In this document: positions 1 through 64,000 of the stretch, piece after piece
Layout: every line of letters starts with the position of its first letter
How positions within the stretch are numbered: the stretch's first letter is position 1
Program-made: the position numbers and the translations under genes
The notes under the pieces: generated by a model
Database searches by the model: none
Told to the model about the DNA's origin: nothing
What the model saw: only the letters and a program-made list of their open reading frames with translations
Source of the DNA: Polyangiaceae bacterium
GTDB taxonomy: Bacteria > Myxococcota_A > Polyangia > Polyangiales > Polyangiaceae
Reading direction: 5' to 3'
Assembly: GCA_020846005.1 (NCBI GenBank)
Contig: JADLEQ010000042.1
Coordinates: forward strand, 1-64,000
Length of the DNA: 64,000 nucleotides

Positions 1-480
1 AGCGGCGCCGGCGGTACGAGCGGCGCGTCGGGCGCGAGCGGCGCCGGCGGTACGAGCGGCGCGTCGGGCGCGAGCGGCGCCGGCGGTACGAGCGGCGCGT
101 CGGGCGCGAGCGGCGCCGGCGGCACGAGCGGCGCCGGCGGCACGAGCGGCGCCGGCGGCACGAGCGGCGCTGGCGGCACGAGCGGTGCGGCGGGCGCGAG
201 CGGCGCCGGCGGCACGAGCGGCGCCGGCGGCACGAGCGGCGCCGGCGGTACGAGCGGCGCCGGCGGTACGAGCGGCGCGGCCGGCGCGAGCGGCGCCGGG
301 GGCACGAGCGGCGCCGGCGGTACGAGCGGCGCCGGCGGTACGAGCGGCGCGGCCGGCGCGAGCGGCGCGTCCGGCTCGGGCGGCAGCGCTGGCTCGGGCG
401 GCAGCGCTGGTGCGTCCGGCAGCGCGGGCTCCGGCGGCAGCGCGGGCTCCAGCGGCGCGGGCGGCTCCGACGCGAGCGCG
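1..480. repeat. Tandem 18/36-bp GC-rich coding repeat
   Basis: About 480 bp of tandem, slightly degenerate 18-bp units (agcggcgccggcggtacg and variants) encode SGAGGT. Near the window start they alternate with an SGASGA unit to form a 36-bp period. All units are multiples of 3, so copy-number change would preserve the frame. The array probably extends beyond the left edge. Confidence 0.9.
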
Positions 481-546
481 GGCGGCACCTCCGGTGACGC
501 GGGCGATGACGCCGGCGACGCCGCCGACGGCGACGCAGACGCCTGA
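1..546 (+). CDS. C-terminal part of a Gly/Ala/Ser/Thr-repeat protein (5' end outside window)
   Basis: The first reading frame is open from base 1 to a TGA at 544-546, giving 181 residues with no start, so this is the 3' end of a gene that begins upstream. The visible part is almost wholly low complexity: repeated SGAGGT and SGASGA units, then SGSGGSAG units, ending in an acidic Asp/Ala tail (DAGDAADGDADA). No folded domain is visible. Myxobacterial lipoproteins often carry such flexible linkers between the lipidated cysteine and a folded domain; here the linker-like segment is C-terminal. Function unknown. The frame is supported by clean codon periodicity with G or C at nearly every third position. 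Confidence 0.75.
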   Translation, partial: SGAGGTSGASGASGAGGTSGASGASGAGGTSGASGASGAGGTSGAGGTSGAGGTSGAGGTSGAAGASGAGGTSGAGGTSGAGGTSGAGGTSGAAGASGAGGTSGAGGTSGAGGTSGAAGASGASGSGGSAGSGGSAGASGSAGSGGSAGSSGAGGSDASAGGTSGDAGDDAGDAADGDADA

Positions 547-676
547 GCCGGCCGCCGAGGCGAGCCGCGCACCCGATGAGCCGCCCGCCCCGTGGGCCGC
601 GGCCGCGGTGAGCCGGCGCTCGGCGCCCTCGCGCCCTCGAGGCGCTGCGGGCGGCCCGCGTCGCGCGAGCCGCCCG

Positions 677-700
677 CGTGCCGGCGTCTCCGCCGGCGCG
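677..700 (-). terminator. GC-rich hairpin after the beta-propeller gene
   Basis: GCCGGCG (680-686), a TCTC loop and CGCCGGC (691-697) form a perfect 7-bp stem, extended outward by a wobble pair and two more pairs to about 10 bp. It lies directly beyond the stop codon of the minus-strand lipoprotein gene and between convergent genes. There is no T tract, so the terminator role is inferred from position. Confidence 0.45.
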
Positions 701-701
701 C

Positions 702-3700
702 TCAGTCGGTGAGCTTCACGGCCTCGACGCCGTCGTAACCCATCGAGACCAGGGCGGTGTCGCCCGCGACGGTTACCTGCTGGGGGTATCCGGCGATGGG
801 CACCCGGCGCACGACGTACGGCGACGTGTTCTGCTTCGCGTCGACGACGACCAGCTCGTTGCGCCAGCCCGTCGACAGCAGCGCCCGGTGGCCGGAAGCG
901 ACCAGGTGCCGGGTGTAGCCGCAGTCGCTGGCCTCGAGCTCGAGCACCGACTTCACGAGCCCGCCCGATCCGAAGCCGCTCAGGACGAGGAGCGGGAGCT
1001 TGCGCTCGGTCGAGCCCCACCCGTAGCCGCCGCAATCCCAGCAGTCCCCCGGGTAGCCCCAGCCCCAGCCGTAGTCACTCTCGAGAGAGACGAACACGCG
1101 CCCGTCGCCGGCCGCCGCGCCGGAGATCCTCGTGCCCTCCGGCAGGGCAGCCGAACCCTCGAGCCACGCTCCCGAGCCGCCGATCTTTGCGAGCTTCAGA
1201 GAGTGCGTGATGGTGAGGCACGTGCCGAGCGGCTGGACGTTCGGGTCGTAGTCGCTCTTCTCGTACCAGTACGGATCGTTCGGCTCCCACTGGGTGTTCC
1301 CGTAGCCGTGCGCCTCGTAACAGGCGTTGCTCGTCACGTCGCGCTCGACGCCGTGGTGGTAGTCGACGAGCACCGCGCGCTGCGTCGGCGCGTCCCACGC
1401 CAGGAGCGAGCCCGGCACGTTGACCGAGGGCAGGCGCACGGGCGCCGCGGGCTTCGACAGGTCGACGCGGTCGAGGAAGAACCGCACCCGGCCCGTCTCG
1501 CCCTCGACCGGCTCATAGTGGCTGGAGAGCAGCACGCCCCCGCTCACGTGGAGCGCGGTGAACGCCTCTCCCGCCGCCGCCTCGGCGACCCGCGTGACCA
1601 CCGGTCGGGCGGGCGCAGAGAGGTCGACCACGTCGATCCAGGCCTCTCGGGTGGCGGGCTGGCCGTCGTCCCCGTAGGTCGTCTTGGAGCCCCGGAAGGC
1701 GAGCGCGTCGCCGAGCTGGACCACGCCCTGCCCGCCGTCCACGAGCCCCCACCCGCCGTACCCATACCCGTACCAGCCGTACGACGTGCTCGCCGTGAAG
1801 CCGAGCGAGGTGTTCGACACCAGCTTCGGTGCCGCGGGGTCGCTCACGTCGATCACGGCGACGGCCGTCTCCGTGCGGTATTCATAGCCGTAGCCGCCCG
1901 TGTAGTCGTAGATGTAGTCGTCGTAGACCACGTAGGCGTGGGTGCCACTGCCGAACACCCGCGCCGAGTAGAAGCCGCCGCCGTAGCACGCGCCCTCGCC
2001 GTCCCGCAGCACGCTCTCGAGGTCGATGCTCCCGAGCGCCTGCGGCGAGCTCGCCTCACCCGTGCGGACGACGTCGAGCGTGGCAGTCTCGGACCACCAG
2101 TCGCTGCCGAGGCGCAGCGCGACATCCCCAGCAGCGGCGGTCGCCTGGACGTTCACCGCGAGCGCGATAGAGGTGACCTTCTTCGGCTGGTCGAGGTCGT
2201 CGATGTCGAAGGTGCGGACGGCGTCGTCCGACACCGCGAGGAGACGGGTCTGGTGGAGCAGCGCGCGCCTCGCCTCGCCCTTCGACGGCGCGACGCCCCG
2301 ACGGACGAGATCGTCGCCCGCGAAGCTGATGAGCTGGATGCCGCTCTCGTAGCTGCTGCAACCGTAGCCGTCGCTCGAGTACGAGTAGCCGCTGAACGGG
2401 ACCAGGATGAGCCCGGTGTCGTCGAGGACGCGGAACGCCTTGTGGATGCGGTCTTGATCCTCCCCCACGCTCGCCCAGTCGCCGCCGAAGCTGACCCGAT
2501 CGAGCATCGTCGGCGCGGCGAGGTTCGAGACATCGAAGATCGAGACGTGGAGCCCGCCCTCCGCGTTGCCCTGATCGAACCCGAGGCCGAACAGGCGATC
2601 GCCGCGCGGCTCCATGTGATACAGCCAGCCGGGCATCTCGAGCTCACCCACCTGCTTCGGTTGAGCCGGGTCGGAGAGGTCGATCGTGAAGAGCGGATCC
2701 GTACGCTCGAAGGTGATGGCGTAGCCGCGCGGCCCATCGAAGCGGACGCTCTGGAGCTGCTCGGGGCGCGGGAGCACGAGTTGGGCGCTGCCGAGCGGCG
2801 TAACCTCGGTCGCCGACGTCACGGTGAACGTCTGGACGGTCGGCGCCTGATCGAGGCGCCAGGTGGAGGGCTGGCTGATCACGCGCAGCACGCCGCCGTG
2901 CTCGTCCATTTGCCACCGGCTGGAGATCTCGCCCGCCGCCTGGACGGTCGCGCCGGGGCGAAGATCGCCGGCCGGGTCGGAGATGTCGATGACCTGGATC
3001 GTGCTCGAGGCGGAGCCGTCTGCCCCGTACTCCGGGCCGGCGACGTACATGCGCTCGGGCGTCACGGTGACGCTCCGCCGGCTCCACCCCCACTGGTCGT
3101 TCGTGTCGTTGAAGGCGAGCTGATCGACTCGGCTCATCGCCGCCGGGTCGCGCACGTCGAGCGACGCCACGACGGTGCGCGCCGAGCTGTCGCAGTCCCA
3201 GCAGGAGCCGTTCTCGTAGGCGACCACGTAGAGCACGTCGCCGACGATCCGCGAGTCGCTGACCTCGCCCGGCATCCGGAACTCGCCCCGGACCGTTGGC
3301 TTGGCCGGGTCGCGCGCGTCGATCGCCACGACCTGGCTCGTCGACCTCCACACGCCGTCCGCCGAGTAGCTGCCCCAGTCGCTGTAGAGCGCGAGGACGA
3401 CGCCGTCGCGCACGTACATCTCGAACGGCGTCGCCGACAGCTTGAGGCGACCGAGCAGCTTCAGGCGGTCGCGCTGCGAGACGTCGATCACGCTGAGGCC
3501 GCCGTACCGCGAGAGCGCGTAGAGCCGATCGCCGTCGAGCTGCACGATGTCCGCCTCGGCGATCGCGCGCTCCGCGCCGCCGCCTTCGTCTGCGCCCCCA
3601 CCAGCCGAGCCCCCGGCGCCGGACGCGCCCCCGGTCCCGCTCGCGGGGCCGCCGCCGTTGAAGTCGCCGCTCGAGCTCGCGTTCGGGTCGTCCGAGACGA

Positions 3701-3821
3701 AGTCGCCGCCTGGGCCCTCGGGGCCGCGGGAGGCCTCCCCGTTCGACGAGCAGGCCGCGGCGAGCGCCGCGAGGAAGGCGGTGGCAAGCAGGGGGCGGAA
3801 GGGACGAAGAGTCGTGGTCAT
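702..3821 (-). CDS. Secreted beta-propeller domain lipoprotein
   Basis: This encodes a 1,039-residue lipoprotein. The N-terminus has a hydrophobic signal ending in a lipobox (FLAALAAAC), then a Ser/Gly/Ala linker of about 60 residues. The body has many repeated propeller-type strands (DIVQLDGDRLYALSR, LSVIDVS, VAIDARDPAKP, IQVIDISDP, VAVIDVSDPAAPKLV) and fits the bacterial secreted beta-propeller family (Pfam Beta_propel, PF09826). That family is thought to mediate surface binding; no enzymatic residues are evident. The C-terminal half is rich in Tyr, Gly and Trp with several Cys. The ATG at 3821 is the start because the signal peptide begins there. The much longer open frame upstream only runs antisense-style through the histidine kinase gene. 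A sigma-54-like promoter lies just upstream. Confidence 0.88.
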   Translation of the reverse strand: MTTTLRPFRPLLATAFLAALAAACSSNGEASRGPEGPGGDFVSDDPNASSSGDFNGGGPASGTGGASGAGGSAGGGADEGGGAERAIAEADIVQLDGDRLYALSRYGGLSVIDVSQRDRLKLLGRLKLSATPFEMYVRDGVVLALYSDWGSYSADGVWRSTSQVVAIDARDPAKPTVRGEFRMPGEVSDSRIVGDVLYVVAYENGSCWDCDSSARTVVASLDVRDPAAMSRVDQLAFNDTNDQWGWSRRSVTVTPERMYVAGPEYGADGSASSTIQVIDISDPAGDLRPGATVQAAGEISSRWQMDEHGGVLRVISQPSTWRLDQAPTVQTFTVTSATEVTPLGSAQLVLPRPEQLQSVRFDGPRGYAITFERTDPLFTIDLSDPAQPKQVGELEMPGWLYHMEPRGDRLFGLGFDQGNAEGGLHVSIFDVSNLAAPTMLDRVSFGGDWASVGEDQDRIHKAFRVLDDTGLILVPFSGYSYSSDGYGCSSYESGIQLISFAGDDLVRRGVAPSKGEARRALLHQTRLLAVSDDAVRTFDIDDLDQPKKVTSIALAVNVQATAAAGDVALRLGSDWWSETATLDVVRTGEASSPQALGSIDLESVLRDGEGACYGGGFYSARVFGSGTHAYVVYDDYIYDYTGGYGYEYRTETAVAVIDVSDPAAPKLVSNTSLGFTASTSYGWYGYGYGGWGLVDGGQGVVQLGDALAFRGSKTTYGDDGQPATREAWIDVVDLSAPARPVVTRVAEAAAGEAFTALHVSGGVLLSSHYEPVEGETGRVRFFLDRVDLSKPAAPVRLPSVNVPGSLLAWDAPTQRAVLVDYHHGVERDVTSNACYEAHGYGNTQWEPNDPYWYEKSDYDPNVQPLGTCLTITHSLKLAKIGGSGAWLEGSAALPEGTRISGAAAGDGRVFVSLESDYGWGWGYPGDCWDCGGYGWGSTERKLPLLVLSGFGSGGLVKSVLELEASDCGYTRHLVASGHRALLSTGWRNELVVVDAKQNTSPYVVRRVPIAGYPQQVTVAGDTALVSMGYDGVEAVKLTD

Positions 3822-3846
3822 GGCGTGCTCCAGTGCCCCCGCCCAG

Positions 3847-3862
3847 AGCACGAAGCGTGCCA
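3847..3862 (-). promoter_or_regulatory. Sigma-54 (RpoN)-type promoter candidate for the beta-propeller lipoprotein
   Basis: Read on the minus strand the sequence is TGGCACGCTTCGTGCT. It matches the -24/-12 consensus TGGCACG-N4-TTGCW at every defined base except one (G for T at -15). GG (3861-3860) and GC (3849-3848) are separated by exactly 10 nt, as required. Predicted initiation is near 3836, about 15 nt before the ATG at 3821. No activator site was identified. Confidence 0.5.
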
Positions 3863-4048
3863 GTTCGGCGTGCAACGCCGTCCCAGCATGTGCCGCAAAT
3901 CCATCCCGGATCACGCGGTTCGGTGGGCGGGCGTGTGCCGCCACCGTCCCGTCTGGCACAGTTGCGCGTGTGGTGGCACAAGTCCTCGACTCGGGCCGCG
4001 CAGCCGTAGCGCGGGGACGGCTGCGGCGCGCAGTCGCGGCTCGAAGCG

Positions 4049-5344
4049 TCAGGTGGAGGCCGGCAGCTCCAGCCCGACACGCGCCCCGACGGGCGATGCC
4101 TCCTCGATCCACGCGCGGCCGCCGTGCGCCCTCGCGATGCGCTGGACCAGCGCGAGCCCGAGCCCGAGCCCGTCCCGTCGCTCCGCGGCAGGGCCGTCTC
4201 CACGACGGAAGGACTCGAAGGCCCGTTCCCGCGCGCCCTCGGGGAAGCCCGGCCCTGCGTCCTCCACGACGAACACGACCGCGCCCGCGCGCGTGCCGAC
4301 CTCCAACCCGCGCGCGCCGCCGCCGTGGTCCCGAGCGTTGTCGAGCAGGTTGGCGAGGGCGCGGTGGACCAGGGTCGGATCGAGGCGCGCGCGGCTCGGC
4401 GCGCCGGCGTCGCGGAGCAGGGTGGCGTCGAGCCCCGCGCGCTCGAGCGCCTCGCGCGCCAGATCGAGCGGCGCGACCTCCCGCCGGTCGAGCGCGGCGA
4501 AGTCGAGCCGGCTCGACGCGAGGAGCTTGGACACCAGAGCGTCGATCTCCGCGATCTCGAGCTCGATCGCCTCCAGGTTGTGCGCCGCGCGGGACGGCTC
4601 GCGCGCGAGCTCGGTGAGTACCCGCATGCGCGCCAGCGGCGATCGGAGCTCGTGCGAGACGGCCGCCAGCAGCTCCCGCTGATCGTCGAGCTGGCGCGCG
4701 ATGCGCTCGGCCATCACGTTCACCGTCGCCGCGAGCTCCCCGACCTCGGCCGGCTGGCGCGGATCGACCCGGGCCCTCGCGCCGAGCTCGCCCTCGCCGA
4801 TCCGCCGCGTCACGTCGGAGAGGGCGGTGAGGGGGCGCGCGATCCGGCGCGCGACGAGCCAGGAAGCCGCCCACAGCACCAGCCCCGCCACGCCGAGCGA
4901 CGCGAAGGGGAGCGCGAGGTGCCGGCCGCGCTCCGGCGGCGGGCACGCGTGCACGCGCCCCACGACGACGCCCCCGCGGTGCACCGTCGTCGAGTAGCGG
5001 CGCCTGCCGCACGGCTCCCCCACCTCGTGCAGCGCGCGACCGCGGGCGTCCTCCAGGCGCACGCCGACGCCCAGGTCGCGCGCGATCGCGCCGGCGAGCT
5101 CGTCGCGGGCGGCAGCGTCGTCCCACACTCGCGCGAACCGGCCGTCGACGAAGGCCTCGCTCCGCGCGACCACCTCGCGCCACCGCGGGCTCCCGGGGCT
5201 CAGCAGGAAGTGCACGGCGCTGGAGAGGGCGATCGCCGCGACGATCGTGACGCCGAACCAGGCGAACAGCCGGCGCCGTAGCGGACGTCGCCTGCGCACG
5301 CCGGGTGGCGTCGGTGCCCCGGCCTCCGCGCGCGGCGCGGTCAC
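4049..5344 (-). CDS. CpxA/BaeS-type sensor histidine kinase
   Basis: This encodes a 431-residue membrane histidine kinase. The order is: TM1 (near residues 22-45), a periplasmic sensor of about 110 residues, TM2 and a HAMP domain (ARRIARPL), HisKA with the phospho-acceptor His231 in AAVSHELRSP, then HATPase_c with the N box (LANLLDNARDHGG), a G1 box (VEDAGPGFPEG) and a G2 box (DGLGLGLALVQRIARAHGG). It phosphorylates the OmpR-type regulator encoded just upstream. The start is the GTG at 5344, which overlaps the regulator's TGA in a 4-bp GTGA junction and implies translational coupling. A nearby Spy/CpxP-like gene suggests the signal is envelope or metal stress; the ligand is unknown. Confidence 0.9.
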   Translation of the reverse strand: MTAPRAEAGAPTPPGVRRRRPLRRRLFAWFGVTIVAAIALSSAVHFLLSPGSPRWREVVARSEAFVDGRFARVWDDAAARDELAGAIARDLGVGVRLEDARGRALHEVGEPCGRRRYSTTVHRGGVVVGRVHACPPPERGRHLALPFASLGVAGLVLWAASWLVARRIARPLTALSDVTRRIGEGELGARARVDPRQPAEVGELAATVNVMAERIARQLDDQRELLAAVSHELRSPLARMRVLTELAREPSRAAHNLEAIELEIAEIDALVSKLLASSRLDFAALDRREVAPLDLAREALERAGLDATLLRDAGAPSRARLDPTLVHRALANLLDNARDHGGGARGLEVGTRAGAVVFVVEDAGPGFPEGARERAFESFRRGDGPAAERRDGLGLGLALVQRIARAHGGRAWIEEASPVGARVGLELPAST

Positions 5345-6018
5345 TCGTCGCCCCGCGAGAAGACGTAGCCGATCCCACGCACCGTCTTGATGCGTCGCGG
5401 AGCGCGCGGGTCGTCGCCCAGCTTCCGCCGGAGGTGCGAGACGTGGACGTCGACGGCGCGGTCGTTCACCGTCACGTCGTCCCGCCCGGCCTCGGCGAGG
5501 AGCGTCGCGCGCGGGACCACACGGCCGGCGCGGCGGACCAGCGTGAGGAGCAGATCCAGCTCGAGGCCCGTGAGGTCCAGGCGCCGGGAGTCGACCCACG
5601 CCTCACGCGCCGCCGGGTCCACGACCACCCCGTTCGCCGTCACCCGTCCGTCCGGCTCGTGCCGGCCGCGACGCAACACCGCGCGCAGGCGCGCGAGCAG
5701 CTCACGGGGGGCGAACGGCTTCGGCAGGTAGTCGTCGGCGCCGAGCTCCAGCCCGACGACCCGATCGGTCTCGTCGCCCTTCGCGGTGAGCATGAGGACG
5801 GGCACCGTGCTCTTGCGCCGGATCCGCTCGAGGACCTCGAGGCCGCTCATGCCCGGCATCATCACGTCGAGGAGCACCGCGTCGAAGGGCGCGGCGTCCA
5901 GCGCCGCGAGCCCCGTCGCACCGTCCGCTGCGCGCTCGGTGGTCACGCCGTTCTGCCCGAGGTAGTCGGTGAGCAGCGCGTGGAGCCGCGTGTCGTCGTC
6001 GATGAGCAGCACGCGCAT
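5341..6018 (-). CDS. OmpR/CpxR-family response regulator
   Basis: This encodes a 225-residue response regulator. The receiver domain has acidic residues Asp7-Asp9, phospho-acceptor Asp51 (LLDVMMPG), Thr78 and Lys100 (LPKPF). A winged-helix Trans_reg_C domain follows, with the family's typical ending (VHVSHLRRKLGDD, IKTVRGIGYVF). The start at 6018 gives the canonical MRVLLIDDD N-terminus; an ATG at 6042 and a GTG at 6054 are in frame but would add a non-conserved extension. It is the partner of the kinase it overlaps and likely controls the small envelope genes on the same strand just upstream, by analogy with CpxR and cpxP. Confidence 0.92.
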   Translation of the reverse strand: MRVLLIDDDTRLHALLTDYLGQNGVTTERAADGATGLAALDAAPFDAVLLDVMMPGMSGLEVLERIRRKSTVPVLMLTAKGDETDRVVGLELGADDYLPKPFAPRELLARLRAVLRRGRHEPDGRVTANGVVVDPAAREAWVDSRRLDLTGLELDLLLTLVRRAGRVVPRATLLAEAGRDDVTVNDRAVDVHVSHLRRKLGDDPRAPRRIKTVRGIGYVFSRGDE

Positions 6019-6140
6019 GGGGTCGCCAGGGCCTCGACGCATCGCCGTTAGCACCGCCGCGCGGGCGGTTCACTCGCCGCCCGGTCGGAGCGGCCGAGGG
6101 CGGCGGCGCACGGGCGCGTCGCCGCCCTCGGCCGAGGGCG

Positions 6141-6386
6141 TCACGGCGCGTCCGTCCCCGGGCCGTGCCCGCGCGGGCCGTGCAGGTGGGCGCGCTCGCC
6201 CGCGCCGTCCCCGCGCGCGCGCTCCGCCGCCCGCACGCACACGTCCGCCACGCGGTCTTCGAACGCCGCCCTGCGGTGGGCGTGGCGCTCGTGGGCACAC
6301 GCGCCGAGCCGCGCGAAGCCGGCGCCGAAGCCGGCGAGGGCTCCCAGCGCGAGGCCACCGATCAAGAGCTTCCGTTTCGTCGTCAT
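6141..6386 (-). CDS. Small His-rich exported or membrane-anchored protein
   Basis: This is an 81-residue protein with a Lys/Arg-rich N-terminus (MTTKRKLLIGG) and one hydrophobic segment (ALGALAGFGAGF) that serves as a signal or anchor. A polar, His/Arg/Ala-rich tail follows (HERHAHRRAAFEDRVADVC, then HLHGPRGHGPG near the C-terminus). The Shine-Dalgarno AGGAGAAG lies 6 nt before the ATG. It sits between the response regulator and a Spy/CpxP-like gene on the same strand, so it is probably part of that envelope-stress set. The clustered His residues and Cys pair could bind metal. I do not recognise a family. Confidence 0.7.
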   Translation of the reverse strand: MTTKRKLLIGGLALGALAGFGAGFARLGACAHERHAHRRAAFEDRVADVCVRAAERARGDGAGERAHLHGPRGHGPGTDAP

Positions 6387-6444
6387 GGTCTGCTTCTCCT
6401 GGTCCTCATGGGGGGTCTGCGAGCACGGTGTTCACGTGGGATCG

Positions 6445-6933
6445 TCACGTGGGACGTGGGGCGTCGCGGTATGGCCCCCGCCAGCTTCCCGCCCAGCCGA
6501 GCCCTTCGGAGACCAGCGACGCGAGCTCGCGCCGCTGGCGGTCGTCGAGCGCCTCGTGAACCTGTCCGAGCGAGGCGACGAGCTGCTCGCGCAGGCGCGC
6601 CAGGCGCTCGTCGTGGCGGGCGAAGGCGTCGCGGAGCGCCGACTCGTCGAACGCGGCGCCGCTGACCGCGCGGGCCATGTCCTCTCGGGTCCGCCCCGCC
6701 TCGTCGCGCAGGGTCTCCGCCTCCGCCGTCAGGTCGTCGACCGCTCGCCGGATGACCTTCTCCTGGCCCGGCGTGGTGTCGAGCCGCTCGTAGAGCCGGC
6801 GGAGCATCCACGCGGGGCCGCTCCAGCGCCCTCCGCGTCCGTGGTGACCACACCTCCCGCCGTGCCACGCGGGGCGGGCGAGCAACGCCGCCAGGCCCAC
6901 GAGGCAGGCGGAACCGAACAGGAATCCCAGCAT
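6445..6933 (-). CDS. Spy/CpxP/ZraP-like periplasmic stress or heavy-metal sensor protein
   Basis: This 162-residue protein has an N-terminal hydrophobic segment (MLGFLFGSACLVGLAALLA), a short Gly/His-rich stretch (GGRCGHHGRGGRW), then a long amphipathic alpha-helical body. The body contains LDTTPGQEKVIRRAVDDL, in the place of the LTxxQ motif of the Spy/CpxP/ZraP (LTXXQ or heavy-metal-resistance) fold. The Shine-Dalgarno AGGAG lies 6 nt before the ATG at 6933; an in-frame ATG at 6957 lacks one. Such proteins act as periplasmic chaperones or as negative modulators of a CpxA-like kinase, and a CpxAR-like pair lies just downstream. The His-rich patch suggests metal contact. Confidence 0.75.
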   Translation of the reverse strand: MLGFLFGSACLVGLAALLARPAWHGGRCGHHGRGGRWSGPAWMLRRLYERLDTTPGQEKVIRRAVDDLTAEAETLRDEAGRTREDMARAVSGAAFDESALRDAFARHDERLARLREQLVASLGQVHEALDDRQRRELASLVSEGLGWAGSWRGPYRDAPRPT

Positions 6934-7044
6934 CGACTGCTCCTCTCTTCTCGTCATTTCATCTGAGCGCGGCGACCGCCGCTCCTCCCGTTTGGCTCGC
7001 GACCATGAAGGGACCACCCTCGGAACCGTGAAGAAGTGTGAAGC

Positions 7045-7749
7045 GTGCTATGGGCCCGCGTCGTGCCGACCCGGTCCCGGAAGAAGCCGCCGGAGCAAGC
7101 CAAGCTCGAGCGCCGGCAGGACATCCTCGCGGCGGCTCGGGAGGTCTTCTCGCGCCGCGGGTACCACCCGACGACGATCGACGACATCGTCGCGCAGGCG
7201 GGCGTAGCGCGCGGGACGTTCTACCTCTACTACGAGGACAAGCGCGCCGTCTTCAGCGAGCTCGTCGACCGGTTCAGTGCCAAGGTGACGATGGCCATCG
7301 CGCGCATCGCGACCGACGACAACACCCGCACCGTCGGCTCGCAGGTGCGCGACAACATCCGCGCCATCCTCGCCGCGTGCCTCGCCGACCGCGCGATGAC
7401 GAAGCTGCTGCTCACGGACGCCATCGGCGTCGACAGCGCGTTCGACCGCAGGATCACCAGCTTCTACGACGAGGTCGTCCAGCTCCTCACCGAGAGCCTG
7501 CGCGAGGGGCAATCGCTCGGTATCGTCCACGAGGGGGAGCCGAGGGTCCTTGCCTACCTCATGATCGGCTCGCTGAAGGAGATCCTGTACCAGGCGGTGC
7601 TGCTCGGTCTCGGCGAGGAGAGCGCGGACGCGCTCACCCACCAGGTCCATGACTTCTTCGCGCGTGGGAGCCTCGTCGTCGGGGAGGGCGGGGCGGCTCG
7701 CCCCCGCGGCGCCGAGGGCCGGTTGCCGGCGTCGCCGCGCCGGGCGTAG
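7045..7749 (+). CDS. TetR/AcrR-family transcriptional regulator
   Basis: This encodes a 234-residue TetR repressor. The N-terminal helix-turn-helix is clear (RRQDILAAAREVFSRRGYHPTTIDDIVAQAGVARGTFYLYYEDKRAVFSELV, residues about 23-75), followed by an all-helical ligand domain of low conservation. The likely start is the GTG at 7045; a GTG at 7063 is an alternative. The gene is divergent from the Spy-like gene 111 nt away, so it could control either that gene or the lipoprotein gene that starts 11 nt after its stop. The C-terminal 30 residues are Gly/Arg/Ala-rich and probably unstructured. Effector unknown. Confidence 0.88.
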   Translation: MLWARVVPTRSRKKPPEQAKLERRQDILAAAREVFSRRGYHPTTIDDIVAQAGVARGTFYLYYEDKRAVFSELVDRFSAKVTMAIARIATDDNTRTVGSQVRDNIRAILAACLADRAMTKLLLTDAIGVDSAFDRRITSFYDEVVQLLTESLREGQSLGIVHEGEPRVLAYLMIGSLKEILYQAVLLGLGEESADALTHQVHDFFARGSLVVGEGGAARPRGAEGRLPASPRRA

Positions 7750-7760
7750 GATCCCCGCCC

Positions 7761-8585
7761 ATGAGACCGAGCTGGCGATGGTGGATCCTCCTCGCGCCGG
7801 GGCTCGTCGCGCCCCCGGGCTGCGGCGGCGCCTCGAGCGACGGCGGGGGCGGCGGCTACACGCTTGAGACGCTCTGCGACTCGCTGCCTGAGACGCTCTG
7901 CGCCCTCCGCCGCGGGTGCTGCGAAGCGACGCACGGGTACGACGAGGCGGGCTGCGTGGCGCGTGAACGGACGGAGTGCGAAGGGACGGTGGCGAAGGCG
8001 CAGGCCGGCGACTACACGTTCGACGCTTCGAAGATCGATCCGTGCCTCGCGGCGCTCGGCCCCTACGTGGCGAAGTGCCGCCCGAGCCTCGCCGAGGCCC
8101 TCGCGGTGATTCCCCAGAGCCGCGTGTGCCAGTTCATCTTCGTCGGGACTCGCGACGAGGGCGAGGGCTGCGTGCAGAACGAAGACTGCGCCCCGGCCGT
8201 CGGCGACGACGCGAGCACGTACTGCGATGAGGACACCCGCCGCTGCACCACGTTCCGCGTGCTGCGCGAGGGCGACGCCTGCTCGCTCGCGGCCGGCGCG
8301 AGCGGCCTCTGCGCCGCGGGGCTCTACTGCGATCTCGCGGCCGGCGCAGCGGGAGGGACGTGCGAGCGGGCGCTGGCGATCGGCGCCGCCTGCAGTGGCC
8401 CGGCGTCGCTGCAGTGCGGCCTCGGGCAGTACTGCGCGAGCGGCGTCTGCGCGGCGGCGAAGCCCGCGGGCGGTGACTGCTCCCAGCCCCCCGAGGCCCT
8501 CGCCTGTGCGTCGATCGAGTGCACCGCCGGCCAGTGCGCCGAGCGCGATCCGGTGGTCGATCCCGACGAATGCCACGGGGACTGA
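7761..8585 (+). CDS. Cys-rich secreted lipoprotein
   Basis: This is a 274-residue lipoprotein with a short signal and candidate lipobox (LVAPPGC), then a Gly-rich linker and more than 25 cysteines. Spacings such as CDSLPETLCALRRGCCEA and LCAAGLYC / QCGLGQYCASGVC recur. The C-terminal half repeats a module of about 35 residues of the kind seen in myxobacterial Dickkopf-like Cys-rich lipoproteins; its domain boundaries are inferred. It probably forms many disulfides outside the cytoplasm. The gene begins 11 nt after the TetR gene and may be cotranscribed with it. No enzymatic motif is seen and the function is unknown. Confidence 0.8.
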   Translation: MRPSWRWWILLAPGLVAPPGCGGASSDGGGGGYTLETLCDSLPETLCALRRGCCEATHGYDEAGCVARERTECEGTVAKAQAGDYTFDASKIDPCLAALGPYVAKCRPSLAEALAVIPQSRVCQFIFVGTRDEGEGCVQNEDCAPAVGDDASTYCDEDTRRCTTFRVLREGDACSLAAGASGLCAAGLYCDLAAGAAGGTCERALAIGAACSGPASLQCGLGQYCASGVCAAAKPAGGDCSQPPEALACASIECTAGQCAERDPVVDPDECHGD

Positions 8586-8695
8586 ACTCGGTCCCCCGCC
8601 CTCCTCGCGCCCCGATCCCCGAGCGCCCAGCTCGCGCGCCGCTCGCCGTCGCGCCCGGCTGGCGCGCGCTGCCGCCGAGTCCCAGGTACCCCGAG

Positions 8696-11485
8696 ATGAT
8701 CCAGCCTCCCCACCCGAACGACGCGAGCCTGCCGTTCGTCGAGCAGCTCTACGAGGCGTACCTCCGCGATCCGTTCGCGGTGCCCGGTGACTGGCGCGAC
8801 TACTTCGCGGCGTTGCCCGCGGGGGGCGTGGCTCGCCTCGGCCCGACCTTCGAGCCACGGAGCGTGTTCAACCCGCGCGGAGGCGCCCCGGAGCCGACGC
8901 GCCACTCGCTCGTGCCCGGCCTCTCCGACGCCGTCGTGCTCCAGGACCGGGTCGACCAGCTCATCCGCGCGTATCGGGTGCGCGGCCACATGATCGCCGA
9001 GATCGATCCGCTCGGGCTCCCCCGGCCCATGCAGCCGGAGCTCCGGCCGTCGTTCTACGACCTCGGCGCGTACCTCGACCACACCTTCTCGGCTCGGACG
9101 ATCCAGGGCGCGGCGGCCATGACCCTCCGCGACATCCTCCTCCGCCTCCGCGCCACGTACTGTCGATCCATTGGCGTGCAGTTCATGCACATCGATGATC
9201 TCACGGTGAAGAGCTGGCTCCAGGAGCGGATGGAGGGCACGGAGAACCGCATCCGCTTGTCCCACGACGAGCAGCTCCGCATCCTGAGGCACCTGACCGA
9301 GGCCGTCACCTTCGAGGAGTTCACCCGGAAGAAGTACCAAGGGAAGAAGACGTTCTCGCTCGAGGGCAGCGAGAGCCTAGTCCCGCTCCTCGCTGTCGCG
9401 ATCGATCACGCCGCGGGGCTCGGCGTCGACGAGATCGTCCTCGGCATGGCGCACCGCGGGCGCCTGAACGTGCTGGCGAACATCCTCGGGAAGAAGCCGC
9501 GCGACATCTTCCGCGAGTTCGACGACGCGGACGCCGAACTCTACCTCGGCAGCGGCGACGTTAAGTACCACCTCGGGTATAGCTCGGACTGGCGCACGCC
9601 CGCGGGGCGCGACGTCCACCTGACGCTGTGCTTCAACCCGAGCCACCTCGAGTACGTGAACACCGTGGTGCTCGGCCGGGCGCGGGCCAAGCAAGATCGC
9701 GCGCGGGACGCCGAGCGCGCCCGCAAGCTGGCCGTGCTCATCCACGGGGACGCCGCGTTCGCGGGGGAGGGGATCGTCCAGGAGACGCTCAACCTGAGCG
9801 AGCTCGACGCCTATCAGGTCGGCGGCACGTTGCACGTCGTCGTGAACAATCAGATCGGCTTCACCACGCCTCCTGGCGAGTCGCGCAGCCAGACGTACGC
9901 AACGGACGTGGCGAAGATGCTCCAGATCCCCATCTTCCACGTCAACGGGGAGGATCCGGAGGCGGTCGCCAGCGTCGTGCGACTGGCGCTCGACTTCCGC
10001 CAGCGCTTCCGCAAGGACGTGGTCATCGACGTGTACGGCTACCGCCGCCTCGGGCACAACGAGGGCGACGAACCCGCGTTCACGCAGCCGGTGCTCTACC
10101 GCGCGATCCGCGAGCGTCCGAGCGCCCGCGAGAGCTACGTTCGGCAACTGATCGAGCATGGCGAGGTGACCCAGGACGAGGCCGATCGGGTCGCCGTCGA
10201 GGCGCGGGAGCGGCTGGAGCGCGACTTCGCCCAGGCGCGCGCCGAGGGCGCAGCCGCGGCGCCGGACTGGCTGGGGGGGCTCTGGCGAGGGTACGTGGGC
10301 GGCGCGGACGACTCCACGCCGGACGTGGAGACGGCGGTCCCGGAGGCGCGCCTCGCGTCGCTGCTCGCCCGCCAGACGGAGCTACCCGCCGACTTCCACC
10401 CGCACCGGACCCTCGAGCGGCTGCTCCACCAGCGCCGCGAGATGGCCGAGGGGGCGCGACCGCTCGACTGGGGCGCGGCGGAGGCGCTCGCCCTCGCGAC
10501 GTTGGTCACGGAGGGGGTGCGCGTTCGGCTCACCGGGCAGGACTCCGCCCGCGGCACGTTCAGTCACCGTCACGCCGTGCTCCACGACGTCGAGGACGGT
10601 CACAAGTACATGCCGCTCCTCCACTTGGAGCCGGGCCAGGCGCCCATCGAGGTCTACAACAGCCCGCTCAGCGAGGCGGGGGTCCTCGGGTTCGAGTATG
10701 GCTACAGCCTCGACTGGCCGGACGCGCTCGTCGCCTGGGAGGCGCAGTTCGGCGACTTCGCGAACTGCGCTCAGGTGATCATCGATCAGTTCATCTCGAG
10801 CGCGGAGGACAAATGGAAGCGCCTCTCCGGGATCGTGCTGCTGCTGCCGCACGGCTTCGAGGGCCAGGGCCCGGAGCACTCCAGCGCTCGGCTGGAGCGC
10901 TTCATGATGCTCACCGCCGAGCACAACCTGCAGGTGACGCAGCCGACGACGCCCGCGCAGCTCTTTCATCTGCTCCGTCGCCAGGTCCACCGCAAGTGGC
11001 GCAAGCCCCTCGTCGTCCTCACGCCGAAGAGCCTGCTCCGCCTCCCCGCCGCGACCAGCGCGCTCGCCGAGCTCGCGACCGGTCGCTTCGAGCGCATCCT
11101 GGCGGACACCCGGCCGGCGCCACGCGCGACGCGCGCCGTGCTCCTCTGCAGCGGGCGCGTGTACTACGACCTCGAGCAGCGACGCGCCGCGGCGGGCCAC
11201 GAGGACGTCGCGATCCTGCGCGTGGAGCAGCTCTACCCGCTCGGCGACGATGTCCTCCTCCGCGCGCTCGCCCGCTACGCGGACGGCACGCCCGTCCGTT
11301 GGGTGCAGGACGAGCCGGACAACATGGGCGCCTGGCGGCTCCTCCGCTACCGACTCGGCGAGCGGATCCTCGGGCGCTTCCCGCTCGCGGGCGTGTGCCG
11401 AGACGAGTCGGCGAGCCCGGCGACCGGTTCGCCGGGTGCCCACGAGCTCGAGCAGAGGCGCCTGCTCGAGGCGGCGTTCGCGTGA
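8696..11485 (+). CDS. sucA: 2-oxoglutarate dehydrogenase E1 component
   Basis: This 929-residue enzyme decarboxylates 2-oxoglutarate with thiamine diphosphate and passes the succinyl group to the E2 lipoyl domain in the TCA cycle. The N-terminus (ASLPFVEQLYEAYLRDP) is the OGDH N-terminal motif that docks E2. Family signatures follow: GMAHRGRLNVL, the ThDP region HGDAAFAGEGIVQETLNLSEL, RRLGHNEGDEP, then the transketolase-like LLLPHGFEGQGPEHSSARLERF and the C-terminal NMGAWRLLRYRL. The length equals the usual E1o size (about 930). The ATG at 8696 is chosen because the upstream in-frame sequence is non-conserved. sucB follows 84 nt downstream and lpdA lies 3.7 kb away, so all three complex subunits are local. 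Confidence 0.97.
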   Translation: MIQPPHPNDASLPFVEQLYEAYLRDPFAVPGDWRDYFAALPAGGVARLGPTFEPRSVFNPRGGAPEPTRHSLVPGLSDAVVLQDRVDQLIRAYRVRGHMIAEIDPLGLPRPMQPELRPSFYDLGAYLDHTFSARTIQGAAAMTLRDILLRLRATYCRSIGVQFMHIDDLTVKSWLQERMEGTENRIRLSHDEQLRILRHLTEAVTFEEFTRKKYQGKKTFSLEGSESLVPLLAVAIDHAAGLGVDEIVLGMAHRGRLNVLANILGKKPRDIFREFDDADAELYLGSGDVKYHLGYSSDWRTPAGRDVHLTLCFNPSHLEYVNTVVLGRARAKQDRARDAERARKLAVLIHGDAAFAGEGIVQETLNLSELDAYQVGGTLHVVVNNQIGFTTPPGESRSQTYATDVAKMLQIPIFHVNGEDPEAVASVVRLALDFRQRFRKDVVIDVYGYRRLGHNEGDEPAFTQPVLYRAIRERPSARESYVRQLIEHGEVTQDEADRVAVEARERLERDFAQARAEGAAAAPDWLGGLWRGYVGGADDSTPDVETAVPEARLASLLARQTELPADFHPHRTLERLLHQRREMAEGARPLDWGAAEALALATLVTEGVRVRLTGQDSARGTFSHRHAVLHDVEDGHKYMPLLHLEPGQAPIEVYNSPLSEAGVLGFEYGYSLDWPDALVAWEAQFGDFANCAQVIIDQFISSAEDKWKRLSGIVLLLPHGFEGQGPEHSSARLERFMMLTAEHNLQVTQPTTPAQLFHLLRRQVHRKWRKPLVVLTPKSLLRLPAATSALAELATGRFERILADTRPAPRATRAVLLCSGRVYYDLEQRRAAAGHEDVAILRVEQLYPLGDDVLLRALARYADGTPVRWVQDEPDNMGAWRLLRYRLGERILGRFPLAGVCRDESASPATGSPGAHELEQRRLLEAAFA

Positions 11486-11569
11486 CGGGCGCGGCGTCGG
11501 CGTGCGCGCTTCGCGCGGGCGAGGGTTCGCGCTATCCCGGCCGGTGCTGGATTCGATGAGGAGTCGAGG

Positions 11570-12778
11570 ATGCCGATCGAGCTGAAGGTCCCGAGCGTGG
11601 GTGAGTCGATCACCGAGGTGCAGATCGGCGAGTGGCTCAAGAAGGTCGGCGACCGCGTCGACCGCGACGAGCCCCTCGCGATGATCGAGACGGACAAGGT
11701 GACCGTCGAGCTGGTCGCGCCGGTGGCCGGGGTGCTCGCGAAGATCCTCGTCCCCTCGGGGAGCCCCGCGGTCGTGGGGCAGGTGGTGGGAGAGCTCGCG
11801 GAGGCCTCGGCGGTCGTCGAGGCGGCCCCGCCTGCGTCGGCGCGAGCGCCCGACTCTCGCCGAGCGAGCGTCCCGCCGGAGGGCTTCGCTCGGGTGATGC
11901 CGTCGGCCAAGCGCCTGCTGCACGAGCGGGGCCTGAGCGCCGAGGAGGTCGAGGCGACGGGGCCCGGGGGCCGGCTGCTCAAGGAGGACGTGCTCCGCCA
12001 CGCGGCGGCCCCCGCGCCTCCCGCGCCCGCGGTCCCGGCGCCGAGGCCGGCTGCTGCAGCGCCCAGGCCCGCGGGCTCGCGCGGCGAGGAGGTCGTGCCG
12101 ATGACGCCGATGCGCAAGCGCATCGCGGAGCGGCTCGTCGAGTCGCAGAACACGGCGGCCCTGCTCACCACCTTCAACGAGATCGACATGGGGGCGGTGA
12201 TGGAGCTGCGCCGCCAGCACCAGGAGGCCTTCCAGCAGAAGCACGGCGTGAAGCTCGGCTTCATGTCCTTCTTCGTGAAGGCCGCGATCGAGGCGCTCAA
12301 GCTCGTCCCGCAAGTGAACGCCGAGATCCGCGGGACGGATCTCGTGTTCAAGGACTACTACGACATCGGGGTGGCCGTCGGCGGCGGCAAGGGTCTCGTC
12401 GTGCCCGTGCTCCGCGACGCCGAGCGGCTGAGCTTCGCCGAGGTCGAGCGGCTCATCGCCGACTACGGCCAGCGGGCGAAGGAGAGCAAGCTGACGCTCG
12501 AGGAGCTCACCGGCGGGACGTTCACCATCTCCAATGGCGGGATCTACGGCTCGCTCCTCTCGACGCCGATCCTCAATCCGCCCCAGAGCGGCATCCTCGG
12601 CCTCCACGCGATCCAGGATCGCCCTGTGGCGCGCGACGGGCAGGTCGTCATCCGGCCGATGATGTACGTCGCGCTCACGTACGATCACCGCATCGTCGAC
12701 GGCCGCGAGGCGGTCACGTTCCTCCGGCGCATCAAGGACTGCGTCGAGGGCCCCGCGCGCATCCTGATCGAGGCCTGA
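11570..12778 (+). CDS. sucB: Dihydrolipoyllysine-residue succinyltransferase (2-oxoglutarate dehydrogenase E2)
   Basis: This 402-residue E2 has a lipoyl domain with the lipoylated Lys43 (ETDKVTVEL), an Ala/Pro linker, a peripheral-subunit-binding domain ([20 protein letters not shown]...GRLLKEDVL, about residues 105-145) and a catalytic acyltransferase domain. The catalytic domain ends in [12 protein letters not shown] with His373 and Asp377. It transfers the succinyl group from E1 to CoA and forms the core of the complex. The Shine-Dalgarno GAGGAG lies before the ATG. It is transcribed in the same direction as sucA with an 84-nt gap, so cotranscription is likely. A single lipoyl domain is normal for SucB. 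Confidence 0.97.
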
Positions 12779-12933
12779 GCGGGCCCCAAGGCGGCCGCGA
12801 CGGGTCCGGCGGGGGGGGGCGCCGGGAGAATTCGGTGCGCCCTCCGTCCGTTTCTTCGAGCGGAAGCGCCGAGGAAACGCCCAGGAAACCTCCGCCCGTC
12901 ACGCTGGGGGCATCCGGTACGGAGGATCGTTCG

Positions 12934-14247
12934 ATGGAGATCAACGGCAGCGACACGGCTTGGGTTCTCGTTTCCACCGCCCTCGTCCTCCTGATGACGC
13001 CAGGGCTCGCGCTGTTCTACGGCGGCATGGTCCGGTCGAAGAACGTGCTCAGCACCTTCATGCACAGCTTCTGTGCGATGGGCATCGTGACGGTGCTGTG
13101 GGTGACCATCGGGTACTCGCTGGCGTTCTCGCCCACGGCGGCCGGCGGCTTCGTCGGCGGGCTGGGCCACGTCTTCCTGGAGGGCGTCGGCGTCACACCG
13201 CGGGAAGGGACGACGGTCCCTCACCTGGTGTTCATGGCGTTCCAGCTCATGTTCGCGATCATCACACCAGCGCTGATCAGCGGCGCGTACGCCGAGCGGC
13301 TCAAGTTCTCGACCTACGTCGCCTTCACCGCGCTCTGGTCCCTCCTGGTCTACGCCCCGCTCGCTCACTGGGTGTGGGCGCCCGAGGGGTGGCTCCTGAA
13401 GCGCGGGGCGCTCGACTTCGCGGGCGGGACCGTCGTGCACCTCTCGAGCGGCGCCAGCGCGCTCGTGGTCGCGATCGTCCTCGGCAAGCGGATCGGCTAC
13501 CCGCACCGCAAGGCGCCGCCGCACAACCTCACGCTGACGCTCGTCGGCGCCGGGATCCTGTGGTTCGGGTGGTTCGGCTTCAACGCGGGCTCGTCGCTCG
13601 GCGCGAACGGCATCGCCGCGCTCGCGCTGGTAAACACGCACGTCGCCGCGGCGGCGGGCGCCATCGCCTGGGCCGCGGTCGAGTGGATCCGCCACGGGAA
13701 GCCCTCCTCGCTGGGCGTGGCGTCCGGGCTCGTCGCGGGGCTCGTCGTGATCACGCCGGCGGCGGGCTTCGTCGGGCCGATGGCGTCGATCGCCCTGGGC
13801 GTCGCTGGCGGGATCGTCTGCTACGGCGGCGTCCAGCTCAAGGGCCGGCTCGGCTACGACGACAGCCTCGACGCCTTCGGTGTGCACGGTGTCGGCGGGC
13901 TCGTCGGCGCCATCCTGACGGGCGTGTTCGCCGCGAAGGCCTGGAACCCCGCTGGCCAGGACGGCCTGCTCTACGGCGGCACCCAGCTGTTCGTCGAGCA
14001 GTTCATCGCCGCGGGCGCGGCCGCCGGCTACGCGGTGATCGTGACGTTCGTCCTCCTCAAGGTCCTGGACGCGGTGCTCGGGCTGCGCGCCGCGAAGGAT
14101 GATGAGCAGGAGGGCCTCGACATCACGGTGCACGGCGAGGAGGCCTATGCCCTCGCCGACGGCCCCGGCGCGCGCTCCCTCCACGCCGAGGCCAGCGCGC
14201 ACGAGGACGAGGCGCCCGCCGCGGAGCTGGTCGCGAAGAGCGTCTGA
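12934..14247 (+). CDS. amt: Ammonium transporter, Amt family
   Basis: This 437-residue inner-membrane channel conducts ammonium/ammonia. The frame shows about eleven hydrophobic segments and the family blocks: MTPGLALFYGGMVRSKNVLS, an Asp-containing DFAGGTVVHLSSG with the first pore His context, FGWFGFNAGSSL and DAFGVHGVGGLVGAILTGVF with the second pore His. The N-terminus lacks a long cleavable signal. The cytoplasmic tail (about residues 385-437) is acidic and Ala/Glu-rich, longer than minimal AmtB. The Shine-Dalgarno GGAGG lies 7 nt before the ATG. No PII gene (glnK) lies beside it, unlike in most bacteria, and no sigma-54 promoter was found upstream. Confidence 0.95.
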   Translation: MEINGSDTAWVLVSTALVLLMTPGLALFYGGMVRSKNVLSTFMHSFCAMGIVTVLWVTIGYSLAFSPTAAGGFVGGLGHVFLEGVGVTPREGTTVPHLVFMAFQLMFAIITPALISGAYAERLKFSTYVAFTALWSLLVYAPLAHWVWAPEGWLLKRGALDFAGGTVVHLSSGASALVVAIVLGKRIGYPHRKAPPHNLTLTLVGAGILWFGWFGFNAGSSLGANGIAALALVNTHVAAAAGAIAWAAVEWIRHGKPSSLGVASGLVAGLVVITPAAGFVGPMASIALGVAGGIVCYGGVQLKGRLGYDDSLDAFGVHGVGGLVGAILTGVFAAKAWNPAGQDGLLYGGTQLFVEQFIAAGAAAGYAVIVTFVLLKVLDAVLGLRAAKDDEQEGLDITVHGEEAYALADGPGARSLHAEASAHEDEAPAAELVAKSV

Positions 14248-14256
14248 GCGGGTCGG

Positions 14257-14309
14257 CGCGGGCGGCCCTCGGGGCCGCCCGCGTGCCCCGGCGCGACGAG
14301 CGCCGGGGC
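14257..14309. terminator. Two back-to-back hairpins between convergent genes
   Basis: Two strong inverted repeats fill the gap between amt and the minus-strand amidotransferase. The first has GGGCGGCC (14260-14267) pairing with GGCCGCCC (14273-14280), extended on both sides. The second has CCCCGGCGC (14286-14294) and GCGCCGGGG (14300-14308) around a GACGA loop. There is no T tract, but position and stability suggest a bidirectional terminator. Confidence 0.6.
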
Positions 14310-14318
14310 GCGCGCGCC

Positions 14319-15062
14319 TCAGGCGAGCAGCGCCGTGACCAGGGCGTCCAGCAGGCGGTCGCCGGACGCGCGGAGCGAGGGCTCGTACCTCGCCGTGTCG
14401 GACCGGATCTGCTCCGCGGCGCCCTCACCCAGCGCCGCTCTCGCGAAGTCGGCGTCCGCCGCGAGGAGCGCGTCGATGGAGTCGCGGTCCGCCTCGCAGT
14501 GGAACTGCAGGCCGAAGCAGCGCTCGCCGATCGCGAACGCCTGATGGGCGCAGCTGTCGGTGGAGGCGAACAGCGTGGCGCCGGCTGGCAGGTCGAAGGT
14601 GTCGCCGTGCCAGTGGAACATCGGCTCGCGCTCGGCGACCGCCCGGGTCACCGGGTGCGCGCCGCGCGGGAAGCGCACCTCGCCCCAGCCGACCTCCGGG
14701 GCGCGCTCACGGGCGCCTCCCGCGCCGAGCCGCGTGTTGGGGTAGACGCGAGCGCCCGCGGCGTGGGCGATGAGCTGTGCGCCGAGGCACACGCCGAGGA
14801 CGGGCTCGCCGAGGCGCACCCGCTGCTCGACCAGCGCCAGCTCCGCGCGGAGGAATGGCCAGCGCGGGTCGTCGAGGTCGCTGACGCCCATCGGGCCCCC
14901 CAACACGACGAGCGCCGTCCCCGTCTCCACCGACGCCGGGACGGCAGCGCCGTCGCACAGCCGCACGACCTCGAGTCGGGCGCCGGCTCGCGCGAACGCG
15001 CCCGCGAGGCGCGCGGGGCCCTCGAACGGGACGTGCTGGAGCGCGACGGCGCCACGGGACAT
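14319..15062 (-). CDS. Class I glutamine amidotransferase
   Basis: This 247-residue stand-alone amidotransferase domain contains the oxyanion strand (VVLGGPMGVSDLDDP), the nucleophile elbow GVCLGAQLIAHAAGA with Cys92, and a His-containing LQFHCEAD about 95 residues later, preceded by MFHWHGDTFDLP. This is the pattern of the GMP-synthase-like GATase1 subgroup, where Cys-His-Glu releases ammonia from glutamine or acts as a gamma-glutamyl hydrolase. It carries no synthetase domain. A GGA-type Shine-Dalgarno precedes the ATG at 15062; a longer upstream frame is not conserved. Substrate unknown. It is convergent with amt, so a nitrogen-related role is suggestive only. Confidence 0.88.
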   Translation of the reverse strand: MSRGAVALQHVPFEGPARLAGAFARAGARLEVVRLCDGAAVPASVETGTALVVLGGPMGVSDLDDPRWPFLRAELALVEQRVRLGEPVLGVCLGAQLIAHAAGARVYPNTRLGAGGARERAPEVGWGEVRFPRGAHPVTRAVAEREPMFHWHGDTFDLPAGATLFASTDSCAHQAFAIGERCFGLQFHCEADRDSIDALLAADADFARAALGEGAAEQIRSDTARYEPSLRASGDRLLDALVTALLA

Positions 15063-15181
15063 CGACGGAGTCCTACGCGCGCCGCCCGGGCGCGGGCAAG
15101 CGATCGCCGCGTCGGCGCCGCGGCGGCGGCCCGAGGCCCCGCCTCGGGCCCTCTGCTCGCGGTGCACTATGCTGCGCGCCC

Positions 15182-16591
15182 ATGTCGACCCCCGCTCCCT
15201 CGGACACCGCCGCTCGCTTCGACCTCGCCGTCCTCGGCGGCGGGCCGGGCGGCTACGTCGCCGCGATCCGCGCCGCGCAGCTCGGGCTCCGCGTCGCCTG
15301 TGTCGAGCAGGAGCCCGCGCTCGGAGGCACCTGTCTCCGCGTGGGCTGCATCCCGAGCAAGGCGCTCCTCGAGTCGAGCGAGCGCTACGCGGAGGCGAAG
15401 AACGGGCTCCTCGCGCATGGCGTGCGCGTCGCGAGCGTGGAGCTCGATCTCGCGGCGATGCACGCGCGCCGGCAGGGCGTGGTCAAGACGATGACCCAGG
15501 GCATCGACTTCCTGTTCAAGAAGCATGGCATCACGCGGGTCGTCGGGCGCGGCTCGATCGCCGGCCCCGGGCGGCTGCGCGTCGAGGGGGAGACGCCGAC
15601 CGAGCTCCAGGCGACGCACGTCCTCCTCGCGACCGGCAGCCGGGTGGTCGAGCTCCCAGGGGTCGAGCTCGACGGCGATCGCGTCGGGACGAGCACCGAG
15701 GCGCTGGCGTACCCGGAGGTGCCGGGACACCTCGTGGTGATCGGCGCCGGGTACATCGGACTCGAGCTCGGGAGCGTGTGGAGCCGGCTCGGCGCCAAGG
15801 TGACGATCCTCGAGTATCTCGATCGCGTCCTCCCGGGGATGGACTCCGAGATCGCCAACGAGGCGCGGCGGACCCTCGCGAAGCAGGGCCTGGAGTTCCG
15901 CCTCGGCACGCGCGTCGTGGGGGCGCGGGCCCACGGGGATCGCTGCGTCGTCGAGATCGAGGGCGCGGCGTCGCTCGAGTGCGATCGTGTCCTCTCCTGC
16001 GCCGGTCGCGCGCCGCGCACCGCGGAGCTCGGGCTCGAGGCGGTGGGGATCCGACTCGACGACCGCGGGCGGATCGAGATCGACGACCGGTTCAGGACCA
16101 CCGCGCCCGGGTTCTACGCCGTAGGCGACGTCGTCCGCGGCCCGATGCTCGCCCACAAGGCGTCGGAGGAGGGCGTGGCGTGCGTCGAGTGGATCGTGAA
16201 CGGTTGGGGGCACGTCGGCTACGACGCCATCCCCGGCATCGTGTACACCCACCCCGAGGTCGCTACGGTCGGCAAGAGCGAGGACGAGCTGAAGGCCGCA
16301 GGCGTCCCTCACCGCAAGGGCGTCTTCCCGTTCTCGGCGAACGGGCGGGCTCGCGCGCTGGGCCAGGCAGAGGGCCGCGTGAAGGTGCTCGCGCACGCCG
16401 AGACGGATCGCATCCTGGGGGTGCACGTGATCGGGCCGCGCGCGGGCGACCTGATCGCCGAGGCGGCGGTCGCGATCGAGCTCGGCGCGTCGAGCGAGGA
16501 CCTGGCGCGGTCGTGCCACGCGCACCCGACGCTCGCAGAGTCCCTCAAGGAGGCCGCGCTCGCGGTGGACGGCCGCGCCCTGCACGTCTGA
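15182..16591 (+). CDS. lpdA: Dihydrolipoyl dehydrogenase (E3)
   Basis: This 469-residue flavoprotein reoxidises the dihydrolipoyl arm of 2-oxo-acid dehydrogenase E2 subunits with NAD+. It has an FAD dinucleotide fold (VLGGGPGGYVAAIRAAQLG), a redox-active disulfide Cys51/Cys56 (GGTCLRVGCIPSK), an NAD-binding fold (VIGAGYIGLELGSVW) and an FAD-binding YAVGDVVRG. The dimerisation domain contains the catalytic HAHPTLAESLKEA (His448, Glu453). Length and motifs are fully typical. It serves the SucAB complex encoded 2.4 kb upstream but has its own transcription unit, separated by a minus-strand gene. The start has no strong Shine-Dalgarno. Confidence 0.96.
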   Translation: MSTPAPSDTAARFDLAVLGGGPGGYVAAIRAAQLGLRVACVEQEPALGGTCLRVGCIPSKALLESSERYAEAKNGLLAHGVRVASVELDLAAMHARRQGVVKTMTQGIDFLFKKHGITRVVGRGSIAGPGRLRVEGETPTELQATHVLLATGSRVVELPGVELDGDRVGTSTEALAYPEVPGHLVVIGAGYIGLELGSVWSRLGAKVTILEYLDRVLPGMDSEIANEARRTLAKQGLEFRLGTRVVGARAHGDRCVVEIEGAASLECDRVLSCAGRAPRTAELGLEAVGIRLDDRGRIEIDDRFRTTAPGFYAVGDVVRGPMLAHKASEEGVACVEWIVNGWGHVGYDAIPGIVYTHPEVATVGKSEDELKAAGVPHRKGVFPFSANGRARALGQAEGRVKVLAHAETDRILGVHVIGPRAGDLIAEAAVAIELGASSEDLARSCHAHPTLAESLKEAALAVDGRALHV

Positions 16592-16595
16592 GCGC

Positions 16596-17339
16596 TCAGG
16601 GCGCCGCAGCGCCGGCGGCGCGCCGGTGCCGCTCGTAGAGCGAGTCACGCCACGCGATCACCTCGGCGAACCGCTCGGCGAGCGCGGGGCGTGTCCAGGC
16701 GGCGCGGGTCCCGGGCCCGAGCGGCAGGAAGCGCTCGGCAACCGGCTGGATCGCCTGCACGACCCCGGCGAGCGCGATGTCGACCAGCGAGAAGGTGCCG
16801 TCCACGTAGCCCGGCCGCACCGCGTCGCGCGCGCGGTCGAGCAGCGCCGCCACTCGCGCCTCGGCGTCGGCGTCCGGCTCGGTGGAGCCGTACTTCCAGC
16901 GCAGCACCGCCGTGCCGAAGCGCGCGGTCGGCCCCTTCAGCGCGCGCGGCATCGGGAGCGGGACGCTCTCCGCGCTCGCCAGCGGGCTGGCCTCGATCGC
17001 GCGCAGCACCAGGCTCCGCGCGGCGTCGAGCGCGCCCTCGATGCCGGGCATCCACGCGTCGAGCGCGCGCTCGTGGCCGGCGCAGAGCGGATCCCCGCGC
17101 CCCGTGCGGTCGGCGTGCTCGGCGATCCCGCGCGAGTCCCACACGGGGCCGCCCGGGCCGAGGAGCACGGGCACCGACACCCGCCCCGTGAGCCGCCGTG
17201 CGCGCAGGCGCAGGGCGGGCTCCCCCACCACCGGCAGGTAGCTCTCGAAGGCGTGCGGGATACCGTGGTGATCGAGCGCCCAGCGCGCGCGCTCCGTCCA
17301 GGGGGAGTACGCGAGGCCGATGAGGACGTGGCGGGTCAT
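16596..17339 (-). CDS. Glutathione S-transferase-like protein
   Basis: This 247-residue protein has an N-terminal thioredoxin-fold GST domain. MTRHVLIGLAYSPWTERARWALDHHGIPHAF resembles the GST_N entry with a Ser/Trp active-site region, and VSVPVLLGPGGPVWDSRGIAEHAD matches the cis-Pro and glutathione gamma-glutamyl site. An all-helical C-terminal domain follows (GTFSLVDIALAGVVQAI, with the N-capping S/T-x-x-D motif). Substrate unknown; it could be a detoxifying transferase or a non-catalytic homologue. The stop lies 5 nt from the lpdA stop on the other strand. The ATG at 17339 gives the conserved N-terminus. Confidence 0.85.
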   Translation of the reverse strand: MTRHVLIGLAYSPWTERARWALDHHGIPHAFESYLPVVGEPALRLRARRLTGRVSVPVLLGPGGPVWDSRGIAEHADRTGRGDPLCAGHERALDAWMPGIEGALDAARSLVLRAIEASPLASAESVPLPMPRALKGPTARFGTAVLRWKYGSTEPDADAEARVAALLDRARDAVRPGYVDGTFSLVDIALAGVVQAIQPVAERFLPLGPGTRAAWTRPALAERFAEVIAWRDSLYERHRRAAGAAAP

Positions 17340-17425
17340 CGGGCGCGAGCCTAGTTCGGCCCGCGCGGCGCGCCATTCCCCTCGCTCGCTCCCCATCTCC
17401 CGTCCGGCGCGCTAGCGGTGGGCCC

Positions 17426-18790
17426 GTGGCGGCCGTCCTCGTCCTCGGCATGCACCGGAGCGGCACGAGCTGCCTCGCGGCCATGCTCGCAGCCGGAGGC
17501 GCCGCCGCGGCCGGCGACACCGTCCGCAACTGGGACAACGCTCGCGGACACCACGAGCGCCTCGAGCTCGTGCGCCTGAACGAGGACGTGCTCGCCCAGG
17601 GGGGCGGGCACTGGCTCGCGCCGCCCCGGGAGGTGCGCTGGACCGCGACGCACGCTCGCGAGCGCGACCGGCTGCTCGCGGGCCCGGTCGCCGGCCTGCC
17701 CCCGCTGCTGAAGGATCCGCGCACCGTGTTCACGCTGCCGTTCTGGCGCGCCTCGCAGGTCCCCTTCCGGTGCCTGGCCGTCGTGCGGCACCCGCTCGCG
17801 GTCGCGCGATCGCTCGCGAGCTGGCGGGGCGTCTCCCTCGCCGCCGCGATCGCGCTCTGGAGCGCGCACGCGCGGCTGCTCCTCGAGGACCAGGCGCGCA
17901 ACGACGCGCCGCTCGTCGACTTCGACCAGCCCGCGGCCGCGTTCGTAGCGGCGGTCCGCCACGCGTGCGACCGCCTCGGGCTCGAGTGCGACGCGGGCGC
18001 GTTGGCGGCGGCCCACGTCGAGGAGCTGGTGCACCACGACGCCGAGGAGCCCGAGCCGCTGCCGGGGCTCGCCGAGGCGCTCGAGCTCCACCGGCGGCTC
18101 GCTGGCGGCGCGGCGCGGTCAACGCGGCGGCGGTTCCCGCGCGGTGCCCTCGTGACGTTCGAGGCGCGGCTCGACGCCGGCGACGCCGCGGGCGCGCTCG
18201 AGGCCGCCCGCCAAGCGCTCGACGCCGTCGGCGATCGCGCGGCGGTCCTGGTCCCGATCGTTCACGCGCTCGGGCGCCGCCGCGCGTACGACCTCGCGTA
18301 TGCCCTGGTCGAGGCCGAGGCCCCGCGCCTCGAGGGCAGGCTGGGCGATCTCCTCGCCGGCAAGCTGCTCCTCGAGCGCGGCGCGGCGGCGGCAGCGGTC
18401 GCCCGTCTGCAGCTCGCGGCCGCCGTGGCGCGGCCGTACCACCAGGCGCTCCACCTGCTCCCGCACGCGCTCCGCGCGGCGGGCCGAGTCGACGACGCGC
18501 GCGCGGCGGTCGACCAACTGGCGGCGGTGGCGCTCTATCCGCACCGCCCGCTCGCGACGCTCGCCGAGTGGAGCTGGGCGGACGGCGCCCGGGCGCGGGC
18601 CGTGGCCGAGCTGCGGCGCGCCGTCGAGGCGGCGCCCCACCGCCGTCGAGGGCGGCTCCGGGCCCGGCTAGCGGCGTGGCTGAGGTCGCTAGGGGACGAC
18701 GTGGGCGCGCGGGCGGAGCTCGCGCTCCTGGTCGTGGAGGATCCGGGGTACGCCAGCGGTCGGGCGGCCGCCTCGATCAGCTCGGCGTGA
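17426..18790 (+). CDS. Sulfotransferase-family protein with C-terminal TPR-like repeats
   Basis: This is a 454-residue protein. The first 220 residues look like a P-loop sulfotransferase: a 5'-phosphosulfate loop GMHRSGTSCL (residues 8-17), LLKDPRTVFTLPFW, and the 3'-phosphate-type VVRHPLAVARSLASWRG. From about residue 245 to the end there are repeated pairs of amphipathic Ala/Arg/Leu helices resembling tetratricopeptide repeats (AGALEAARQALDAV, YDLAYALVEAEAPRL, DDARAAVDQLAAVALYPH). The acceptor substrate is unknown; glycan or peptide sulfation is possible. It starts with GTG. Its 3' end overlaps the minus-strand recD gene by 14 nt, tail to tail. Confidence 0.82.
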   Translation: MAAVLVLGMHRSGTSCLAAMLAAGGAAAAGDTVRNWDNARGHHERLELVRLNEDVLAQGGGHWLAPPREVRWTATHARERDRLLAGPVAGLPPLLKDPRTVFTLPFWRASQVPFRCLAVVRHPLAVARSLASWRGVSLAAAIALWSAHARLLLEDQARNDAPLVDFDQPAAAFVAAVRHACDRLGLECDAGALAAAHVEELVHHDAEEPEPLPGLAEALELHRRLAGGAARSTRRRFPRGALVTFEARLDAGDAAGALEAARQALDAVGDRAAVLVPIVHALGRRRAYDLAYALVEAEAPRLEGRLGDLLAGKLLLERGAAAAAVARLQLAAAVARPYHQALHLLPHALRAAGRVDDARAAVDQLAAVALYPHRPLATLAEWSWADGARARAVAELRRAVEAAPHRRRGRLRARLAAWLRSLGDDVGARAELALLVVEDPGYASGRAAASISSA

Positions 18791-20858
18791 GCAATTCCGC
18801 CAGGCCGGAGACCCTCTGGATCGGGCGCGCGAGCGCGCGCTCCAGCTCGCCGCGCTCCCCGAGCCAGGTCAGGCGCCGCTCAGCCCTTGTGATCGCGGTG
18901 TACACGAGCTCCCGAGTCTGGATCGGCGAGTCTCGCCCGGCGAGGACGAGCGCGACGTGCCCGAACTGCGAGCCCTGGCTCTTGTGGACGGTGAGCGCCA
19001 GCGCCCCCTGGTGCGGCGGGAGTCGCGCGAGGGCGATCTCGCGGGTCGGTCCCGACGTCGCCCCGTACGTCGGGAAGATCGCGGCGAGCCCGCTCGTGCC
19101 CGGCAACACGAGGCCGATGTCGCCGTTCATGAGCCCGAGCTCGTAGGAATTCTCGGTGACGAGGACGGGCTCCCCGAGGAACCGGCCGGCGCGCGTGGGG
19201 AGCGCGGCGCCCCCCCCGCGCTCGGCGGCGGCCGCGCGCAGGTGCGTGTGGACCCGCCTCGCGAGCTGGGCCTCGAGGCCGCTCACGCCACGCGCCCCGA
19301 GGCGGTGGACGGCGAGGACGCGGTACCGCTCCAACGCCAGCAGCAGCTCGCCGTGCGTCTCCGGGGAGCGGAGGGCCTCGGCGCGCGGCCCCCCCGCGCG
19401 GAGGAGCGCGGCCAGCGCCTCCGCGTACCCGCCCGGCTCGACGTAGGGCGCGGCGAGCGCAGTGAGCTGTGCCGCGGTGGGCGCGCCGCGCCCGGTCGAG
19501 TCCGGGGGGTGCGAGAGCTGGAGCGGGTGTACGTCGGCGGTGCCCGCGGTGAGGAGCGCGACCGCCTCGGCGTCTGCGGGCGCGGTGCCCTCCTGCAGCA
19601 GCCGCGCGAGGCGCGCCACGCCGGATCCCTCGGCGTAGCGGCGAGCCTCGGTGAAGCGCACCACCAGCTCCGGGAAGGGGGCCGCGGAAGCGGTGGCGGG
19701 CGGCGCCGTCGCGGCCGACGCCCTCGCGCCTGCGTCCGGGGCGCTCGCGCCGCCTCGGTTCGCCGCCTCGACGAGATCGGAGAGGACGCTCCCGACCTCG
19801 ACGCTGGCGAGCTGCGCGCGGTCGCCGAGCAGCACCAGCCGCGCGCCCTCGGGCAGCGCCTCGACGAGCTGTCGCATCAGGACCAGGTCGATCATCGACG
19901 CTTCGTCTACGACGACCAGGTCGGCGGCGAGCGGGCGCGTCGCGTCGTGGCGCGGCGAACCGTCCGGCCGCACGCCGATCAGCTTGTGCAGCGTCTGCGG
20001 CTCGAGGCTGCCGAGCGCCTCCGCCGTGCCCGCCGTGACGCGGAGCTTCCCGAGCTCGGCGCGGATCGCCTGGCGCATGCGGACGGCGGCCTTGCCCGTC
20101 GGTGCGGCCAGCTCGATCCGCAGCGGGCGCGAGCCTTCCGCCCGCAGCTCGAGCGCGCGCGCGAGGAGGTGCTTCACGCTGTGCGTCTTCCCCGTGCCCG
20201 GCCCGCCCGTGACGAGGGTGAGCGAGCGCCGGAGCGCCGCGCGGACGGCCTCGGCGGGCGCGCCCGACAGCTCCGCGCCGGCGCGCTCGATCACGCGCTC
20301 GACGTCCGCGGCCGCATACTCGGGCGAGGGAGCCGCGCTCGCCCGTCGCAGCAGGGCCTCGGCCAGCCGCTCCTGCTCGCGCCACATCCGCCGGGTCATC
20401 AGCAGCACGGAGCCGTCGTGTCGTCGCTGGCGCACGAAGGGCCGATCGGTGTCTCCCGGCGCGCCGACCAGGCGCGACGCGAGGGTGAGCGCCTCCCACT
20501 CCTCGAGGTCGTGCGGCCACGCGAGCGGCGGGCCTCCGCGCTCCGGCGCCTCCCCCTCCGCGGGGTCGGGCGATGCCCCCACACCGCTCGCCTCGGCCGG
20601 CTGGGTGGGCGCCCCCGCCGTCTCGTCGTCCACCGTGCGGCGCAGCTCGCGCACGACGACGCCGACGTGGCCGGCGCGGGGCGCGCGCACGGCGAACGCG
20701 AGCGCGAGCAGCGTGTCGATCCGCTCCTCACCGAAGCGTGGGGCGATCGTGTCCACGACCAACAGCTCCGAGGGAGCGAGGGCGCCCGCGGCGAGGAAGC
20801 TGCGCGCGCGCTCCTCGAGGGGAGCGTGCGCCAGGTGGAGCTGTCGCGTGGCGCTCAC
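18777..20858 (-). CDS. recD: Exodeoxyribonuclease V alpha subunit (5'-3' helicase RecD)
   Basis: This 693-residue superfamily 1B helicase runs along the 5' strand at double-strand ends as part of RecBCD. Visible motifs are Walker A VTGGPGTGKTHS (near residue 219), AAPTGKAAVRM (motif Ia), Walker B VVVDEASMID, motif III LLGDRAQLASVEVG, motif V LTVHKSQGSQF and motif VI YTAITRAERRL. The N-terminal 200 residues are the RecBC-interacting part. The start GTG at 20858 overlaps the recB stop in a GTGA junction. It is the last gene of recC-recB-recD. Length is slightly above E. coli RecD (608), mainly from Ala/Pro-rich insertions. Confidence 0.95.
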   Translation of the reverse strand: MSATRQLHLAHAPLEERARSFLAAGALAPSELLVVDTIAPRFGEERIDTLLALAFAVRAPRAGHVGVVVRELRRTVDDETAGAPTQPAEASGVGASPDPAEGEAPERGGPPLAWPHDLEEWEALTLASRLVGAPGDTDRPFVRQRRHDGSVLLMTRRMWREQERLAEALLRRASAAPSPEYAAADVERVIERAGAELSGAPAEAVRAALRRSLTLVTGGPGTGKTHSVKHLLARALELRAEGSRPLRIELAAPTGKAAVRMRQAIRAELGKLRVTAGTAEALGSLEPQTLHKLIGVRPDGSPRHDATRPLAADLVVVDEASMIDLVLMRQLVEALPEGARLVLLGDRAQLASVEVGSVLSDLVEAANRGGASAPDAGARASAATAPPATASAAPFPELVVRFTEARRYAEGSGVARLARLLQEGTAPADAEAVALLTAGTADVHPLQLSHPPDSTGRGAPTAAQLTALAAPYVEPGGYAEALAALLRAGGPRAEALRSPETHGELLLALERYRVLAVHRLGARGVSGLEAQLARRVHTHLRAAAAERGGGAALPTRAGRFLGEPVLVTENSYELGLMNGDIGLVLPGTSGLAAIFPTYGATSGPTREIALARLPPHQGALALTVHKSQGSQFGHVALVLAGRDSPIQTRELVYTAITRAERRLTWLGERGELERALARPIQRVSGLAELLTPS

Positions 20859-23800
20859 GCCTCGACCTCGTCCGCCTCGCGGTCCGCCGGCTGCGCCGTC
20901 GCCTCGCCGCACAGCGCTGCGTCGACCGCGAGGATCGTCTCGCGCGGCCAGCGATCGAACGAGACGCCGAGCGCGAGGCCGCCGTCGCGTGGCGTGTCGG
21001 CGCCCGTCATCCCCCGCAGGAAGAGGTAGTAGTACCCGCCGACGTGCCGATCGTAGTCGTACGCGGCGCCGAGCCGCTGCGCCAGGAGGCGGTGCAGCGC
21101 GAGCGTGTAGAGGAGCGCCTGGAGCGGGTAGCCGTGGCGTGCCATCTCCCAGGCGAGCCAGGGCTGCCCGTAGTGGTTGGCCGAGGTCGTGCCGGGCCGA
21201 GCCCGCGCGGCGATGCGGTTCGTCTTGTAGTCGGCGACGTAATAGCGAGCGTGCCCTGCGCTCGCGGGGGCGCGGAACACGAGATCGATCGATCCGGTGA
21301 GGATGCCCGCGAGCGACGGCAGCAGCGAACGTTCGCTGTCGTGGCGCGCGACGACCGCGCGCGCCCAGCCCGCCCCCGCCCAGCCAGGCTCTCGGTCGGC
21401 GCGGGCGGCCAGGGCGGCGGCCACGCCGCTCGCGTCGATCGTGGCGCCTTCGACGGGATCCCCGGGCCGGTAGCGTCGGCCCGCGCCCACCCGCAGGTCG
21501 AACTCGAGCTCGTCGAGTCGCTCGCGCCGCGCGAGCCGGCGCAGGGCGAAGCCCTCGGGGACGCCCGTCGCGGCGCCGTCGAGCGGCGTGTCGAGGATGC
21601 CCGGCAGCGCGCGCGCCAGCAGCGCGGGGGCCCGGTCGTCGGCGACGCCGTGCCGCGCGGCCGCGGCGCCCAGGAGCGCGAGCGTCTCCGGCGACTCGGG
21701 CCCCGCGGCTGCGGCGAAGTCGAGCTGCTCGAGGACGGCGTGCACCCACGTCCCGATGTCCTTGCCGCCGCGCATCGCCGCGAGGACCAGCTCCGGTGCG
21801 GTGGCGAGCGGGGCCGTCTGCGGCTCCGGGGAGGTGAGGGAGGCGAGCTCGGGCCCCGCGCCCGAGAGCGCGTCGTCGGCATCGATGGCGGCGCCGGGGG
21901 CAGGCGGCTCGCCGAGCAGCCGGTCGTGGTCGCGCACCGGCTCGTCCGGATCGACCGTGAGCCCGCCGACCAGCGACGAGAAGCTGGTGATGCGGTAGCG
22001 CTCATCGAACGGCGCGGGGCGCGCCCATGGCCGCGCTCGGAGCTCGGGCTCGACGGCGTCGCCGCCGCGGGCGCGCCGCGGGAGCGGCTCCGTCTGGGCG
22101 GCGGCGACCCCGACGGTCGCGCCCGACCGGCGCGCGATCTCCTCGACCTGCTCGAGCGTCAGCGTCTCCGGGCTGCTCGCGACCGGCTCGCCCGCGTGGC
22201 GGGCGAGGACGCGCGACAGCGGGCCCACGACGGGGGTTCTGGCCACCCCTTCGACGACCGGCCCGAGCCAGGCGACGCACGCGTGGCGCGCGCGGGTCAG
22301 CGCGACGTAGAGCAGCCGGAGCTCCTGCTGGCGCTCCTCGCGCTGTGCGCTCTCCTGCGCGAGCTCGCGAGCGGGCACGCCCGGCGGGTGGAGATCCACC
22401 ACGACTCGCGCGCGGCCGGCGGCGTCGGTCCGATGCACGCGCAGCGGCCCCGTGGTCGCGTTGGCGCGGCCCTCCTCCCACGCGAACGGCACGAGGACGA
22501 TGGGGTACTCGAGCCCCTTGCATTTGTGGACCGTCGCGATCTGCACGGCCTGGGCGTCGCTCTCGAGCCGGAGCGTGAGCTCGTCGCTTGTCGTCTTCGT
22601 GTCCTCGGCGCCGCGCGCCCGCACCCACGCCGCGAGCGCGGCGGGGCCCGCGCGCGTGCGGCGCTCCTCGGCGTGGCAGAGCTCGGCCAGGTGGCGGAGG
22701 TCGGTCGCGAGGCGCTCTCCGCCGGCCTGCTGCAGCAGCCGCGGGAGGATCTCCTCGGAGCTCACCGCGGCCTCGAGCGCGGCGAGGAAGCCCGCCCTCG
22801 CGTACGAGCGCGACCACGCCTCGATCTTCGCGATCCAACCATCCCACGCGCTGGTGGCGCCGGCGGCGCCCGCAGCCGCGCGCGCCTCGAGCGCGTGGAC
22901 GAGGGCCTCGGCGTCCCAGCCGAAGAGCGGGCTCACCGCGAGCGTCCGGGCGAGTTGGTCGCGGCGCGGGGCGGCGAGGGCGTCGAGGAGCGCCGCGAGC
23001 GCCCCGGCTGCGTCGCTCTGGAACACGGAGCCGTCCGCCGCGCGGACGGCGCGGACGCCGGCGCGCTCGAGCTCGCGCTGCAGCATCGAGCCTTGGCGGT
23101 TCGTCCGCACCAGGATGGCGATATCGCTCGGCTGGACGGGGCGGGAGCTCCCTTCGCCGGTGCCCGCGGCCGGCTCCGTCAACCTGAGCCCCGAGCCCAG
23201 CAGCTCGACGACCTCTCGCACGCACGAGCGGGTCGTGGCGTCGGTGGCGGCCCCCTTGTTCGTGGCGCCGCCGCGAGCGGCTCCCGCGGGCGGCGCGCTC
23301 GCCTCCAGCCACCGGAGCTCGAGCGGCCGTCGCTCCCGGTCGCCCACGCGCGGCGCGCCCTGGAGGCGCGAGCTCGCGTGGTGCGGCGTCACCGGGACGT
23401 AGTCCACGCCGGCGAGCTCGAAGACGCCCTCGCCCGTGCCGAAGACGTGGTTCAGCGCCGCGACGTACGGCGCGTCCGAGCGCCGGTTGCAGGTCATCGT
23501 ACCGCGCGCCGCGGCGGCGCGCGCGGCCTGCAGGTAGACGTTCACGTCGGCGTCGCGGAAGGCGTAGATCGCCTGCTTCGGGTCCCCGACGAGGAACAGC
23601 CGGCGCTCTGGGCAGGCGAACGCGGCCGCGAGCACCGCCCACTGCGCGGCGTCCGTGTCCTGGAATTCGTCCACCAGCGCGACCTCGAAGCGCTCGCGGA
23701 GCGCGGTCGCCATGGGCCCCGCTGGGCCCTCGGTGAGCACCCGCTCCGCGAGCTTCGACAGCATGGTGTCGTAGGTGAGCCGGCCGCGCCGCTCGAGCTC

Positions 23801-24880
23801 CGCGTGCAGACGCCCGCGGATGCGGCGCGCGAAGTCCGCGAGCGCGACGGGCCAGCGCCGATCCTGCGCGGCCGTGAGCTCGCTCACGCGTCGGAACAGC
23901 GGGAAGGCCGCGAAGTGCTCGGGCGCCTCCCCCTCCGCCGCCCAATGCTCCCGGAGCGCGGCCGTGGAGAGCCGCACCGTCGCGTGGCGGGCGCCCTCCG
24001 CACGCCGGGCAGCGACGCTCCCTCCGGCCGTGAGCCATGCCCTGAGGTCCTCGAGGACTTCGTCGGGCTTCGGGCCTTTCAGGTAGCGTCCCGTGAGCCG
24101 CCGCCTCGGTCTGCCGGCGCTCGACTTGAGCTCGCGCTTCAGCTCCTCCTCGAGGGCGAGCACGCACGCCTCCGCCTCCGCGGAGGCGAGCCAGGTCGAC
24201 ATCGCCTGCAGCTCCGCGACCCACGCCCTCGCGCTCTCCAGCGGATCGATGGCCGCGGCTCCGGGCGCGGGCGCGGGCTCGATCGCGGGCTCGGCGGCGC
24301 CGCACATCACCTCCCCCACCTCCTGCAGCGACTCGCGAGTCCAGCCTTGGTCCTCGAGCACGGCCAGCTCGGTGTCGCTCGCGTCGGCCGTGGAGCGCGC
24401 GAGCTCGTCGGCGACGAGCTCGCCGAGGACGCTCTTCCTGTCCGCGAGCAGCTCGAGCCCCGGCTCCTGCCCCGACTCGAACGCGAGCTGCGCCAGCACG
24501 CGGCTGGCGAAGCCGTGGATGGTGGAGATCGCGGCCTGGTCGAAGTTGGCCAGGGCCTGCCGGACGCGATCGTGCCGCTCGCCGCGGCGCGCCTCGTCCG
24601 CCCAGAGCAGGTGGAGGATCGGGTCCTCTGGCGCGGCGCCGCCCGGCGCGAGCGCGTCGCGCGCCGCCGCGAGGCGGCGGCGGACGCGATCCTGGAGCTC
24701 CGCGGTGGCCGCCTCCGTGAACGTCATCACGAGGATGCGCTCGATCGTGATCGCCTCCTCGGCGACGAGCCGGACGACGAGCGCCTCGATCTGCCAGGTC
24801 TTCCCCGTCCCTGCGCTCGCCTCGAGGAGCTGGACGCCCCCTTTGGGCAGCGGGCCGAGCCCGGTCCACTGGGTGCTCAC
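20855..24880 (-). CDS. recB: Exodeoxyribonuclease V beta subunit (helicase-nuclease RecB)
   Basis: This 1,341-residue RecB has Walker A LLEASAGTGKTWQ (Lys27), Walker B VALVDEFQDTDAAQW, LVGDPKQAIYAFRDADV, and further UvrD-type motifs (TVHKCKGLEYPIVLVPF, RLLYVALTRARHA). The C-terminal nuclease domain has IGTWVHAVLEQLDF and GSIDLVF...YYVADYKTNR; its Asp-Asp-Lys metal site appears intact, so the enzyme should cut DNA. The start GTG at 24880 overlaps the recC stop by 4 bp (GTGA). It unwinds and degrades DNA from double-strand ends with RecC and RecD, then loads RecA at Chi-like sites. Confidence 0.96.
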   Translation of the reverse strand: MSTQWTGLGPLPKGGVQLLEASAGTGKTWQIEALVVRLVAEEAITIERILVMTFTEAATAELQDRVRRRLAAARDALAPGGAAPEDPILHLLWADEARRGERHDRVRQALANFDQAAISTIHGFASRVLAQLAFESGQEPGLELLADRKSVLGELVADELARSTADASDTELAVLEDQGWTRESLQEVGEVMCGAAEPAIEPAPAPGAAAIDPLESARAWVAELQAMSTWLASAEAEACVLALEEELKRELKSSAGRPRRRLTGRYLKGPKPDEVLEDLRAWLTAGGSVAARRAEGARHATVRLSTAALREHWAAEGEAPEHFAAFPLFRRVSELTAAQDRRWPVALADFARRIRGRLHAELERRGRLTYDTMLSKLAERVLTEGPAGPMATALRERFEVALVDEFQDTDAAQWAVLAAAFACPERRLFLVGDPKQAIYAFRDADVNVYLQAARAAAARGTMTCNRRSDAPYVAALNHVFGTGEGVFELAGVDYVPVTPHHASSRLQGAPRVGDRERRPLELRWLEASAPPAGAARGGATNKGAATDATTRSCVREVVELLGSGLRLTEPAAGTGEGSSRPVQPSDIAILVRTNRQGSMLQRELERAGVRAVRAADGSVFQSDAAGALAALLDALAAPRRDQLARTLAVSPLFGWDAEALVHALEARAAAGAAGATSAWDGWIAKIEAWSRSYARAGFLAALEAAVSSEEILPRLLQQAGGERLATDLRHLAELCHAEERRTRAGPAALAAWVRARGAEDTKTTSDELTLRLESDAQAVQIATVHKCKGLEYPIVLVPFAWEEGRANATTGPLRVHRTDAAGRARVVVDLHPPGVPARELAQESAQREERQQELRLLYVALTRARHACVAWLGPVVEGVARTPVVGPLSRVLARHAGEPVASSPETLTLEQVEEIARRSGATVGVAAAQTEPLPRRARGGDAVEPELRARPWARPAPFDERYRITSFSSLVGGLTVDPDEPVRDHDRLLGEPPAPGAAIDADDALSGAGPELASLTSPEPQTAPLATAPELVLAAMRGGKDIGTWVHAVLEQLDFAAAAGPESPETLALLGAAAARHGVADDRAPALLARALPGILDTPLDGAATGVPEGFALRRLARRERLDELEFDLRVGAGRRYRPGDPVEGATIDASGVAAALAARADREPGWAGAGWARAVVARHDSERSLLPSLAGILTGSIDLVFRAPASAGHARYYVADYKTNRIAARARPGTTSANHYGQPWLAWEMARHGYPLQALLYTLALHRLLAQRLGAAYDYDRHVGGYYYLFLRGMTGADTPRDGGLALGVSFDRWPRETILAVDAALCGEATAQPADREADEVEA

Positions 24881-27800
24881 TTCACGACCCCCGTGCATGG
24901 CCGCCCCCAGACGCGCCAGGCCAGATCCAGGAAGCCGCCGGGCTCCCAGTCGAGGTGCTCCGCCGGAGTCCAGTCACCGAACAGCGCGGCGACCCAGGGG
25001 GACGCGAGATCTCCGGACGAGTCGGCGTTGGGCCCGCCGCGCCACGCGCCCGAGGCGCTCGCCGCGAGCTGCGCGCGCCGCTCGGGCCCGAGCTCGAGGG
25101 GCGGCGCGGTCGCGCTGCTCGGGTCGGACCCGGGCGCCGGGCAGCGCCATTGCCTCAGGGTCTCCGCGACCGCTCGCGACGACTTCGCGAAGAGCGGGAG
25201 AGGCGTGCGGCGCGCCCGCGCGACGAGCGCGAGCAGTCCTTCGAGCGCGGCGCGCGGATCGGCCTCATCGGCCGGCACCAGCCGGATCGTGGTCACCTTC
25301 ACGCGGCGGCTCTGGTCGCCGGCCACAGCAACGATGCGCGCGGCGGCCACGTCCCGGCCGCACGCGCGCGCGACCAGCAGGTGCGTGTACGCGTCGAGCC
25401 TGGCGTAGTCACTCTCCCGCCACGCGGAGAGCCATTGCGCGCACCGCGCGTCGCCCACGACGCGGACGTCGGCCAGCCGCCCCACCAGGCGCAGGCCGCC
25501 CGCGCTCGTCCACTCGAGATCTTGTGGGAGATCGGACGCGGGCCCCTCGCCCCTCGCCTCTGCGAGGAGCGCCGCGGCGACCGCCACGTGACGATCGAGG
25601 TGCCCGCGGCACCGCGCCGACACGGGGAGGGCGCCCTCGCCGGCGAGGCGCGCCTGCCAGGCGCGCGCCTCGCCGGCGGCGCCCACGCCCAGCCCGGCGC
25701 GGGCTCGCTGGACCACGCGCTCGGCGAGCTCGTTCCCGAGCGAGCGCGCCGTCCAATCGAGCGGCTCGCGGTCCTCGAGCGTGACGTCGCGGTGCTCGAG
25801 CTGGACACCCAGGCGATCCCGGAGGAACAGCCGCTGCGGCCTGTAGAGGGCGTTCACGAGGTCATGCACGCGGAGCACGCGCAGCGGTTGTTCCTCCTCC
25901 GGGAGGAGCTCGCGCCGGCAGCGGAGCAACCCAGCGGGGGCTGGGCTCTCCCCGGCGCGGTCGCGCTCGCGCCGCGCCCGCGCGGCGGCGGCCAGCGCTG
26001 CGTCGTGGCTCCGCGCGGGCTCCGTGAAGCTGCCCTCGCTCCACGGCTGCAGCGGGTGCTCGACGACGAGCGCGCCGCGCGGCGAGCCCGTGAGCGCGCC
26101 GAGCGTCTCCAGCAGCTCCTCCACGGGGACCGCGGCGGCCCTCGCCGTCCCCTGCCGCTCGTCGCGGCCGGACCACAGCACCAGGAGGCGCTCGCGCGCC
26201 GAGAGCAGCGCCTCGAGGAGCAGGTGGCGATCGGTGGACCGCGCGTCGTGCTCCCCCGCGCGCGGCTCCGCGAACGGGCTCCACGCCGGGGGCGGCGTGC
26301 CGCGGGGGAAGTCCCGGGTGTTCATCCCGAGCAGCGCGATCACCCGGAAGGGGACCGATCGCATCGGCTGCAGGGCGCAGACGGTGACCGCGCCCGTGAG
26401 CGGCCGATCGCCGCGCTGGCGCAGCTCGAAGCGACCCGCGAGTGCGCGCAGGAGCGCCGCGCGCTCGACGCCGACCGCGCCGAGCGCGCGGCCGTGCTCC
26501 ACCATCGTGTCGAGCTCGCCCACCACGTCCGCCCGCTGCCAGGCGAGCGACGGCCGGGGCGCCGCCAGCGTGTCGAGCGCGTGGACGAGGCGCCGGCGCC
26601 ACTCGGCCAACGGGTGCGGCCCCGCGAGACTCGGCCGGAGCGCGGCCACCGCGCGCAGGAGCGCGAGCAGCTTGCCGGCGCTGGCCGTCGCGTCACGCCC
26701 CTCGATCTCGAGCGGGACCGCCGGGCCGAGGTCCCCCCCTTCCGTGGCGATCACCGCGGGGGCGCCCGCGTCCGGCATCACCACGCCGAGGGCGACGCGC
26801 TCGGCCGCGAAGCGCAGCGTGTTCTGGTCCCGCGGGGGCTGCCCTGCCTGCCCGCGATCCGTGGCGTCCACGCCCCAGCGCAGGCCGCTCTCCGCCACCA
26901 GCGCCTCGAGCGCGCCGAGCTCGCTCTCGGCGATCTCGAACCGCTCGCGCACCGGCGCGAGCGACCAGAGCGCCGCGACCCGCGTCGCGGTGAGCCGCTC
27001 GCCCCCGAGCTCGAGCATCGCGAGGAGCGCCTCGGCCATCGGGTTCGTGCGCGTGAGCCCGAGGTCGGCCACGTGCGTCGGGATCGCGGGGAGGTGAGCC
27101 AGCTCGGCGCTCGGGCGCTCGGCGGGACCGGCCTCGGCGCCGCTGGGCTCCGGGCCCACAGCGAGCCCGCGCCGCGCGAGCACGCCGGCCAAGAGCGGCG
27201 CGTGCTCGTCGACCCTCGGCGTCATCACGAGCACGTCTCGGGGCTCGAGCGTCGGGTCGTCGGCGAACAGGCGGAGCAGCTCGTCGCGGAGCACCTCGCA
27301 CTGCCGGAGCGCGCCGTACGTCGAGTGGAACGCGAGCGAGTCGTCGAGCCCCCAGGGCGCGCCCGCGTCGGGGACGCTCGACGCGGAGAGCACCCACGAT
27401 TGCAGCCGCGCGAGCAGGCGAGCCTCCGCGGGCGCGGGCGCGGGGTCGTCGAACGGCGTGTCGTCGCCGACGTAGCCCGTCTCCTCGAGCCAGCTCTGGA
27501 CGTCGCGGCTCGGCGCGGCGAGGCCGGCGAGCAGCGGGTTGGCGTGCCGCTGCTCGAGCTCCACGCGCTCGAGGTCGCCCGGAGCTCGTGCGGCGCGGAC
27601 CGCTCTCCGGTATTCGTCGCGGCTGCGCGAGTCGACGATCCACTCTTGGGTCGGCGCGAGCAGGTAGAGGTGCAGGTCGAGCGCGGGTGCCAGGGCGGCG
27701 AGTCCTGCGCGGTCGCCCGGCCCGAGTGTCGACAGACCGAAGACGTGGAGCGCGGCAGGAGCGCCCGCCGGGCCAGCACCCGCGGTGGCGACCGCGCTCT

Positions 27801-28425
27801 GCCGCTGGCGCAGCCGCTCGAGGACGCGGGGCGGCGAGTTGTCGTCGGTGGCGACGCCCAGATCCGCCAACAGGCGCGCCAGCCACTCCCAACGCGCCGC
27901 GCCTGCCGGATCGCGAGCCCACGCCAGCGCGTCCCACGGGCGATCGTGCATCGAGCGGTCGAGCGCGGCCGCGACCTGCTGCGCGAACAGCAGCTCCCGC
28001 GGGCCTACGGGGCGGCCCGCCTCCGCGGCCCCCTCCAGGGCGAGGTAGCGTGTCACGTGCGCGAAGGCGGGCTCGGCGGCCCGTGCGCGCAGCCGCGGGA
28101 TCACCCCGAACACGAGCTGCCCCGGATCGAAGGACGCGCCGCTGGGAGCCGCGCCCCGCTCCCAGAACGGCTCCCCGGGCGGCGCTCCGGCCAACCACCA
28201 CGCGGCGGCGCCGCGGAGCGCGTCGCGCGGGAACGGGAACGCGAGCGCGGACGCGACGCCGAGGCGGGTCGCGAGCTCGTGACGGAGATACCGCTCCATC
28301 CCGCGGCTCCCCACGACGACGGGCACTCGCTCGAAGGGGTCGAGCGGGATCCGCCGCGCGACCTCGCGCCCGAGCGCCTCGACGAGGCGCTCGACGCGGT
28401 TGCTCCGGTGGAGGTGGATCGGCAT
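24877..28425 (-). CDS. recC: Exodeoxyribonuclease V gamma subunit (RecC)
   Basis: This 1,182-residue protein begins with the RecC signature MPIHLHRSNRVERLVEALG and contains RVPVVVGSRGMERYLRHELA, family blocks LHVFGLSTLGP and DVLVMTPRVDEHAPLL, and RVIALLGMNTRDFPR further on. RecC has decayed helicase and nuclease folds and recognises Chi while splitting the duplex. It is the first gene of the recCBD operon. There is no ptrA between recC and recB, unlike in E. coli. The ATG has no obvious Shine-Dalgarno. The 142-nt gap to the membrane-protein gene upstream on the same strand may hold the promoter. Confidence 0.94.
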   Translation of the reverse strand: MPIHLHRSNRVERLVEALGREVARRIPLDPFERVPVVVGSRGMERYLRHELATRLGVASALAFPFPRDALRGAAAWWLAGAPPGEPFWERGAAPSGASFDPGQLVFGVIPRLRARAAEPAFAHVTRYLALEGAAEAGRPVGPRELLFAQQVAAALDRSMHDRPWDALAWARDPAGAARWEWLARLLADLGVATDDNSPPRVLERLRQRQSAVATAGAGPAGAPAALHVFGLSTLGPGDRAGLAALAPALDLHLYLLAPTQEWIVDSRSRDEYRRAVRAARAPGDLERVELEQRHANPLLAGLAAPSRDVQSWLEETGYVGDDTPFDDPAPAPAEARLLARLQSWVLSASSVPDAGAPWGLDDSLAFHSTYGALRQCEVLRDELLRLFADDPTLEPRDVLVMTPRVDEHAPLLAGVLARRGLAVGPEPSGAEAGPAERPSAELAHLPAIPTHVADLGLTRTNPMAEALLAMLELGGERLTATRVAALWSLAPVRERFEIAESELGALEALVAESGLRWGVDATDRGQAGQPPRDQNTLRFAAERVALGVVMPDAGAPAVIATEGGDLGPAVPLEIEGRDATASAGKLLALLRAVAALRPSLAGPHPLAEWRRRLVHALDTLAAPRPSLAWQRADVVGELDTMVEHGRALGAVGVERAALLRALAGRFELRQRGDRPLTGAVTVCALQPMRSVPFRVIALLGMNTRDFPRGTPPPAWSPFAEPRAGEHDARSTDRHLLLEALLSARERLLVLWSGRDERQGTARAAAVPVEELLETLGALTGSPRGALVVEHPLQPWSEGSFTEPARSHDAALAAAARARRERDRAGESPAPAGLLRCRRELLPEEEQPLRVLRVHDLVNALYRPQRLFLRDRLGVQLEHRDVTLEDREPLDWTARSLGNELAERVVQRARAGLGVGAAGEARAWQARLAGEGALPVSARCRGHLDRHVAVAAALLAEARGEGPASDLPQDLEWTSAGGLRLVGRLADVRVVGDARCAQWLSAWRESDYARLDAYTHLLVARACGRDVAAARIVAVAGDQSRRVKVTTIRLVPADEADPRAALEGLLALVARARRTPLPLFAKSSRAVAETLRQWRCPAPGSDPSSATAPPLELGPERRAQLAASASGAWRGGPNADSSGDLASPWVAALFGDWTPAEHLDWEPGGFLDLAWRVWGRPCTGVVK

Positions 28426-28567
28426 GTCGCTGCGCTCGGTGTTCGCTCGGTGCCCGCTCGCCGCTGGCGCGGCGCCCGCCCGGCGCCACCCGCGACGCAG
28501 GGTCTACGTCGGTCGGGCGAGGGTCGCAACGCCCCACCGCACCGAGCACGGACGAGCTACGTCCGCC

Positions 28568-29149
28568 TCACGCGCCCGCCGCCGCGTCGGTCGAACGCCT
28601 CGGGGCCGGCAGGTCGGGGTCGATCCCGACCGGCGCGCCGCGCGCCGCGCAGAGCGCCCAGTACAAGACGCTCAGCGCGCCCAACGCGAGGCCGACCACG
28701 ACCCCGGCGTCGACGATCCCTCGCCACGGCTGCGGGACGCGCCGGAGGAGCAGGACGAACCCCGCGACCATGAAGACGATGCCCCACGCGACGGCCAGCC
28801 CGCGGCGCGAGGCGTGGAACCAGGACATGCAGAACGCGGGGGCCAGCGCCACGTGCAGCGCGCGCGGGTGGCGGGCGAGGTGGAGCGCGCGCGCGACGAC
28901 CCGTGGCGAGAACCGCTTGTGAAATCCCTTGTAGCCCTCCGTGTACGCGCTGAAGAGGACCCACGTGACCAGCGCGACCAGCTGCGCGTCGCTCAGCGTG
29001 TGCCGCTCGATCGCGTCTCGAGCCAGCGGGGCCAGCCGCGCGATCGCCTGCCCGAGCAGCGCGAGCACGCCGCCCACGCCCCACACGATGGCGACCCACC
29101 GGAGGGGGCGCGGGGCGGGAAGCTCGAGGGGGAGCCCGGCGGAGGTCAC
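28568..29149 (-). CDS. Conserved multi-pass membrane protein of unknown function
   Basis: This 193-residue protein has four or five hydrophobic segments (WVAIVWGVGGVLALLGQAI, LVALVTWVLFSAYTEGYKG, GLAVAWGIVFMVAGFVLLL, GVVVGLALGALSVLYWALCAA). A striking polar stretch between segments 2 and 3 (YTEGYKGFHKRFSPRVVAR) is probably a conserved cytoplasmic loop. I do not recognise a named family. The start is the GTG at 29149. It lies upstream of recC on the same strand, and a functional link is not evident. Confidence 0.75.
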   Translation of the reverse strand: MTSAGLPLELPAPRPLRWVAIVWGVGGVLALLGQAIARLAPLARDAIERHTLSDAQLVALVTWVLFSAYTEGYKGFHKRFSPRVVARALHLARHPRALHVALAPAFCMSWFHASRRGLAVAWGIVFMVAGFVLLLRRVPQPWRGIVDAGVVVGLALGALSVLYWALCAARGAPVGIDPDLPAPRRSTDAAAGA

Positions 29150-29283
29150 CGGCGCGTTCTAGCGCCGGGCGCCGCCCGCGCGCTCGTGGATCGCGCGGAA
29201 CGGTCTGCCGGCCCGCCCGGGCCTGGCGTCGCCGGACGGAGTGCCGGTAGGCTCGCGTCGGCCCCCAGCAGCCGGAGACACCG

Positions 29284-30429
29284 ATGGATCGCACCTTGTA
29301 CCGCGAGGAGCATGAGACCTACCGCCGGACGGTGCGCGCGTTCGTGGAGCGCGAGGTGGTGCCGCACCAGCGGCGCTGGGCGGAGGCCGGGGCCGTCGAC
29401 CGCGACGCGTGGCGAAAGGCGGGCGCGTCCGGGCTGCTCTGCCCCTGGCTCGAGGCCGAGCTCGGCGGGGGCGGCGGCGACTTCCTCTGTTCCGCGGTGG
29501 TGATCGAGGAGCTCGGCCGCGCCTACGAGTCGGGCTTCGCAATGTCGCTCCACTCGGACGTGGTGGTGCCGTACCTGCATGAGTTCGGTGACGCCGCCCA
29601 GCGCGCGCGCTGGCTCCCCGGCTGCGCGAGCGGCGATCTCGTGACCGCGATCGCGATGACGGAGCCCGGCACCGGCTCGGACCTCGCCGGGATCCGCACG
29701 ACGGCGCGCCGGGACGGGACCGACTACGTGCTGGACGGCAGCAAGACGTTCATCTCCAACGGCATCCTTTGTGATCTCTGCATCGTGGCGGCGAAGACGG
29801 ATCTCGACCCGGCGAACGCCCACTCCGCGGTGTCGCTGTTCGTCGTGGAGGCGGGCACGCCGGGCTTCGTGAAGGGGCGCAAGCTGGAGAAGATCGGCCT
29901 CTTCGCCCAGGACACCTCCGAGCTGCACTTCGAGGGCTGCCGGGTGCCGGAGGAGAACCGCCTGGGCGCCGAGGGCGCGGGCTTCTACATGCTGATGAAG
30001 AAGCTCGCGCAGGAGCGGCTCGTGGTCGCGCTCGGTGCGCAGGCGGCTGCCGAGCAGGTGTTGGCCGACACGATCGCCTACGTGAAGGAGCGCCAGGCCT
30101 TCGGCAAGCCGCTCGCCTCGTTCCAGAACACGAAGTTCGTCCTCGCCGAGTGCGCGACGAAGGTCGAGGTGGGCCGCGCCTTCCTCGACACGCTGACCCG
30201 CGCCCACGCGGGCGGCCAGAACCTGCCCAAGGAGTGCAGCATGGCGAAGCTCTGGCAGACGGACATGCTGGGCGAGGTGGTCGACGCCTGCCTCCAGCTC
30301 TTCGGCGGCTACGGCTACATGTTGGAGTACCCCATCTCCCGAGCGTACGTCGACGCGCGCGTCCAGCGCATCTTCGCTGGCACGAACGAGATCATGAAGG
30401 TGATCATCGCGAAGCAGCTCGGCCTCTGA
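29284..30429 (+). CDS. Acyl-CoA dehydrogenase, long-chain (LCAD/ACADL) type
   Basis: This 381-residue FAD enzyme catalyses alpha,beta-dehydrogenation of acyl-CoA in fatty-acid oxidation. It shows the N-terminal helical domain, the middle-domain signature IAMTEPGTGSDLAGIRT, and the C-terminal blocks ERQAFGKPLASFQNTKF and LFGGYGYMLEYPISRAYVDARVQ followed by FAGTNEIMK. In MCAD/SCAD the catalytic Glu directly precedes GTNE; here that position is Ala, as in LCAD and isovaleryl-CoA dehydrogenases, where the base sits on an earlier helix (near ECATKVEVGRAF). Chain length specificity is not certain. The Shine-Dalgarno GGAG lies 9 nt before the ATG. It appears monocistronic, followed by a hairpin. Confidence 0.93.
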   Translation: MDRTLYREEHETYRRTVRAFVEREVVPHQRRWAEAGAVDRDAWRKAGASGLLCPWLEAELGGGGGDFLCSAVVIEELGRAYESGFAMSLHSDVVVPYLHEFGDAAQRARWLPGCASGDLVTAIAMTEPGTGSDLAGIRTTARRDGTDYVLDGSKTFISNGILCDLCIVAAKTDLDPANAHSAVSLFVVEAGTPGFVKGRKLEKIGLFAQDTSELHFEGCRVPEENRLGAEGAGFYMLMKKLAQERLVVALGAQAAAEQVLADTIAYVKERQAFGKPLASFQNTKFVLAECATKVEVGRAFLDTLTRAHAGGQNLPKECSMAKLWQTDMLGEVVDACLQLFGGYGYMLEYPISRAYVDARVQRIFAGTNEIMKVIIAKQLGL

Positions 30430-30430
30430 T

Positions 30431-30456
30431 TCGGCCGCGGGCGCGCGCGCGGCCGA
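30431..30456 (+). terminator. Hairpin after acyl-CoA dehydrogenase gene
   Basis: TCGGCCGCG (30431-30439) and CGCGGCCGA (30448-30456) form a perfect 9-bp stem with an 8-nt loop, starting 2 nt after the stop codon. No T tract follows, as is common for GC-rich genomes. Between convergent genes it could serve both strands. Confidence 0.5.
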
Positions 30457-30533
30457 GCCCCGAGCGGCCGAGGATCCGCGCGACGCTCCGACCACGATCC
30501 ACGCCCGCGGCGCGGATCCTGCGAGGCGGCGGC

Positions 30534-30875
30534 TCAGCGCCTGGCCCGCGAGGCCCGCGGCCTCTTCGCCTTCGGCTCCGGCAGCGCGTCGCAGGTAGCG
30601 CGGACGAGGGTGGCGAGCCACTCGCGGTCGTCGAGGCCCTCGTCAATCAAGAAGTGCGGCCTCGCGCCCGGAAACGGCGCAGCCTCGACGGGGCGCCCGA
30701 TCAGCGCGCGCCCCGCCTCCGTGGGCTTCACGAAGAGCTGGTCGTCGCAGATCAGCGCGACGACCTTCCCGTCGCAGTAGACCGCGGCCTCGCCGAACAT
30801 CCTGCGGAAGGTGATGTGCCCCGCCCCGCCGAGTTGGTCGCACGCGTACTGGATGAAGTCGAGCCTGGACGCCAT
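30534..30875 (-). CDS. TfoX N-terminal domain protein
   Basis: This 113-residue protein matches the TfoX_N fold along its length (LDFIQYACDQLGGAGHITFRRMFGEAAVYCDGKVVALICDDQLFVKPT), with RRMFGE and the short beta strands of the family, followed by a basic tail (KAKRPRASRARR). TfoX/Sxy regulates competence in gamma-proteobacteria, but stand-alone TfoX_N proteins in other phyla have no established role. The Shine-Dalgarno GGAG lies before the ATG at 30875. Confidence 0.85.
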   Translation of the reverse strand: MASRLDFIQYACDQLGGAGHITFRRMFGEAAVYCDGKVVALICDDQLFVKPTEAGRALIGRPVEAAPFPGARPHFLIDEGLDDREWLATLVRATCDALPEPKAKRPRASRARR

Positions 30876-31553
30876 GGTGCTCCGCCTCGACTACTCTCAC
30901 CTGCCGGCGGGCGCAGCGGACCGGAGACGAGGCCGTGCGCGCGCCGGCTGGTTGGTGGCGCTGCCCGCCGACTCGGTGATGGGTTTCTCGCCGGAGAGCG
31001 CCCTACGCGCGCGCCGATCGTCGCCGAGGAGCGCGCCGCCCGTCCCGTTGCCGGCAGTCGGGCCCCCCCGGGCCGGTGCGGCCCGGTGATCCCGCTGCCA
31101 GCGGGCCCCTACGGTCGCGGTGGGCTCAGGCGTGCCGCGGCGCTGGGGTCGGCCTGGCGCAGGAGGGCCTCCCCGACGCCATCTCGACCGAAGCCTGCCT
31201 GTTCGGATGGCAGGCGTCGCTCGCGCTCTCGACGCTGCTGGTCGAGGCAGAAACTCGGCGGTCGCTCGGCGGCCATCGCGGACGAGCGCGGGGAGCATGC
31301 CGTCGACCCCGGCGAGCTGGTCGTCGCTCGGGCGGCCGAGCAGGACTCCCGGCCCTGGACCCGGCGCTGCGCGCGATCGAAGCGCGGCGCCTCCCTCAGG
31401 TCGGTTCTATTCGTGGGCAGCACTCGGACCGCGCTCCGGCGCCGTGTACTCCTGGACTCGGTGGGGTCGGACAGCTCGAGTGCCCTGCGCGCCCGAGCTC
31501 GCGCGCCCGCCTCGCTTGCAGCGGGCACGAGCGCGGGCGAAGATCCCACGGCG
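30876..31553. other. 678-nt stretch without a supportable gene
   Basis: Several frames are open here, but none gives a recognisable protein, a signal peptide or a good Shine-Dalgarno, and codon periodicity is weaker than in neighbouring genes. The segment leads into an accessory antitoxin-like/nucleotidyltransferase pair. It may be eroded coding sequence, but I could not trace any specific ancestor. Confidence 0.5.
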
Positions 31554-31787
31554 ATGGATCGCGTCCTACGGGTCGTTTCCAGCTTCGCCGAAGCGGATCA
31601 GGTTGACCGCGAGGATCTCGCACGGTTGTCCCTCGAGGAGCGCATCTCACAAGTGGCCGAGCTGCGGAGGATATGGTTCGGTGAAAGTACGATTCGCTCC
31701 CGATTGGTCCGAGTTCGTGACCTTACTCCTGACGCACCGGGTGCGGTTCGTCCTCGTCGGCGGGCACGCGTTCGCCGGGCACGCTGA
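31554..31787 (+). CDS. Small antitoxin-like protein preceding a nucleotidyltransferase
   Basis: This 77-residue protein (MDRVLRVVSSFAEADQVDRE, LSLEERISQVAELRRIW, RLVRVRDL) resembles short proteins often encoded directly upstream of AbiEii/DUF6036-type nucleotidyltransferases. Those carry a basic-hydrophobic start, an FxEAxxxDR motif, an LxxEERxxxxxxLR motif and a terminal RLxRVxxL. I know this family only as a recurring neighbour and do not assign a function beyond likely partner or antitoxin. Its 3' third overlaps the downstream gene by 107 nt in another reading frame. The last 12 residues (Arg/Pro-rich) are probably not conserved. The Shine-Dalgarno is weak. Confidence 0.55.
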   Translation: MDRVLRVVSSFAEADQVDREDLARLSLEERISQVAELRRIWFGESTIRSRLVRVRDLTPDAPGAVRPRRRARVRRAR

Positions 31788-32223
31788 GCCGCGACTGACC
31801 GAAGATCTCGACCTCTTCGTCGACCCGACGCTGGCCAACGGGGCGCGTCTCCGGCGCGCGCTCGTGGAGTTCGGGTTCGGCGAACGAGCCCCCTCGGCGG
31901 AAGCCCTCGCCGTGCCCGGAAAGATCTGGATGCTCGGGAGAAAGCCCTGGCGGATCGACGTGCTCACCGCGATCGACGGCGTCACGTTTCGAGATGCTTG
32001 GCGCGGGCGGGTGCATGCCGACTTCGACGCCGGGGCGCTGCCCGTCCTCGGACTGGAGGAGCTCATCCGAAACAAGCGCGCGGCTGGCCGTCCCAAGGAC
32101 CTCGCCGACGTTGTCAGGCTCGAGCAGGTGGCGGCAGATCGTCGCGCGAAGCGGAGCGCGCGACCGGGGAAGGTTCCCCGCGCGCTGCCCGCCGGCTCCA
32201 GGCGGCGCAGGCGACCTCTCTAG
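31681..32223 (+). CDS. AbiEii/DUF6036-like nucleotidyltransferase
   Basis: This 180-residue protein has the minimal nucleotidyltransferase core: helix SEFVTLLLTHRVRFVLVGGHA, then AEPRLTEDLDLFVDP with the two metal-binding Asp residues (the GG...DxD pattern), KIWMLGRKPWRIDVLTAIDG with a third acidic residue, and a helical VLGLEELIRNKRAAGRPKDLADV that is diagnostic of this group. The start GTG at 31681 has a strong GGAGG Shine-Dalgarno 10 nt upstream. The last 30 residues are Arg/Pro-rich and probably disordered. Families of this type act as toxins or RNA/protein modifiers in toxin-antitoxin and abortive-infection systems. The small partner overlaps its 5' end. The role here is inferred. Confidence 0.8.
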   Translation: MKVRFAPDWSEFVTLLLTHRVRFVLVGGHAFAGHAEPRLTEDLDLFVDPTLANGARLRRALVEFGFGERAPSAEALAVPGKIWMLGRKPWRIDVLTAIDGVTFRDAWRGRVHADFDAGALPVLGLEELIRNKRAAGRPKDLADVVRLEQVAADRRAKRSARPGKVPRALPAGSRRRRRPL

Positions 32224-32839
32224 CGCTGCTCCCCACGATCCCCGCGCCATGACGTCCTCGTCTTCGGGGGCGAGCCGTGTCGTGCGAGACGCTCGGCGTC
32301 CTGGTGGCGCCGGCGGCCAGCGCCGTCGCCTGGGCGCGCTCATCGAGGACGGCGGCGTCGCGATCGCGCGCCGAGCTCCGGTGACCGCGCAGGCCTCCTG
32401 GCCCTCGACCCGGTGCCACGCGCGGACGAAGCGCGGCGCTCCTGTGAGATCCGTCCGACGGTCGACGACCGCGCGCTACCTGCACGCGGACGACGGCGAT
32501 CTCCGCGCCGCCGCCGGCGCGTTTTCGCGGCCCGCGACAGCGAGGAAGGGATGACGCGTCCGCGATCGGTTCGGGAACCCGGGCGGAACCGCGTCACGCG
32601 CTCGATCGACCCGTCGCTCGTCCTGCGCCGCTCTCCTCCGAATCAGGTCGGGGCGAGAGCCTCGGACGGTGCCCCCGCGCCCGCCCCCGCGCTCGCGCCC
32701 GCGCTCGCGCCCGCCCCCGCGCCCGCGCCCGCCCCCGAAACCCAAGCCCCCGCTGTGACCTCGGGTCCATCCCCCGCGCGACCGCCCCGCCGCCCGCCCG
32801 ATCGGCGCGGGCCCTCTCCGCGGTCGCCCGAGGTGTCGC
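32224..32839. other. 616-nt stretch without a supportable gene
   Basis: No convincing frame is present. Open frames are Arg/Pro-rich shadows without starts or motifs. It contains a CCCGCG-type simple repeat (32671-32737) and, at its right end, the leader of the coiled-coil membrane-protein gene with a GAGGTG ribosome-binding site. Confidence 0.5.
32671..32737. repeat. Simple C/G repeat, 6- and 12-bp units
   Basis: About eleven hexamers of the type cccgcg, cccgcc and gctcgc run in tandem (67 bp). In one frame they would encode alternating Ala-Pro, but no gene is supported there, so it is treated as an intergenic microsatellite-like tract. Confidence 0.75.
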
Positions 32840-33592
32840 ATGTCCGACCGGATGGATGGGTCTTCCGCGTTCTCGCTCCAGGGGCTGCTCCAGATCGAGG
32901 AGGAGCGCGTCGAGGAGGAGCGTCGCCGCGCGATCCAGCGCGAGACGGCGGCCGCCGCCGCGGGCGTCGAGCGCGAGCGGTTGCTGAAGGAGCGGTGGAC
33001 CGCGGAGCGCGCGGCGCGGGCGGAGCAGCACCGCCTCGAGGAGCTCCGGCTCCAAGAGGAGGCAGCGCGTCGCGAGGGCGTCCGGCAAGCGGAGGAGGAG
33101 GCGCGCCGCGTCGAGGCCGCGGTCGCCGCGCGTCTCGAGCTCGTCGCACAGCAGCAGCGCCACGCGACGGAGCTCGCGGCGGCCGCGCGGGGCGAGGACC
33201 GCCGGCAGGCGCGGCTCGTCAGCGTCGTGGCCGGCGGCTTGGCGATCGCTGCGGTGCTGGGCTCGATCCTCCACCACGGGCTCGTGGTCGCGCCGGATCG
33301 CGATCGGGAGCGCGCTGAGGCGCGCGCCACGCTCGGGAGTGCGACGGCGCGCGCCGACCGCGCCGAGGCCTCAGCGGCGCGCGAGGGCGCCGCCGCGCGC
33401 GCGCTCGCCGAGGATCTCTCTCGCGCGCGGCGAGAGCGCGACGAGGCGAGGCGCGAGCGGGACGCCGCGAAGCGCTCCGGTGCGCCCGCGGCGCGCGCGG
33501 CCGGGCCTGCGGGCGGCGGGGCGCGCGTGCCGCGGCCCGCGCCCTGCACACCGGGCGCGGAGAACGATCCGCTCGACCCCTGCCTCCGCTGA
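32840..33592 (+). CDS. Coiled-coil, single-pass membrane protein
   Basis: This 250-residue protein begins with MSDRMDGSSAFSLQGLLQIEEERVEEE, followed by a long highly charged coiled coil (Glu/Arg/Ala/Gln heptads, about residues 18-120). One transmembrane helix follows (LVSVVAGGLAIAAVLGSILHHGLVV, about 130-155), then a second charged coiled coil (to about 215) and a Pro/Gly-rich tail containing two Cys (PCTPGAENDPLDPC). The GAGGTG Shine-Dalgarno sits before the ATG. Family unknown to me; it could be a scaffold or a signalling adaptor. The stop lies 13 nt from the stop of the convergent kinase-like gene. Confidence 0.75.
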   Translation: MSDRMDGSSAFSLQGLLQIEEERVEEERRRAIQRETAAAAAGVERERLLKERWTAERAARAEQHRLEELRLQEEAARREGVRQAEEEARRVEAAVAARLELVAQQQRHATELAAAARGEDRRQARLVSVVAGGLAIAAVLGSILHHGLVVAPDRDRERAEARATLGSATARADRAEASAAREGAAARALAEDLSRARRERDEARRERDAAKRSGAPAARAAGPAGGGARVPRPAPCTPGAENDPLDPCLR

Positions 33593-33605
33593 GCGCGCGC
33601 CGCGG

Positions 33606-34838
33606 TCAGTCGCCCGGAGGCCGGGCCGCCGAGGCGGGCGCGCCGTCCGCGGCGCTGCCCACCTCGAGCGCTGCAGCCGCGTCCGCCGCGCTCGACGCGG
33701 GGCGTGCCCCCGCCTCCAGCCGGCACGCCGTGAGGTGCTCGAGGACGAGCGCGACCCGGCGATCGAGCGCCTCGAGGTGCGCCGCATCGAGCACGGGCGC
33801 CAGCGGGTCGCGCGCGAGCGAACGTCCGAGGCGCGCGCCGAGGCGCGCGTTCTTCGGTGCGGACGGTCCGACGCGCTCCAGCGCGGCGAGCGTGGTCTCG
33901 CGGGCGAGGCAGCTCGCGCGCAGCCGTGAGAGCGCGGGGCGCGGCGCGACCTCGCGCGTCGTCATGAAGCCGGCCGCGTTGTCCAGGAAGACGAGCGGAC
34001 CGCCCTTCCCGAGCGACAGCACGTTCCCCCCCGACCACCGATCGCCGTTGTCGAGCAGCGCGTCGAACAGGAGCAGGTCGGCGAGTTCGAGCCGCCGCTC
34101 CGGGGCGAGCGTCGGGTCGTGGGCCCAGTCGCGTGGCGGCGCCGCGTCGGCCAGCGGCCGTGCGTGCCAGGCGATCATAGCCCCGGCCACCTCGCCGCTG
34201 GTGTCGCGCACCTCGGCGTCGAAGCGCGCGAGCTCTTCGGGCGAGGTGCCCGTGGCGACCAGATGCTCCCTTACCGCCGCGCGCGGGAGGCGCCTGCCGA
34301 CGACGACCGCGGTCCGACGCAGCCCGAGCAGGCGGTCGAGGTGGTAGGCGGCGATCTCGGCCCGGTGGTTCGACGCCCCGTGCGACTGCGCCGGCTTCCA
34401 CACCGCGCGCGCGCCGTCCTCGAAGCGGACGAGCAGCGTGATCGTGGCGCCGCCTCGGTTGCGGCGGAGCGAGGCGATCCGAGCGGCCGCCAGCCGCGTC
34501 GCCCACGCTCGATCGAGCGTCACGTCGACGGGGCCCGGCGGCTCGATCGGCGCGGCGCTCGGCAGCTTCGCGAGCAGCGCGCTGGGCACGGGCGCAGCCT
34601 CGAAGGCGGCCGGGGGCGCCCGGGGCGGCGGCGCGCTGCCGGCGGTCGCCACCGATGCGTCCGCACCGGGAGCGGCGGTCGTCGCGGCGCTCGTCGCGCC
34701 GAGCACGCTCGCCGGAGGCGGCGGCTCGGACCGGCCAGGAGCGTCGCCGGTGCGCGCCCGCTCGTCGACGCACGCCATCGCGACGCTGAGCCCGCAGAGC
34801 GTCGCGATGGCGAGGGCGAGCCGGTCGGGTCGGGCCAT
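33606..34838 (-). CDS. Secreted lipoprotein kinase candidate, FAM20/four-jointed/HipA-like fold
   Basis: This is a 410-residue protein with a signal peptide and possible lipobox (LSVAMAC), a Pro/Ala linker to about residue 95, then a kinase-like domain. Visible elements are a beta strand and Lys (RAVWKPAQ, Lys148), a helix with Glu (NHRAEIAAYHLDRLLGL), a catalytic-loop-like block FDALLDNGDRWSGGNVL (Asp266 in DR, Asn272) and a metal-binding-like FLDNAAGF (Asp286). This order and spacing are those of the FAM20/four-jointed and HipA protein-kinase branch. The export signal would place it outside the cytoplasm. Substrate and activity are unproven; the assignment rests on motif order. It is divergent from the deacetylase gene. 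Confidence 0.7.
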   Translation of the reverse strand: MARPDRLALAIATLCGLSVAMACVDERARTGDAPGRSEPPPPASVLGATSAATTAAPGADASVATAGSAPPPRAPPAAFEAAPVPSALLAKLPSAAPIEPPGPVDVTLDRAWATRLAAARIASLRRNRGGATITLLVRFEDGARAVWKPAQSHGASNHRAEIAAYHLDRLLGLRRTAVVVGRRLPRAAVREHLVATGTSPEELARFDAEVRDTSGEVAGAMIAWHARPLADAAPPRDWAHDPTLAPERRLELADLLLFDALLDNGDRWSGGNVLSLGKGGPLVFLDNAAGFMTTREVAPRPALSRLRASCLARETTLAALERVGPSAPKNARLGARLGRSLARDPLAPVLDAAHLEALDRRVALVLEHLTACRLEAGARPASSAADAAAALEVGSAADGAPASAARPPGD

Positions 34839-34899
34839 GGGACGCGGAGGATACCCGCGGCGCGCGGCGGGCCGTGCCTGGCGCTACCCTCGCGCTCGC

Positions 34900-36042
34900 T
34901 TGCTCGCGGCTCGCTCCCTCCGCCACGCCGCCCTCGCCGCCTGGGTGGCGGTGGGCGTCGCGTCGTGCGAGCGCGACCACCGCGCGAGTCGCGAGGTGAG
35001 CGGCTCGCCGGGGCCGGACGCCGCGCCGGAGCCGGTCGCCTCGGCGTCGGCGGTGCGCGCGCCGCTGAGTGTCGAGGAGACGGGGCCCTCGGGCACCCGC
35101 GTCCGGGTTCGCCGCCCGGTGACGGTGCGCTTCGATCGCGAGGTGTCGAGCGACGAGCGCGCCGCGGTCGCGCGCTCGGTCGCGGTGACACCCCCGGGGC
35201 GACTCGTCCCCGACTGGCCCGACGCGCGCACGCTCACGCTCGCACCCGCCGGCGGCTGGGCCCCGGGGCGGCTGCACCACGTCGAGATCGGCGGTGACGG
35301 GACGGGCGTCGCGCGCACCGCGTGGTCCTTCCGCGCTCGCGTCCCGCGCCCGCGCAGCGTCACGCCCGGCGGCGGAGCCCGCGCGATCCTCACCTTCGAC
35401 GACGCGCCGGCGCGCCATCACCAGGCGGACGAGCTCCTCGACGTGCTCCGGCGCCTGGAGGTCCGCGCGCTGTTCTTCCCGACGGGCGTCTGGGCTCGGT
35501 TGCGGCCGGCGTGGGTCGAGCGCGCCGTGCGCGAAGGCCACCGCGTGTGCAACCACACGCTGTCCCACGTGGACCTCACCTCGCGCCGCCTGACGGAGGA
35601 GGACGTCCGCCGAGAGATCGGCGAGGGCGCGACCGACGGCGAGTGCCGGCTGTTCCGCCCGCCGCTCATGGCGATCGACGAGCGCGCCGAGCGGGTGGCG
35701 GCGGACCTCGGGTGGGAGCTCTTCCTGTGGGACGTGGACCCGCGTGACTGGGACGGCCTCGAGGCGAGGGATCTCGTCCACGCGGTCCTCGGTCGGATCC
35801 GGCCGGATGCGGTCGTCCTCTTCCACGTGCACGCGCCGAACACCGTCGCCGCGCTGCCCGAGCTGGTCGCTCGCCTGCGCCGGGCGGGCTACGTACCGTC
35901 GTGGGATCCGGCCGACTCGCCCGGCGCCGTGGAGGCCGGCCAGCCCGGCCTCCGGGAAGCGCCCGCCCGCCGCTGGGCCGACGCGCTCCGGTCGCTCGAC
36001 GGCGGGACGCACGGGCCCGCCTCGCCGTCGTCACTCCCCTAA
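34900..36042 (+). CDS. Polysaccharide deacetylase lipoprotein with N-terminal Big_5-like domain
   Basis: This 380-residue protein has a signal and lipobox (AAWVAVGVASC), then a short beta-rich domain (VRVRRPVTVRFDREVSSDE through APGRLHHVEIGG) that resembles the bacterial Ig-like Big_5 repeat. A NodB-type carbohydrate esterase 4 domain follows with all five motifs: TFDDAP, HTLSH, RPPLMAID, DVDPRDW and VVLFHVHA. The metal triad (Asp plus two His) is intact, so N-deacetylation of an envelope or matrix polysaccharide is likely. The start is inferred: TTG at 34900 gives a normal lipoprotein signal, while an ATG at 34837 would add 21 polar residues and overlap the divergent gene's start. Confidence 0.85.
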   Translation: MLAARSLRHAALAAWVAVGVASCERDHRASREVSGSPGPDAAPEPVASASAVRAPLSVEETGPSGTRVRVRRPVTVRFDREVSSDERAAVARSVAVTPPGRLVPDWPDARTLTLAPAGGWAPGRLHHVEIGGDGTGVARTAWSFRARVPRPRSVTPGGGARAILTFDDAPARHHQADELLDVLRRLEVRALFFPTGVWARLRPAWVERAVREGHRVCNHTLSHVDLTSRRLTEEDVRREIGEGATDGECRLFRPPLMAIDERAERVAADLGWELFLWDVDPRDWDGLEARDLVHAVLGRIRPDAVVLFHVHAPNTVAALPELVARLRRAGYVPSWDPADSPGAVEAGQPGLREAPARRWADALRSLDGGTHGPASPSSLP

Positions 36043-36107
36043 CGCACCGCCCGCGAACCAGCAGAATACTCAAGTGATCACCGTGGGTTAGGCGACGGGT
36101 AGCCACG

Positions 36108-36122
36108 GGAACGCAACTTGCT
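36108..36122 (+). promoter_or_regulatory. Sigma-54-type promoter candidate for the zincin lipoprotein
   Basis: GGAACGCAACTTGCT has GG (36108-36109) and GC (36120-36121) 10 nt apart. It matches GGCACGNNNNTTGCW except for A in place of C at -23. Predicted initiation is near 36133, about 30 nt before the ATG. A TATAC sequence overlaps the -12 region, so a sigma-70-type -10 is an alternative reading. Confidence 0.4.
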
Positions 36123-36162
36123 TATACGGCGCGTCCCCGAATCCGGGTCCAGAGGAGCCACC

Positions 36163-39100
36163 ATGCGTTTGTTCACGCTCACCCGCCTGAGCCTCGTGTC
36201 GCTCGGCCTGATCGCTGCCTTCGGCTGTGCCGAAGAGCGCGAGCCCATCAGCCGCGTCCAGCCGAACGCGCTCGACAAGACGTTCTTCGTCGGGAACCTC
36301 GCCGACGCGACCGACGATCCCGCCTTCTACTCGCGGGCGTTCGTCATCGACCAGACGGCGAACCAGACGGAGCTGAGCGTCGGGCTCTACTCCGGCACGG
36401 ACAAGATCCGCTGGGAGATCGGCGAGGACTACCTCGTCGCTCACAAGGCGTACCAGATCGTGCGCGGACAGGACGACAAGGGTCTGGCGGGCCAGCCCGC
36501 CGACGGCACGATCGTCGCGCGCTACCGCATCCTCGGGCACTTCGACATCAAGCGCGCCTACAACCCGACGACCGGCGAGGAGCTGAACGTCATCGAGGAG
36601 AACGGCAGCGACCGCCCCTGGTACCAGCGCCAGTACATGCGCGTCGACTGGTCGACGAACGACATCGCGGATCCGATGTGGTTCGAGATGACGTTCGGCA
36701 AGCTGTTCGGCGACACCACCGTCCTGCCGAGGACGTACGCCGTCACCGACCCGACGCACGAGCACGCCCCGTACTTCGACACAGCGGACGGCTACTTCGA
36801 CGTCACGAACAAGTACTACACGGCGCCGTCGAACACGTACTTCGAGCCGTGGGGCATCTCGCTCCCCACGTGCGCGCTCGTCGGCCTCTTCACCGGAACG
36901 GTCTCGAACGACTGCAATGAGCAGGAGTCGACCGTCCGCCACTCGTTCTGGAAGCTCAAGCCCGACCACAGCTTCGAGCCGACGGAGAACACGCTCCGCC
37001 CGCTGGACGTGATCGCGAACTTCGGCGGCGCCGGGGACAGCTTCCAGCCCGGGTTCGCGGGCGGCACCACCCAGTGCTGGGACCCGCAGTACGCCTTCAC
37101 CGAGGAGTGCTTCCACAAGTACCTGACGAAGGTGAACGTGTGGGCGAACAGCCACACGCAGCAGCTCTGCAACAGCGACTTCGACGGCAACCAGGACGGC
37201 ACGGCCGACCAGTGCGAGAACGCGTCGGTGAGCAAGGGCTCGCGCTGCGACCTCTATCACGGCAAGTGCACGCTCGCCCTCCGTGATCGCTCGGTGAAGA
37301 CGGTCGGCTTCTGGATGAACAAGGAGACGCCCGCCTCGCTGCTCGACGAGCTCGACGCAAACGGGAACCCGGCCGGCGCCCTCGACGCGCGCGGCCGGCC
37401 GCAGCTCCGCGGCGCCATGGAGGACGTGATCGAGAGCTGGGATCAGGTCATGGCGGTGGCGCTCGCCTACGGGCGTGAGGCCGAGTGCCGGCGCACCGGC
37501 GACGGTAGCCGCGACCAGTGCCACCAGGCGTACTTCGAGGTGGACGGCGGCGGTCAGGACGTGACGCAGATGATCTCGTTCGGCGGCTGGGGCATCCCCA
37601 CGCCGAAGGCGCTGGCCCAGGACGCGGCCGAGGTGTTCACCTCGTGCCACGCGCCCGTCCGCGCCTACGACGACCACGAGACCTGCGGCCCGACGGGAGA
37701 AATCGCACGTAACGGCGACCAACGGAAGAACTTCATCTTCTACTGGCCCTGGGACGCCGATGCTCCCTACGGCGGCGTCGCCGGGCTGGGCCAGGATCCG
37801 GAGACGGGCGAGAGCCACGGCGTGACGGCCACCGTGATGGGCCGCTCGGCCACCCGAGCTGCGGCCCAATACCGCGACTACATCCAGATCGCGATGGGCG
37901 ACATCTCGTTCGACGAGTACGCCGCCGGTCTCCCCACGGAGCTCTTCCACAAGCTCCTCGAGAACGGCTTCTCGCCCAACAGCGACAGCGCGCGGCGCGC
38001 CCGCGGCGAGACGATCGAGTACCCCGCCGACCCGACGGCCGCGCCGGCCGCCGACGGCCACGCGACGCACGGCCGCACGGACACCGCGATGGTGGACCCG
38101 AAGGTGGCGTACGCTCAGCTCCGCGAGCTCCTCGCTGCCCAGATCGAGACGACGGCCGACCCCGCCGTGTCGATCGCGGCCCAGGGCCAGTTCGATGCCC
38201 TCGCCTCGCGCCTGCGTGGGACCGTCTATGAGGCCGAACTCGTCGACCCGAAGTGGGCGAAGGCGATGCTGGGCACCGATCCGCGGGTGCCCGTGAGCGA
38301 GGCGGCCCTCGAGGCCTCCAGCCCGCTCCGGAACATGGACCCCGGACGGCTCCAGCAGTGGCGGGCCACCATGGCCGGCAAGCTCGCCGAGCGCGGCGTG
38401 TGTCACCTGGAGGACGGCCCCCGCGTCGGGAGCATCAACTTCCAGGGCATCATGCGCTGGTACCTCGACAAGTTCGAGGAGCTCGGCCTGGACACCGACC
38501 TCAAGGCAGGCACGCGCGATCTCGCCCTGGTGAAGAAGCGCGGCGAGTACATCTACGCCGATCTCTACAAGCAGATGGCCAAGGGCATCGCGATCCACGA
38601 GGTGGGCCACTGCATTGGCATGCGCCACAACTTCTCGTCGAGCTGGGACGCGCCGAACTACATGCCCCAGTACTGGCAGCTCCGAACCAACGAGGGCCAG
38701 TCGGCCGAGCTGTGCACCGGCGCTCGCGAGGCCGGCACGCCGGACTCCTGCCTCGGGCCGCGCTACCTCGACCCCGAGACGGAGGACGAGCAGGGGCTCG
38801 CGCCGCGTGACGGGACCACGGGCCTCTCCAACGGGCGCCCCGGGGTCACGTACTTCGGGAACACCAGCGTGATGGAGTACGAGACGGACTACCTGTCTCC
38901 CGGCATGGGCACCTACGATCTCGCGTACGTGAAGGCCGTCTACGGCGGCGTCATCGAGACGTACGACATCGACCACGCCGACCGCGGCGGTGTCGAAGAG
39001 GCGGAGCAGGAGCGCTTCGTCGCCAACATCGGCCTCGAGCTCTCTGAGCTCACCATGCTGGATGACCAAGCGGCCCACTACACGCAGCTCGCGCAGGCGC

Positions 39101-40641
39101 TCAAGGTCTACGACCCGTCGTACTGCCGCGCGGCGACCCAGGAGGAGCTCGCGCGAGGCGAGTGGCGCGTGGTGAAGGGTAAGATCTGCACGCAGAGCCC
39201 GCGTGACCACTACTTCTGGCGTGATTTCGCCAGCGACGACGAGGCGGGCGCACCGCCCTCCCTCTACGCGGACATCCTGAACTTCTCGTTCTGGCGGACG
39301 AAGACCGAGGTCGACGGTGGCCGCCTGCACCAACGCTGGAACTACCGGTACGGCGAGACGTACGGCACCGGCTACATGCACACGAACCCGAGCGACTCCG
39401 GCGGCGACGTGTTCGAGGTCGTGACGAACACCTCCAAGATGTTCGACTACACGTACCCCGTCTCGTACCTCCGCCGGAAGAACAAGGAGTACGCGCCGAT
39501 TACGCTGAGCGCCCAGGTCGCGGATCGCTACTTCGAGCGCATGCGCGCCTACCATTGGGTGCTGGAGGGCAACGACTCCTACCTCGCGCAGTTCCCGATT
39601 GTGTACCAGGGCTACCAGCAGGCGAAGGAGGAGGTCCTCTACACCCTGATGCGCGGCGCCATGGCCCCCCAGCCGGGCAACTACGTCACGCGCTTCGACG
39701 ACGCGGGCAAGGTCGTCTACGACGCCAGCGACAGCGGCGGAGGCGGGTTGTCCTTCGCCCCCGACTTCCAGGTCGGCCTGATCGACGGTCGCTTCGTCGA
39801 GGACGACTACTCGAACGAGCTCGGCGGCGAGTGGGACTACGGCACCTGGCTGGAGCACGAGGGCTACGACGTGGAGCGCGGCCTCGCCATCCGCGCCCTG
39901 GTCGACGGCCGGCCGACGCTCTCGACCATCAGCCGCGAGACCTACCTCGACGGCCGCAACAACCTGAAGAACTTCCGGAGCGACTTCAAGATCGCGGTCG
40001 ACCGGTTCCTCGGAGGCCTGCTCGCGGAGGACTGGGAGACCACGGCTCCGTGGGTCGTCGCTCCGGGCCCGACGGCGGAGGGCGGGCTCGCCTTCGCGTC
40101 GCCGCAGCTCCTCCCGCTCGCGGCGTCGAGCCCGACCCGTCCGGTAGGCTCCGTCCCGGTGTTCCCGAACATCGGGTACAAGAGCCAGCTGGCGACGGTC
40201 GTCTTCGCCCACCTGTTCGCGCGGCTGAACACCGACATGGAGCTCGTGAACAAGCTCCGCGTCTACATCGACGGGCTCGATCACCTTGGCGCGGTGCCGG
40301 ACGCCGACCAGGTCCGCTTCACGGATCCGGGGAGCGGCTTCACCTATGTCGCGATCCGCGGCGAGGCCGACACGGTGGCGGGCAAGGCGATCGACCGCGG
40401 TGTCGGCTCGCGCATGCTCGCCCACGCGAACGCCCTCCTCGCCAAGGCGTACACCGTCCAGCGTGACGGCAGCAACCAGCCGATCCTCGACCAGTACGGG
40501 AGGCCGACGCTCCTCTCGTCGGGGCCGGTCGACGGCGTCGCGTGGGAGGGCCTGCGTCGCTACGTCGGCCTGGTCGACGCGACGCGCCAGGTGGGTCGCC
40601 ACCTCGACGGGCCCCTCGACGCGATCGCGGCGCCGAACTGA
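36163..40641 (+). CDS. Large zincin metalloprotease lipoprotein
   Basis: This encodes a 1,492-residue lipoprotein with a signal ending in the lipobox LIAAFGC. It then has an N-terminal segment (SRVQPNALDKTFFVG) typical of a myxobacterial family of very large, paralogous secreted proteins. The zinc site is HEVGHCIGMRH (about residues 812-822), an extended HExxHxxGxxH motif of the metzincin/gluzincin type, followed by NTSVMEYETDY and a Met-turn-like region. The remainder is Trp/Tyr/Asp-rich with many Cys. It is probably an outer-membrane or secreted protease used in predation or matrix turnover. The Shine-Dalgarno GAGGAG lies 6 nt before the ATG. A sigma-54-like element precedes it. Confidence 0.9.
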   Translation: MRLFTLTRLSLVSLGLIAAFGCAEEREPISRVQPNALDKTFFVGNLADATDDPAFYSRAFVIDQTANQTELSVGLYSGTDKIRWEIGEDYLVAHKAYQIVRGQDDKGLAGQPADGTIVARYRILGHFDIKRAYNPTTGEELNVIEENGSDRPWYQRQYMRVDWSTNDIADPMWFEMTFGKLFGDTTVLPRTYAVTDPTHEHAPYFDTADGYFDVTNKYYTAPSNTYFEPWGISLPTCALVGLFTGTVSNDCNEQESTVRHSFWKLKPDHSFEPTENTLRPLDVIANFGGAGDSFQPGFAGGTTQCWDPQYAFTEECFHKYLTKVNVWANSHTQQLCNSDFDGNQDGTADQCENASVSKGSRCDLYHGKCTLALRDRSVKTVGFWMNKETPASLLDELDANGNPAGALDARGRPQLRGAMEDVIESWDQVMAVALAYGREAECRRTGDGSRDQCHQAYFEVDGGGQDVTQMISFGGWGIPTPKALAQDAAEVFTSCHAPVRAYDDHETCGPTGEIARNGDQRKNFIFYWPWDADAPYGGVAGLGQDPETGESHGVTATVMGRSATRAAAQYRDYIQIAMGDISFDEYAAGLPTELFHKLLENGFSPNSDSARRARGETIEYPADPTAAPAADGHATHGRTDTAMVDPKVAYAQLRELLAAQIETTADPAVSIAAQGQFDALASRLRGTVYEAELVDPKWAKAMLGTDPRVPVSEAALEASSPLRNMDPGRLQQWRATMAGKLAERGVCHLEDGPRVGSINFQGIMRWYLDKFEELGLDTDLKAGTRDLALVKKRGEYIYADLYKQMAKGIAIHEVGHCIGMRHNFSSSWDAPNYMPQYWQLRTNEGQSAELCTGAREAGTPDSCLGPRYLDPETEDEQGLAPRDGTTGLSNGRPGVTYFGNTSVMEYETDYLSPGMGTYDLAYVKAVYGGVIETYDIDHADRGGVEEAEQERFVANIGLELSELTMLDDQAAHYTQLAQALKVYDPSYCRAATQEELARGEWRVVKGKICTQSPRDHYFWRDFASDDEAGAPPSLYADILNFSFWRTKTEVDGGRLHQRWNYRYGETYGTGYMHTNPSDSGGDVFEVVTNTSKMFDYTYPVSYLRRKNKEYAPITLSAQVADRYFERMRAYHWVLEGNDSYLAQFPIVYQGYQQAKEEVLYTLMRGAMAPQPGNYVTRFDDAGKVVYDASDSGGGGLSFAPDFQVGLIDGRFVEDDYSNELGGEWDYGTWLEHEGYDVERGLAIRALVDGRPTLSTISRETYLDGRNNLKNFRSDFKIAVDRFLGGLLAEDWETTAPWVVAPGPTAEGGLAFASPQLLPLAASSPTRPVGSVPVFPNIGYKSQLATVVFAHLFARLNTDMELVNKLRVYIDGLDHLGAVPDADQVRFTDPGSGFTYVAIRGEADTVAGKAIDRGVGSRMLAHANALLAKAYTVQRDGSNQPILDQYGRPTLLSSGPVDGVAWEGLRRYVGLVDATRQVGRHLDGPLDAIAAPN

Positions 40642-40660
40642 GCCGCCGCGCGCCTCCGCG

Positions 40661-40688
40661 CCGCGGGCCGCTCCCGAGCAGCCCGCGG
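40661..40688. terminator. Hairpin between convergent genes
   Basis: CCGCGGGC (40661-40668) and GCCCGCGG (40681-40688) form a perfect 8-bp stem around a 12-nt loop, 20 nt after the zincin stop and before the convergent lipoprotein gene. There is no T tract. Confidence 0.45.
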
Positions 40689-40732
40689 TCGCGGCGGGGC
40701 GCGTCGCCTCCTGCGCCGGACGGAGGGCGGGC

Positions 40733-41821
40733 CTAGGGCAGCGCCGAGGACAGCGGCAGCCACCCCCAGCGAGCCCGGTAGGCGGAGGGGGGCGCCGAGG
40801 GAGCCCGGTGGAAGCTGCCCACGCCGTGGGACACCCCGATCGAGTCCTCCGTCGCCAGCGCGGGATGGAGCACTACGTGGGTGCAGAACGACTCCTCGTC
40901 GACGGACGGGAGCGCGCAGCGCGCCGCGAGGTACGGCCGCGACCAGGGGCCGTACGGACCGAGACCCGTCCGCACGGTGATTTCGGCGCCCAGTGGGGTC
41001 GAGTACGCGAGCAGCCACCGCTCGAGCGCCACGTGGTACCCCACGGTCGGCTCCGTACCGCCCTCCACCATCGGCCACGCTGCGTCCGCCGTTGGCGCCC
41101 AGGCGCCGCCGCCGCTCCAGTACTCCCAGGCGCCGGGCTCGGCCGCGCGCGCCGTCGCGACGCGCGCGAGGTACACGTCGGCCGAGAGGAAGCGCGCGGC
41201 CAGCCCGCCATAGGCGTAGAGGTAGTCGCCGCTCGCGGCCGCGCCGGCCCCGTAGCTCGGACGATCTGCCGTCCAGAGCAGCACCGGGTCCACGAACGCG
41301 CCGGCCGCCGCGTCCCAGCGCGCGAGCCCGCGCCCGACGGCCGCGACCCCGAACGCGGCGCTGGAGTCGGGGCGCTCGGCGGCGAAGAAGACGAACGCCG
41401 TCGCTCCGGCGGCGACCAGCGAGGTCGGCCGCGCGACCACGCGCGGGCCGAGGGGCGAGGCGTCGAGGATCGGCGTCGCCGGCAGCGCGACCTCGCCGGC
41501 ATCACAAGGGCTGTCGCGGACCGCGAACCCGCGAGGCCCGCCCCGCGCGGCGTCGGCGACGACGAGCGAGCCCTCGACGCCCAGCGGCGGGCCCGGGAGC
41601 GACGCGAGGCGCGCCTCGAGGCCGTCGCCCTCGCTGGGGAGCGGCGCGCACGCCTCGAGCGCGGGCGGGGAGGGGGCCGGGCGCTCCTGCTCGATCGCGT
41701 CGTCGAGCGTGACCCGGCACCCGACCAACGCCGTCGCGGCGACGGCGAGCGTCGGCGCAACCCTCGCGCGGCGCGCCGCCGGGCGCGCCCGTCCCGCGGG
41801 GCGCGCGAGCTCAGCGCGCAT
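40733..41821 (-). CDS. DUF4185-like propeller lipoprotein
   Basis: This 362-residue protein has an unusually Arg-rich N-region before its hydrophobic signal, a candidate lipobox (VAATALVGC) and a body of repeated beta strands (GDYLYAYGG, VYLARV, MVEGGTEPTVGYHVALERWLLAYS, ARCALPSVDEESFCTHVVLHPAL). The pattern resembles DUF4185/GH43-like five-bladed propellers, which bind or cleave glycans; catalytic acids are not assignable by eye. It is the third gene of a minus-strand operon and overlaps the gene before it by 11 nt (41811-41821). It is distantly similar to the first gene of the operon, so the two are likely paralogues. Confidence 0.75.
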   Translation of the reverse strand: MRAELARPAGRARPAARRARVAPTLAVAATALVGCRVTLDDAIEQERPAPSPPALEACAPLPSEGDGLEARLASLPGPPLGVEGSLVVADAARGGPRGFAVRDSPCDAGEVALPATPILDASPLGPRVVARPTSLVAAGATAFVFFAAERPDSSAAFGVAAVGRGLARWDAAAGAFVDPVLLWTADRPSYGAGAAASGDYLYAYGGLAARFLSADVYLARVATARAAEPGAWEYWSGGGAWAPTADAAWPMVEGGTEPTVGYHVALERWLLAYSTPLGAEITVRTGLGPYGPWSRPYLAARCALPSVDEESFCTHVVLHPALATEDSIGVSHGVGSFHRAPSAPPSAYRARWGWLPLSSALP

Positions 41822-42707
41822 GCAGCCGCACTCCCGCGCCTGCGCGAAGCTCTGTCCGGTTGACGAGGAGCCCCTGCCCGTGCCCTGCTTCCGCCTCGAG
41901 GAAGGGCATCGCCGCGGCGGAGGTGCCCACCGCCTCCACGCCGGCGAGCGCGCCGGCCAACCACCGCGCGCTCGCGCTGTCGTCGTGTGGCAGGAGCGCG
42001 TCGAAGTGGAGCCCCGCGCGCGGACGCCACCGCGCGCTCGCGCGCGACGTGGCGCTCACCTCGCCGAGCACCGTCGCGAGCGCGCCCTGCCCGAGCGCGG
42101 ACGCGAGGTAGGCGGACTCGGCGTGCGCGCCGGCCGCCTCCGGGAAGATCGTAGCGTACGCGCGGGCGGTGAGCCGCGTCTCGAGCTCCCAGCTGCCCGC
42201 GAACCGGCGGCGGAGCGCCGCGTCCCCCCCCAGGTACCAGCCCCCTCCCCCGAAGGGGACGTCGTCCGGGCGGCGGGGACCCGGCGGTTCGAAGGCGTCC
42301 AGCGCGAAGGCCGAGCGGCGCCCGAGCCCGACGCCCAGCTCGAACAGCGGGCCGCGCGCCGGTGGCGCCGGCGGCCACGACCACGCGGCTCCGACCTCGA
42401 AGCCCCCGCGGCCCACGTCACCCGGCGGCGCCGGGCGCGCGCCGAGGCTCTCCAGGGCGAGGAAGCCCTCGAGCCCAAGGCGGAACCCGCGCTCGGACCG
42501 GAACACGGCCGTGTCCGCCCCGAGGCGGAGCCGCGGTCGCGGCGCCATCGCCAGCTCGAACGCCGGCGCGTCGTGCGCGAGCGCGCGCCCCCGCGCGATC
42601 GCGCGGCTCCGCCCGGCGAGCCAGTCCGCCCGCGCCGCCGCTCCCCAGGAGACGGCGGCCGCGACCGCCGTGGCCGCCACCGCCGAGCGGAGCCCGAGGC
42701 CGCTCAT
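41811..42707 (-). CDS. Exported envelope protein of unknown family (possible beta-barrel)
   Basis: This 298-residue protein has a Sec signal peptide (AVAATAVAAAVSWGAAARAD). Alternating Gly-rich and aromatic/Arg-rich strands follow (RLRLGADTAVFRS, FRLGLEGFLALES, WELETRLTARAYA, RPRAGLHFDALLP, and a final RAGAGVRLHAR), compatible with an outer-membrane beta-barrel, but the fold is inferred. It is translationally coupled to the DUF4185-like gene before it (ATGA overlap at 42704-42707) and overlaps the next gene by 11 nt. Its position between two surface propeller lipoproteins suggests one membrane-linked assembly. Confidence 0.7.
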   Translation of the reverse strand: MSGLGLRSAVAATAVAAAVSWGAAARADWLAGRSRAIARGRALAHDAPAFELAMAPRPRLRLGADTAVFRSERGFRLGLEGFLALESLGARPAPPGDVGRGGFEVGAAWSWPPAPPARGPLFELGVGLGRRSAFALDAFEPPGPRRPDDVPFGGGGWYLGGDAALRRRFAGSWELETRLTARAYATIFPEAAGAHAESAYLASALGQGALATVLGEVSATSRASARWRPRAGLHFDALLPHDDSASARWLAGALAGVEAVGTSAAAMPFLEAEAGHGQGLLVNRTELRAGAGVRLHAR

Positions 42708-43759
42708 CGGTAGCCGACCCGGACGAAGTGCGGGTAGTAGAGCGTCGTGTCGTAACGCGCCGGGAGCGCCGCGAAGCTGGAGGGAACATACGTCGCGACC
42801 AGCTCGGCACCGGTGAGCTCCGGGTGCGCCTTCGCCGCGTAGACGAACGCGTCCGGCCAGAAAGACTCCGGCGGGCGCAACAGATCTCGCGGCTCCGTCC
42901 ATGGCCCCTCGGGCCGCGGCGCCGTCCGCAGCGCGATCGTGGTGGAGCCGAAGCCAGCGCCCGCGACGTACACGTAGCGGCCGAGCGCCTCGGCCCAGTG
43001 GACGCTGAACTCCGGCGCGCCGGCGTGGAAGAGCGGCGCGCGGTGCGCCTCGGCGCCGAACCCGACGCCCGTCCACCACTCGGGCCCGCGCAGGTCTCCG
43101 CGCAGCGCGCGCTCGGCGTCGAACCGGGCGAGGTACGGCGAGTGCCGCTCACCGCCGGGCCCGTAGACGTACAGCCACGGCTCGATCAGCAGCACCGCTC
43201 CTCCGAGCTGCACGTGGGTCCGCTCGCCGTCGGACGCCGCCCGCGTGATGCGCCAGTCGGTCGGCTCGTCGTCGGGGTTGTCGACCAGCCACGCGCGCCA
43301 CTCGCCGGCGGCGAAGCCCCAGTCGCCGGGGCTGTCCTGGTACACCTGCCCCGCGAACCAGAGGAGCCGGTCGCCGCGGCGGATCCCGCCGCCCGGCCAG
43401 TGCCAGGTCGGCGGCTCGTCAGGCAGGAAGCTCGTCGCAGCTCCGTCCTTGACCCGCCAGTAGAACTGGAGGAACGCGCTGGACGGATCGTAGCCCGTCT
43501 GGATCGCGACGCTGTTGCGGATCAGCCGCGCGCCCTCGCGGAGGCCCGGCTCACGCTCGGCGATGAAGCTGTCGCCGAAGCTCCAGAGCACCCGCCCGCC
43601 GCCGAGGTCGACCGAGTACGCGCCGTCGCCGCCGACCCAGCGCGGGTCGCCGTGGAACAGCGAGTCGGCCTCCGTCCACACCTCGGCGTGGAGCGGCGGC
43701 GGCCCGGGGTCACACGCGGCCGCGAGGGCGAGCGCGAGCGCGAGCGAAGCGCGAGCCAC
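42704..43759 (-). CDS. DUF4185/DUF5005-like propeller lipoprotein
   Basis: This 351-residue lipoprotein has a short signal and lipobox (LALALAAAC). The propeller domain starts with DGAYSVDLGGGRVLWSFGDSFI, a hallmark of DUF4185-type proteins, and continues with repeated blades (GIRRGDRLLWFAGQVYQ, AVLLIEPWLYVYGPG, GRYVYVAGAGFG, LVATYVPSSF). These are five-bladed glycosidase-like folds. The start GTG at 43759 has a GGAG Shine-Dalgarno. It is the first gene of a three-gene overlapping operon and is divergent from the SUMF1-fold gene. Confidence 0.82.
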   Translation of the reverse strand: MARASLALALALAAACDPGPPPLHAEVWTEADSLFHGDPRWVGGDGAYSVDLGGGRVLWSFGDSFIAEREPGLREGARLIRNSVAIQTGYDPSSAFLQFYWRVKDGAATSFLPDEPPTWHWPGGGIRRGDRLLWFAGQVYQDSPGDWGFAAGEWRAWLVDNPDDEPTDWRITRAASDGERTHVQLGGAVLLIEPWLYVYGPGGERHSPYLARFDAERALRGDLRGPEWWTGVGFGAEAHRAPLFHAGAPEFSVHWAEALGRYVYVAGAGFGSTTIALRTAPRPEGPWTEPRDLLRPPESFWPDAFVYAAKAHPELTGAELVATYVPSSFAALPARYDTTLYYPHFVRVGYR

Positions 43760-43815
43760 GGACTCCAGCGTAGCAGCCGTGGCCGCGCCGGCTCGGCGTG
43801 TGGTATCCGGCGGCG

Positions 43816-44682
43816 ATGGTTTGGCGACCCGACGGCCCCCGCCTTCGCGCGCGGCGGGCCCGCGGCCCCGGATGGCGCGCTGGCGCGTGGCTGGGCGCGG
43901 CGGCCGGGTGGCTCGCCGCCTGCACCCCGCGAGCTGCGCCGCACGCGCCTCAGGGCGCGGTCGAGGTGGCGGTCCCCCCGCCCGCGGCGGCAGATCCCGC
44001 CCGTTCGGCGGGCGCGTCGGTCCGCTCCGAGCGCGGCTCGCGGATGGCGAAGCTCCACGGCGGCGAGTTCGTGATAGGACGCGACGACGGAGACGCGGCC
44101 GTCGGCCCCGCGCACGTCGTCACGCTCGCGCCGTTCGAGCTCGACGTGACCGAGGCCACCGTGGCGGACTACGCGGCGTGCGTCGCCGCGGGGGCGTGCT
44201 CGGAGCCGGGGGCGGGGGACTCGTGTACCTGGGCGCGACGCGACGCGGAGCGGCTGCCGGTCAACTGCGTCGACTGGCATCAGGCCACGCGCTTCTGCTC
44301 CTGGGCGGGCAAGCGGCTACCCACCGAGGCCGAGTGGGAGCGGGCGGCGCGCGCCGGGACCGGGCGCCGGTACCCGTGGGACGGCGATTCGCCGCCGGCC
44401 GATCTCTGCTGGTCGCGCGACGCCGCGCTGGGGCCGTGCCCCGTCGACGCCGGTGGTGGCGTGCACTCGCCCTACGGGGTGGCCGACCTCGAGGACAACC
44501 TGGCCGAGTGGACGAGCAGCCCGTTCTGTCGCTACCTGGAGGAGGAGTGCCTGGAGACGGGCCCGGTGATCCGGGGCGGGGACTGGACCTCGAGCGATCT
44601 CCAGGTCTTCGGCGCGAGCGATCGCGCCTGGGACAAGTCGTCCGGCCGGCTCCCCACCGTCGGCTTCCGCTGCGCGCGGTGA
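43816..44682 (+). CDS. SUMF1/FGE-fold lipoprotein (probably non-catalytic)
   Basis: This 288-residue protein has an Arg-rich N-region, a hydrophobic segment and a lipobox (AAGWLAAC), then a complete SUMF1/formylglycine-generating-enzyme-like fold (KLHGGEFVIGRDD, PVNCVDWHQATRFCSWAGKRLPTEAEWERAARAG, YPWDG, GVADLEDNLAEWT, VIRGGDWTSSD, VGFRCAR). In true FGEs an active-site Cys pair lies just after RGGS; here that segment (WTSSDLQVFGASDR) has none, so formylglycine formation is unlikely. Such proteins act as lectin-like or kinase-associated domains. The ATG at 43816 is preferred to a GTG at 43798. Confidence 0.85.
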   Translation: MVWRPDGPRLRARRARGPGWRAGAWLGAAAGWLAACTPRAAPHAPQGAVEVAVPPPAAADPARSAGASVRSERGSRMAKLHGGEFVIGRDDGDAAVGPAHVVTLAPFELDVTEATVADYAACVAAGACSEPGAGDSCTWARRDAERLPVNCVDWHQATRFCSWAGKRLPTEAEWERAARAGTGRRYPWDGDSPPADLCWSRDAALGPCPVDAGGGVHSPYGVADLEDNLAEWTSSPFCRYLEEECLETGPVIRGGDWTSSDLQVFGASDRAWDKSSGRLPTVGFRCAR

Positions 44683-44791
44683 GCCCGCTGTAGCGCTCGG
44701 GCCAGCGTGGGCCGGGCGCGCCGCGCGGCGCCGCCGCGGATTGACCGGGGCGCGTCGATCGCAGTAGGGGGCGGGCCCCGGCTTCGGCGCC

Positions 44792-45550
44792 ATGCGACCC
44801 CAACGTCTCCCCGGCTACCTCCCGCGGGCACTCGCGCGGCTCCCCGTCATCGCGGTCGTCGGGCTCCTCGTCGCCGCGTGCAAGCCCGGCGCCGGCAGCT
44901 CCTGCGATCGCGGCGACGGGCGATGCCTGGACGCTCAGCGCATGCTGAAGTGCCAGGGCGGCCGCCTCGTCGAGATGCCGTGCAAGGGGAAGGGGGGCTG
45001 CGCGCTTGGTCCGAAGGGGCCAGACTGCGATCTCTCCGGCAACGCCGACGGGGATCCGTGCTCGACCGACGACGAGGGCATCGCGGCCTGCGCAGACGAC
45101 AAGACGCTCGTCGCGTGTCGCTCCGGCAAGTTCGTGCGCGCAGCCTGCAAGGGGCCGGACGGGTGCGTGCAGCAGGGCGCCAACGCGGTGTGCGACGCGA
45201 CGCGCGCCGACGTGGGCGACGCCTGCAAGGATCCGTCCCACAAGGCGTGCGCCGCCGATGGCAGCGCGTTCCTCGCCTGCAGCGAAGGGAAGCTCGCGCG
45301 GGTCTTCGACTGCCGCGGGAAGAACGGCTGCAAGGCCACGGGATCGAAGCTCGACTGCGACATGACGGTCGCCCGGATCGACGACCCGTGCCCCAAGGAG
45401 ATGGAGGGTCGCCCTGCGTGCAGCGACGACGGCGCCCACATCCTCGAGTGCCAGCGCGGGGTGTTCGCGATCGAGACCCCGTGCACCGGGGGGAAGCGCT
45501 GCTCCGCCGACGGGGCCGCCATCCGCTGCGACCAGCCCTCCGCGCGCTGA
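44792..45550 (+). CDS. Cys-rich repeat lipoprotein
   Basis: This 252-residue lipoprotein has a signal and lipobox (VGLLVAAC) followed by four or five copies of a Cys-rich module of about 45 residues. Each contains a pattern like C...L.C..GK.V...CKG..GC...G....CD (CKGKGGCALGPKGPDCD, CKGPDGCVQQGANAVCD, CRGKNGCKATGSKLDCD, CTGGKRCSADGAAIRCD). Disulfide-stabilised surface binding is probable; no enzyme motif is present. It stands alone between the SUMF1-fold gene and a convergent vWA gene. Confidence 0.82.
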   Translation: MRPQRLPGYLPRALARLPVIAVVGLLVAACKPGAGSSCDRGDGRCLDAQRMLKCQGGRLVEMPCKGKGGCALGPKGPDCDLSGNADGDPCSTDDEGIAACADDKTLVACRSGKFVRAACKGPDGCVQQGANAVCDATRADVGDACKDPSHKACAADGSAFLACSEGKLARVFDCRGKNGCKATGSKLDCDMTVARIDDPCPKEMEGRPACSDDGAHILECQRGVFAIETPCTGGKRCSADGAAIRCDQPSAR

Positions 45551-45653
45551 GCTTGCGTTGGGCGCGCGGCCCGACGAAGCACCCGCGGCGACGCGCGCTC
45601 GGGAGCGCGGCCGCCGCGGGAGCGGCACCTGGGCGTGCGCCCGGGGACGCGAT

Positions 45654-47180
45654 TCAGCGCGCGATCACGACCCGCTCCGCGCAGGGCTTGGCGTTCTCGT
45701 CGCGCCGGAGTCCGGCGATAGCGAGCGGCTGAGCGTCGAGCGCGGCGAGCTCCCGCCGGATCCGGCCCACGATCAGCTGGTCCAGGTTGCCGCTCGTGTA
45801 GCTCTCGTGGGTGCCGCCGCAGGACGACCGCGGATCGCCGCCCCCCGCCGACTGCGGCCCCGCGCCGCCGCGCAGCACGAAGAGGCTGCTACCCCCGGTG
45901 AACTGCGCGAGCTGGCGCATCACGACCTGGCCCAGCGCGTCCATCCCCGACGCGGAGACGGTGAAGAGCTGGATGCCGCGACGGGCCGCGTCGCGCATGC
46001 TGAGCGAGTAGCTGCGGTCGCCGGCGTAGTCGAGGTGCGGCGGCGCGTCGGCGATCACGAACGCCATGCGCGCGACCGACCGCTCGCTCCAGTCCAGGCC
46101 TTCCAGCGCGGCCGCGAGCCCCTCGTTCATCGCCTCCGGAGTGTCCCCACCCCCTGAAGCGCGGATCGCGGCGACGGAGTCGGAGAAGCCATCCAGATCG
46201 GTGGTCATCGGGTACGCGCGCGTCACGTAGGCGTCCCCGCGGTCCTTATACTCGACCAACCCGATCCTCACCGAGGTGCCGGTCCCCTCGAGCCGCTCCG
46301 CCACGGCGCGGATGGTCGCCTTCACGCCCTCGATCTCCTCGGACATGCTGCCCGTGGTGTCGAGCACGAAGGCAACGTCCACGGTACGTCGACCGGGGAG
46401 CGCGCGCGCCACCGGGAGGCGGAGCTCGACGGCGGCGTCGGCGTCCTGCAGCGGTACCGACGCGGACACCGAGGAGCCCTGACAGCGCGCGGTCGCGGTG
46501 AGGCGGCCTTGGAGGCGCTCGGCGCGAGGGAAGAGGATCGCGCGACCCGACGCGGTCGTCCTCAAGGTGAGGCTGCGCTGGGCGGCGTCGCTCACCGTGA
46601 CATCGCACGAGGGGACGCCCTGCCCGGACGAGTCGGTGACCACGAGGAACCGGCGCTGACTCACGTCGACCGCGACGTGGCCGAGGCCGAGCTGGGTCCC
46701 GAGGAAAGCCTGCCACTCCCGGTAGTTGGCGTTGTCGTCCCACTCGCCGGCGCGCACGCCCGAGGCGGCGATCGCCGGGGGCTTCAGCGGCTCCGATCGC
46801 GACGCCGCGCCCGCCCCGCTCGCGCTCCCGGCCTTCGCCTCGGCGGGGCGCGTGGGGGCCCGGGGGGCGGCGGCACGCGGCGCAGCCGCTGCGGCGGTCC
46901 CACCGCGCGCGTAGGGGAGGTCGCTCGCGCCGGACTCGGGGGCGCCCTCCTCCTTCTCCGCGGCCCCTCCTGCCGGCGCGTCACCGAGGTCGGTGGTGGG
47001 GTCGTCGGCGGCGCTGGGCGAGGGCGCGGGTTGGACGCTCGGCGCCTCGTCGGCGGGCGCGGCGGGCCGCTCACCCGCGGCCGGCAGGCTCGGCCCGCGC
47101 GAGCCCGCCGGGGCGCCCCCGGCGCAGCCGGCGAGCACGAGTGAGAGCGTGAGAGAGGCGGTTCCGAGGTGAGTGCGCAT
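45654..47180 (-). CDS. vWA-domain lipoprotein
   Basis: This 508-residue lipoprotein has a signal and lipobox (LSLVLAGC), an Ala/Pro/Gly-rich linker of about 110 residues, a Gly/Arg region and a beta domain (VPSCDVTVSDAAQRSLTLRT). A von Willebrand factor A domain follows with a full MIDAS start (DTTGSMSEE, Asp274) and later GGGDTPEAMNEGL. It ends with DENAKPCAERVVIAR. Metal-dependent protein binding outside the cell is the likely role. The Shine-Dalgarno AAGGAG lies before the ATG at 47180. It lies 110 nt downstream of a large unknown protein gene on the same strand. Confidence 0.87.
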   Translation of the reverse strand: MRTHLGTASLTLSLVLAGCAGGAPAGSRGPSLPAAGERPAAPADEAPSVQPAPSPSAADDPTTDLGDAPAGGAAEKEEGAPESGASDLPYARGGTAAAAAPRAAAPRAPTRPAEAKAGSASGAGAASRSEPLKPPAIAASGVRAGEWDDNANYREWQAFLGTQLGLGHVAVDVSQRRFLVVTDSSGQGVPSCDVTVSDAAQRSLTLRTTASGRAILFPRAERLQGRLTATARCQGSSVSASVPLQDADAAVELRLPVARALPGRRTVDVAFVLDTTGSMSEEIEGVKATIRAVAERLEGTGTSVRIGLVEYKDRGDAYVTRAYPMTTDLDGFSDSVAAIRASGGGDTPEAMNEGLAAALEGLDWSERSVARMAFVIADAPPHLDYAGDRSYSLSMRDAARRGIQLFTVSASGMDALGQVVMRQLAQFTGGSSLFVLRGGAGPQSAGGGDPRSSCGGTHESYTSGNLDQLIVGRIRRELAALDAQPLAIAGLRRDENAKPCAERVVIAR

Positions 47181-47290
47181 GGTGGCTCCTTGGGCAGCGA
47201 ACGCGGCGCTCGCGCGTGCGCTTACACCGCGAGCCGCGGTGAGCGGCTCGCGTCGCGCGTCGCGGCGCCGATCGGCGCCGCCGCGCGCCC

Positions 47291-49948
47291 TCAGGAGCGG
47301 GGGCCGAGCAGCGCGAACGCCTCGCGCCAGCCGGGGGCGCGGTCCCGCACGCGGTCGTACAGCCACGCGGTCACAGCGCCCGGGAGCGCCGCTCCGGCGC
47401 TCGCCGCGGCGACCGCTCGCGCGACCTGCGCCGTCGCTTCAGCGGGCGCCCGGCCGAGGAGCGCCAGCGCGGTGCGCTCGTCTCCGCGCGAGAGCGCCGC
47501 GACGAGCTGATCGGCGACGTCCGCCGGGACGCGCGCCCACGCGGCGGCAGCGAGCTCGGGGCGGTCGCGCGCGATCCAGCCGGCCAGGGCCGAAGCGAGC
47601 GGAGCCTCCGGGGCCTGCCGTGCGAGCGCCGCCGACGTCTCGGGCTCCGCGTCGCCCAGCACCTCGAGGAGCGCCGCCCAGCGCGCGGCGTCGAGCGCGC
47701 CCACGGGCACCCGCGCCCACCAGGCGGGGTGCGCCCTCATCGCCCGGGGCAGCACCTCGACCGGCACGTGCGGCCACAGGACGCGCGCGGAAGGCGCGCC
47801 GGGCGCGAACAGCTCGCTCGCTGGGCACCCCGCGGCGTCCCAGGCTCGCCACATCGCCTCGGCGACGTCCGTGAACGCCAGGGAGCGCCGCGCCGCGAGC
47901 TCGGCCAGCGCTTCGAGTTCGACGCCGCTCGGCTCGAGCGCCGCCAGCGTCGACCACGCCGGCACGCCGAGCGCGATCTCGTCGAGCCACGCGCCCGGAG
48001 CGTGGAGAGCGTGCGGCCCGCGTGGCGTGACCGCGGCGCCCGTGAGAGAGCGATGCCGATCGACGAGCAGGGTAGCCCCGTGTGCCCAGGGCGCGCGCTC
48101 GGCGCGCGCGGTCGTGAGGGTGTCACGGATCTCGTCGAGCTCGGCGAGCGCGAGCCCCGTCGGCGCGTCCGCCCGCCACGGCGCCAGGCTCGCGCTGCGC
48201 CGGCGTGCGGGCACGCGCGATCGCTCCGACAGCGCGAGGAGCGCCAGGCGCCATGCGCCCGGTGAGAGCGCGGCCCCCGCGCCCTGCGCGTGCGCGATCC
48301 GCGGAACGAGCCGCCCGCCGAGTTCGAGCGCGCAGTCGACCGCGTCCGCGAACAGCTCGGCGGCGTCCGGCTCGGCGAGCGGCACGCCGGACAACAGCGC
48401 GAGCCCGGCGACGCGCGCGGCCGCCTCCACCGCCGCCGCCGCGGCAGGATCCCCGCCCGCGTCGAGCTCCGCCTCGTCGTCGAGCGGCGAGGTCTCGTCC
48501 GCGACGACGCGGGCGGAGAGCGCCCGGGTGACGTCCTCTGCGTGCGGCCCGAGCAGCGCCTCACCCCACACCAACGCCGGGGCGCGCGCGATCGCGTCGA
48601 ACGCCGCCTCGCGCAGCACGCAGACGAGCCAGCGCGGGCCCAGGCGGAGCTGCTCCTCGCCGTGCGCGTGCGGCGGTCGCCGAGCCGCCGCGCCGGGGGC
48701 GTGCGCCGCGCCGGCGCTCGCGGGCTCGAGGACGCCGGCGCGCTCGAGCGCACGCACGGCGCGGAACGCCCCCGGCGGCAGGCGGCGCCGGGCGCGCTCG
48801 AGCTCGCGGGCGCGGGCGGCGCGCTCCGGCTCGGGCACCGCTGCGACGAGCCACTCCAGGTCCGGCGCCCGCGCGATCTCGTCCGGGATCGAGTCGAACC
48901 AGCCAGCGCGGGGCAGCGGCGCCTCGAGCCCGCCCGTGTCGCCGCGCAGGCGCGCCTGCGCGAGCGCGAGCAGGAGCTCCCACCCGTCTCGCGCGAGCCA
49001 CCCCAGCGAGTCCCGCGCGTCGAGCGCCTCGCTGGCACGCAGCGTCAGCCATCGCTCCACGATACGCCGTGCGCCCGCGCGCCCGAGCGCGTCGACGCCG
49101 AGCTCGTCGCACACGCCCAGCCACCCGAGCGCGGACCCGAAGTCGGTCGCCCAGCGCCGCGGCAGCGCCTGCGCGCGAACCCACGCGGCCGCCTCCGCGG
49201 GCTGGAAGTGGCCGTCGCGCGCGATGCGACCGGCGACCCACTCCGCGAGCGGCTCGATATAGGAATCCGGGGAGGGGGAGTAGTGGACGGCGAGCTCGGC
49301 GGGGAGCGACGCGACGGGCGGCCGCGCGAGGGCTGCGCACCACGCGCTCGCCGACGCGGCGAGGCGCGCGAGCGAGTCGCCGTCACCGCGGTCGTCGTGC
49401 TCCACCTCGAAGAACCACGGCACGCCGGCGCGGCTCTCCGCGAGCGCGGCGGCTGCGGCCAGTGTCGTCACGGACGCGCGCGTCGCGAGACCGCGCGCCT
49501 GCAGCCACGCTCCGACGAGGCCGCGACCCGAGCCGGGCGGCGCGACCCACAGGGCGCGGGACCACTCTCGACGAGTGATGGCGGAGGGCAGCCCCGGCGG
49601 GAGCTCCTCCGACCGGAGGTCGAGCGACTGTGCCCAACGAAGGTCTCGCCACCGCACGGCCGGTGAGGACGGCGCCGGGGGTCCGCCGGGCGAGCGCAGC
49701 GCGTCGTCCACCTCCGAGGCGTCGCAGCCCAGGGCCGCCACCAGCACTCGCTGCACGTCGCGCCGGTCCCGCAGCCACTCGAGATCGACGCCGCGGTCGA
49801 GCTTGCTCAGCAGCGCGGCGAGGCTTCGCGGACGGATCGGCGAGCCGGCTGGCCAGCCCTCGTGCCCCAGCGCCAGCTCGGCCAGCCGACCGAAGCTCCG
49901 CACCGGGCGGGGCCGCGCCGCGTCCATGAGGGATCGAAGCCAGCCCAC
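47291..49948 (-). CDS. Large uncharacterised protein with P-loop-like motif (STAND-like?)
   Basis: This 885-residue soluble protein matches no family I recognise. The N-terminal part (SLAALLSKLDRGVDLEWLRDRRDVQRVLVAALG) looks like a small helical domain. About residue 150 a P-loop-like segment follows (WVAPPGSGRGLVGAWLQARG), near GxxGSGR but without the usual GKT/S. The rest is Ala/Leu/Trp/Arg-rich helical sequence, with winged-helix-like and helical-repeat-like stretches. Overall shape and length recall STAND/AP-ATPase signalling proteins, but Walker B and sensor residues cannot be assigned, so this is tentative. Start GTG at 49948 has GGGGAG upstream; the ATG at 49927 is possible. No effector domain is apparent. 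Confidence 0.6.
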   Translation of the reverse strand: MGWLRSLMDAARPRPVRSFGRLAELALGHEGWPAGSPIRPRSLAALLSKLDRGVDLEWLRDRRDVQRVLVAALGCDASEVDDALRSPGGPPAPSSPAVRWRDLRWAQSLDLRSEELPPGLPSAITRREWSRALWVAPPGSGRGLVGAWLQARGLATRASVTTLAAAAALAESRAGVPWFFEVEHDDRGDGDSLARLAASASAWCAALARPPVASLPAELAVHYSPSPDSYIEPLAEWVAGRIARDGHFQPAEAAAWVRAQALPRRWATDFGSALGWLGVCDELGVDALGRAGARRIVERWLTLRASEALDARDSLGWLARDGWELLLALAQARLRGDTGGLEAPLPRAGWFDSIPDEIARAPDLEWLVAAVPEPERAARARELERARRRLPPGAFRAVRALERAGVLEPASAGAAHAPGAAARRPPHAHGEEQLRLGPRWLVCVLREAAFDAIARAPALVWGEALLGPHAEDVTRALSARVVADETSPLDDEAELDAGGDPAAAAAVEAAARVAGLALLSGVPLAEPDAAELFADAVDCALELGGRLVPRIAHAQGAGAALSPGAWRLALLALSERSRVPARRRSASLAPWRADAPTGLALAELDEIRDTLTTARAERAPWAHGATLLVDRHRSLTGAAVTPRGPHALHAPGAWLDEIALGVPAWSTLAALEPSGVELEALAELAARRSLAFTDVAEAMWRAWDAAGCPASELFAPGAPSARVLWPHVPVEVLPRAMRAHPAWWARVPVGALDAARWAALLEVLGDAEPETSAALARQAPEAPLASALAGWIARDRPELAAAAWARVPADVADQLVAALSRGDERTALALLGRAPAEATAQVARAVAAASAGAALPGAVTAWLYDRVRDRAPGWREAFALLGPRS

Positions 49949-50415
49949 TGCTCAGCTGCTCCCCGGATCATCGGTAGCCCCCGCCCGCGCTCCTGCTCTT
50001 GCGTGCAGCGCCCGGCGGCAGGGCCACGCCGCGCGACGAGAATGCAGCATGAATGCAGGATGCATGAATCCTCAGACAGTGTACACGAAGCCAGCATGGA
50101 TGGCGCGCACTATTTGATTCGCGTGCTGCGCTGCACGAGCATCGGCGGCGACCTCCGGCGCCGGGACGGACGGCGCCACGGCCTCGGCGCGGCCGGCGCT
50201 CTGCCTGGGCTGAACGTCCGCTCCTCCTCAGGGCCAGGCGGCACGGAGGCGCGGCTCCTCGGTCCCCCTGATCATCGCTCCAGTGGAGCGCGCGCTGGCG
50301 CCGGGCAGCGACGGCTCCGAGCCGGGGGTAGCCTCGGCTCCGCTCGCCGGGGACCCCCGGACGCTGTCACGATCCGCTCGCCTCCAACGATGGAGGACCA
50401 GCGCCCGCCCGCCCC
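49949..50415. other. 467-nt divergent intergenic region with an AT-richer repeat patch
   Basis: This separates the large P-loop-like gene (minus) from the ECF-like gene (plus). It contains a patch (about 50037-50115) clearly lower in GC than its surroundings, with a tandem 11-bp repeat and a palindrome, and otherwise no open frame with support. It likely holds the promoters for both divergent genes, but I could not define -35/-10 elements confidently. Confidence 0.45.
50040..50071. repeat. Two tandem 11-bp repeats plus a palindrome (possible operator)
   Basis: gaatgcagcat (50040-50050) and gaatgcaggat (50051-50061) differ by one base. The second overlaps an interrupted palindrome, GGAT-GCATGA-ATCC (50058-50071). 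The patch is AT-rich for this genome and lies between divergent genes, so a regulator-binding role is plausible but inferred. Confidence 0.45.
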
Positions 50416-51414
50416 ATGGCTGCCCCAGACGATCCCGCGCCCCCGACGAGCGCGCTCCTCGCGGACGCCTCGCTCCTCGAGGCGCTGCGCAAGTACGCGC
50501 GCAGCCGCCTCGCCACGCACGACGCCGACGACGTGGTGCAGGCGACGCTCACGGAGGCGCTGGCGGCGACCGCCCCGCCCCGCGCTCCCGAGGAGCTCCG
50601 CCGCTGGGTGTTCGGCATCGCGCGACACAAGGTCGCCGACGTCTTCCGGCGGGCGGCGCGCGAGCTGCCGGCCGACGACGCGCTGCTCGACGCGCCCGTC
50701 TCCAGTGACGGGGTCCGCCACGAGGCCCGGTCGCTCCTGCGGTGGGCCGAGCGAGAGCTCCCGCGAGGGGAGGGTGCGAAGGGCACGCTCGAGTGGATGC
50801 TGCGGGAAGGGGACGGCGAGAAGCTGGAGGAGATCGCCGCCGAGGAGCGCATCCCGGCCCCGCGCCTCCGGCAGCGCGTGTCGCGGCTTCGCAAGCACCT
50901 CCGCTCCCGTTGGGCGCTCGCCGTGGGCGCCGGGCTCGCCGCGCTCGCGCTCTGGCTCGCGGCCCGCGCGCCGTCGCCGGAGACGCCCATCGCGCGCGAG
51001 CGGCCCCCCGCCGAGCGGGCGGAGGAGCTGCGGCGTGAGGCGCTCGCGCGCTGTGCCGGGAGCGAGTGGTCCGCGTGCCTAGACGGTCTCGACCGCGCGC
51101 GCCAGCTCGACCCCGCAGGCGATGGGGCCGCCGCGGTCACCAGCGCGCGCGCCGCCGCGGCGAGCGCGCTCGCGCCGCCCCCGCCCCCTCCACCCGCGCC
51201 GTCGTCCTCGGTCGCCCCGCCCTCGAGCTCCGACGCCCCGCCCTCGAGCTCCGACGCGCGCCGCAACGTCGCGCCGGCGCCACGCGTGATCCGCAAGCGC
51301 TACGACGAGAAGAGCGTGCCCACCGAGGACCCCTCGGAGACCGAGACGCCTCCGCAGCGCCCCGCGCCGCGCGTCGAGCCGAAGCGGCCGCCGCGGAACC
51401 TCGACAGCAAGTGA
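50416..51414 (+). CDS. ECF-type sigma-70 factor fused to a membrane anchor and exported tail
   Basis: This 332-residue protein starts with sigma region 2 (YARSRLATHDADDVVQATLTEALAA, then RRWVFGIARHKVADVFRR) and region 4 (LEEIAAEERIPAPRLRQRVSRLRKHL), together residues about 20-170. One transmembrane helix follows (ALAVGAGLAALALWLAARAP, about 175-195). The C-terminal 130 residues are charged, then Pro/Ser-rich with a 7-residue direct repeat (APPSSSD), and end in a basic Pro tail. An integral membrane tether on a sigma factor is unusual; it could be held inactive until proteolysis, though no protease site is evident. It may bind core polymerase only after release. Confidence 0.78.
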   Translation: MAAPDDPAPPTSALLADASLLEALRKYARSRLATHDADDVVQATLTEALAATAPPRAPEELRRWVFGIARHKVADVFRRAARELPADDALLDAPVSSDGVRHEARSLLRWAERELPRGEGAKGTLEWMLREGDGEKLEEIAAEERIPAPRLRQRVSRLRKHLRSRWALAVGAGLAALALWLAARAPSPETPIARERPPAERAEELRREALARCAGSEWSACLDGLDRARQLDPAGDGAAAVTSARAAAASALAPPPPPPPAPSSSVAPPSSSDAPPSSSDARRNVAPAPRVIRKRYDEKSVPTEDPSETETPPQRPAPRVEPKRPPRNLDSK

Positions 51415-51648
51415 CGAACGGGGGCTCGCCGCCGAGCGGCGAACCGCGACCCGCGCGCTGACCCGCGCGCCGCACGTCAGCGCACGTTCGCGCGTTGCCG
51501 ACCGCGGCGCACGATCGCGCGCCGCGCGTCACGATCCGCGCCCGTCCCGCGACGTGCCTGTGAAGCCGACGAGCGTGCGCGTGGCGCGGTAGCCGCGCGC
51601 CGCGCGTCGCACGGAGCGTCGCGTCGCAGCGGCGAGCGGGAGTGCCTC

Positions 51649-52554
51649 ATGCGTTCGTGGATCGGTCGCGCCTTCGCTGGCGCCTTGGGGATCGTGTGTG
51701 CGATGAGCGCCGCGCGCGGCGCGGCCGAGGTGGGCGCGGTCGCGTCGGCCCGCGCGAGGACGCCGAGCGGCGCCGCTCGCGCACCGGGCGCGGAGCGCCG
51801 GGAGACGCCCCCGCGGGCGCTCTCGTCGACGCGCGACGAGCCGGCGGGCGTCGACGCCGACCCCGACGCCGCCCGCGAGCCGATCGTGCTCGACGAGCGG
51901 CCCGAGGAGCCGGGGCTGATCGCCTACCCACCGCGCGCAGGCCGCCAGCGGGGGCTCGCCGTGTTCCTGCATGGGATGTGCGACGAGCCCGAGTGGGAGT
52001 GCCCGCGCGTCTCGGATGGCGTGGCGGACCACGGCTGGCTCGTGTGCCCCCGCGCGCCGCTCCGCTGCAGCGGCGGCGGCTCCATCTGGCCGGGCGACGA
52101 CCGCCATGTCGCCGCCGTCGACGCCAGCGTGTCGCGCTTCGACCGCGAGGTGGCGCCGATCGACGCGAGCGCGCCCCGCACGCTGATCGGCTTCTCCCTG
52201 GGCGCGCTCCGCGCCGCCGAGCTCGTCCAGCGCCGTCGCGGCGGCTGGCAGAGCGCGATCCTCATCGGCGCCAAGGTGCAGCTCGATGCGCGCCGGCTCC
52301 GCGCGGCGGGGCTCGAGCGCGTCGTGCTCATGGCGGGCGAGCGCGACATGATGAAGTGGCACATGGTGGGTCAGGCGCGCGCGCTCGCGCGAGCCGGGTT
52401 CCCGGTCGCCTTCGTAAGCCTCGGCCCCGTCGGGCACACCCTGCCGAGGGTGCTCCCCGACGCCGTGCGCCGCTCGCTCCTGTGGGCTGGGGGCGAAGAC
52501 GGCGCGCTCACGCCCTCGACCGATCGGAACTCGGGCGAGCTCGTGGCTCCGTGA
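51649..52554 (+). CDS. Secreted alpha/beta hydrolase
   Basis: This 301-residue protein has an N-terminal signal (RAFAGALGIVCAMSAARG) and a Pro/Ala linker to about residue 95. The alpha/beta hydrolase core contains the oxyanion strand AVFLHGMC, the nucleophile elbow GFSLGALRA with Ser183, an acid region LMAGERDMMKWHM and a His in PVGHTLPRVL. The triad is therefore complete by motif. Esterase, peptidase or phospholipase activity is possible. Four Cys near CDEPEWECP and CPRAPLRC may form disulfides outside the cell. The GGGAG Shine-Dalgarno sits before the ATG. Confidence 0.85.
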   Translation: MRSWIGRAFAGALGIVCAMSAARGAAEVGAVASARARTPSGAARAPGAERRETPPRALSSTRDEPAGVDADPDAAREPIVLDERPEEPGLIAYPPRAGRQRGLAVFLHGMCDEPEWECPRVSDGVADHGWLVCPRAPLRCSGGGSIWPGDDRHVAAVDASVSRFDREVAPIDASAPRTLIGFSLGALRAAELVQRRRGGWQSAILIGAKVQLDARRLRAAGLERVVLMAGERDMMKWHMVGQARALARAGFPVAFVSLGPVGHTLPRVLPDAVRRSLLWAGGEDGALTPSTDRNSGELVAP

Positions 52555-52566
52555 ACGTGCGCCTCG

Positions 52567-52583
52567 GCCCCGGGAGCCGGGGC
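52567..52583. terminator. Hairpin between convergent genes
   Basis: GCCCCGG (52567-52573), a GAG loop and CCGGGGC (52577-52583) form a perfect 7-bp stem. It lies between the stop codons of the hydrolase gene and the convergent lipoprotein gene. No T tract is present. Confidence 0.4.
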
Positions 52584-52596
52584 GCGCGCCGCGAGC

Positions 52597-53703
52597 TCAC
52601 GAGCAGGGGAACAGCGCGTCGAGCGCCGCGATGACCCGGGCGGCGTCGACGGCATCGGCCGACTTGGCGAACTCCTCGCGGAGCGCGCTCGCGCTGCCCG
52701 GATCTCGGGCCGCGGCCTCTCGATCGAGCACACCGGCCAGAATCTTCGTGCTCTCCCAGGCGCCGTCACAGGGCAACGTCTGCACCCGCTGTCGTACGAC
52801 GAGCGCGATCCCGCGGAGGAGCGCGGTGTCGAGCTGGAGGCGCGCCTGATCTCGCAGCGCGAGGTTCGCGGCGGCGCCCGACGGGTTGTCGAGGTCGCGC
52901 CAGCAGCGCACCGCGAGCAGTCCGTCGATGACGCGGTCGTGCGCCGTCCGGCTGCGCGCGAGCACGTACCGGCCGAACCCGGCGGGCGCCTCGTCACGCT
53001 GCGTCCCGCCCGTGTACTTGGCCCACATGGAGTCGCAGTCCTTGGCGGCGGCGGCGGCGGACGTCGCCTCCTTGAAGATCGAGACGTAGAAGAACCAGAG
53101 CAGCGCGCCCTCGATCTTGCTGGCGTTCCCCACGGGATCGACGCCGTCGATCCCGGCCTGGAACGCCGCGTTGAGGATCGGGAGGATCTTCACCGGGCCC
53201 ACGCATCGATCGGGGTACGTGGCCTGCTCGGTCGCCGTCATGTCGCGACACGCCATCGGCGCGGCGGGGAAGTGCTCGTCCTCGCGGCGCACGACGCGCG
53301 ACTCGATGCCCTCGGGCTGCGTGTAGATCACCCGGGCGTCGAGGAAGTCCTGTGGCGACGGCACCTTGGTGCCGCCGAACCCGAGCCGAGCGGCGAGCTC
53401 CTCGAAGGCCGCGACGCGCCCCAGCGCGCCGATGCTCGGCTCAACGACGTGGTAGGTGTCGTCGTCCGAGATGCAGGCGGGCCAGGTGTCGGTGGCGGAG
53501 CCCTGGTCGCGCGGGCGGTAGTCCGTCGCGGCCGGCGCGCAGCCGGTCTCTTCGACGGGCACGAGCGCGCGGTCCGCTTCGCACGCCGTGCCGCCGCCAT
53601 CGCCCGCGTCGAGGTGGGTATCGGTGGCGGCCGGATCGTCGCCCTCGCAGGCAGGGGCGGCGGCGAGCAAGAGGGCGGCGAGGATCGAACGGGAGCTATA
53701 CAT
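52597..53703 (-). CDS. Lipoprotein of a TonB-receptor-linked uptake locus
   Basis: This 368-residue protein has a short signal and candidate lipobox (ALLLAAAPAC), a Gly/Asp linker and a helical body. The body includes INALLWFFYVSIFKEA-like EGALLWFFYVSIFKEA, a Cys/Trp pair in KDCDSMWAKYTGG and AHDRVIDGLLAVRCWRDLDN. I recognise the pattern only as a recurring lipoprotein beside TonB-dependent receptors; no domain name is assigned. It may be a surface partner of the receptor encoded 80 nt upstream on the same strand. Confidence 0.72.
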   Translation of the reverse strand: MYSSRSILAALLLAAAPACEGDDPAATDTHLDAGDGGGTACEADRALVPVEETGCAPAATDYRPRDQGSATDTWPACISDDDTYHVVEPSIGALGRVAAFEELAARLGFGGTKVPSPQDFLDARVIYTQPEGIESRVVRREDEHFPAAPMACRDMTATEQATYPDRCVGPVKILPILNAAFQAGIDGVDPVGNASKIEGALLWFFYVSIFKEATSAAAAAKDCDSMWAKYTGGTQRDEAPAGFGRYVLARSRTAHDRVIDGLLAVRCWRDLDNPSGAAANLALRDQARLQLDTALLRGIALVVRQRVQTLPCDGAWESTKILAGVLDREAAARDPGSASALREEFAKSADAVDAARVIAALDALFPCS

Positions 53704-53783
53704 GGGGGCTGCGCTGGGCGGTGGTGGACCCCGCTAGCACAGATCGGGGGCGCGCCGGTGACGGCGCCGAGCCGCCCTCGCCG

Positions 53784-56081
53784 TCACAGCCCGGACTCGA
53801 CGCTCGCGATCACGCCCCGGCCGGGGCCGTTCACGCTGGACCCGTGGTACCTGTACGCCGCGTCGCCCACGTTCTCGAGCACCACGCCGAGGATCAGGGC
53901 GCGGCGGATCCGCCAGCCGGCGCGCAGGTCGATCGCCACGAACCCGGGTGTCCCGCCCTCGGGGATGCGCGGGTCGCGCGTGTCCGTCGGCGCGAGCCGG
54001 TCCTGCCGCGTGGCCCAGCGGACGCCGCCACCCAGCCAGGTCGCGGGCGTGGGGGCCCAGCGGGTCTCTGCCGTCCCGTTGAGCGGTGGGATGCGCGAGA
54101 GCGGGACCCGCTCCGCGTAGGCGAGCGCCGGATCGGCCGGGCGCGCCGCCGGGTTCGGCCCGGAGCCGATCGCGTACGAGAGCGTGCCGCGCACGCTCAC
54201 CGCCGCGATCGGCGACGCCCGCGCCGACAGCTCGAAGCCGTCGATGATGGACGCGCCCCGCGTGTTGACGAGCTGGAAGCGTGACCACGACAGCAGACAC
54301 TGGGGCGTCGCCGGCGGGCACTCCGCGGCGGAGCGGAACGCCCGCGCGATCGAGTCGTGCATCACCGAGCGGAACGCCCATGCGTCGACCTCGAACGCGT
54401 CGCCCCTCCCGCGTACACCGACCTCGAACGTGTCGGCGCGCTCGGGCGCGAGCGCGGGGTTCTCGAACTGGAAGCCCGGGCCGCTCTGCTGGCGCGAGGT
54501 GAGGTCGTCGAGGTTGGGCGCGCGGAAGCTGCGGTCCCACGTCGCCACGAGCGCGAGGTGATCGGCGATCACCCGCCACTCCGCGCCGGCGTGCCCCGCC
54601 AGCGTGAGCCACGCGTCGTCTACCGGTCGCGAGCCGCTGCTCGGATCGCCCGGCGCCGCCGCCGCCGCGAGCCCGACGCGGCCCCCCCACCGGACCACGA
54701 CGCGGTCGTTCCACGAGACCTCCGGCGCGAGGTACGCGCCTCCCGTCGAGTAGCTCCCACCGTCCAAGTACTGCCCCCGCGAGAGCGGGAGGACGATGCC
54801 GAGGTCCGTGAACTCCGTCCACGCCTGCGATCCCACGTCGTCGTGATAGGCGTCTGCCCCGTACGTCAGGCGGCCGCGCCACCTGCCGCCGAGGGGCGCG
54901 TGCGCGGTGCCGAGCTTCGCGGTGACGCCGAACGTGTCCACGTCGTCGCGCCACAGGTTCCGGACGAACGACAGCGGGCGATCGAGCGTGCGACGCTCGT
55001 GCTGGCGCTGGTACGAGAGCGCGAGCTTCGACTCCCGGGCGAGGGCGCCGAGATCGCCCTCGTGCGCCACGTAGGCCAGCGAGCGGAATTGCTCATCGTA
55101 CTCGAGGCACTCCGAGCGCGGGGCGAACGGCGGCGGACACTGGTCCGTGCGCGGTGCGTCGTACTCCCGGTACGCGTAGACCGCCGCGACCGCGCGCGTG
55201 CGGGGGCTCGTGGCGGTCACGAGCCGCGCGTCGCCGGTGAGCTCGGAGAAGCCCGTCCCGAGCTGAGTGCGCCCGTCGCGCTCGAACGCCGGCACCTGCG
55301 GGATCGCGCCCGTGGTCGGGCTGCGCACGGGCCCGCCGCTCTCGAGCCGGCCCGCGTGGCGCCGGCCGACGCCTACGAGGGCGCGGACGTCCTGGCTCCA
55401 CTGCGTGTCGAGCTGGAAGCGGTGGGAGAAGTCCGAGTCCGCGCTCGCCCAGCGGAGCGAGGTGCGCGGGCGCACGCGCGGCCCGTCCGCCTCGAGATCG
55501 AGGCGGGGTTCGAGCGGGTCGGCGTCGATGACGCCGGCGATCGCGTCGGAGCCGTGCAGCGTGGACGCGCCGCCGCGAGTGACCTCGATCGCGTGGACGG
55601 ACTGCGCGTCGATGGTGAAGAAGTATTGGTTCGGCCCTTGCCTCCACGTGCTGGTGTTCAACCGGATGCCGTCGAAGGTCACCAGCGTCTGCTGTCCGGT
55701 GCGTCCGCGGAGGTACGGCGAGCCTTGCCCGTGCCCGGACTGCTGCACGTAGACGCCGGGCTCCCAGCGGAGCGCGTCCGGGGCGCTCCTCGGCAGCCGC
55801 TCCTCCAGCTCCGCGCGCGTCACGCGGGACGACGCGCGCGCGTCGCCGCTCGCGCTGGTGCGGTCGCGGTCGGTCACCTCGATCTCCGTGACCTCGCGCT
55901 CGCGCACGGGAAGAGGCTCCGCGGGCGAGCCTGCGGCGCGGGATCGTCCCGGCGACGGCGCCTCGCCCCCGTCCGCGCGGGCGCCCGCGGCGGTCGCGAA
56001 CGAGACGGCCCACGCCCCGGCCACGGCGATGACGAGCGCGAGCTTCGGCCCCGGGGGCTCGGTGTCGCGGTCCGGAGGCAT
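53784..56081 (-). CDS. TonB-dependent outer-membrane receptor
   Basis: This 765-residue receptor has a signal peptide (ALVIAVAGAWAVSFATAAGARA), a TonB-box-like EVTEIEVTD, a plug domain (RWEPGVYVQQSGHGQGSPYLRG, TLVTFDGIRLNTS, AIEVTRGGASTLHGSDAIAGVI) and a 22-strand-type barrel. It lacks a terminal Phe and ends in VESGL, a minor departure from the usual C-terminal signature. Cobalamin or iron-chelate import is likely because a BtuF-like protein and a surface lipoprotein are encoded nearby. The start at 56081 is chosen for the signal peptide; a GTG at 56129 is possible. No cobalamin riboswitch was found upstream. Confidence 0.9.
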   Translation of the reverse strand: MPPDRDTEPPGPKLALVIAVAGAWAVSFATAAGARADGGEAPSPGRSRAAGSPAEPLPVREREVTEIEVTDRDRTSASGDARASSRVTRAELEERLPRSAPDALRWEPGVYVQQSGHGQGSPYLRGRTGQQTLVTFDGIRLNTSTWRQGPNQYFFTIDAQSVHAIEVTRGGASTLHGSDAIAGVIDADPLEPRLDLEADGPRVRPRTSLRWASADSDFSHRFQLDTQWSQDVRALVGVGRRHAGRLESGGPVRSPTTGAIPQVPAFERDGRTQLGTGFSELTGDARLVTATSPRTRAVAAVYAYREYDAPRTDQCPPPFAPRSECLEYDEQFRSLAYVAHEGDLGALARESKLALSYQRQHERRTLDRPLSFVRNLWRDDVDTFGVTAKLGTAHAPLGGRWRGRLTYGADAYHDDVGSQAWTEFTDLGIVLPLSRGQYLDGGSYSTGGAYLAPEVSWNDRVVVRWGGRVGLAAAAAPGDPSSGSRPVDDAWLTLAGHAGAEWRVIADHLALVATWDRSFRAPNLDDLTSRQQSGPGFQFENPALAPERADTFEVGVRGRGDAFEVDAWAFRSVMHDSIARAFRSAAECPPATPQCLLSWSRFQLVNTRGASIIDGFELSARASPIAAVSVRGTLSYAIGSGPNPAARPADPALAYAERVPLSRIPPLNGTAETRWAPTPATWLGGGVRWATRQDRLAPTDTRDPRIPEGGTPGFVAIDLRAGWRIRRALILGVVLENVGDAAYRYHGSSVNGPGRGVIASVESGL

Positions 56082-56937
56082 CGGTGGGAGCGTACCGACG
56101 ATCTTGGAATTCGTCGGGCGTCCCCCCACTACCAGCTGGTGGCCGAGCGTTCACGGCCACTCCCCGCGCGAGCTCGTCCCATGCCCCGCTCCACCCCCAC
56201 CGCTCCCCTCGTGGGCTCCGGGCTCATCCTGGGAGCCCCTAGAGCCGGCTCGACCCTCCCCGGCAGGGCGGGGTCGCGCCCGCCCTTCCCCTCCCACGCG
56301 GGGCCGCTCTCGCTGGAAATCACGTGCAGGAGCGGCCGCCGGGGCCTCGACGTGCGGCGGGATCGGCCGCAGGATCGCCCCGTCCCGAGCCTCCCGCACC
56401 GGGTCACCAGCGCGCAGGCCGGTCCGCGCTCCGGCGGCGGAGGCCGTGCGCCGAGCTCTCCGTTCCGCGGATGCAAGTCCCCTCGTATCGATCCGTTTCC
56501 GCTGCCCGGGCGTGGCGCCGCCGGCCGCCGCCGCGCGACGGCCGAGCGCGCCCTCACGGCCGCGAGCGGAGCCTCTGCGCGACAGCCCGCTGGAAAGTCG
56601 GGCCGTTCACGGTTAGGCCTGGGTCACCCGGCACCGGGAGGAGGCCCCGCCCCCGCCCCGCCGGCCGTCGGCGCTCCGTGGCAACCCGGTCCCCGGCGCA
56701 ACGGCGCGGCCCGCGACGGCCCTCATCACCATCGCGGTAGCCCTGATCCTGACCACCCGATCCCTCACCACCCGATCCCTCACCACCCGATCCCTCACCA
56801 CCCGATCCTTCACCACCCGATCCCTCACCACCCGATCCCTCATCACCCGATCCCGAACCGGCGAGCCCGCGCCACGGACCCCACCCCCGCCGCCAGCTCC
56901 TCCTCCACGTCGAGGGGGGCCGGCCGAACCTTGGGGC
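56082..56937. other. 856-nt intergenic region between divergent genes
   Basis: This stretch separates the TonB receptor (minus) from the CsoR-fold gene (plus). Open frames on both strands are Arg/Pro/Gly-rich and lack motifs. Its notable content is a 15-bp minisatellite (56747-56851). The receptor's promoter must lie at its left end but could not be defined. Confidence 0.5.
56747..56851. repeat. 15-bp minisatellite with G-quadruplex potential
   Basis: Six tandem copies of ccctcaccacccgat (56762-56851), preceded by one degenerate copy, run without interruption. On the minus strand each unit reads atcgggtggtgaggg, giving paired GGG runs spaced 6 and 3 nt apart. This satisfies the G3-N1-7 quadruplex rule across neighbouring copies. 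Copy 4 has lost one run. Confidence 0.9.
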
Positions 56938-56966
56938 TTGGCAAGTCGAACCGGCCGTGATGAAAT
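56938..56966 (+). promoter_or_regulatory. Sigma-70-type promoter of the CsoR-fold gene
   Basis: TTGGCA (56938-56943), a 17-nt spacer and TGAAAT (56961-56966) match 5/6 and 4/6 of the -35 and -10 consensus with ideal spacing. Predicted initiation is near 56973, about 38 nt before the ATG. The region is AT-rich relative to its surroundings, as expected for a promoter. Confidence 0.5.
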
Positions 56967-57010
56967 GTTAGCGCGCGACACTCGATTTCTCGCGCAGAAA
57001 AGGAAAGAGC

Positions 57011-57343
57011 ATGGCAACCGTCAACGCACGTCGCACCCCGAAGACCGAGCGCCGAGCCCCCGCGAAGGCCGCGCCCGTGGAGGTCGAAGACAAGCGCGCG
57101 AGCATTCGCCGCTTGGCTCGGATCGAAGGCCAGGTCCGCGGCCTCATGCGGATGTTGGAGGAAGGTCGTTCGAGCGGCGAGGTGCTCATCCAGGTGAGCT
57201 CCGTCCAGCAGGCGCTCCGCTCCGTCGCGCGCGAGCAGCTCCACTCCCAGGCCCGCGCCGCGCTGCGCGGTAGCTACACCGCTGACAAGGCGGACCAGGT
57301 GATCGGCGACATGCTCGAGCACGCGTTCCGTCACGCGCGCTGA
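57011..57343 (+). CDS. CsoR/FrmR-fold protein lacking the metal ligands
   Basis: This 110-residue protein has a basic N-terminal extension of about 28 residues, then the CsoR/RcnR/FrmR core (IRRLARIEGQVRGLMRMLEEGR, QVSSVQQALRSVARE, DKADQVIGDMLEHAF). CsoR proteins bind Cu(I) through Cys-His-Cys; aligned by eye, the three positions here are Ser55, Gln80 and Ala84, so the metal site is lost, with only His78 nearby. The fold's DNA-binding and tetramer role could be kept with another trigger. The AAGGAAAG Shine-Dalgarno sits before the ATG. It is convergent with the BtuF-like gene. Confidence 0.8.
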   Translation: MATVNARRTPKTERRAPAKAAPVEVEDKRASIRRLARIEGQVRGLMRMLEEGRSSGEVLIQVSSVQQALRSVAREQLHSQARAALRGSYTADKADQVIGDMLEHAFRHAR

Positions 57344-57364
57344 GCCACCTCCCGCGTTTCCTTT

Positions 57365-58264
57365 TCATCCTGGTGTCGGCTCGACGCCGAGCGCGCGAAG
57401 CTCGGCGGCGAGCCGCCCCACCAGATCGAGGATGCGCGGTCCGTTGGAGTAGGCCTCACCGCCCGGCACGGCTCCGACTCGCGCGTCGCGCACTGCGCGC
57501 AGGGATCGCAGGTGGCGCCACTCGTTGGCGACCACGCTGCGGTCCGCCGTAGTGCCGGACGCGCCCGTCAGCACCAGGATGGCGTCCGGGTCGAGCGCGA
57601 GGACGCGCTCGAGCGACAGCCGCGGCACGCCCTCGGCGTCGTCCGGCACCGCGTTCTCGGCGCCGGCCGCCTCGAGCGCCGCGCCGTGCACCGAGCCACG
57701 GCGGATGTAGACGATGTCGGTCGGGGCGCCGGCCGCGTAGCGGAGCACCAGGAGCACGCGCGGCGCGCCCGGGCGCGGCCGGCGCGAGAGCTCGCTCGAG
57801 AGCCGCGCCGCCAGCGCGTCTGCCTCGGGCACCCGACCCGTCAGCGCTCCGAGCTCGCGCGTGCTGGAGGCGATCTCCTGGACCGTGAGCCAGGGGAGCA
57901 GGACGGTGCGTGCGATCCGCGCCAGCTCCTCCTCGCGCGCCGCGCGGATCTGCTCGCCGACCACCAGCGTGGGGCGCGCGGCGACGATGCGCTCGTGATC
58001 CGGGCGCAGCGCGGAGCCGACGCGTGGCAGCGCGCGAGCGGCCTCGGGGTGCTCCGAGTAGTCGTCGACCGCGACGACCTGTCCCCCCGCGCCGATGGCG
58101 AAGAGCGTCTCCGTCAGCGCCGGGCTGAGCGCGACGATGCGCGCCGTCGAGCTGACGGCCCCGGGCGACGCCGCGCCCGCGCCGCCCAGCCGCGCCGCCG
58201 CCACGATCGCAGCGACGAGCGCCGCCACGACCAGCGCGATCCCGACGGCCGGACGCGCGCTCAC
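57365..58264 (-). CDS. BtuF-like ABC-transporter substrate-binding protein
   Basis: This 299-residue periplasmic or lipid-anchored protein has a hydrophobic N-terminal signal or anchor (GIALVVAALVAAIVAAA). The Fe-B12 periplasmic-binding fold starts with RIVALSPALTETLFAIGAGGQVVAVDDYSEHPEA and continues with PRVGS...ERIVAARPTLVVG, PDAILVLTG and NGPRILDLVGRLA. It resembles cobalamin binder BtuF, and other iron-chelate binders are possible. The start GTG at 58264 overlaps the stop of the surface-protein gene (GTGA), indicating coupling. No ABC permease or ATPase gene is in the window, so the transporter must be elsewhere or downstream components are lacking. Confidence 0.88.
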   Translation of the reverse strand: MSARPAVGIALVVAALVAAIVAAARLGGAGAASPGAVSSTARIVALSPALTETLFAIGAGGQVVAVDDYSEHPEAARALPRVGSALRPDHERIVAARPTLVVGEQIRAAREEELARIARTVLLPWLTVQEIASSTRELGALTGRVPEADALAARLSSELSRRPRPGAPRVLLVLRYAAGAPTDIVYIRRGSVHGAALEAAGAENAVPDDAEGVPRLSLERVLALDPDAILVLTGASGTTADRSVVANEWRHLRSLRAVRDARVGAVPGGEAYSNGPRILDLVGRLAAELRALGVEPTPG

Positions 58265-59106
58265 GGGCACTCGGCGTTCACGATCGCGATGGCGTCGAGA
58301 TCGAACACGGCGCTGTCCGTGTCGACGTCTTCCACCCGCACGTAGCGCGCGCGCTGCAGGCCCAGCGTCGAGAGGTCGAAGGCGTCGCCGCCCGACTCCG
58401 TCGGATCGAGCGGGTCCGCGCCCCCGGTGTCGCCGTTGGCGTGCACCGGCGACACGCCCGCGCACCCCATGTACGGCGCGGCCGTCGCCGCGCAGTCGAA
58501 GGCGTGCCACGTGACGCCGTCGTCGCTGACGGACACGCGCCCCGGCTCCACGTACGGCCGCGTCTCGTCGCCGCCGATCCAGAACGGGTTCTCGAACACG
58601 ACGAGATCGGCGCCGGGGCCGTCGACGATCGCGTTGCCCTCCGCCTCCAGCACGATCCACCCGCCGTGCCCGAGCGAGCAGACGTCCGTCGATCCTGCGC
58701 AGCACCCCCCGCCGCGCGGAGGCCCGAGCACCACCCCCGGCAGCAGCTCCTGCCCGAACGCCTGCCCGGGGCCGAAGCCCGTCGCGACGACGCGTGTGGC
58801 GAAACGAGGCGCGAGCGCCGCGCAGCCCGCGGCCGCGTCGCCGCCGGCCGCGCCGTCGCCCGCCGCGCCGTCGCCCGCCGCGCCGTCGCCCGCCGCGCCG
58901 TCGCCCGCCGCGCCGGCCGCCGCACCCGCGTCGGCGCCGGAGTCGGTGGGCGCGGGGGCGCCGCCCGCGCCGCCCGGCCCCGCGCCCGCCCGGCCACCCG
59001 CCCCCACGCCAGAGTCGACGCCGCCCTCACGATCCAGGGGATCTCCCCCGCAGCCAGCCCAGAGCAGCGCGGCCGCCGCTGCGGTCGCCAGGTCGCACCA
59101 GTTCAT
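58261..59106 (-). CDS. Cell-surface lipoprotein of a cobalamin/iron-uptake-type locus
   Basis: This 281-residue lipoprotein has a signal and lipobox (AAALLWAGC), a Gly/Ala linker containing a GDGAA repeat, then a compact beta-rich domain with conserved-looking blocks: LGHGGWIVLEAEGNAIVDGPGADLVVFENPFWIGG, YVEPGRVSVSDDGVTWHAFDC and SGGDAFDLSTLGLQRARYVRVED. Surface proteins with such a 'xGPGADxVVFEN' and 'VSxDGxxW' pattern recur beside cobalamin uptake genes in other phyla, so a surface B12-binding role is plausible but inferred. The Shine-Dalgarno GGAG lies before the ATG. Translationally coupled to the BtuF-like gene. Confidence 0.78.
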   Translation of the reverse strand: MNWCDLATAAAAALLWAGCGGDPLDREGGVDSGVGAGGRAGAGPGGAGGAPAPTDSGADAGAAAGAAGDGAAGDGAAGDGAAGDGAAGGDAAAGCAALAPRFATRVVATGFGPGQAFGQELLPGVVLGPPRGGGCCAGSTDVCSLGHGGWIVLEAEGNAIVDGPGADLVVFENPFWIGGDETRPYVEPGRVSVSDDGVTWHAFDCAATAAPYMGCAGVSPVHANGDTGGADPLDPTESGGDAFDLSTLGLQRARYVRVEDVDTDSAVFDLDAIAIVNAECP

Positions 59107-59513
59107 CGGGACTCCAGTGAGCGAGACTCGCGCTCGAGCAGGACGAACCCCGGGGCCATCCCGGGGGTCTCGGCGCGGTTTCCGACTCCCGCAGGGCGCC
59201 CGAGGCTCCCGGCGGTCACGGTGGCGGCTCCGTGCCGGTCTCTCACCGGCTTCCCGGCGGCGGCTAGCGCCGCCGCCCCATGTGGGCGTCCAAGACAGCG
59301 CGGACTAGAGCACGCCGCCTGCCTCGCCGCAACGCGTCCGCCCCCCCCGGCCGCCCTTGACTCCGACCTGAGCGTCCGGCATACCACCCGCCCCCGAGCG
59401 CCGCCCGGCGTCGGAGGTCGTGCCCGCGCTCCCCCCCGCGGCACGGTTCTCCAGCAGCTCGGATCCCCCGCAGCTCAGATCCCCCGCAGCTCAGATCCCC
59501 AGCGGAGCCGACC
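59107..59513. other. 407-nt divergent intergenic region upstream of rpmI
   Basis: No gene is supported. It contains two hairpins, GCCGGT/ACCGGC (59234-59250) and GGCGGCGGC/GCCGCCGCC with a TAGC loop (59256-59277), and a three-copy 16-bp repeat that abuts the rpmI ribosome-binding site. It may carry the promoter and a leader of the rpmI-rplT operon, by analogy with L20 autoregulation in other bacteria. Confidence 0.5.
59455..59502. repeat. Three tandem 16-bp repeats next to the rpmI start
   Basis: cagctcggatcccccg (59455-59470), cagctcagatcccccg (59471-59486) and cagctcagatccccag (59487-59502) end 11 nt before the rpmI ATG, directly in front of its GGAG Shine-Dalgarno. Each has a potential short stem around gatc/ggatcc. 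A translational control role is possible, since the copies lie in the mRNA leader. Confidence 0.7.
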
Positions 59514-59711
59514 ATGCCGAAGATGAAGACCAACCGTGCGGCCGCCAAGCGCTTCAAGCTCTCGGGCTCGGGGCGCGTCCGGCGCCCGAAGTGCGGGCTC
59601 CAGCACAACATGATCGGCAAGTCGCGCACGCGCCGTCGGCGACTGCGCGACAACGCCATGGTCTCGCCCGAGCTCGCTGGGCGGATCAAGATCCTCCTCC
59701 CCTACGGCTGA
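59514..59711 (+). CDS. rpmI: 50S ribosomal protein L35
   Basis: This 65-residue protein has the complete L35 pattern (MPKMKTNRAAAKRFKLSGSG, GKSRTRRRRLRDN, KILLPYG). It is the first gene of rpmI-rplT and is preceded by a GGAG Shine-Dalgarno and a triple 16-bp repeat. It binds the large ribosomal subunit. infC, its usual upstream neighbour, is not in the window. Confidence 0.96.
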   Translation: MPKMKTNRAAAKRFKLSGSGRVRRPKCGLQHNMIGKSRTRRRRLRDNAMVSPELAGRIKILLPYG

Positions 59712-59732
59712 TCCCACCGGAGTCCGTTCCCC

Positions 59733-60110
59733 ATGACCCGCGTCAAGAGAGGCGTCACCGCCCACCGCCGCCACCGCCGAGTCCTCCAGCAGACGGAGGG
59801 CTTCTGGGGTGGCCGGAAGAACCGCTACCGCCAGGCGATGCGCGTGCTGTGGAAGTCGTGGCAGTACGCCTACGTCGGCCGCAAGCTCCGCAAGCGCGAC
59901 TTCCGCAAGCTCTGGATCGCGCGGATCAACGCCGCGTGCCGCGTGAACGGGACCACGTACTCGCGCCTGATCCACGCGCTCGCGACGAGCGGCATCGCGC
60001 TCGATCGCAAGGTGCTCGCGGACTTGGCCGTCCGCGACGCGCCGGCCTTCAAGAAGCTCACCGAGCTCGTCGCGGCTCCCGCCGGGCGAGCCGCAGCGTC
60101 GGGCGCCTGA
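59733..60110 (+). CDS. rplT: 50S ribosomal protein L20
   Basis: This 125-residue L20 has the signature MTRVKRGVTAHRRHRRVL, YRQAMRVLWKSWQYAYVGRK, RINAACRVNGTTYSRLIHAL and DLAVRDAPAFKKL. It starts 21 nt after rpmI. L20 is an early 23S rRNA assembly protein and in other bacteria represses its own operon through a leader structure. The C-terminal tail of about 12 residues is Ala/Gly-rich and slightly longer than usual. Confidence 0.97.
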   Translation: MTRVKRGVTAHRRHRRVLQQTEGFWGGRKNRYRQAMRVLWKSWQYAYVGRKLRKRDFRKLWIARINAACRVNGTTYSRLIHALATSGIALDRKVLADLAVRDAPAFKKLTELVAAPAGRAAASGA

Positions 60111-60136
60111 GCTCCGGCGCGAGCGGTCCGCCCCGC

Positions 60137-61216
60137 ATGTCGGTCGATCCCGCCGATCAGATCGAGGCGGGCCTGTCCGCCTTCGGCGTCGAGCTCGGCG
60201 CGCGCTTCGACGCCGCGACGACCGAACAGGAGCTCCGCAACGCGCGCGCCGAGCTCCTCGGCAAGGGCGGCTCGCTCACCTCGCTGCTCAAGCTGATGGG
60301 GCGTGTCCCGCCCGAGCGCCGCAAGGAGCTCGGTGAGCGAGTGAACGCCGCGAAATCGGGCGTCGAGTCCGCGTTCGAGGGTCGCCTCTTGGCGCTCCGC
60401 GCCGCGGCGCGCCGCGCGGATCTCGAGGGGCCCGCGCTCGATCTCACGATGCCCGGGCGCGTGCCGGCGCCGCGGGGACACATGCACCCGGTGACCCGCG
60501 TGCGCTTCGAGATCCTCGACGTGTTCCGCTCCCTCGGGTTCGAGGTCGCGTGGGGACCGGAGATCGATCTCGAGCAGAACAACTTCACGCGCCTGGCGTT
60601 CCCGCCCGATCACCCGGCGACGGACATGCAGGACAGCTTCTGGGTGCGCGTCGCGGGCGCGCCGCCGGACTCGCGCGCGCTGCTCCGCACGCACACCAGC
60701 ACCGTGCAGATCCGCGAGATGCTGCAGCATCCCCCGCCCCTCGCGCGAGTGAGCGGCGGGGCCGTCTTTCGTCGCGATGACGACGTGACCCACTCGCCGA
60801 TGTTCCACCAGGTCGAGGGCTTCCTCGTCGACGAAGGCGTCTCGTTCGCGCAGCTGAAGGGCGTGCTCACGGCCTTCGCCGAGCGGTTCTATGGTCCGGG
60901 CACCGGTGTTCGCTTCCGCCCGAGCTACTTCCCGTTCGTGGAGCCCGGCGCCGAGGTCGACGTAAGCTGCGTCTTCTGTCGCGCGGGGGAGGCGTCGCGC
61001 GCCGCGTGCCGCGTGTGCAAGGGCACGGGCTGGCTCGAGATCCTGGGCTGCGGGATGATCCACCCGCGCGTGCTCGAGCACTGTGGTGTCGACCCGGAGC
61101 GGTGGACGGGCTTCGCCTTCGGCATGGGCGTCGAGCGCGTGGCGATGCTGAGGTACGGCATCCCGGACATCCGCCTGCTGTTCGAGAACGATCCGCGCTT
61201 CCTCGTTCAGTTCTGA
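60137..61216 (+). CDS. pheS: Phenylalanine-tRNA ligase alpha subunit
   Basis: This 359-residue class II synthetase subunit has the N-terminal coiled coil (to about residue 85), motif 2 (VFRRDDDVTHSPMFHQVEGF), motif 3 (FAFGMGVERVAMLRYGIPDIRLL) and the PheS entry MPGRVPAPRGHMHPV. A Cys-rich insertion (Cys278, Cys281, Cys291, Cys294; spacing C-x2-C-x9-C-x2-C) precedes GTGWLEILGCGMIHP, a probable zinc knuckle known in some PheS proteins. PheT, its required partner in the alpha2-beta2 enzyme, is not downstream; the next gene is convergent and overlaps this stop by 10 nt. The ATG at 60137 has a poor Shine-Dalgarno. Confidence 0.95.
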   Translation: MSVDPADQIEAGLSAFGVELGARFDAATTEQELRNARAELLGKGGSLTSLLKLMGRVPPERRKELGERVNAAKSGVESAFEGRLLALRAAARRADLEGPALDLTMPGRVPAPRGHMHPVTRVRFEILDVFRSLGFEVAWGPEIDLEQNNFTRLAFPPDHPATDMQDSFWVRVAGAPPDSRALLRTHTSTVQIREMLQHPPPLARVSGGAVFRRDDDVTHSPMFHQVEGFLVDEGVSFAQLKGVLTAFAERFYGPGTGVRFRPSYFPFVEPGAEVDVSCVFCRAGEASRAACRVCKGTGWLEILGCGMIHPRVLEHCGVDPERWTGFAFGMGVERVAMLRYGIPDIRLLFENDPRFLVQF

Positions 61217-62952
61217 TCGTCGCGCCCGCCCGCGTCGGGCACCGGGACGCCGACGCGGGTGGGGTCGGAGCGCTCGCCGACGCGGATCGCGCGGTCCGCG
61301 ATGGCGACCACGCGCTCCCGATGCGAGACGAGCAGAACGCTCCGCGCGCCGCGCAGCTGCGAGAGCGCCTGCAGCACGAGCGCCTCCGCGGCCGGGTCGA
61401 GCCCCTCGGTGGGCTCGTCGACGAGCAGGACGGGCTGGCCGCTGGCGAGGGCGCGCGCGAGCGCGATGAGCCGGCGCTCCCCGCCGCTCGGCCGCCGGCC
61501 GCCGGGGCCGATCGGGCGAGGATCGTCGCTCAGCGCGCCGGCGCCGAGCGACGCGAGCGCCGCGCGCGCCGCGGCGTCGCTGGCTCCGAGGAGTCGGACG
61601 TTGTCGAGCACCGTCCCGGCGCCGAGCGGCGCCTCCTGTGGCACCCACGCGAAGGGTCGCACGGCGGGCCCCACGCCCGCGTCCGCGAGCGAACGATCGC
61701 CGTACGTGAGGCCCCCGACGGTGGGGTCCAGGCCGAGCAGCGCCCGGAGCAGCGTCGTCTTCCCGCTGCCGGTGGCGCCCGACACGGCGACGATCTCGCC
61801 GGGCTCGACGCGCAGCGAGGTGCGCGGTCCGTGCGTGCGCGCGCCGAGCTCGGTAGCGACGAGCCGCTCGAGCAGCGCGGGCGCCGTCGGCTCGCCGGCG
61901 GCCGCCGGCGGCGCGACGGGCGCGCCGAGTCGCGCCACCGTGCCGGGCACCGCCCGCTCGAGCGCGCCGAGCGCGAGCGCTCCGCGGTCCAGCGCGGCGC
62001 GGGCGTCCCCGAGATCGCGGAGCGGGCGGTACGCCATGAACACGAGCGCGACCAGGGCGAGCGCGTGGTCTGACGGCAGCGGGGAGCCGAGTCGCGCCGT
62101 CAAGGCGAGCACGCAGACGAGCGCCAGCGCGCCGACCACTTCGTTGGCGCCGCTCAGCGCCACGCGCTGGCGCTCGGCCCTGGCCAGGGACTCGGCGCCG
62201 CGCCGCGCGGCCTGCTCGACCTCGGCGCCGACCCGGGCCGCGGCGCCGTGGGTCCGGTACAGATCGAGGTGCAGGAACAGATCGTCGACCCCCGCCTGGA
62301 GCTCCTCGGCCGACTCGCGGGCCTGCGCCGCCCGGCGCGCCCAGCGGCGCCGGAGATACGATCCAGCGAGAGTGAACGGCGCGAGTGCCACCGCTGCACC
62401 GAAGGCCCAGGCCCCTGACACTGCGATCATGGAGGCGAGAAGCGGGAGCACCGCGAGCAGCGCTCGGGCGCCGCCCAGCGCGCCCCGGTCGACGGCGCCC
62501 TCGATCGCCCGCAGCCGGACGGTGGCCTGCGCCCCGAGCAGGGCGCCGGAGGGCGCGGCGGCGGCCGAGTCGAAGGTCGCGCGCGCAGCCCGCGCACCCG
62601 CGATGCCGACGATCCGCGCCTGCGCGCCGGCGGCGACCGCCTGTCCGGTCGCCTTGACGAGCGCCGCCGCCAGGCCAAGGTAGGAGATCGTGCCGAGATT
62701 CGGCACCGAGGCGCCACCCTCGCGGCCGAGCCCGGCCGCGAGCCACGCCGCCGCGAGCGCCAGCGCCGTGTGCCCGGCAGCTCCTGCGCCGGCACCCAAG
62801 ACGAGCGCCGCGAGCGCTCTCCCCTCGGCGAGGCCCGATCGGATCGAGAGGAGGAGCAGCTCGACGGCCTCGCCTCGACCGCGCTCCGGCGGCGCGGACG
62901 AGGCCGAATCGTCGGTTTCGTTCGTACTCACCCAAGACCCGAGACTCGCCAT
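61207..62952 (-). CDS. ABC exporter, fused permease and ATPase
   Basis: This 581-residue protein has an N-terminal membrane half of about five or six hydrophobic segments (residues about 30-330) and a C-terminal ATPase with Walker A GATGSGKTT (near residue 391), signature PSGGERRLIALARALA, Walker B VLLVDEPTEGLD and H-loop LLVSHRE. It probably works as a homodimer or with a partner half-transporter. Substrate unknown; the domain order is that of bacterial lipid, peptide or toxin exporters. The start at 62952 follows the N-terminal polar segment. The 3' end overlaps pheS by 10 nt tail to tail. Confidence 0.9.
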   Translation of the reverse strand: MASLGSWVSTNETDDSASSAPPERGRGEAVELLLLSIRSGLAEGRALAALVLGAGAGAAGHTALALAAAWLAAGLGREGGASVPNLGTISYLGLAAALVKATGQAVAAGAQARIVGIAGARAARATFDSAAAAPSGALLGAQATVRLRAIEGAVDRGALGGARALLAVLPLLASMIAVSGAWAFGAAVALAPFTLAGSYLRRRWARRAAQARESAEELQAGVDDLFLHLDLYRTHGAAARVGAEVEQAARRGAESLARAERQRVALSGANEVVGALALVCVLALTARLGSPLPSDHALALVALVFMAYRPLRDLGDARAALDRGALALGALERAVPGTVARLGAPVAPPAAAGEPTAPALLERLVATELGARTHGPRTSLRVEPGEIVAVSGATGSGKTTLLRALLGLDPTVGGLTYGDRSLADAGVGPAVRPFAWVPQEAPLGAGTVLDNVRLLGASDAAARAALASLGAGALSDDPRPIGPGGRRPSGGERRLIALARALASGQPVLLVDEPTEGLDPAAEALVLQALSQLRGARSVLLVSHRERVVAIADRAIRVGERSDPTRVGVPVPDAGGRDDQN

Positions 62953-63050
62953 GACCCAACCCAGGCTAGCCCTCGGGCGGCGCAACCCAGCACCCAGAAT
63001 TTCGCCCCGAGGATGAGAGTGGAGGATACGTCCCCACACGCCCCCCCAGT

Positions 63051-63066
63051 GGGCACGCAGTTTGCA
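63051..63066 (+). promoter_or_regulatory. Strong sigma-54-type promoter candidate for the downstream sigma factor
   Basis: GGGCACGCAGTTTGCA has GG (63052-63053) and GC (63064-63065) exactly 10 nt apart. Only the -26 base departs from TGGCAC-N5-TTGCA. It lies in the 321-nt gap between divergent ABC and sigma-factor genes; predicted initiation near 63077 leaves a leader of about 200 nt. A sigma-54 promoter would imply control by an enhancer-binding protein. Confidence 0.6.
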
Positions 63067-63273
63067 AGAACTTTCGAGACCTTCCCGCTCCGTTCGGCCC
63101 CCGATCCCCGTACCTCCCAGGAACCCCGCCCGCGCCCCCCCGCAGCCGACCCGCGCGGCGTCTCCGGGGCCGCGGGTGGCTCAGGGAGCGGATTCGTTTC
63201 TGCACCCTGACCGTTCCGTAGTGAAACGTCCGTTCCCATCGGAATCCTCCCCCCGCCAGCCCCCGAGCCCGCC

Positions 63274-64000
63274 ATGAACCACATCGAGCCCAACATCGAG
63301 ACCCAGGACGGCGACGAGGAAGAGACCTCCGCGAAGTCCTCCTCGGTCCACGGCGTGCGCGCCGAGGGACCGAACGAGGGCGCGATGCGCAGGTTCGACG
63401 AGCGCATCGTGGTCGATCCGGAGCCCGTGGCCGTCGTCGAGGGCGCGGGCGATTCCATGCTCTCCCGGTACTTCCGGGAGATGTCGAGCCACCAGGTGAT
63501 GGGCCCGGACGAAGAGTTCCAGGCGGCGCAGGCGGTGGAGCAGTCCGAGGTCGGGTTCTGGTGTGCGCTGCTGTCGTACGTCCCCGCGGCCGAGCTCGTC
63601 CTCGATCAGCTGGAGACCGACCTCGCCGGCTCCAGCGAGGAGGACCGCCCGAAGGCGCCGCAGCTCGCCGAGCTGCGTAAGCTCGCGCGCGCGTACCGTC
63701 GCCAGCGGAGCAAGCTGCTGGCCGCGCAGCAGAAGCGGTGGACCTCCTGCTGCGAGGAGCTGGCGCGTGAGCTCCGCCTGCCCGACTCCGATCGCATCTG
63801 GATGGGCAACGCCTTCGCGCTCGTCCGGACGCTCGCCGCTGGCGAGGTCCCGGCGAGCTGCGACGCGGCCCTCGATCGCGCCGCCGTGGCGAAGCTCGCC
63901 GCCCGCGCGCACGTCGCCGATCATCGCCAGCGCGAGTCGAAGAACCGCTTCGTCAAGGCCAACCTGCGCCTCGTCGTGAGCATCGCCAGGCGATACAACC
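63274..64000 (+). CDS. Sigma-70 family factor, group 1/2-type (3' end outside window)
   Basis: The frame is open from the ATG at 63274 to the window end (242 codons). The sequence has an acidic N-terminus, a region 1.2-like block SMLSRYFREMSSHQVMGPDEEFQAAQAVE (about residues 63-91), a long non-conserved Ala/Glu/Arg-rich segment with a Cys pair (to about 215), and a clear start of region 2.1 (KNRFVKANLRLVVSIARRYN, 223-242). Regions 2.2-4 lie beyond the edge. It is a housekeeping- or RpoS/RpoD-like factor, not an ECF type. The group cannot be fixed from this part. Confidence 0.85.
   Translation, partial: MNHIEPNIETQDGDEEETSAKSSSVHGVRAEGPNEGAMRRFDERIVVDPEPVAVVEGAGDSMLSRYFREMSSHQVMGPDEEFQAAQAVEQSEVGFWCALLSYVPAAELVLDQLETDLAGSSEEDRPKAPQLAELRKLARAYRRQRSKLLAAQQKRWTSCCEELARELRLPDSDRIWMGNAFALVRTLAAGEVPASCDAALDRAAVAKLAARAHVADHRQRESKNRFVKANLRLVVSIARRYN

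Follow-up and report, generated by a model that had tools for sequence, protein, structure and literature searches.

A Fam20-family kinase domain in a predicted lipoprotein of a myxobacterium

The window (the whole stretch of DNA analysed, 64,000 nucleotides from contig JADLEQ010000042.1 of a Polyangiaceae bacterium) carries on its reverse strand an ATG-initiated open reading frame for a protein of 410 residues, present as a single copy in the 5.7-Mb genome of 119 contigs. Contamination by animal DNA was considered and rejected, given the 113-kb contig and the conserved bacterial neighbours in several genera. The gene, its features and the adjoining genes are as follows.

33606–34838, reverse strand: gene for a Fam20-type kinase of 410 amino acids, predicted lipoprotein (open reading frame, Pfam, profile and fold)
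34773–34838, reverse strand: predicted signal peptide, residues 1–22 (rule-based lipoprotein pattern)
34770–34772, reverse strand: lipobox Cys23, predicted lipidation site (sequence and pattern)
34539–34769, reverse strand: Ala/Pro-rich linker, residues 24–100, not conserved (sequence; pLDDT low at the start of the model)
33699–34526, reverse strand: kinase domain, residues about 105–380 (Pfam, profile, AlphaFold2 and fold comparison)
34449–34454, reverse strand: Gly129-Gly130 of the glycine-rich loop (Gly129 invariant in 53/53)
34395–34397, reverse strand: Lys148, equivalent of FAM20C K285 (alignment)
34371–34373, reverse strand: Ser156, aligned with the essential E306 of FAM20C and with Q258 of FAM20A (alignment; role of E306 from PMC4421793)
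34356–34358, reverse strand: Glu161, equivalent of FAM20C E311, ion pair (alignment)
34023–34049, reverse strand: catalytic loop N264-G-D266-R-W-S-G-G-N272 (N264, D266, R267 and N272 invariant in 53/53)
33978–33983, reverse strand: Asp286-Asn287, putative DFG-like metal site (Asp286 equivalent to D478 of FAM20C and invariant in 53/53)
33909–33911, reverse strand: Cys310, aligned with hydra Fam20 Cys341 (alignment; disulfide from PMC5865150)
33723–33725, reverse strand: Cys372, aligned with hydra Fam20 Cys400 (alignment; 13/13 in the window's clade, 0/40 elsewhere)
34900–36042, forward strand: divergent polysaccharide deacetylase, putative lipoprotein (PF01522, E = 1.3e-19; TTG start assumed)
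32840–33592, forward strand: convergent gene for a 250-residue protein with no Pfam match (another unnamed family takes its place in relatives)
29284–30429, forward strand: acyl-CoA dehydrogenase-like gene in the conserved neighbourhood (synteny; annotation of plasmid relatives)

By both sequence and fold, the protein belongs to the FAM20 kinase family, whose animal members act on secreted proteins and on sugars. It matched the Pfam family Fam20C (PF06702) with 63.6 bits (E = 2.8e-17; curated cut-off, 26.8), a family also matched by all 30 aligned domains of its relatives, and it matched structures of FAM20A, FAM20C and FAM20B at E values of about 1e-16 (phmmer); its match to FAM198 lay below the curated Pfam cut-off, and NCBIfam and PHROGs gave no match. 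When searched with a family profile built from 30 myxobacterial sequences, human FAM20C was recovered across the whole domain (E = 7.6e-40), followed by type II PI 4-kinases at E = 0.12. An AlphaFold2 model (pLDDT 89.3, pTM 0.87) gave Fam20 structures as all of the top 28 Foldseek chains, and VIA-align Z scores were 25.8–27.4 for Fam20, 15.8–17 for PI4KII, about 15 for CtkA and 10–11 for HipT and HipA. Identity to animal Fam20 over the domain is 27–31%. The original prediction, which had placed the protein in a FAM20/HipA kinase branch and named structure prediction and profile searches as checks, is thus borne out for FAM20 by sequence, by fold (Fam20 folds nearest, no unrelated family on top) and by a Lys-Glu-Asp-Asn-Asp set that is invariant among relatives. 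The HipA half fared differently: the fold is shared, but HipA is a distant cousin, and the window protein has no HipA family match in Pfam.

We compared the active site across a set of 53 myxobacterial sequences. Twelve positions are invariant in all of them, including Gly129, Lys148, Glu161, Asp259, Asn264, Asp266, Arg267, Asn272 and Asp286, and Asn287 is found in 48 sequences, that of the window included. The residues that had been proposed as a kinase signature (K148, a Glu helix containing E161, D266-R267...N272 and D286) were all found at the positions given, well outside what chance would yield, and the Lys-Asp-Asn-Asp set, whose absence from close homologues had been named as grounds for rejection, is identical in 53/53. 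Lys148, Glu161, Asp266 and Asp286 align with K285, E311, D458 and D478 of human FAM20C, the roles of which have been described (PMC4421793). The earlier reading was silent on two further features, namely Ser156 at the essential Fam20 acidic position and the Fam20 cysteine pair C310/C372.

In animals, a Fam20-specific loop contributes E306, a Mn ligand on which activity depends; FAM20A, a pseudokinase, has Gln at this position, and the substitution E306Q strongly lowers the activity of FAM20C (PMC4421793). An acidic residue at this place, which is Asp in Fam20B, marks the active animal enzymes. This loop is missing from all 53 bacterial sequences, in which the gap between Lys and Glu is 13 residues (52 sequences) or 15 (one sequence), as against 26 in FAM20A and FAM20C. 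The E306 position is occupied by Ser156 in the window protein and is acidic in only 2/53 sequences, both from a distant subfamily (f1b, below). All 53 carry Asn272 in the catalytic loop, where FAM20A and FAM20C have Thr or Met; Asp and Asn are spaced by 6 residues in 34 sequences and by 8 in the other 19. Given the loss of the loop and of E306, and the presence of an invariant Asn of the kind that classical kinases employ for metal (as in the PKA set D166/N171/D184 given in PMC12189002), the metal site is probably built otherwise, and the bacterial proteins may use Asn272 and Asp286 for metal. With the loop absent and the acidic residue replaced, the window protein is, on sequence comparison, a true relative of animal Fam20, probably with an unlike metal site, and no orthologue of FAM20A, FAM20B or FAM20C.

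A single lineage shares a further feature with the animal enzymes. Of the four disulfides in hydra Fam20, one links Cys341 with Cys400 (PMC5865150). The equivalent pair, C310/C372, is present by alignment throughout the window's clade (13/13) and in none of the 40 other bacterial sequences; it is the only one of the four animal disulfides for which the window protein has the cysteines, its remaining ones being C15 and C23. A maximum-likelihood tree computed without these two Cys columns joined the four animal sequences to the window's clade (support 94/77). Because the animal sequences sit on a long branch (1.91) and deviate in composition, we regard this placement as suggestive only; among the bacterial branches found here, the window's clade would be the closest to the animal enzymes, which the data suggest without being decisive.

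Comparison with characterized enzymes places these likenesses in context. With Fam20C, the Golgi casein kinase (human, zebrafish and C. elegans), the window protein shares homology over the whole domain, the fold (Z 26–27), the four catalytic equivalents, one of four disulfides and, if its predicted export holds, a place among secreted enzymes; it differs in having only about 27% identity, Asn272 in place of the Fam20-specific loop and E306, three disulfides fewer, other substrate-site residues and the character of a bacterial predicted lipoprotein. Fam20B and the hydra Fam20 xylose kinase are similarly close (Z 27, 31% identity over 217 aligned columns, Trp224 and the Cys341–Cys400 pair), whereas His301 and Lys321 of the xylose pocket are replaced by Trp268 and Ala289 and the Tyr148–Tyr151 loop is absent. 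The pseudokinase Fam20A is homologous and likewise has a non-acidic residue in place of E306 (Gln in Fam20A, Ser here); in contrast to it, the bacterial catalytic loop has an invariant canonical-type Asn, and the window protein is without the disulfides of the glycine-loop insertion. Because of this Asn, loss of the acidic residue need not mean inactivity. Four-jointed/Fjx1 (PMC3416761 for Four-jointed) and FAM198 (GASK1) belong, as distant members, to the same secretory kinase group, and FAM198 was matched weakly by 25/30 relatives. HipA, HipT, CtkA and type II PI 4-kinases have the core of the fold in common (Z 10–17) at much lower similarity; to our knowledge, none of them is an exported lipoprotein. 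In the open-access literature, we found one bacterial kinase reported to resemble Fam20C, the spore-coat kinase CotH of Bacillus, in which a DFG-type metal motif is absent and adenine is sandwiched by aromatic residues (PMC12189002). The window protein differs from it in having the DFG-like Asp286-Asn287, and the CotH Pfam family gave no match to it at E values up to 10, in a search whose filter drops weak matches.

Export was scored with a home-made rule. The predicted signal peptide and lipobox, MARPDRLALAIATLCGLSVAMA-C23 (lipobox-like VAMA-C23), agree with the original prediction in fitting a PROSITE-like lipoprotein rule, although position −3 is Ala instead of Leu, and the window protein is probably an exported lipoprotein. 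The same rule assigned a lipoprotein signal to 22/53 relatives and another signal or anchor to 16 more (38/53), compared with 31 and 61, respectively, of 295 neighbouring genes (92/295); several relatives that the rule left unscored show a lipobox by eye. The type of export varies between subfamilies (lipoprotein, anchor or plain signal peptide), and this speaks for selection of a location outside the cytoplasm. The cysteine pair found in 13/13 members of the window's clade is also in line with export.

As had been proposed, the gene divergent from that of the kinase encodes a polysaccharide deacetylase, and the two genes are divergent in 9/9 syntenic genomes from four genera. The syntenic block also retains the acyl-CoA dehydrogenase and unnamed genes; as these are unrelated, its conservation is partly plain synteny, and the pairing with the deacetylase may be mere vertical inheritance. 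A deacetylase gene is absent from the vicinity of the kinase gene in four of the clade's 13 members. The kinase ATG (reverse strand) and an upstream in-frame deacetylase ATG at 34837 (forward strand) overlap head to head in a CATG at 34836–34839; with a start at the TTG at 34900, the lipoprotein signal peptide of the deacetylase would be shorter and there would be space for a shared promoter. Adjoining the deacetylase is a gene for a predicted lipoprotein of 1,491 residues (36166–40641) with an HEVGHCIGMRHN metzincin motif (PF16313, DUF4953), and the run of surface-type genes continues with two predicted DUF4185 lipoproteins and a sulfatase-modifying-factor-like lipoprotein (40733–41821, 42704–43759 and 43798–44682). 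Other lineages have other neighbours. In one (L047–L049), a gene of the NAGPA phosphodiester glycosidase family is divergent from the Fam20-like kinase gene (Pfam match for the L047 copy); in another (L041, 7192–10626), ~10 bases separate the kinase gene from the agmatine deiminase-type gene behind it, and nitrilase-type and thiamine phosphate synthase-type genes come next. In subfamily f1b (L095–L102), the kinase gene is often the last one behind genes for an alpha/beta hydrolase and a small ribbon-helix-helix-like protein (weak match), often overlapping, and an S41/PDZ protease gene is divergent from this unit. No universal partner gene was present in the neighbourhoods compared across lineages.

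We infer, with about an even chance of being right, that this protein of FAM20 family and fold is an exported, membrane-anchored and active kinase whose acceptor is most likely a glycan. The signal peptide and Cys23 lipobox would make it a lipoprotein outside the cytoplasmic membrane, held on a flexible Ala/Pro-rich tether. Its kinase domain would bind ATP through the Gly loop and the Lys148–Glu161 pair, and metal ions would be held by Asp286 and Asn272, replacing the Fam20-loop Glu of animals; Asp266, from its invariance and homology, would be the catalytic base, and Cys310–Cys372 would correspond to the C-lobe disulfide of Fam20. The acceptor would most likely be an envelope or extracellular glycan, and less so a protein. 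We weakly prefer a glycan on the basis of the divergent deacetylase in all syntenic genomes, the divergent phosphodiester glycosidase in another lineage, and Trp224, which is invariant in the bacterial set and common to hydra Fam20 (Phe in FAM20A/C); the single Fam20 proteins of sponge and of hydra are glycan kinases (PMC5865150). Counting against a glycan kinase are the loss of the FAM20B sugar-pocket residues that hold Gal-Xyl (His301 to Trp268, Lys321 to Ala289, no Tyr148–Tyr151 loop) and the variation of neighbours among lineages, and counting against an active exported kinase are Ser156, at the acidic position whose loss makes FAM20A a pseudokinase, and the supply of ATP, for which these bacteria have no known source outside the cytoplasm.

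Two other readings keep the protein outside the cytoplasm. A FAM20C-like Ser/Thr protein kinase, acting on envelope or secreted proteins of the myxobacterium, is an appreciable but lesser possibility: FAM20C of human and of zebrafish ranks with the top matches both in sequence and in fold, and Fam20C targets secreted proteins (PMC7948968), but the features that shape the substrate site of FAM20C itself and select its SxE targets, including its loop residues and a substrate-site Arg (Ala289 here), are absent from the window protein, and no candidate substrate accompanies the gene in all lineages. The absence of the Fam20 loop throughout the set and Ser156 at the essential position would also fit a pseudokinase or other chemistry on a kinase fold, such as a nucleotide-binding envelope protein like FAM20A, and ATP is scarce outside the cytoplasm. 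Against such a protein, which we consider unlikely, the remaining catalytic residues, including the canonical-type Asn that FAM20A/C lack, are invariant in 53/53, and invariance across very diverged subfamilies is not expected of a pseudoenzyme. Least probable by far is a cytoplasmic HipA-type kinase of a toxin–antitoxin pair, a reading that is largely refuted: HipA/HipT and CtkA share the fold (Z 10–15), 5/30 relatives match HipA_2 weakly and the distant subfamily f1b has the small ribbon-helix-helix-like gene (weak match) in front, but Fam20 matches are far stronger, the window's clade has no HipB-like neighbour, and conservation extends to the signal peptides and the cysteine pairs.

A kinome survey called some kinase clusters, FAM20 included, eukaryotic- or Metazoa-specific (PMC9758233), and a review follows the Fam20 family from sponges to humans (PMC7948968). 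In the open-access literature, we found no description of bacterial Fam20 proteins. The expectation that bacterial examples are few was not upheld, as the family is common in Myxococcota: PF06702 was present in 29/377 genomes of this phylum and 0/14 control genomes, and a more sensitive family profile found relatives in 49/108 genomes of the window's own family. Among the subfamilies, the window's clade (f1a) comprises 13 sequences and f1b, of the same family, 17 (its single member tested against PF06702 gave no match), with others in further families and orders.

Extracytoplasmic phosphorylation by Fam20 kinases is regarded as peculiar to animals. Were a branch with another metal site common in bacteria, ideas on the origin of these kinases could be tested directly. 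One speculative scenario, which we consider less likely than not, is that animal Fam20 kinases stem from an exported kinase of the window's myxobacterial clade, the gene having been transferred at about the time when animals arose; the bacteria would have kept an older metal site (Asn and Asp), swapped in animals for the Fam20 loop and Glu, and would possess a widespread, undescribed system of extracytoplasmic phosphorylation. An exported bacterial kinase raises the questions of how ATP is supplied outside the cytoplasm and which targets are phosphorylated there.

Two queries gave no match among plasmid records. Four weak relatives on viral contigs were rejected as members of the Fam20 family and are phage kinase-like domains with an N-x-DR motif (L054, 679–3774; L055, 2314–3585; L056, 2503–3405; L057, 2245–3729). 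In L054, a phage portal/head-morphogenesis protein (PHROGs 2662 and 2468) precedes the domain in a fusion, and all four have PHROG 3162 (function unknown) in common.
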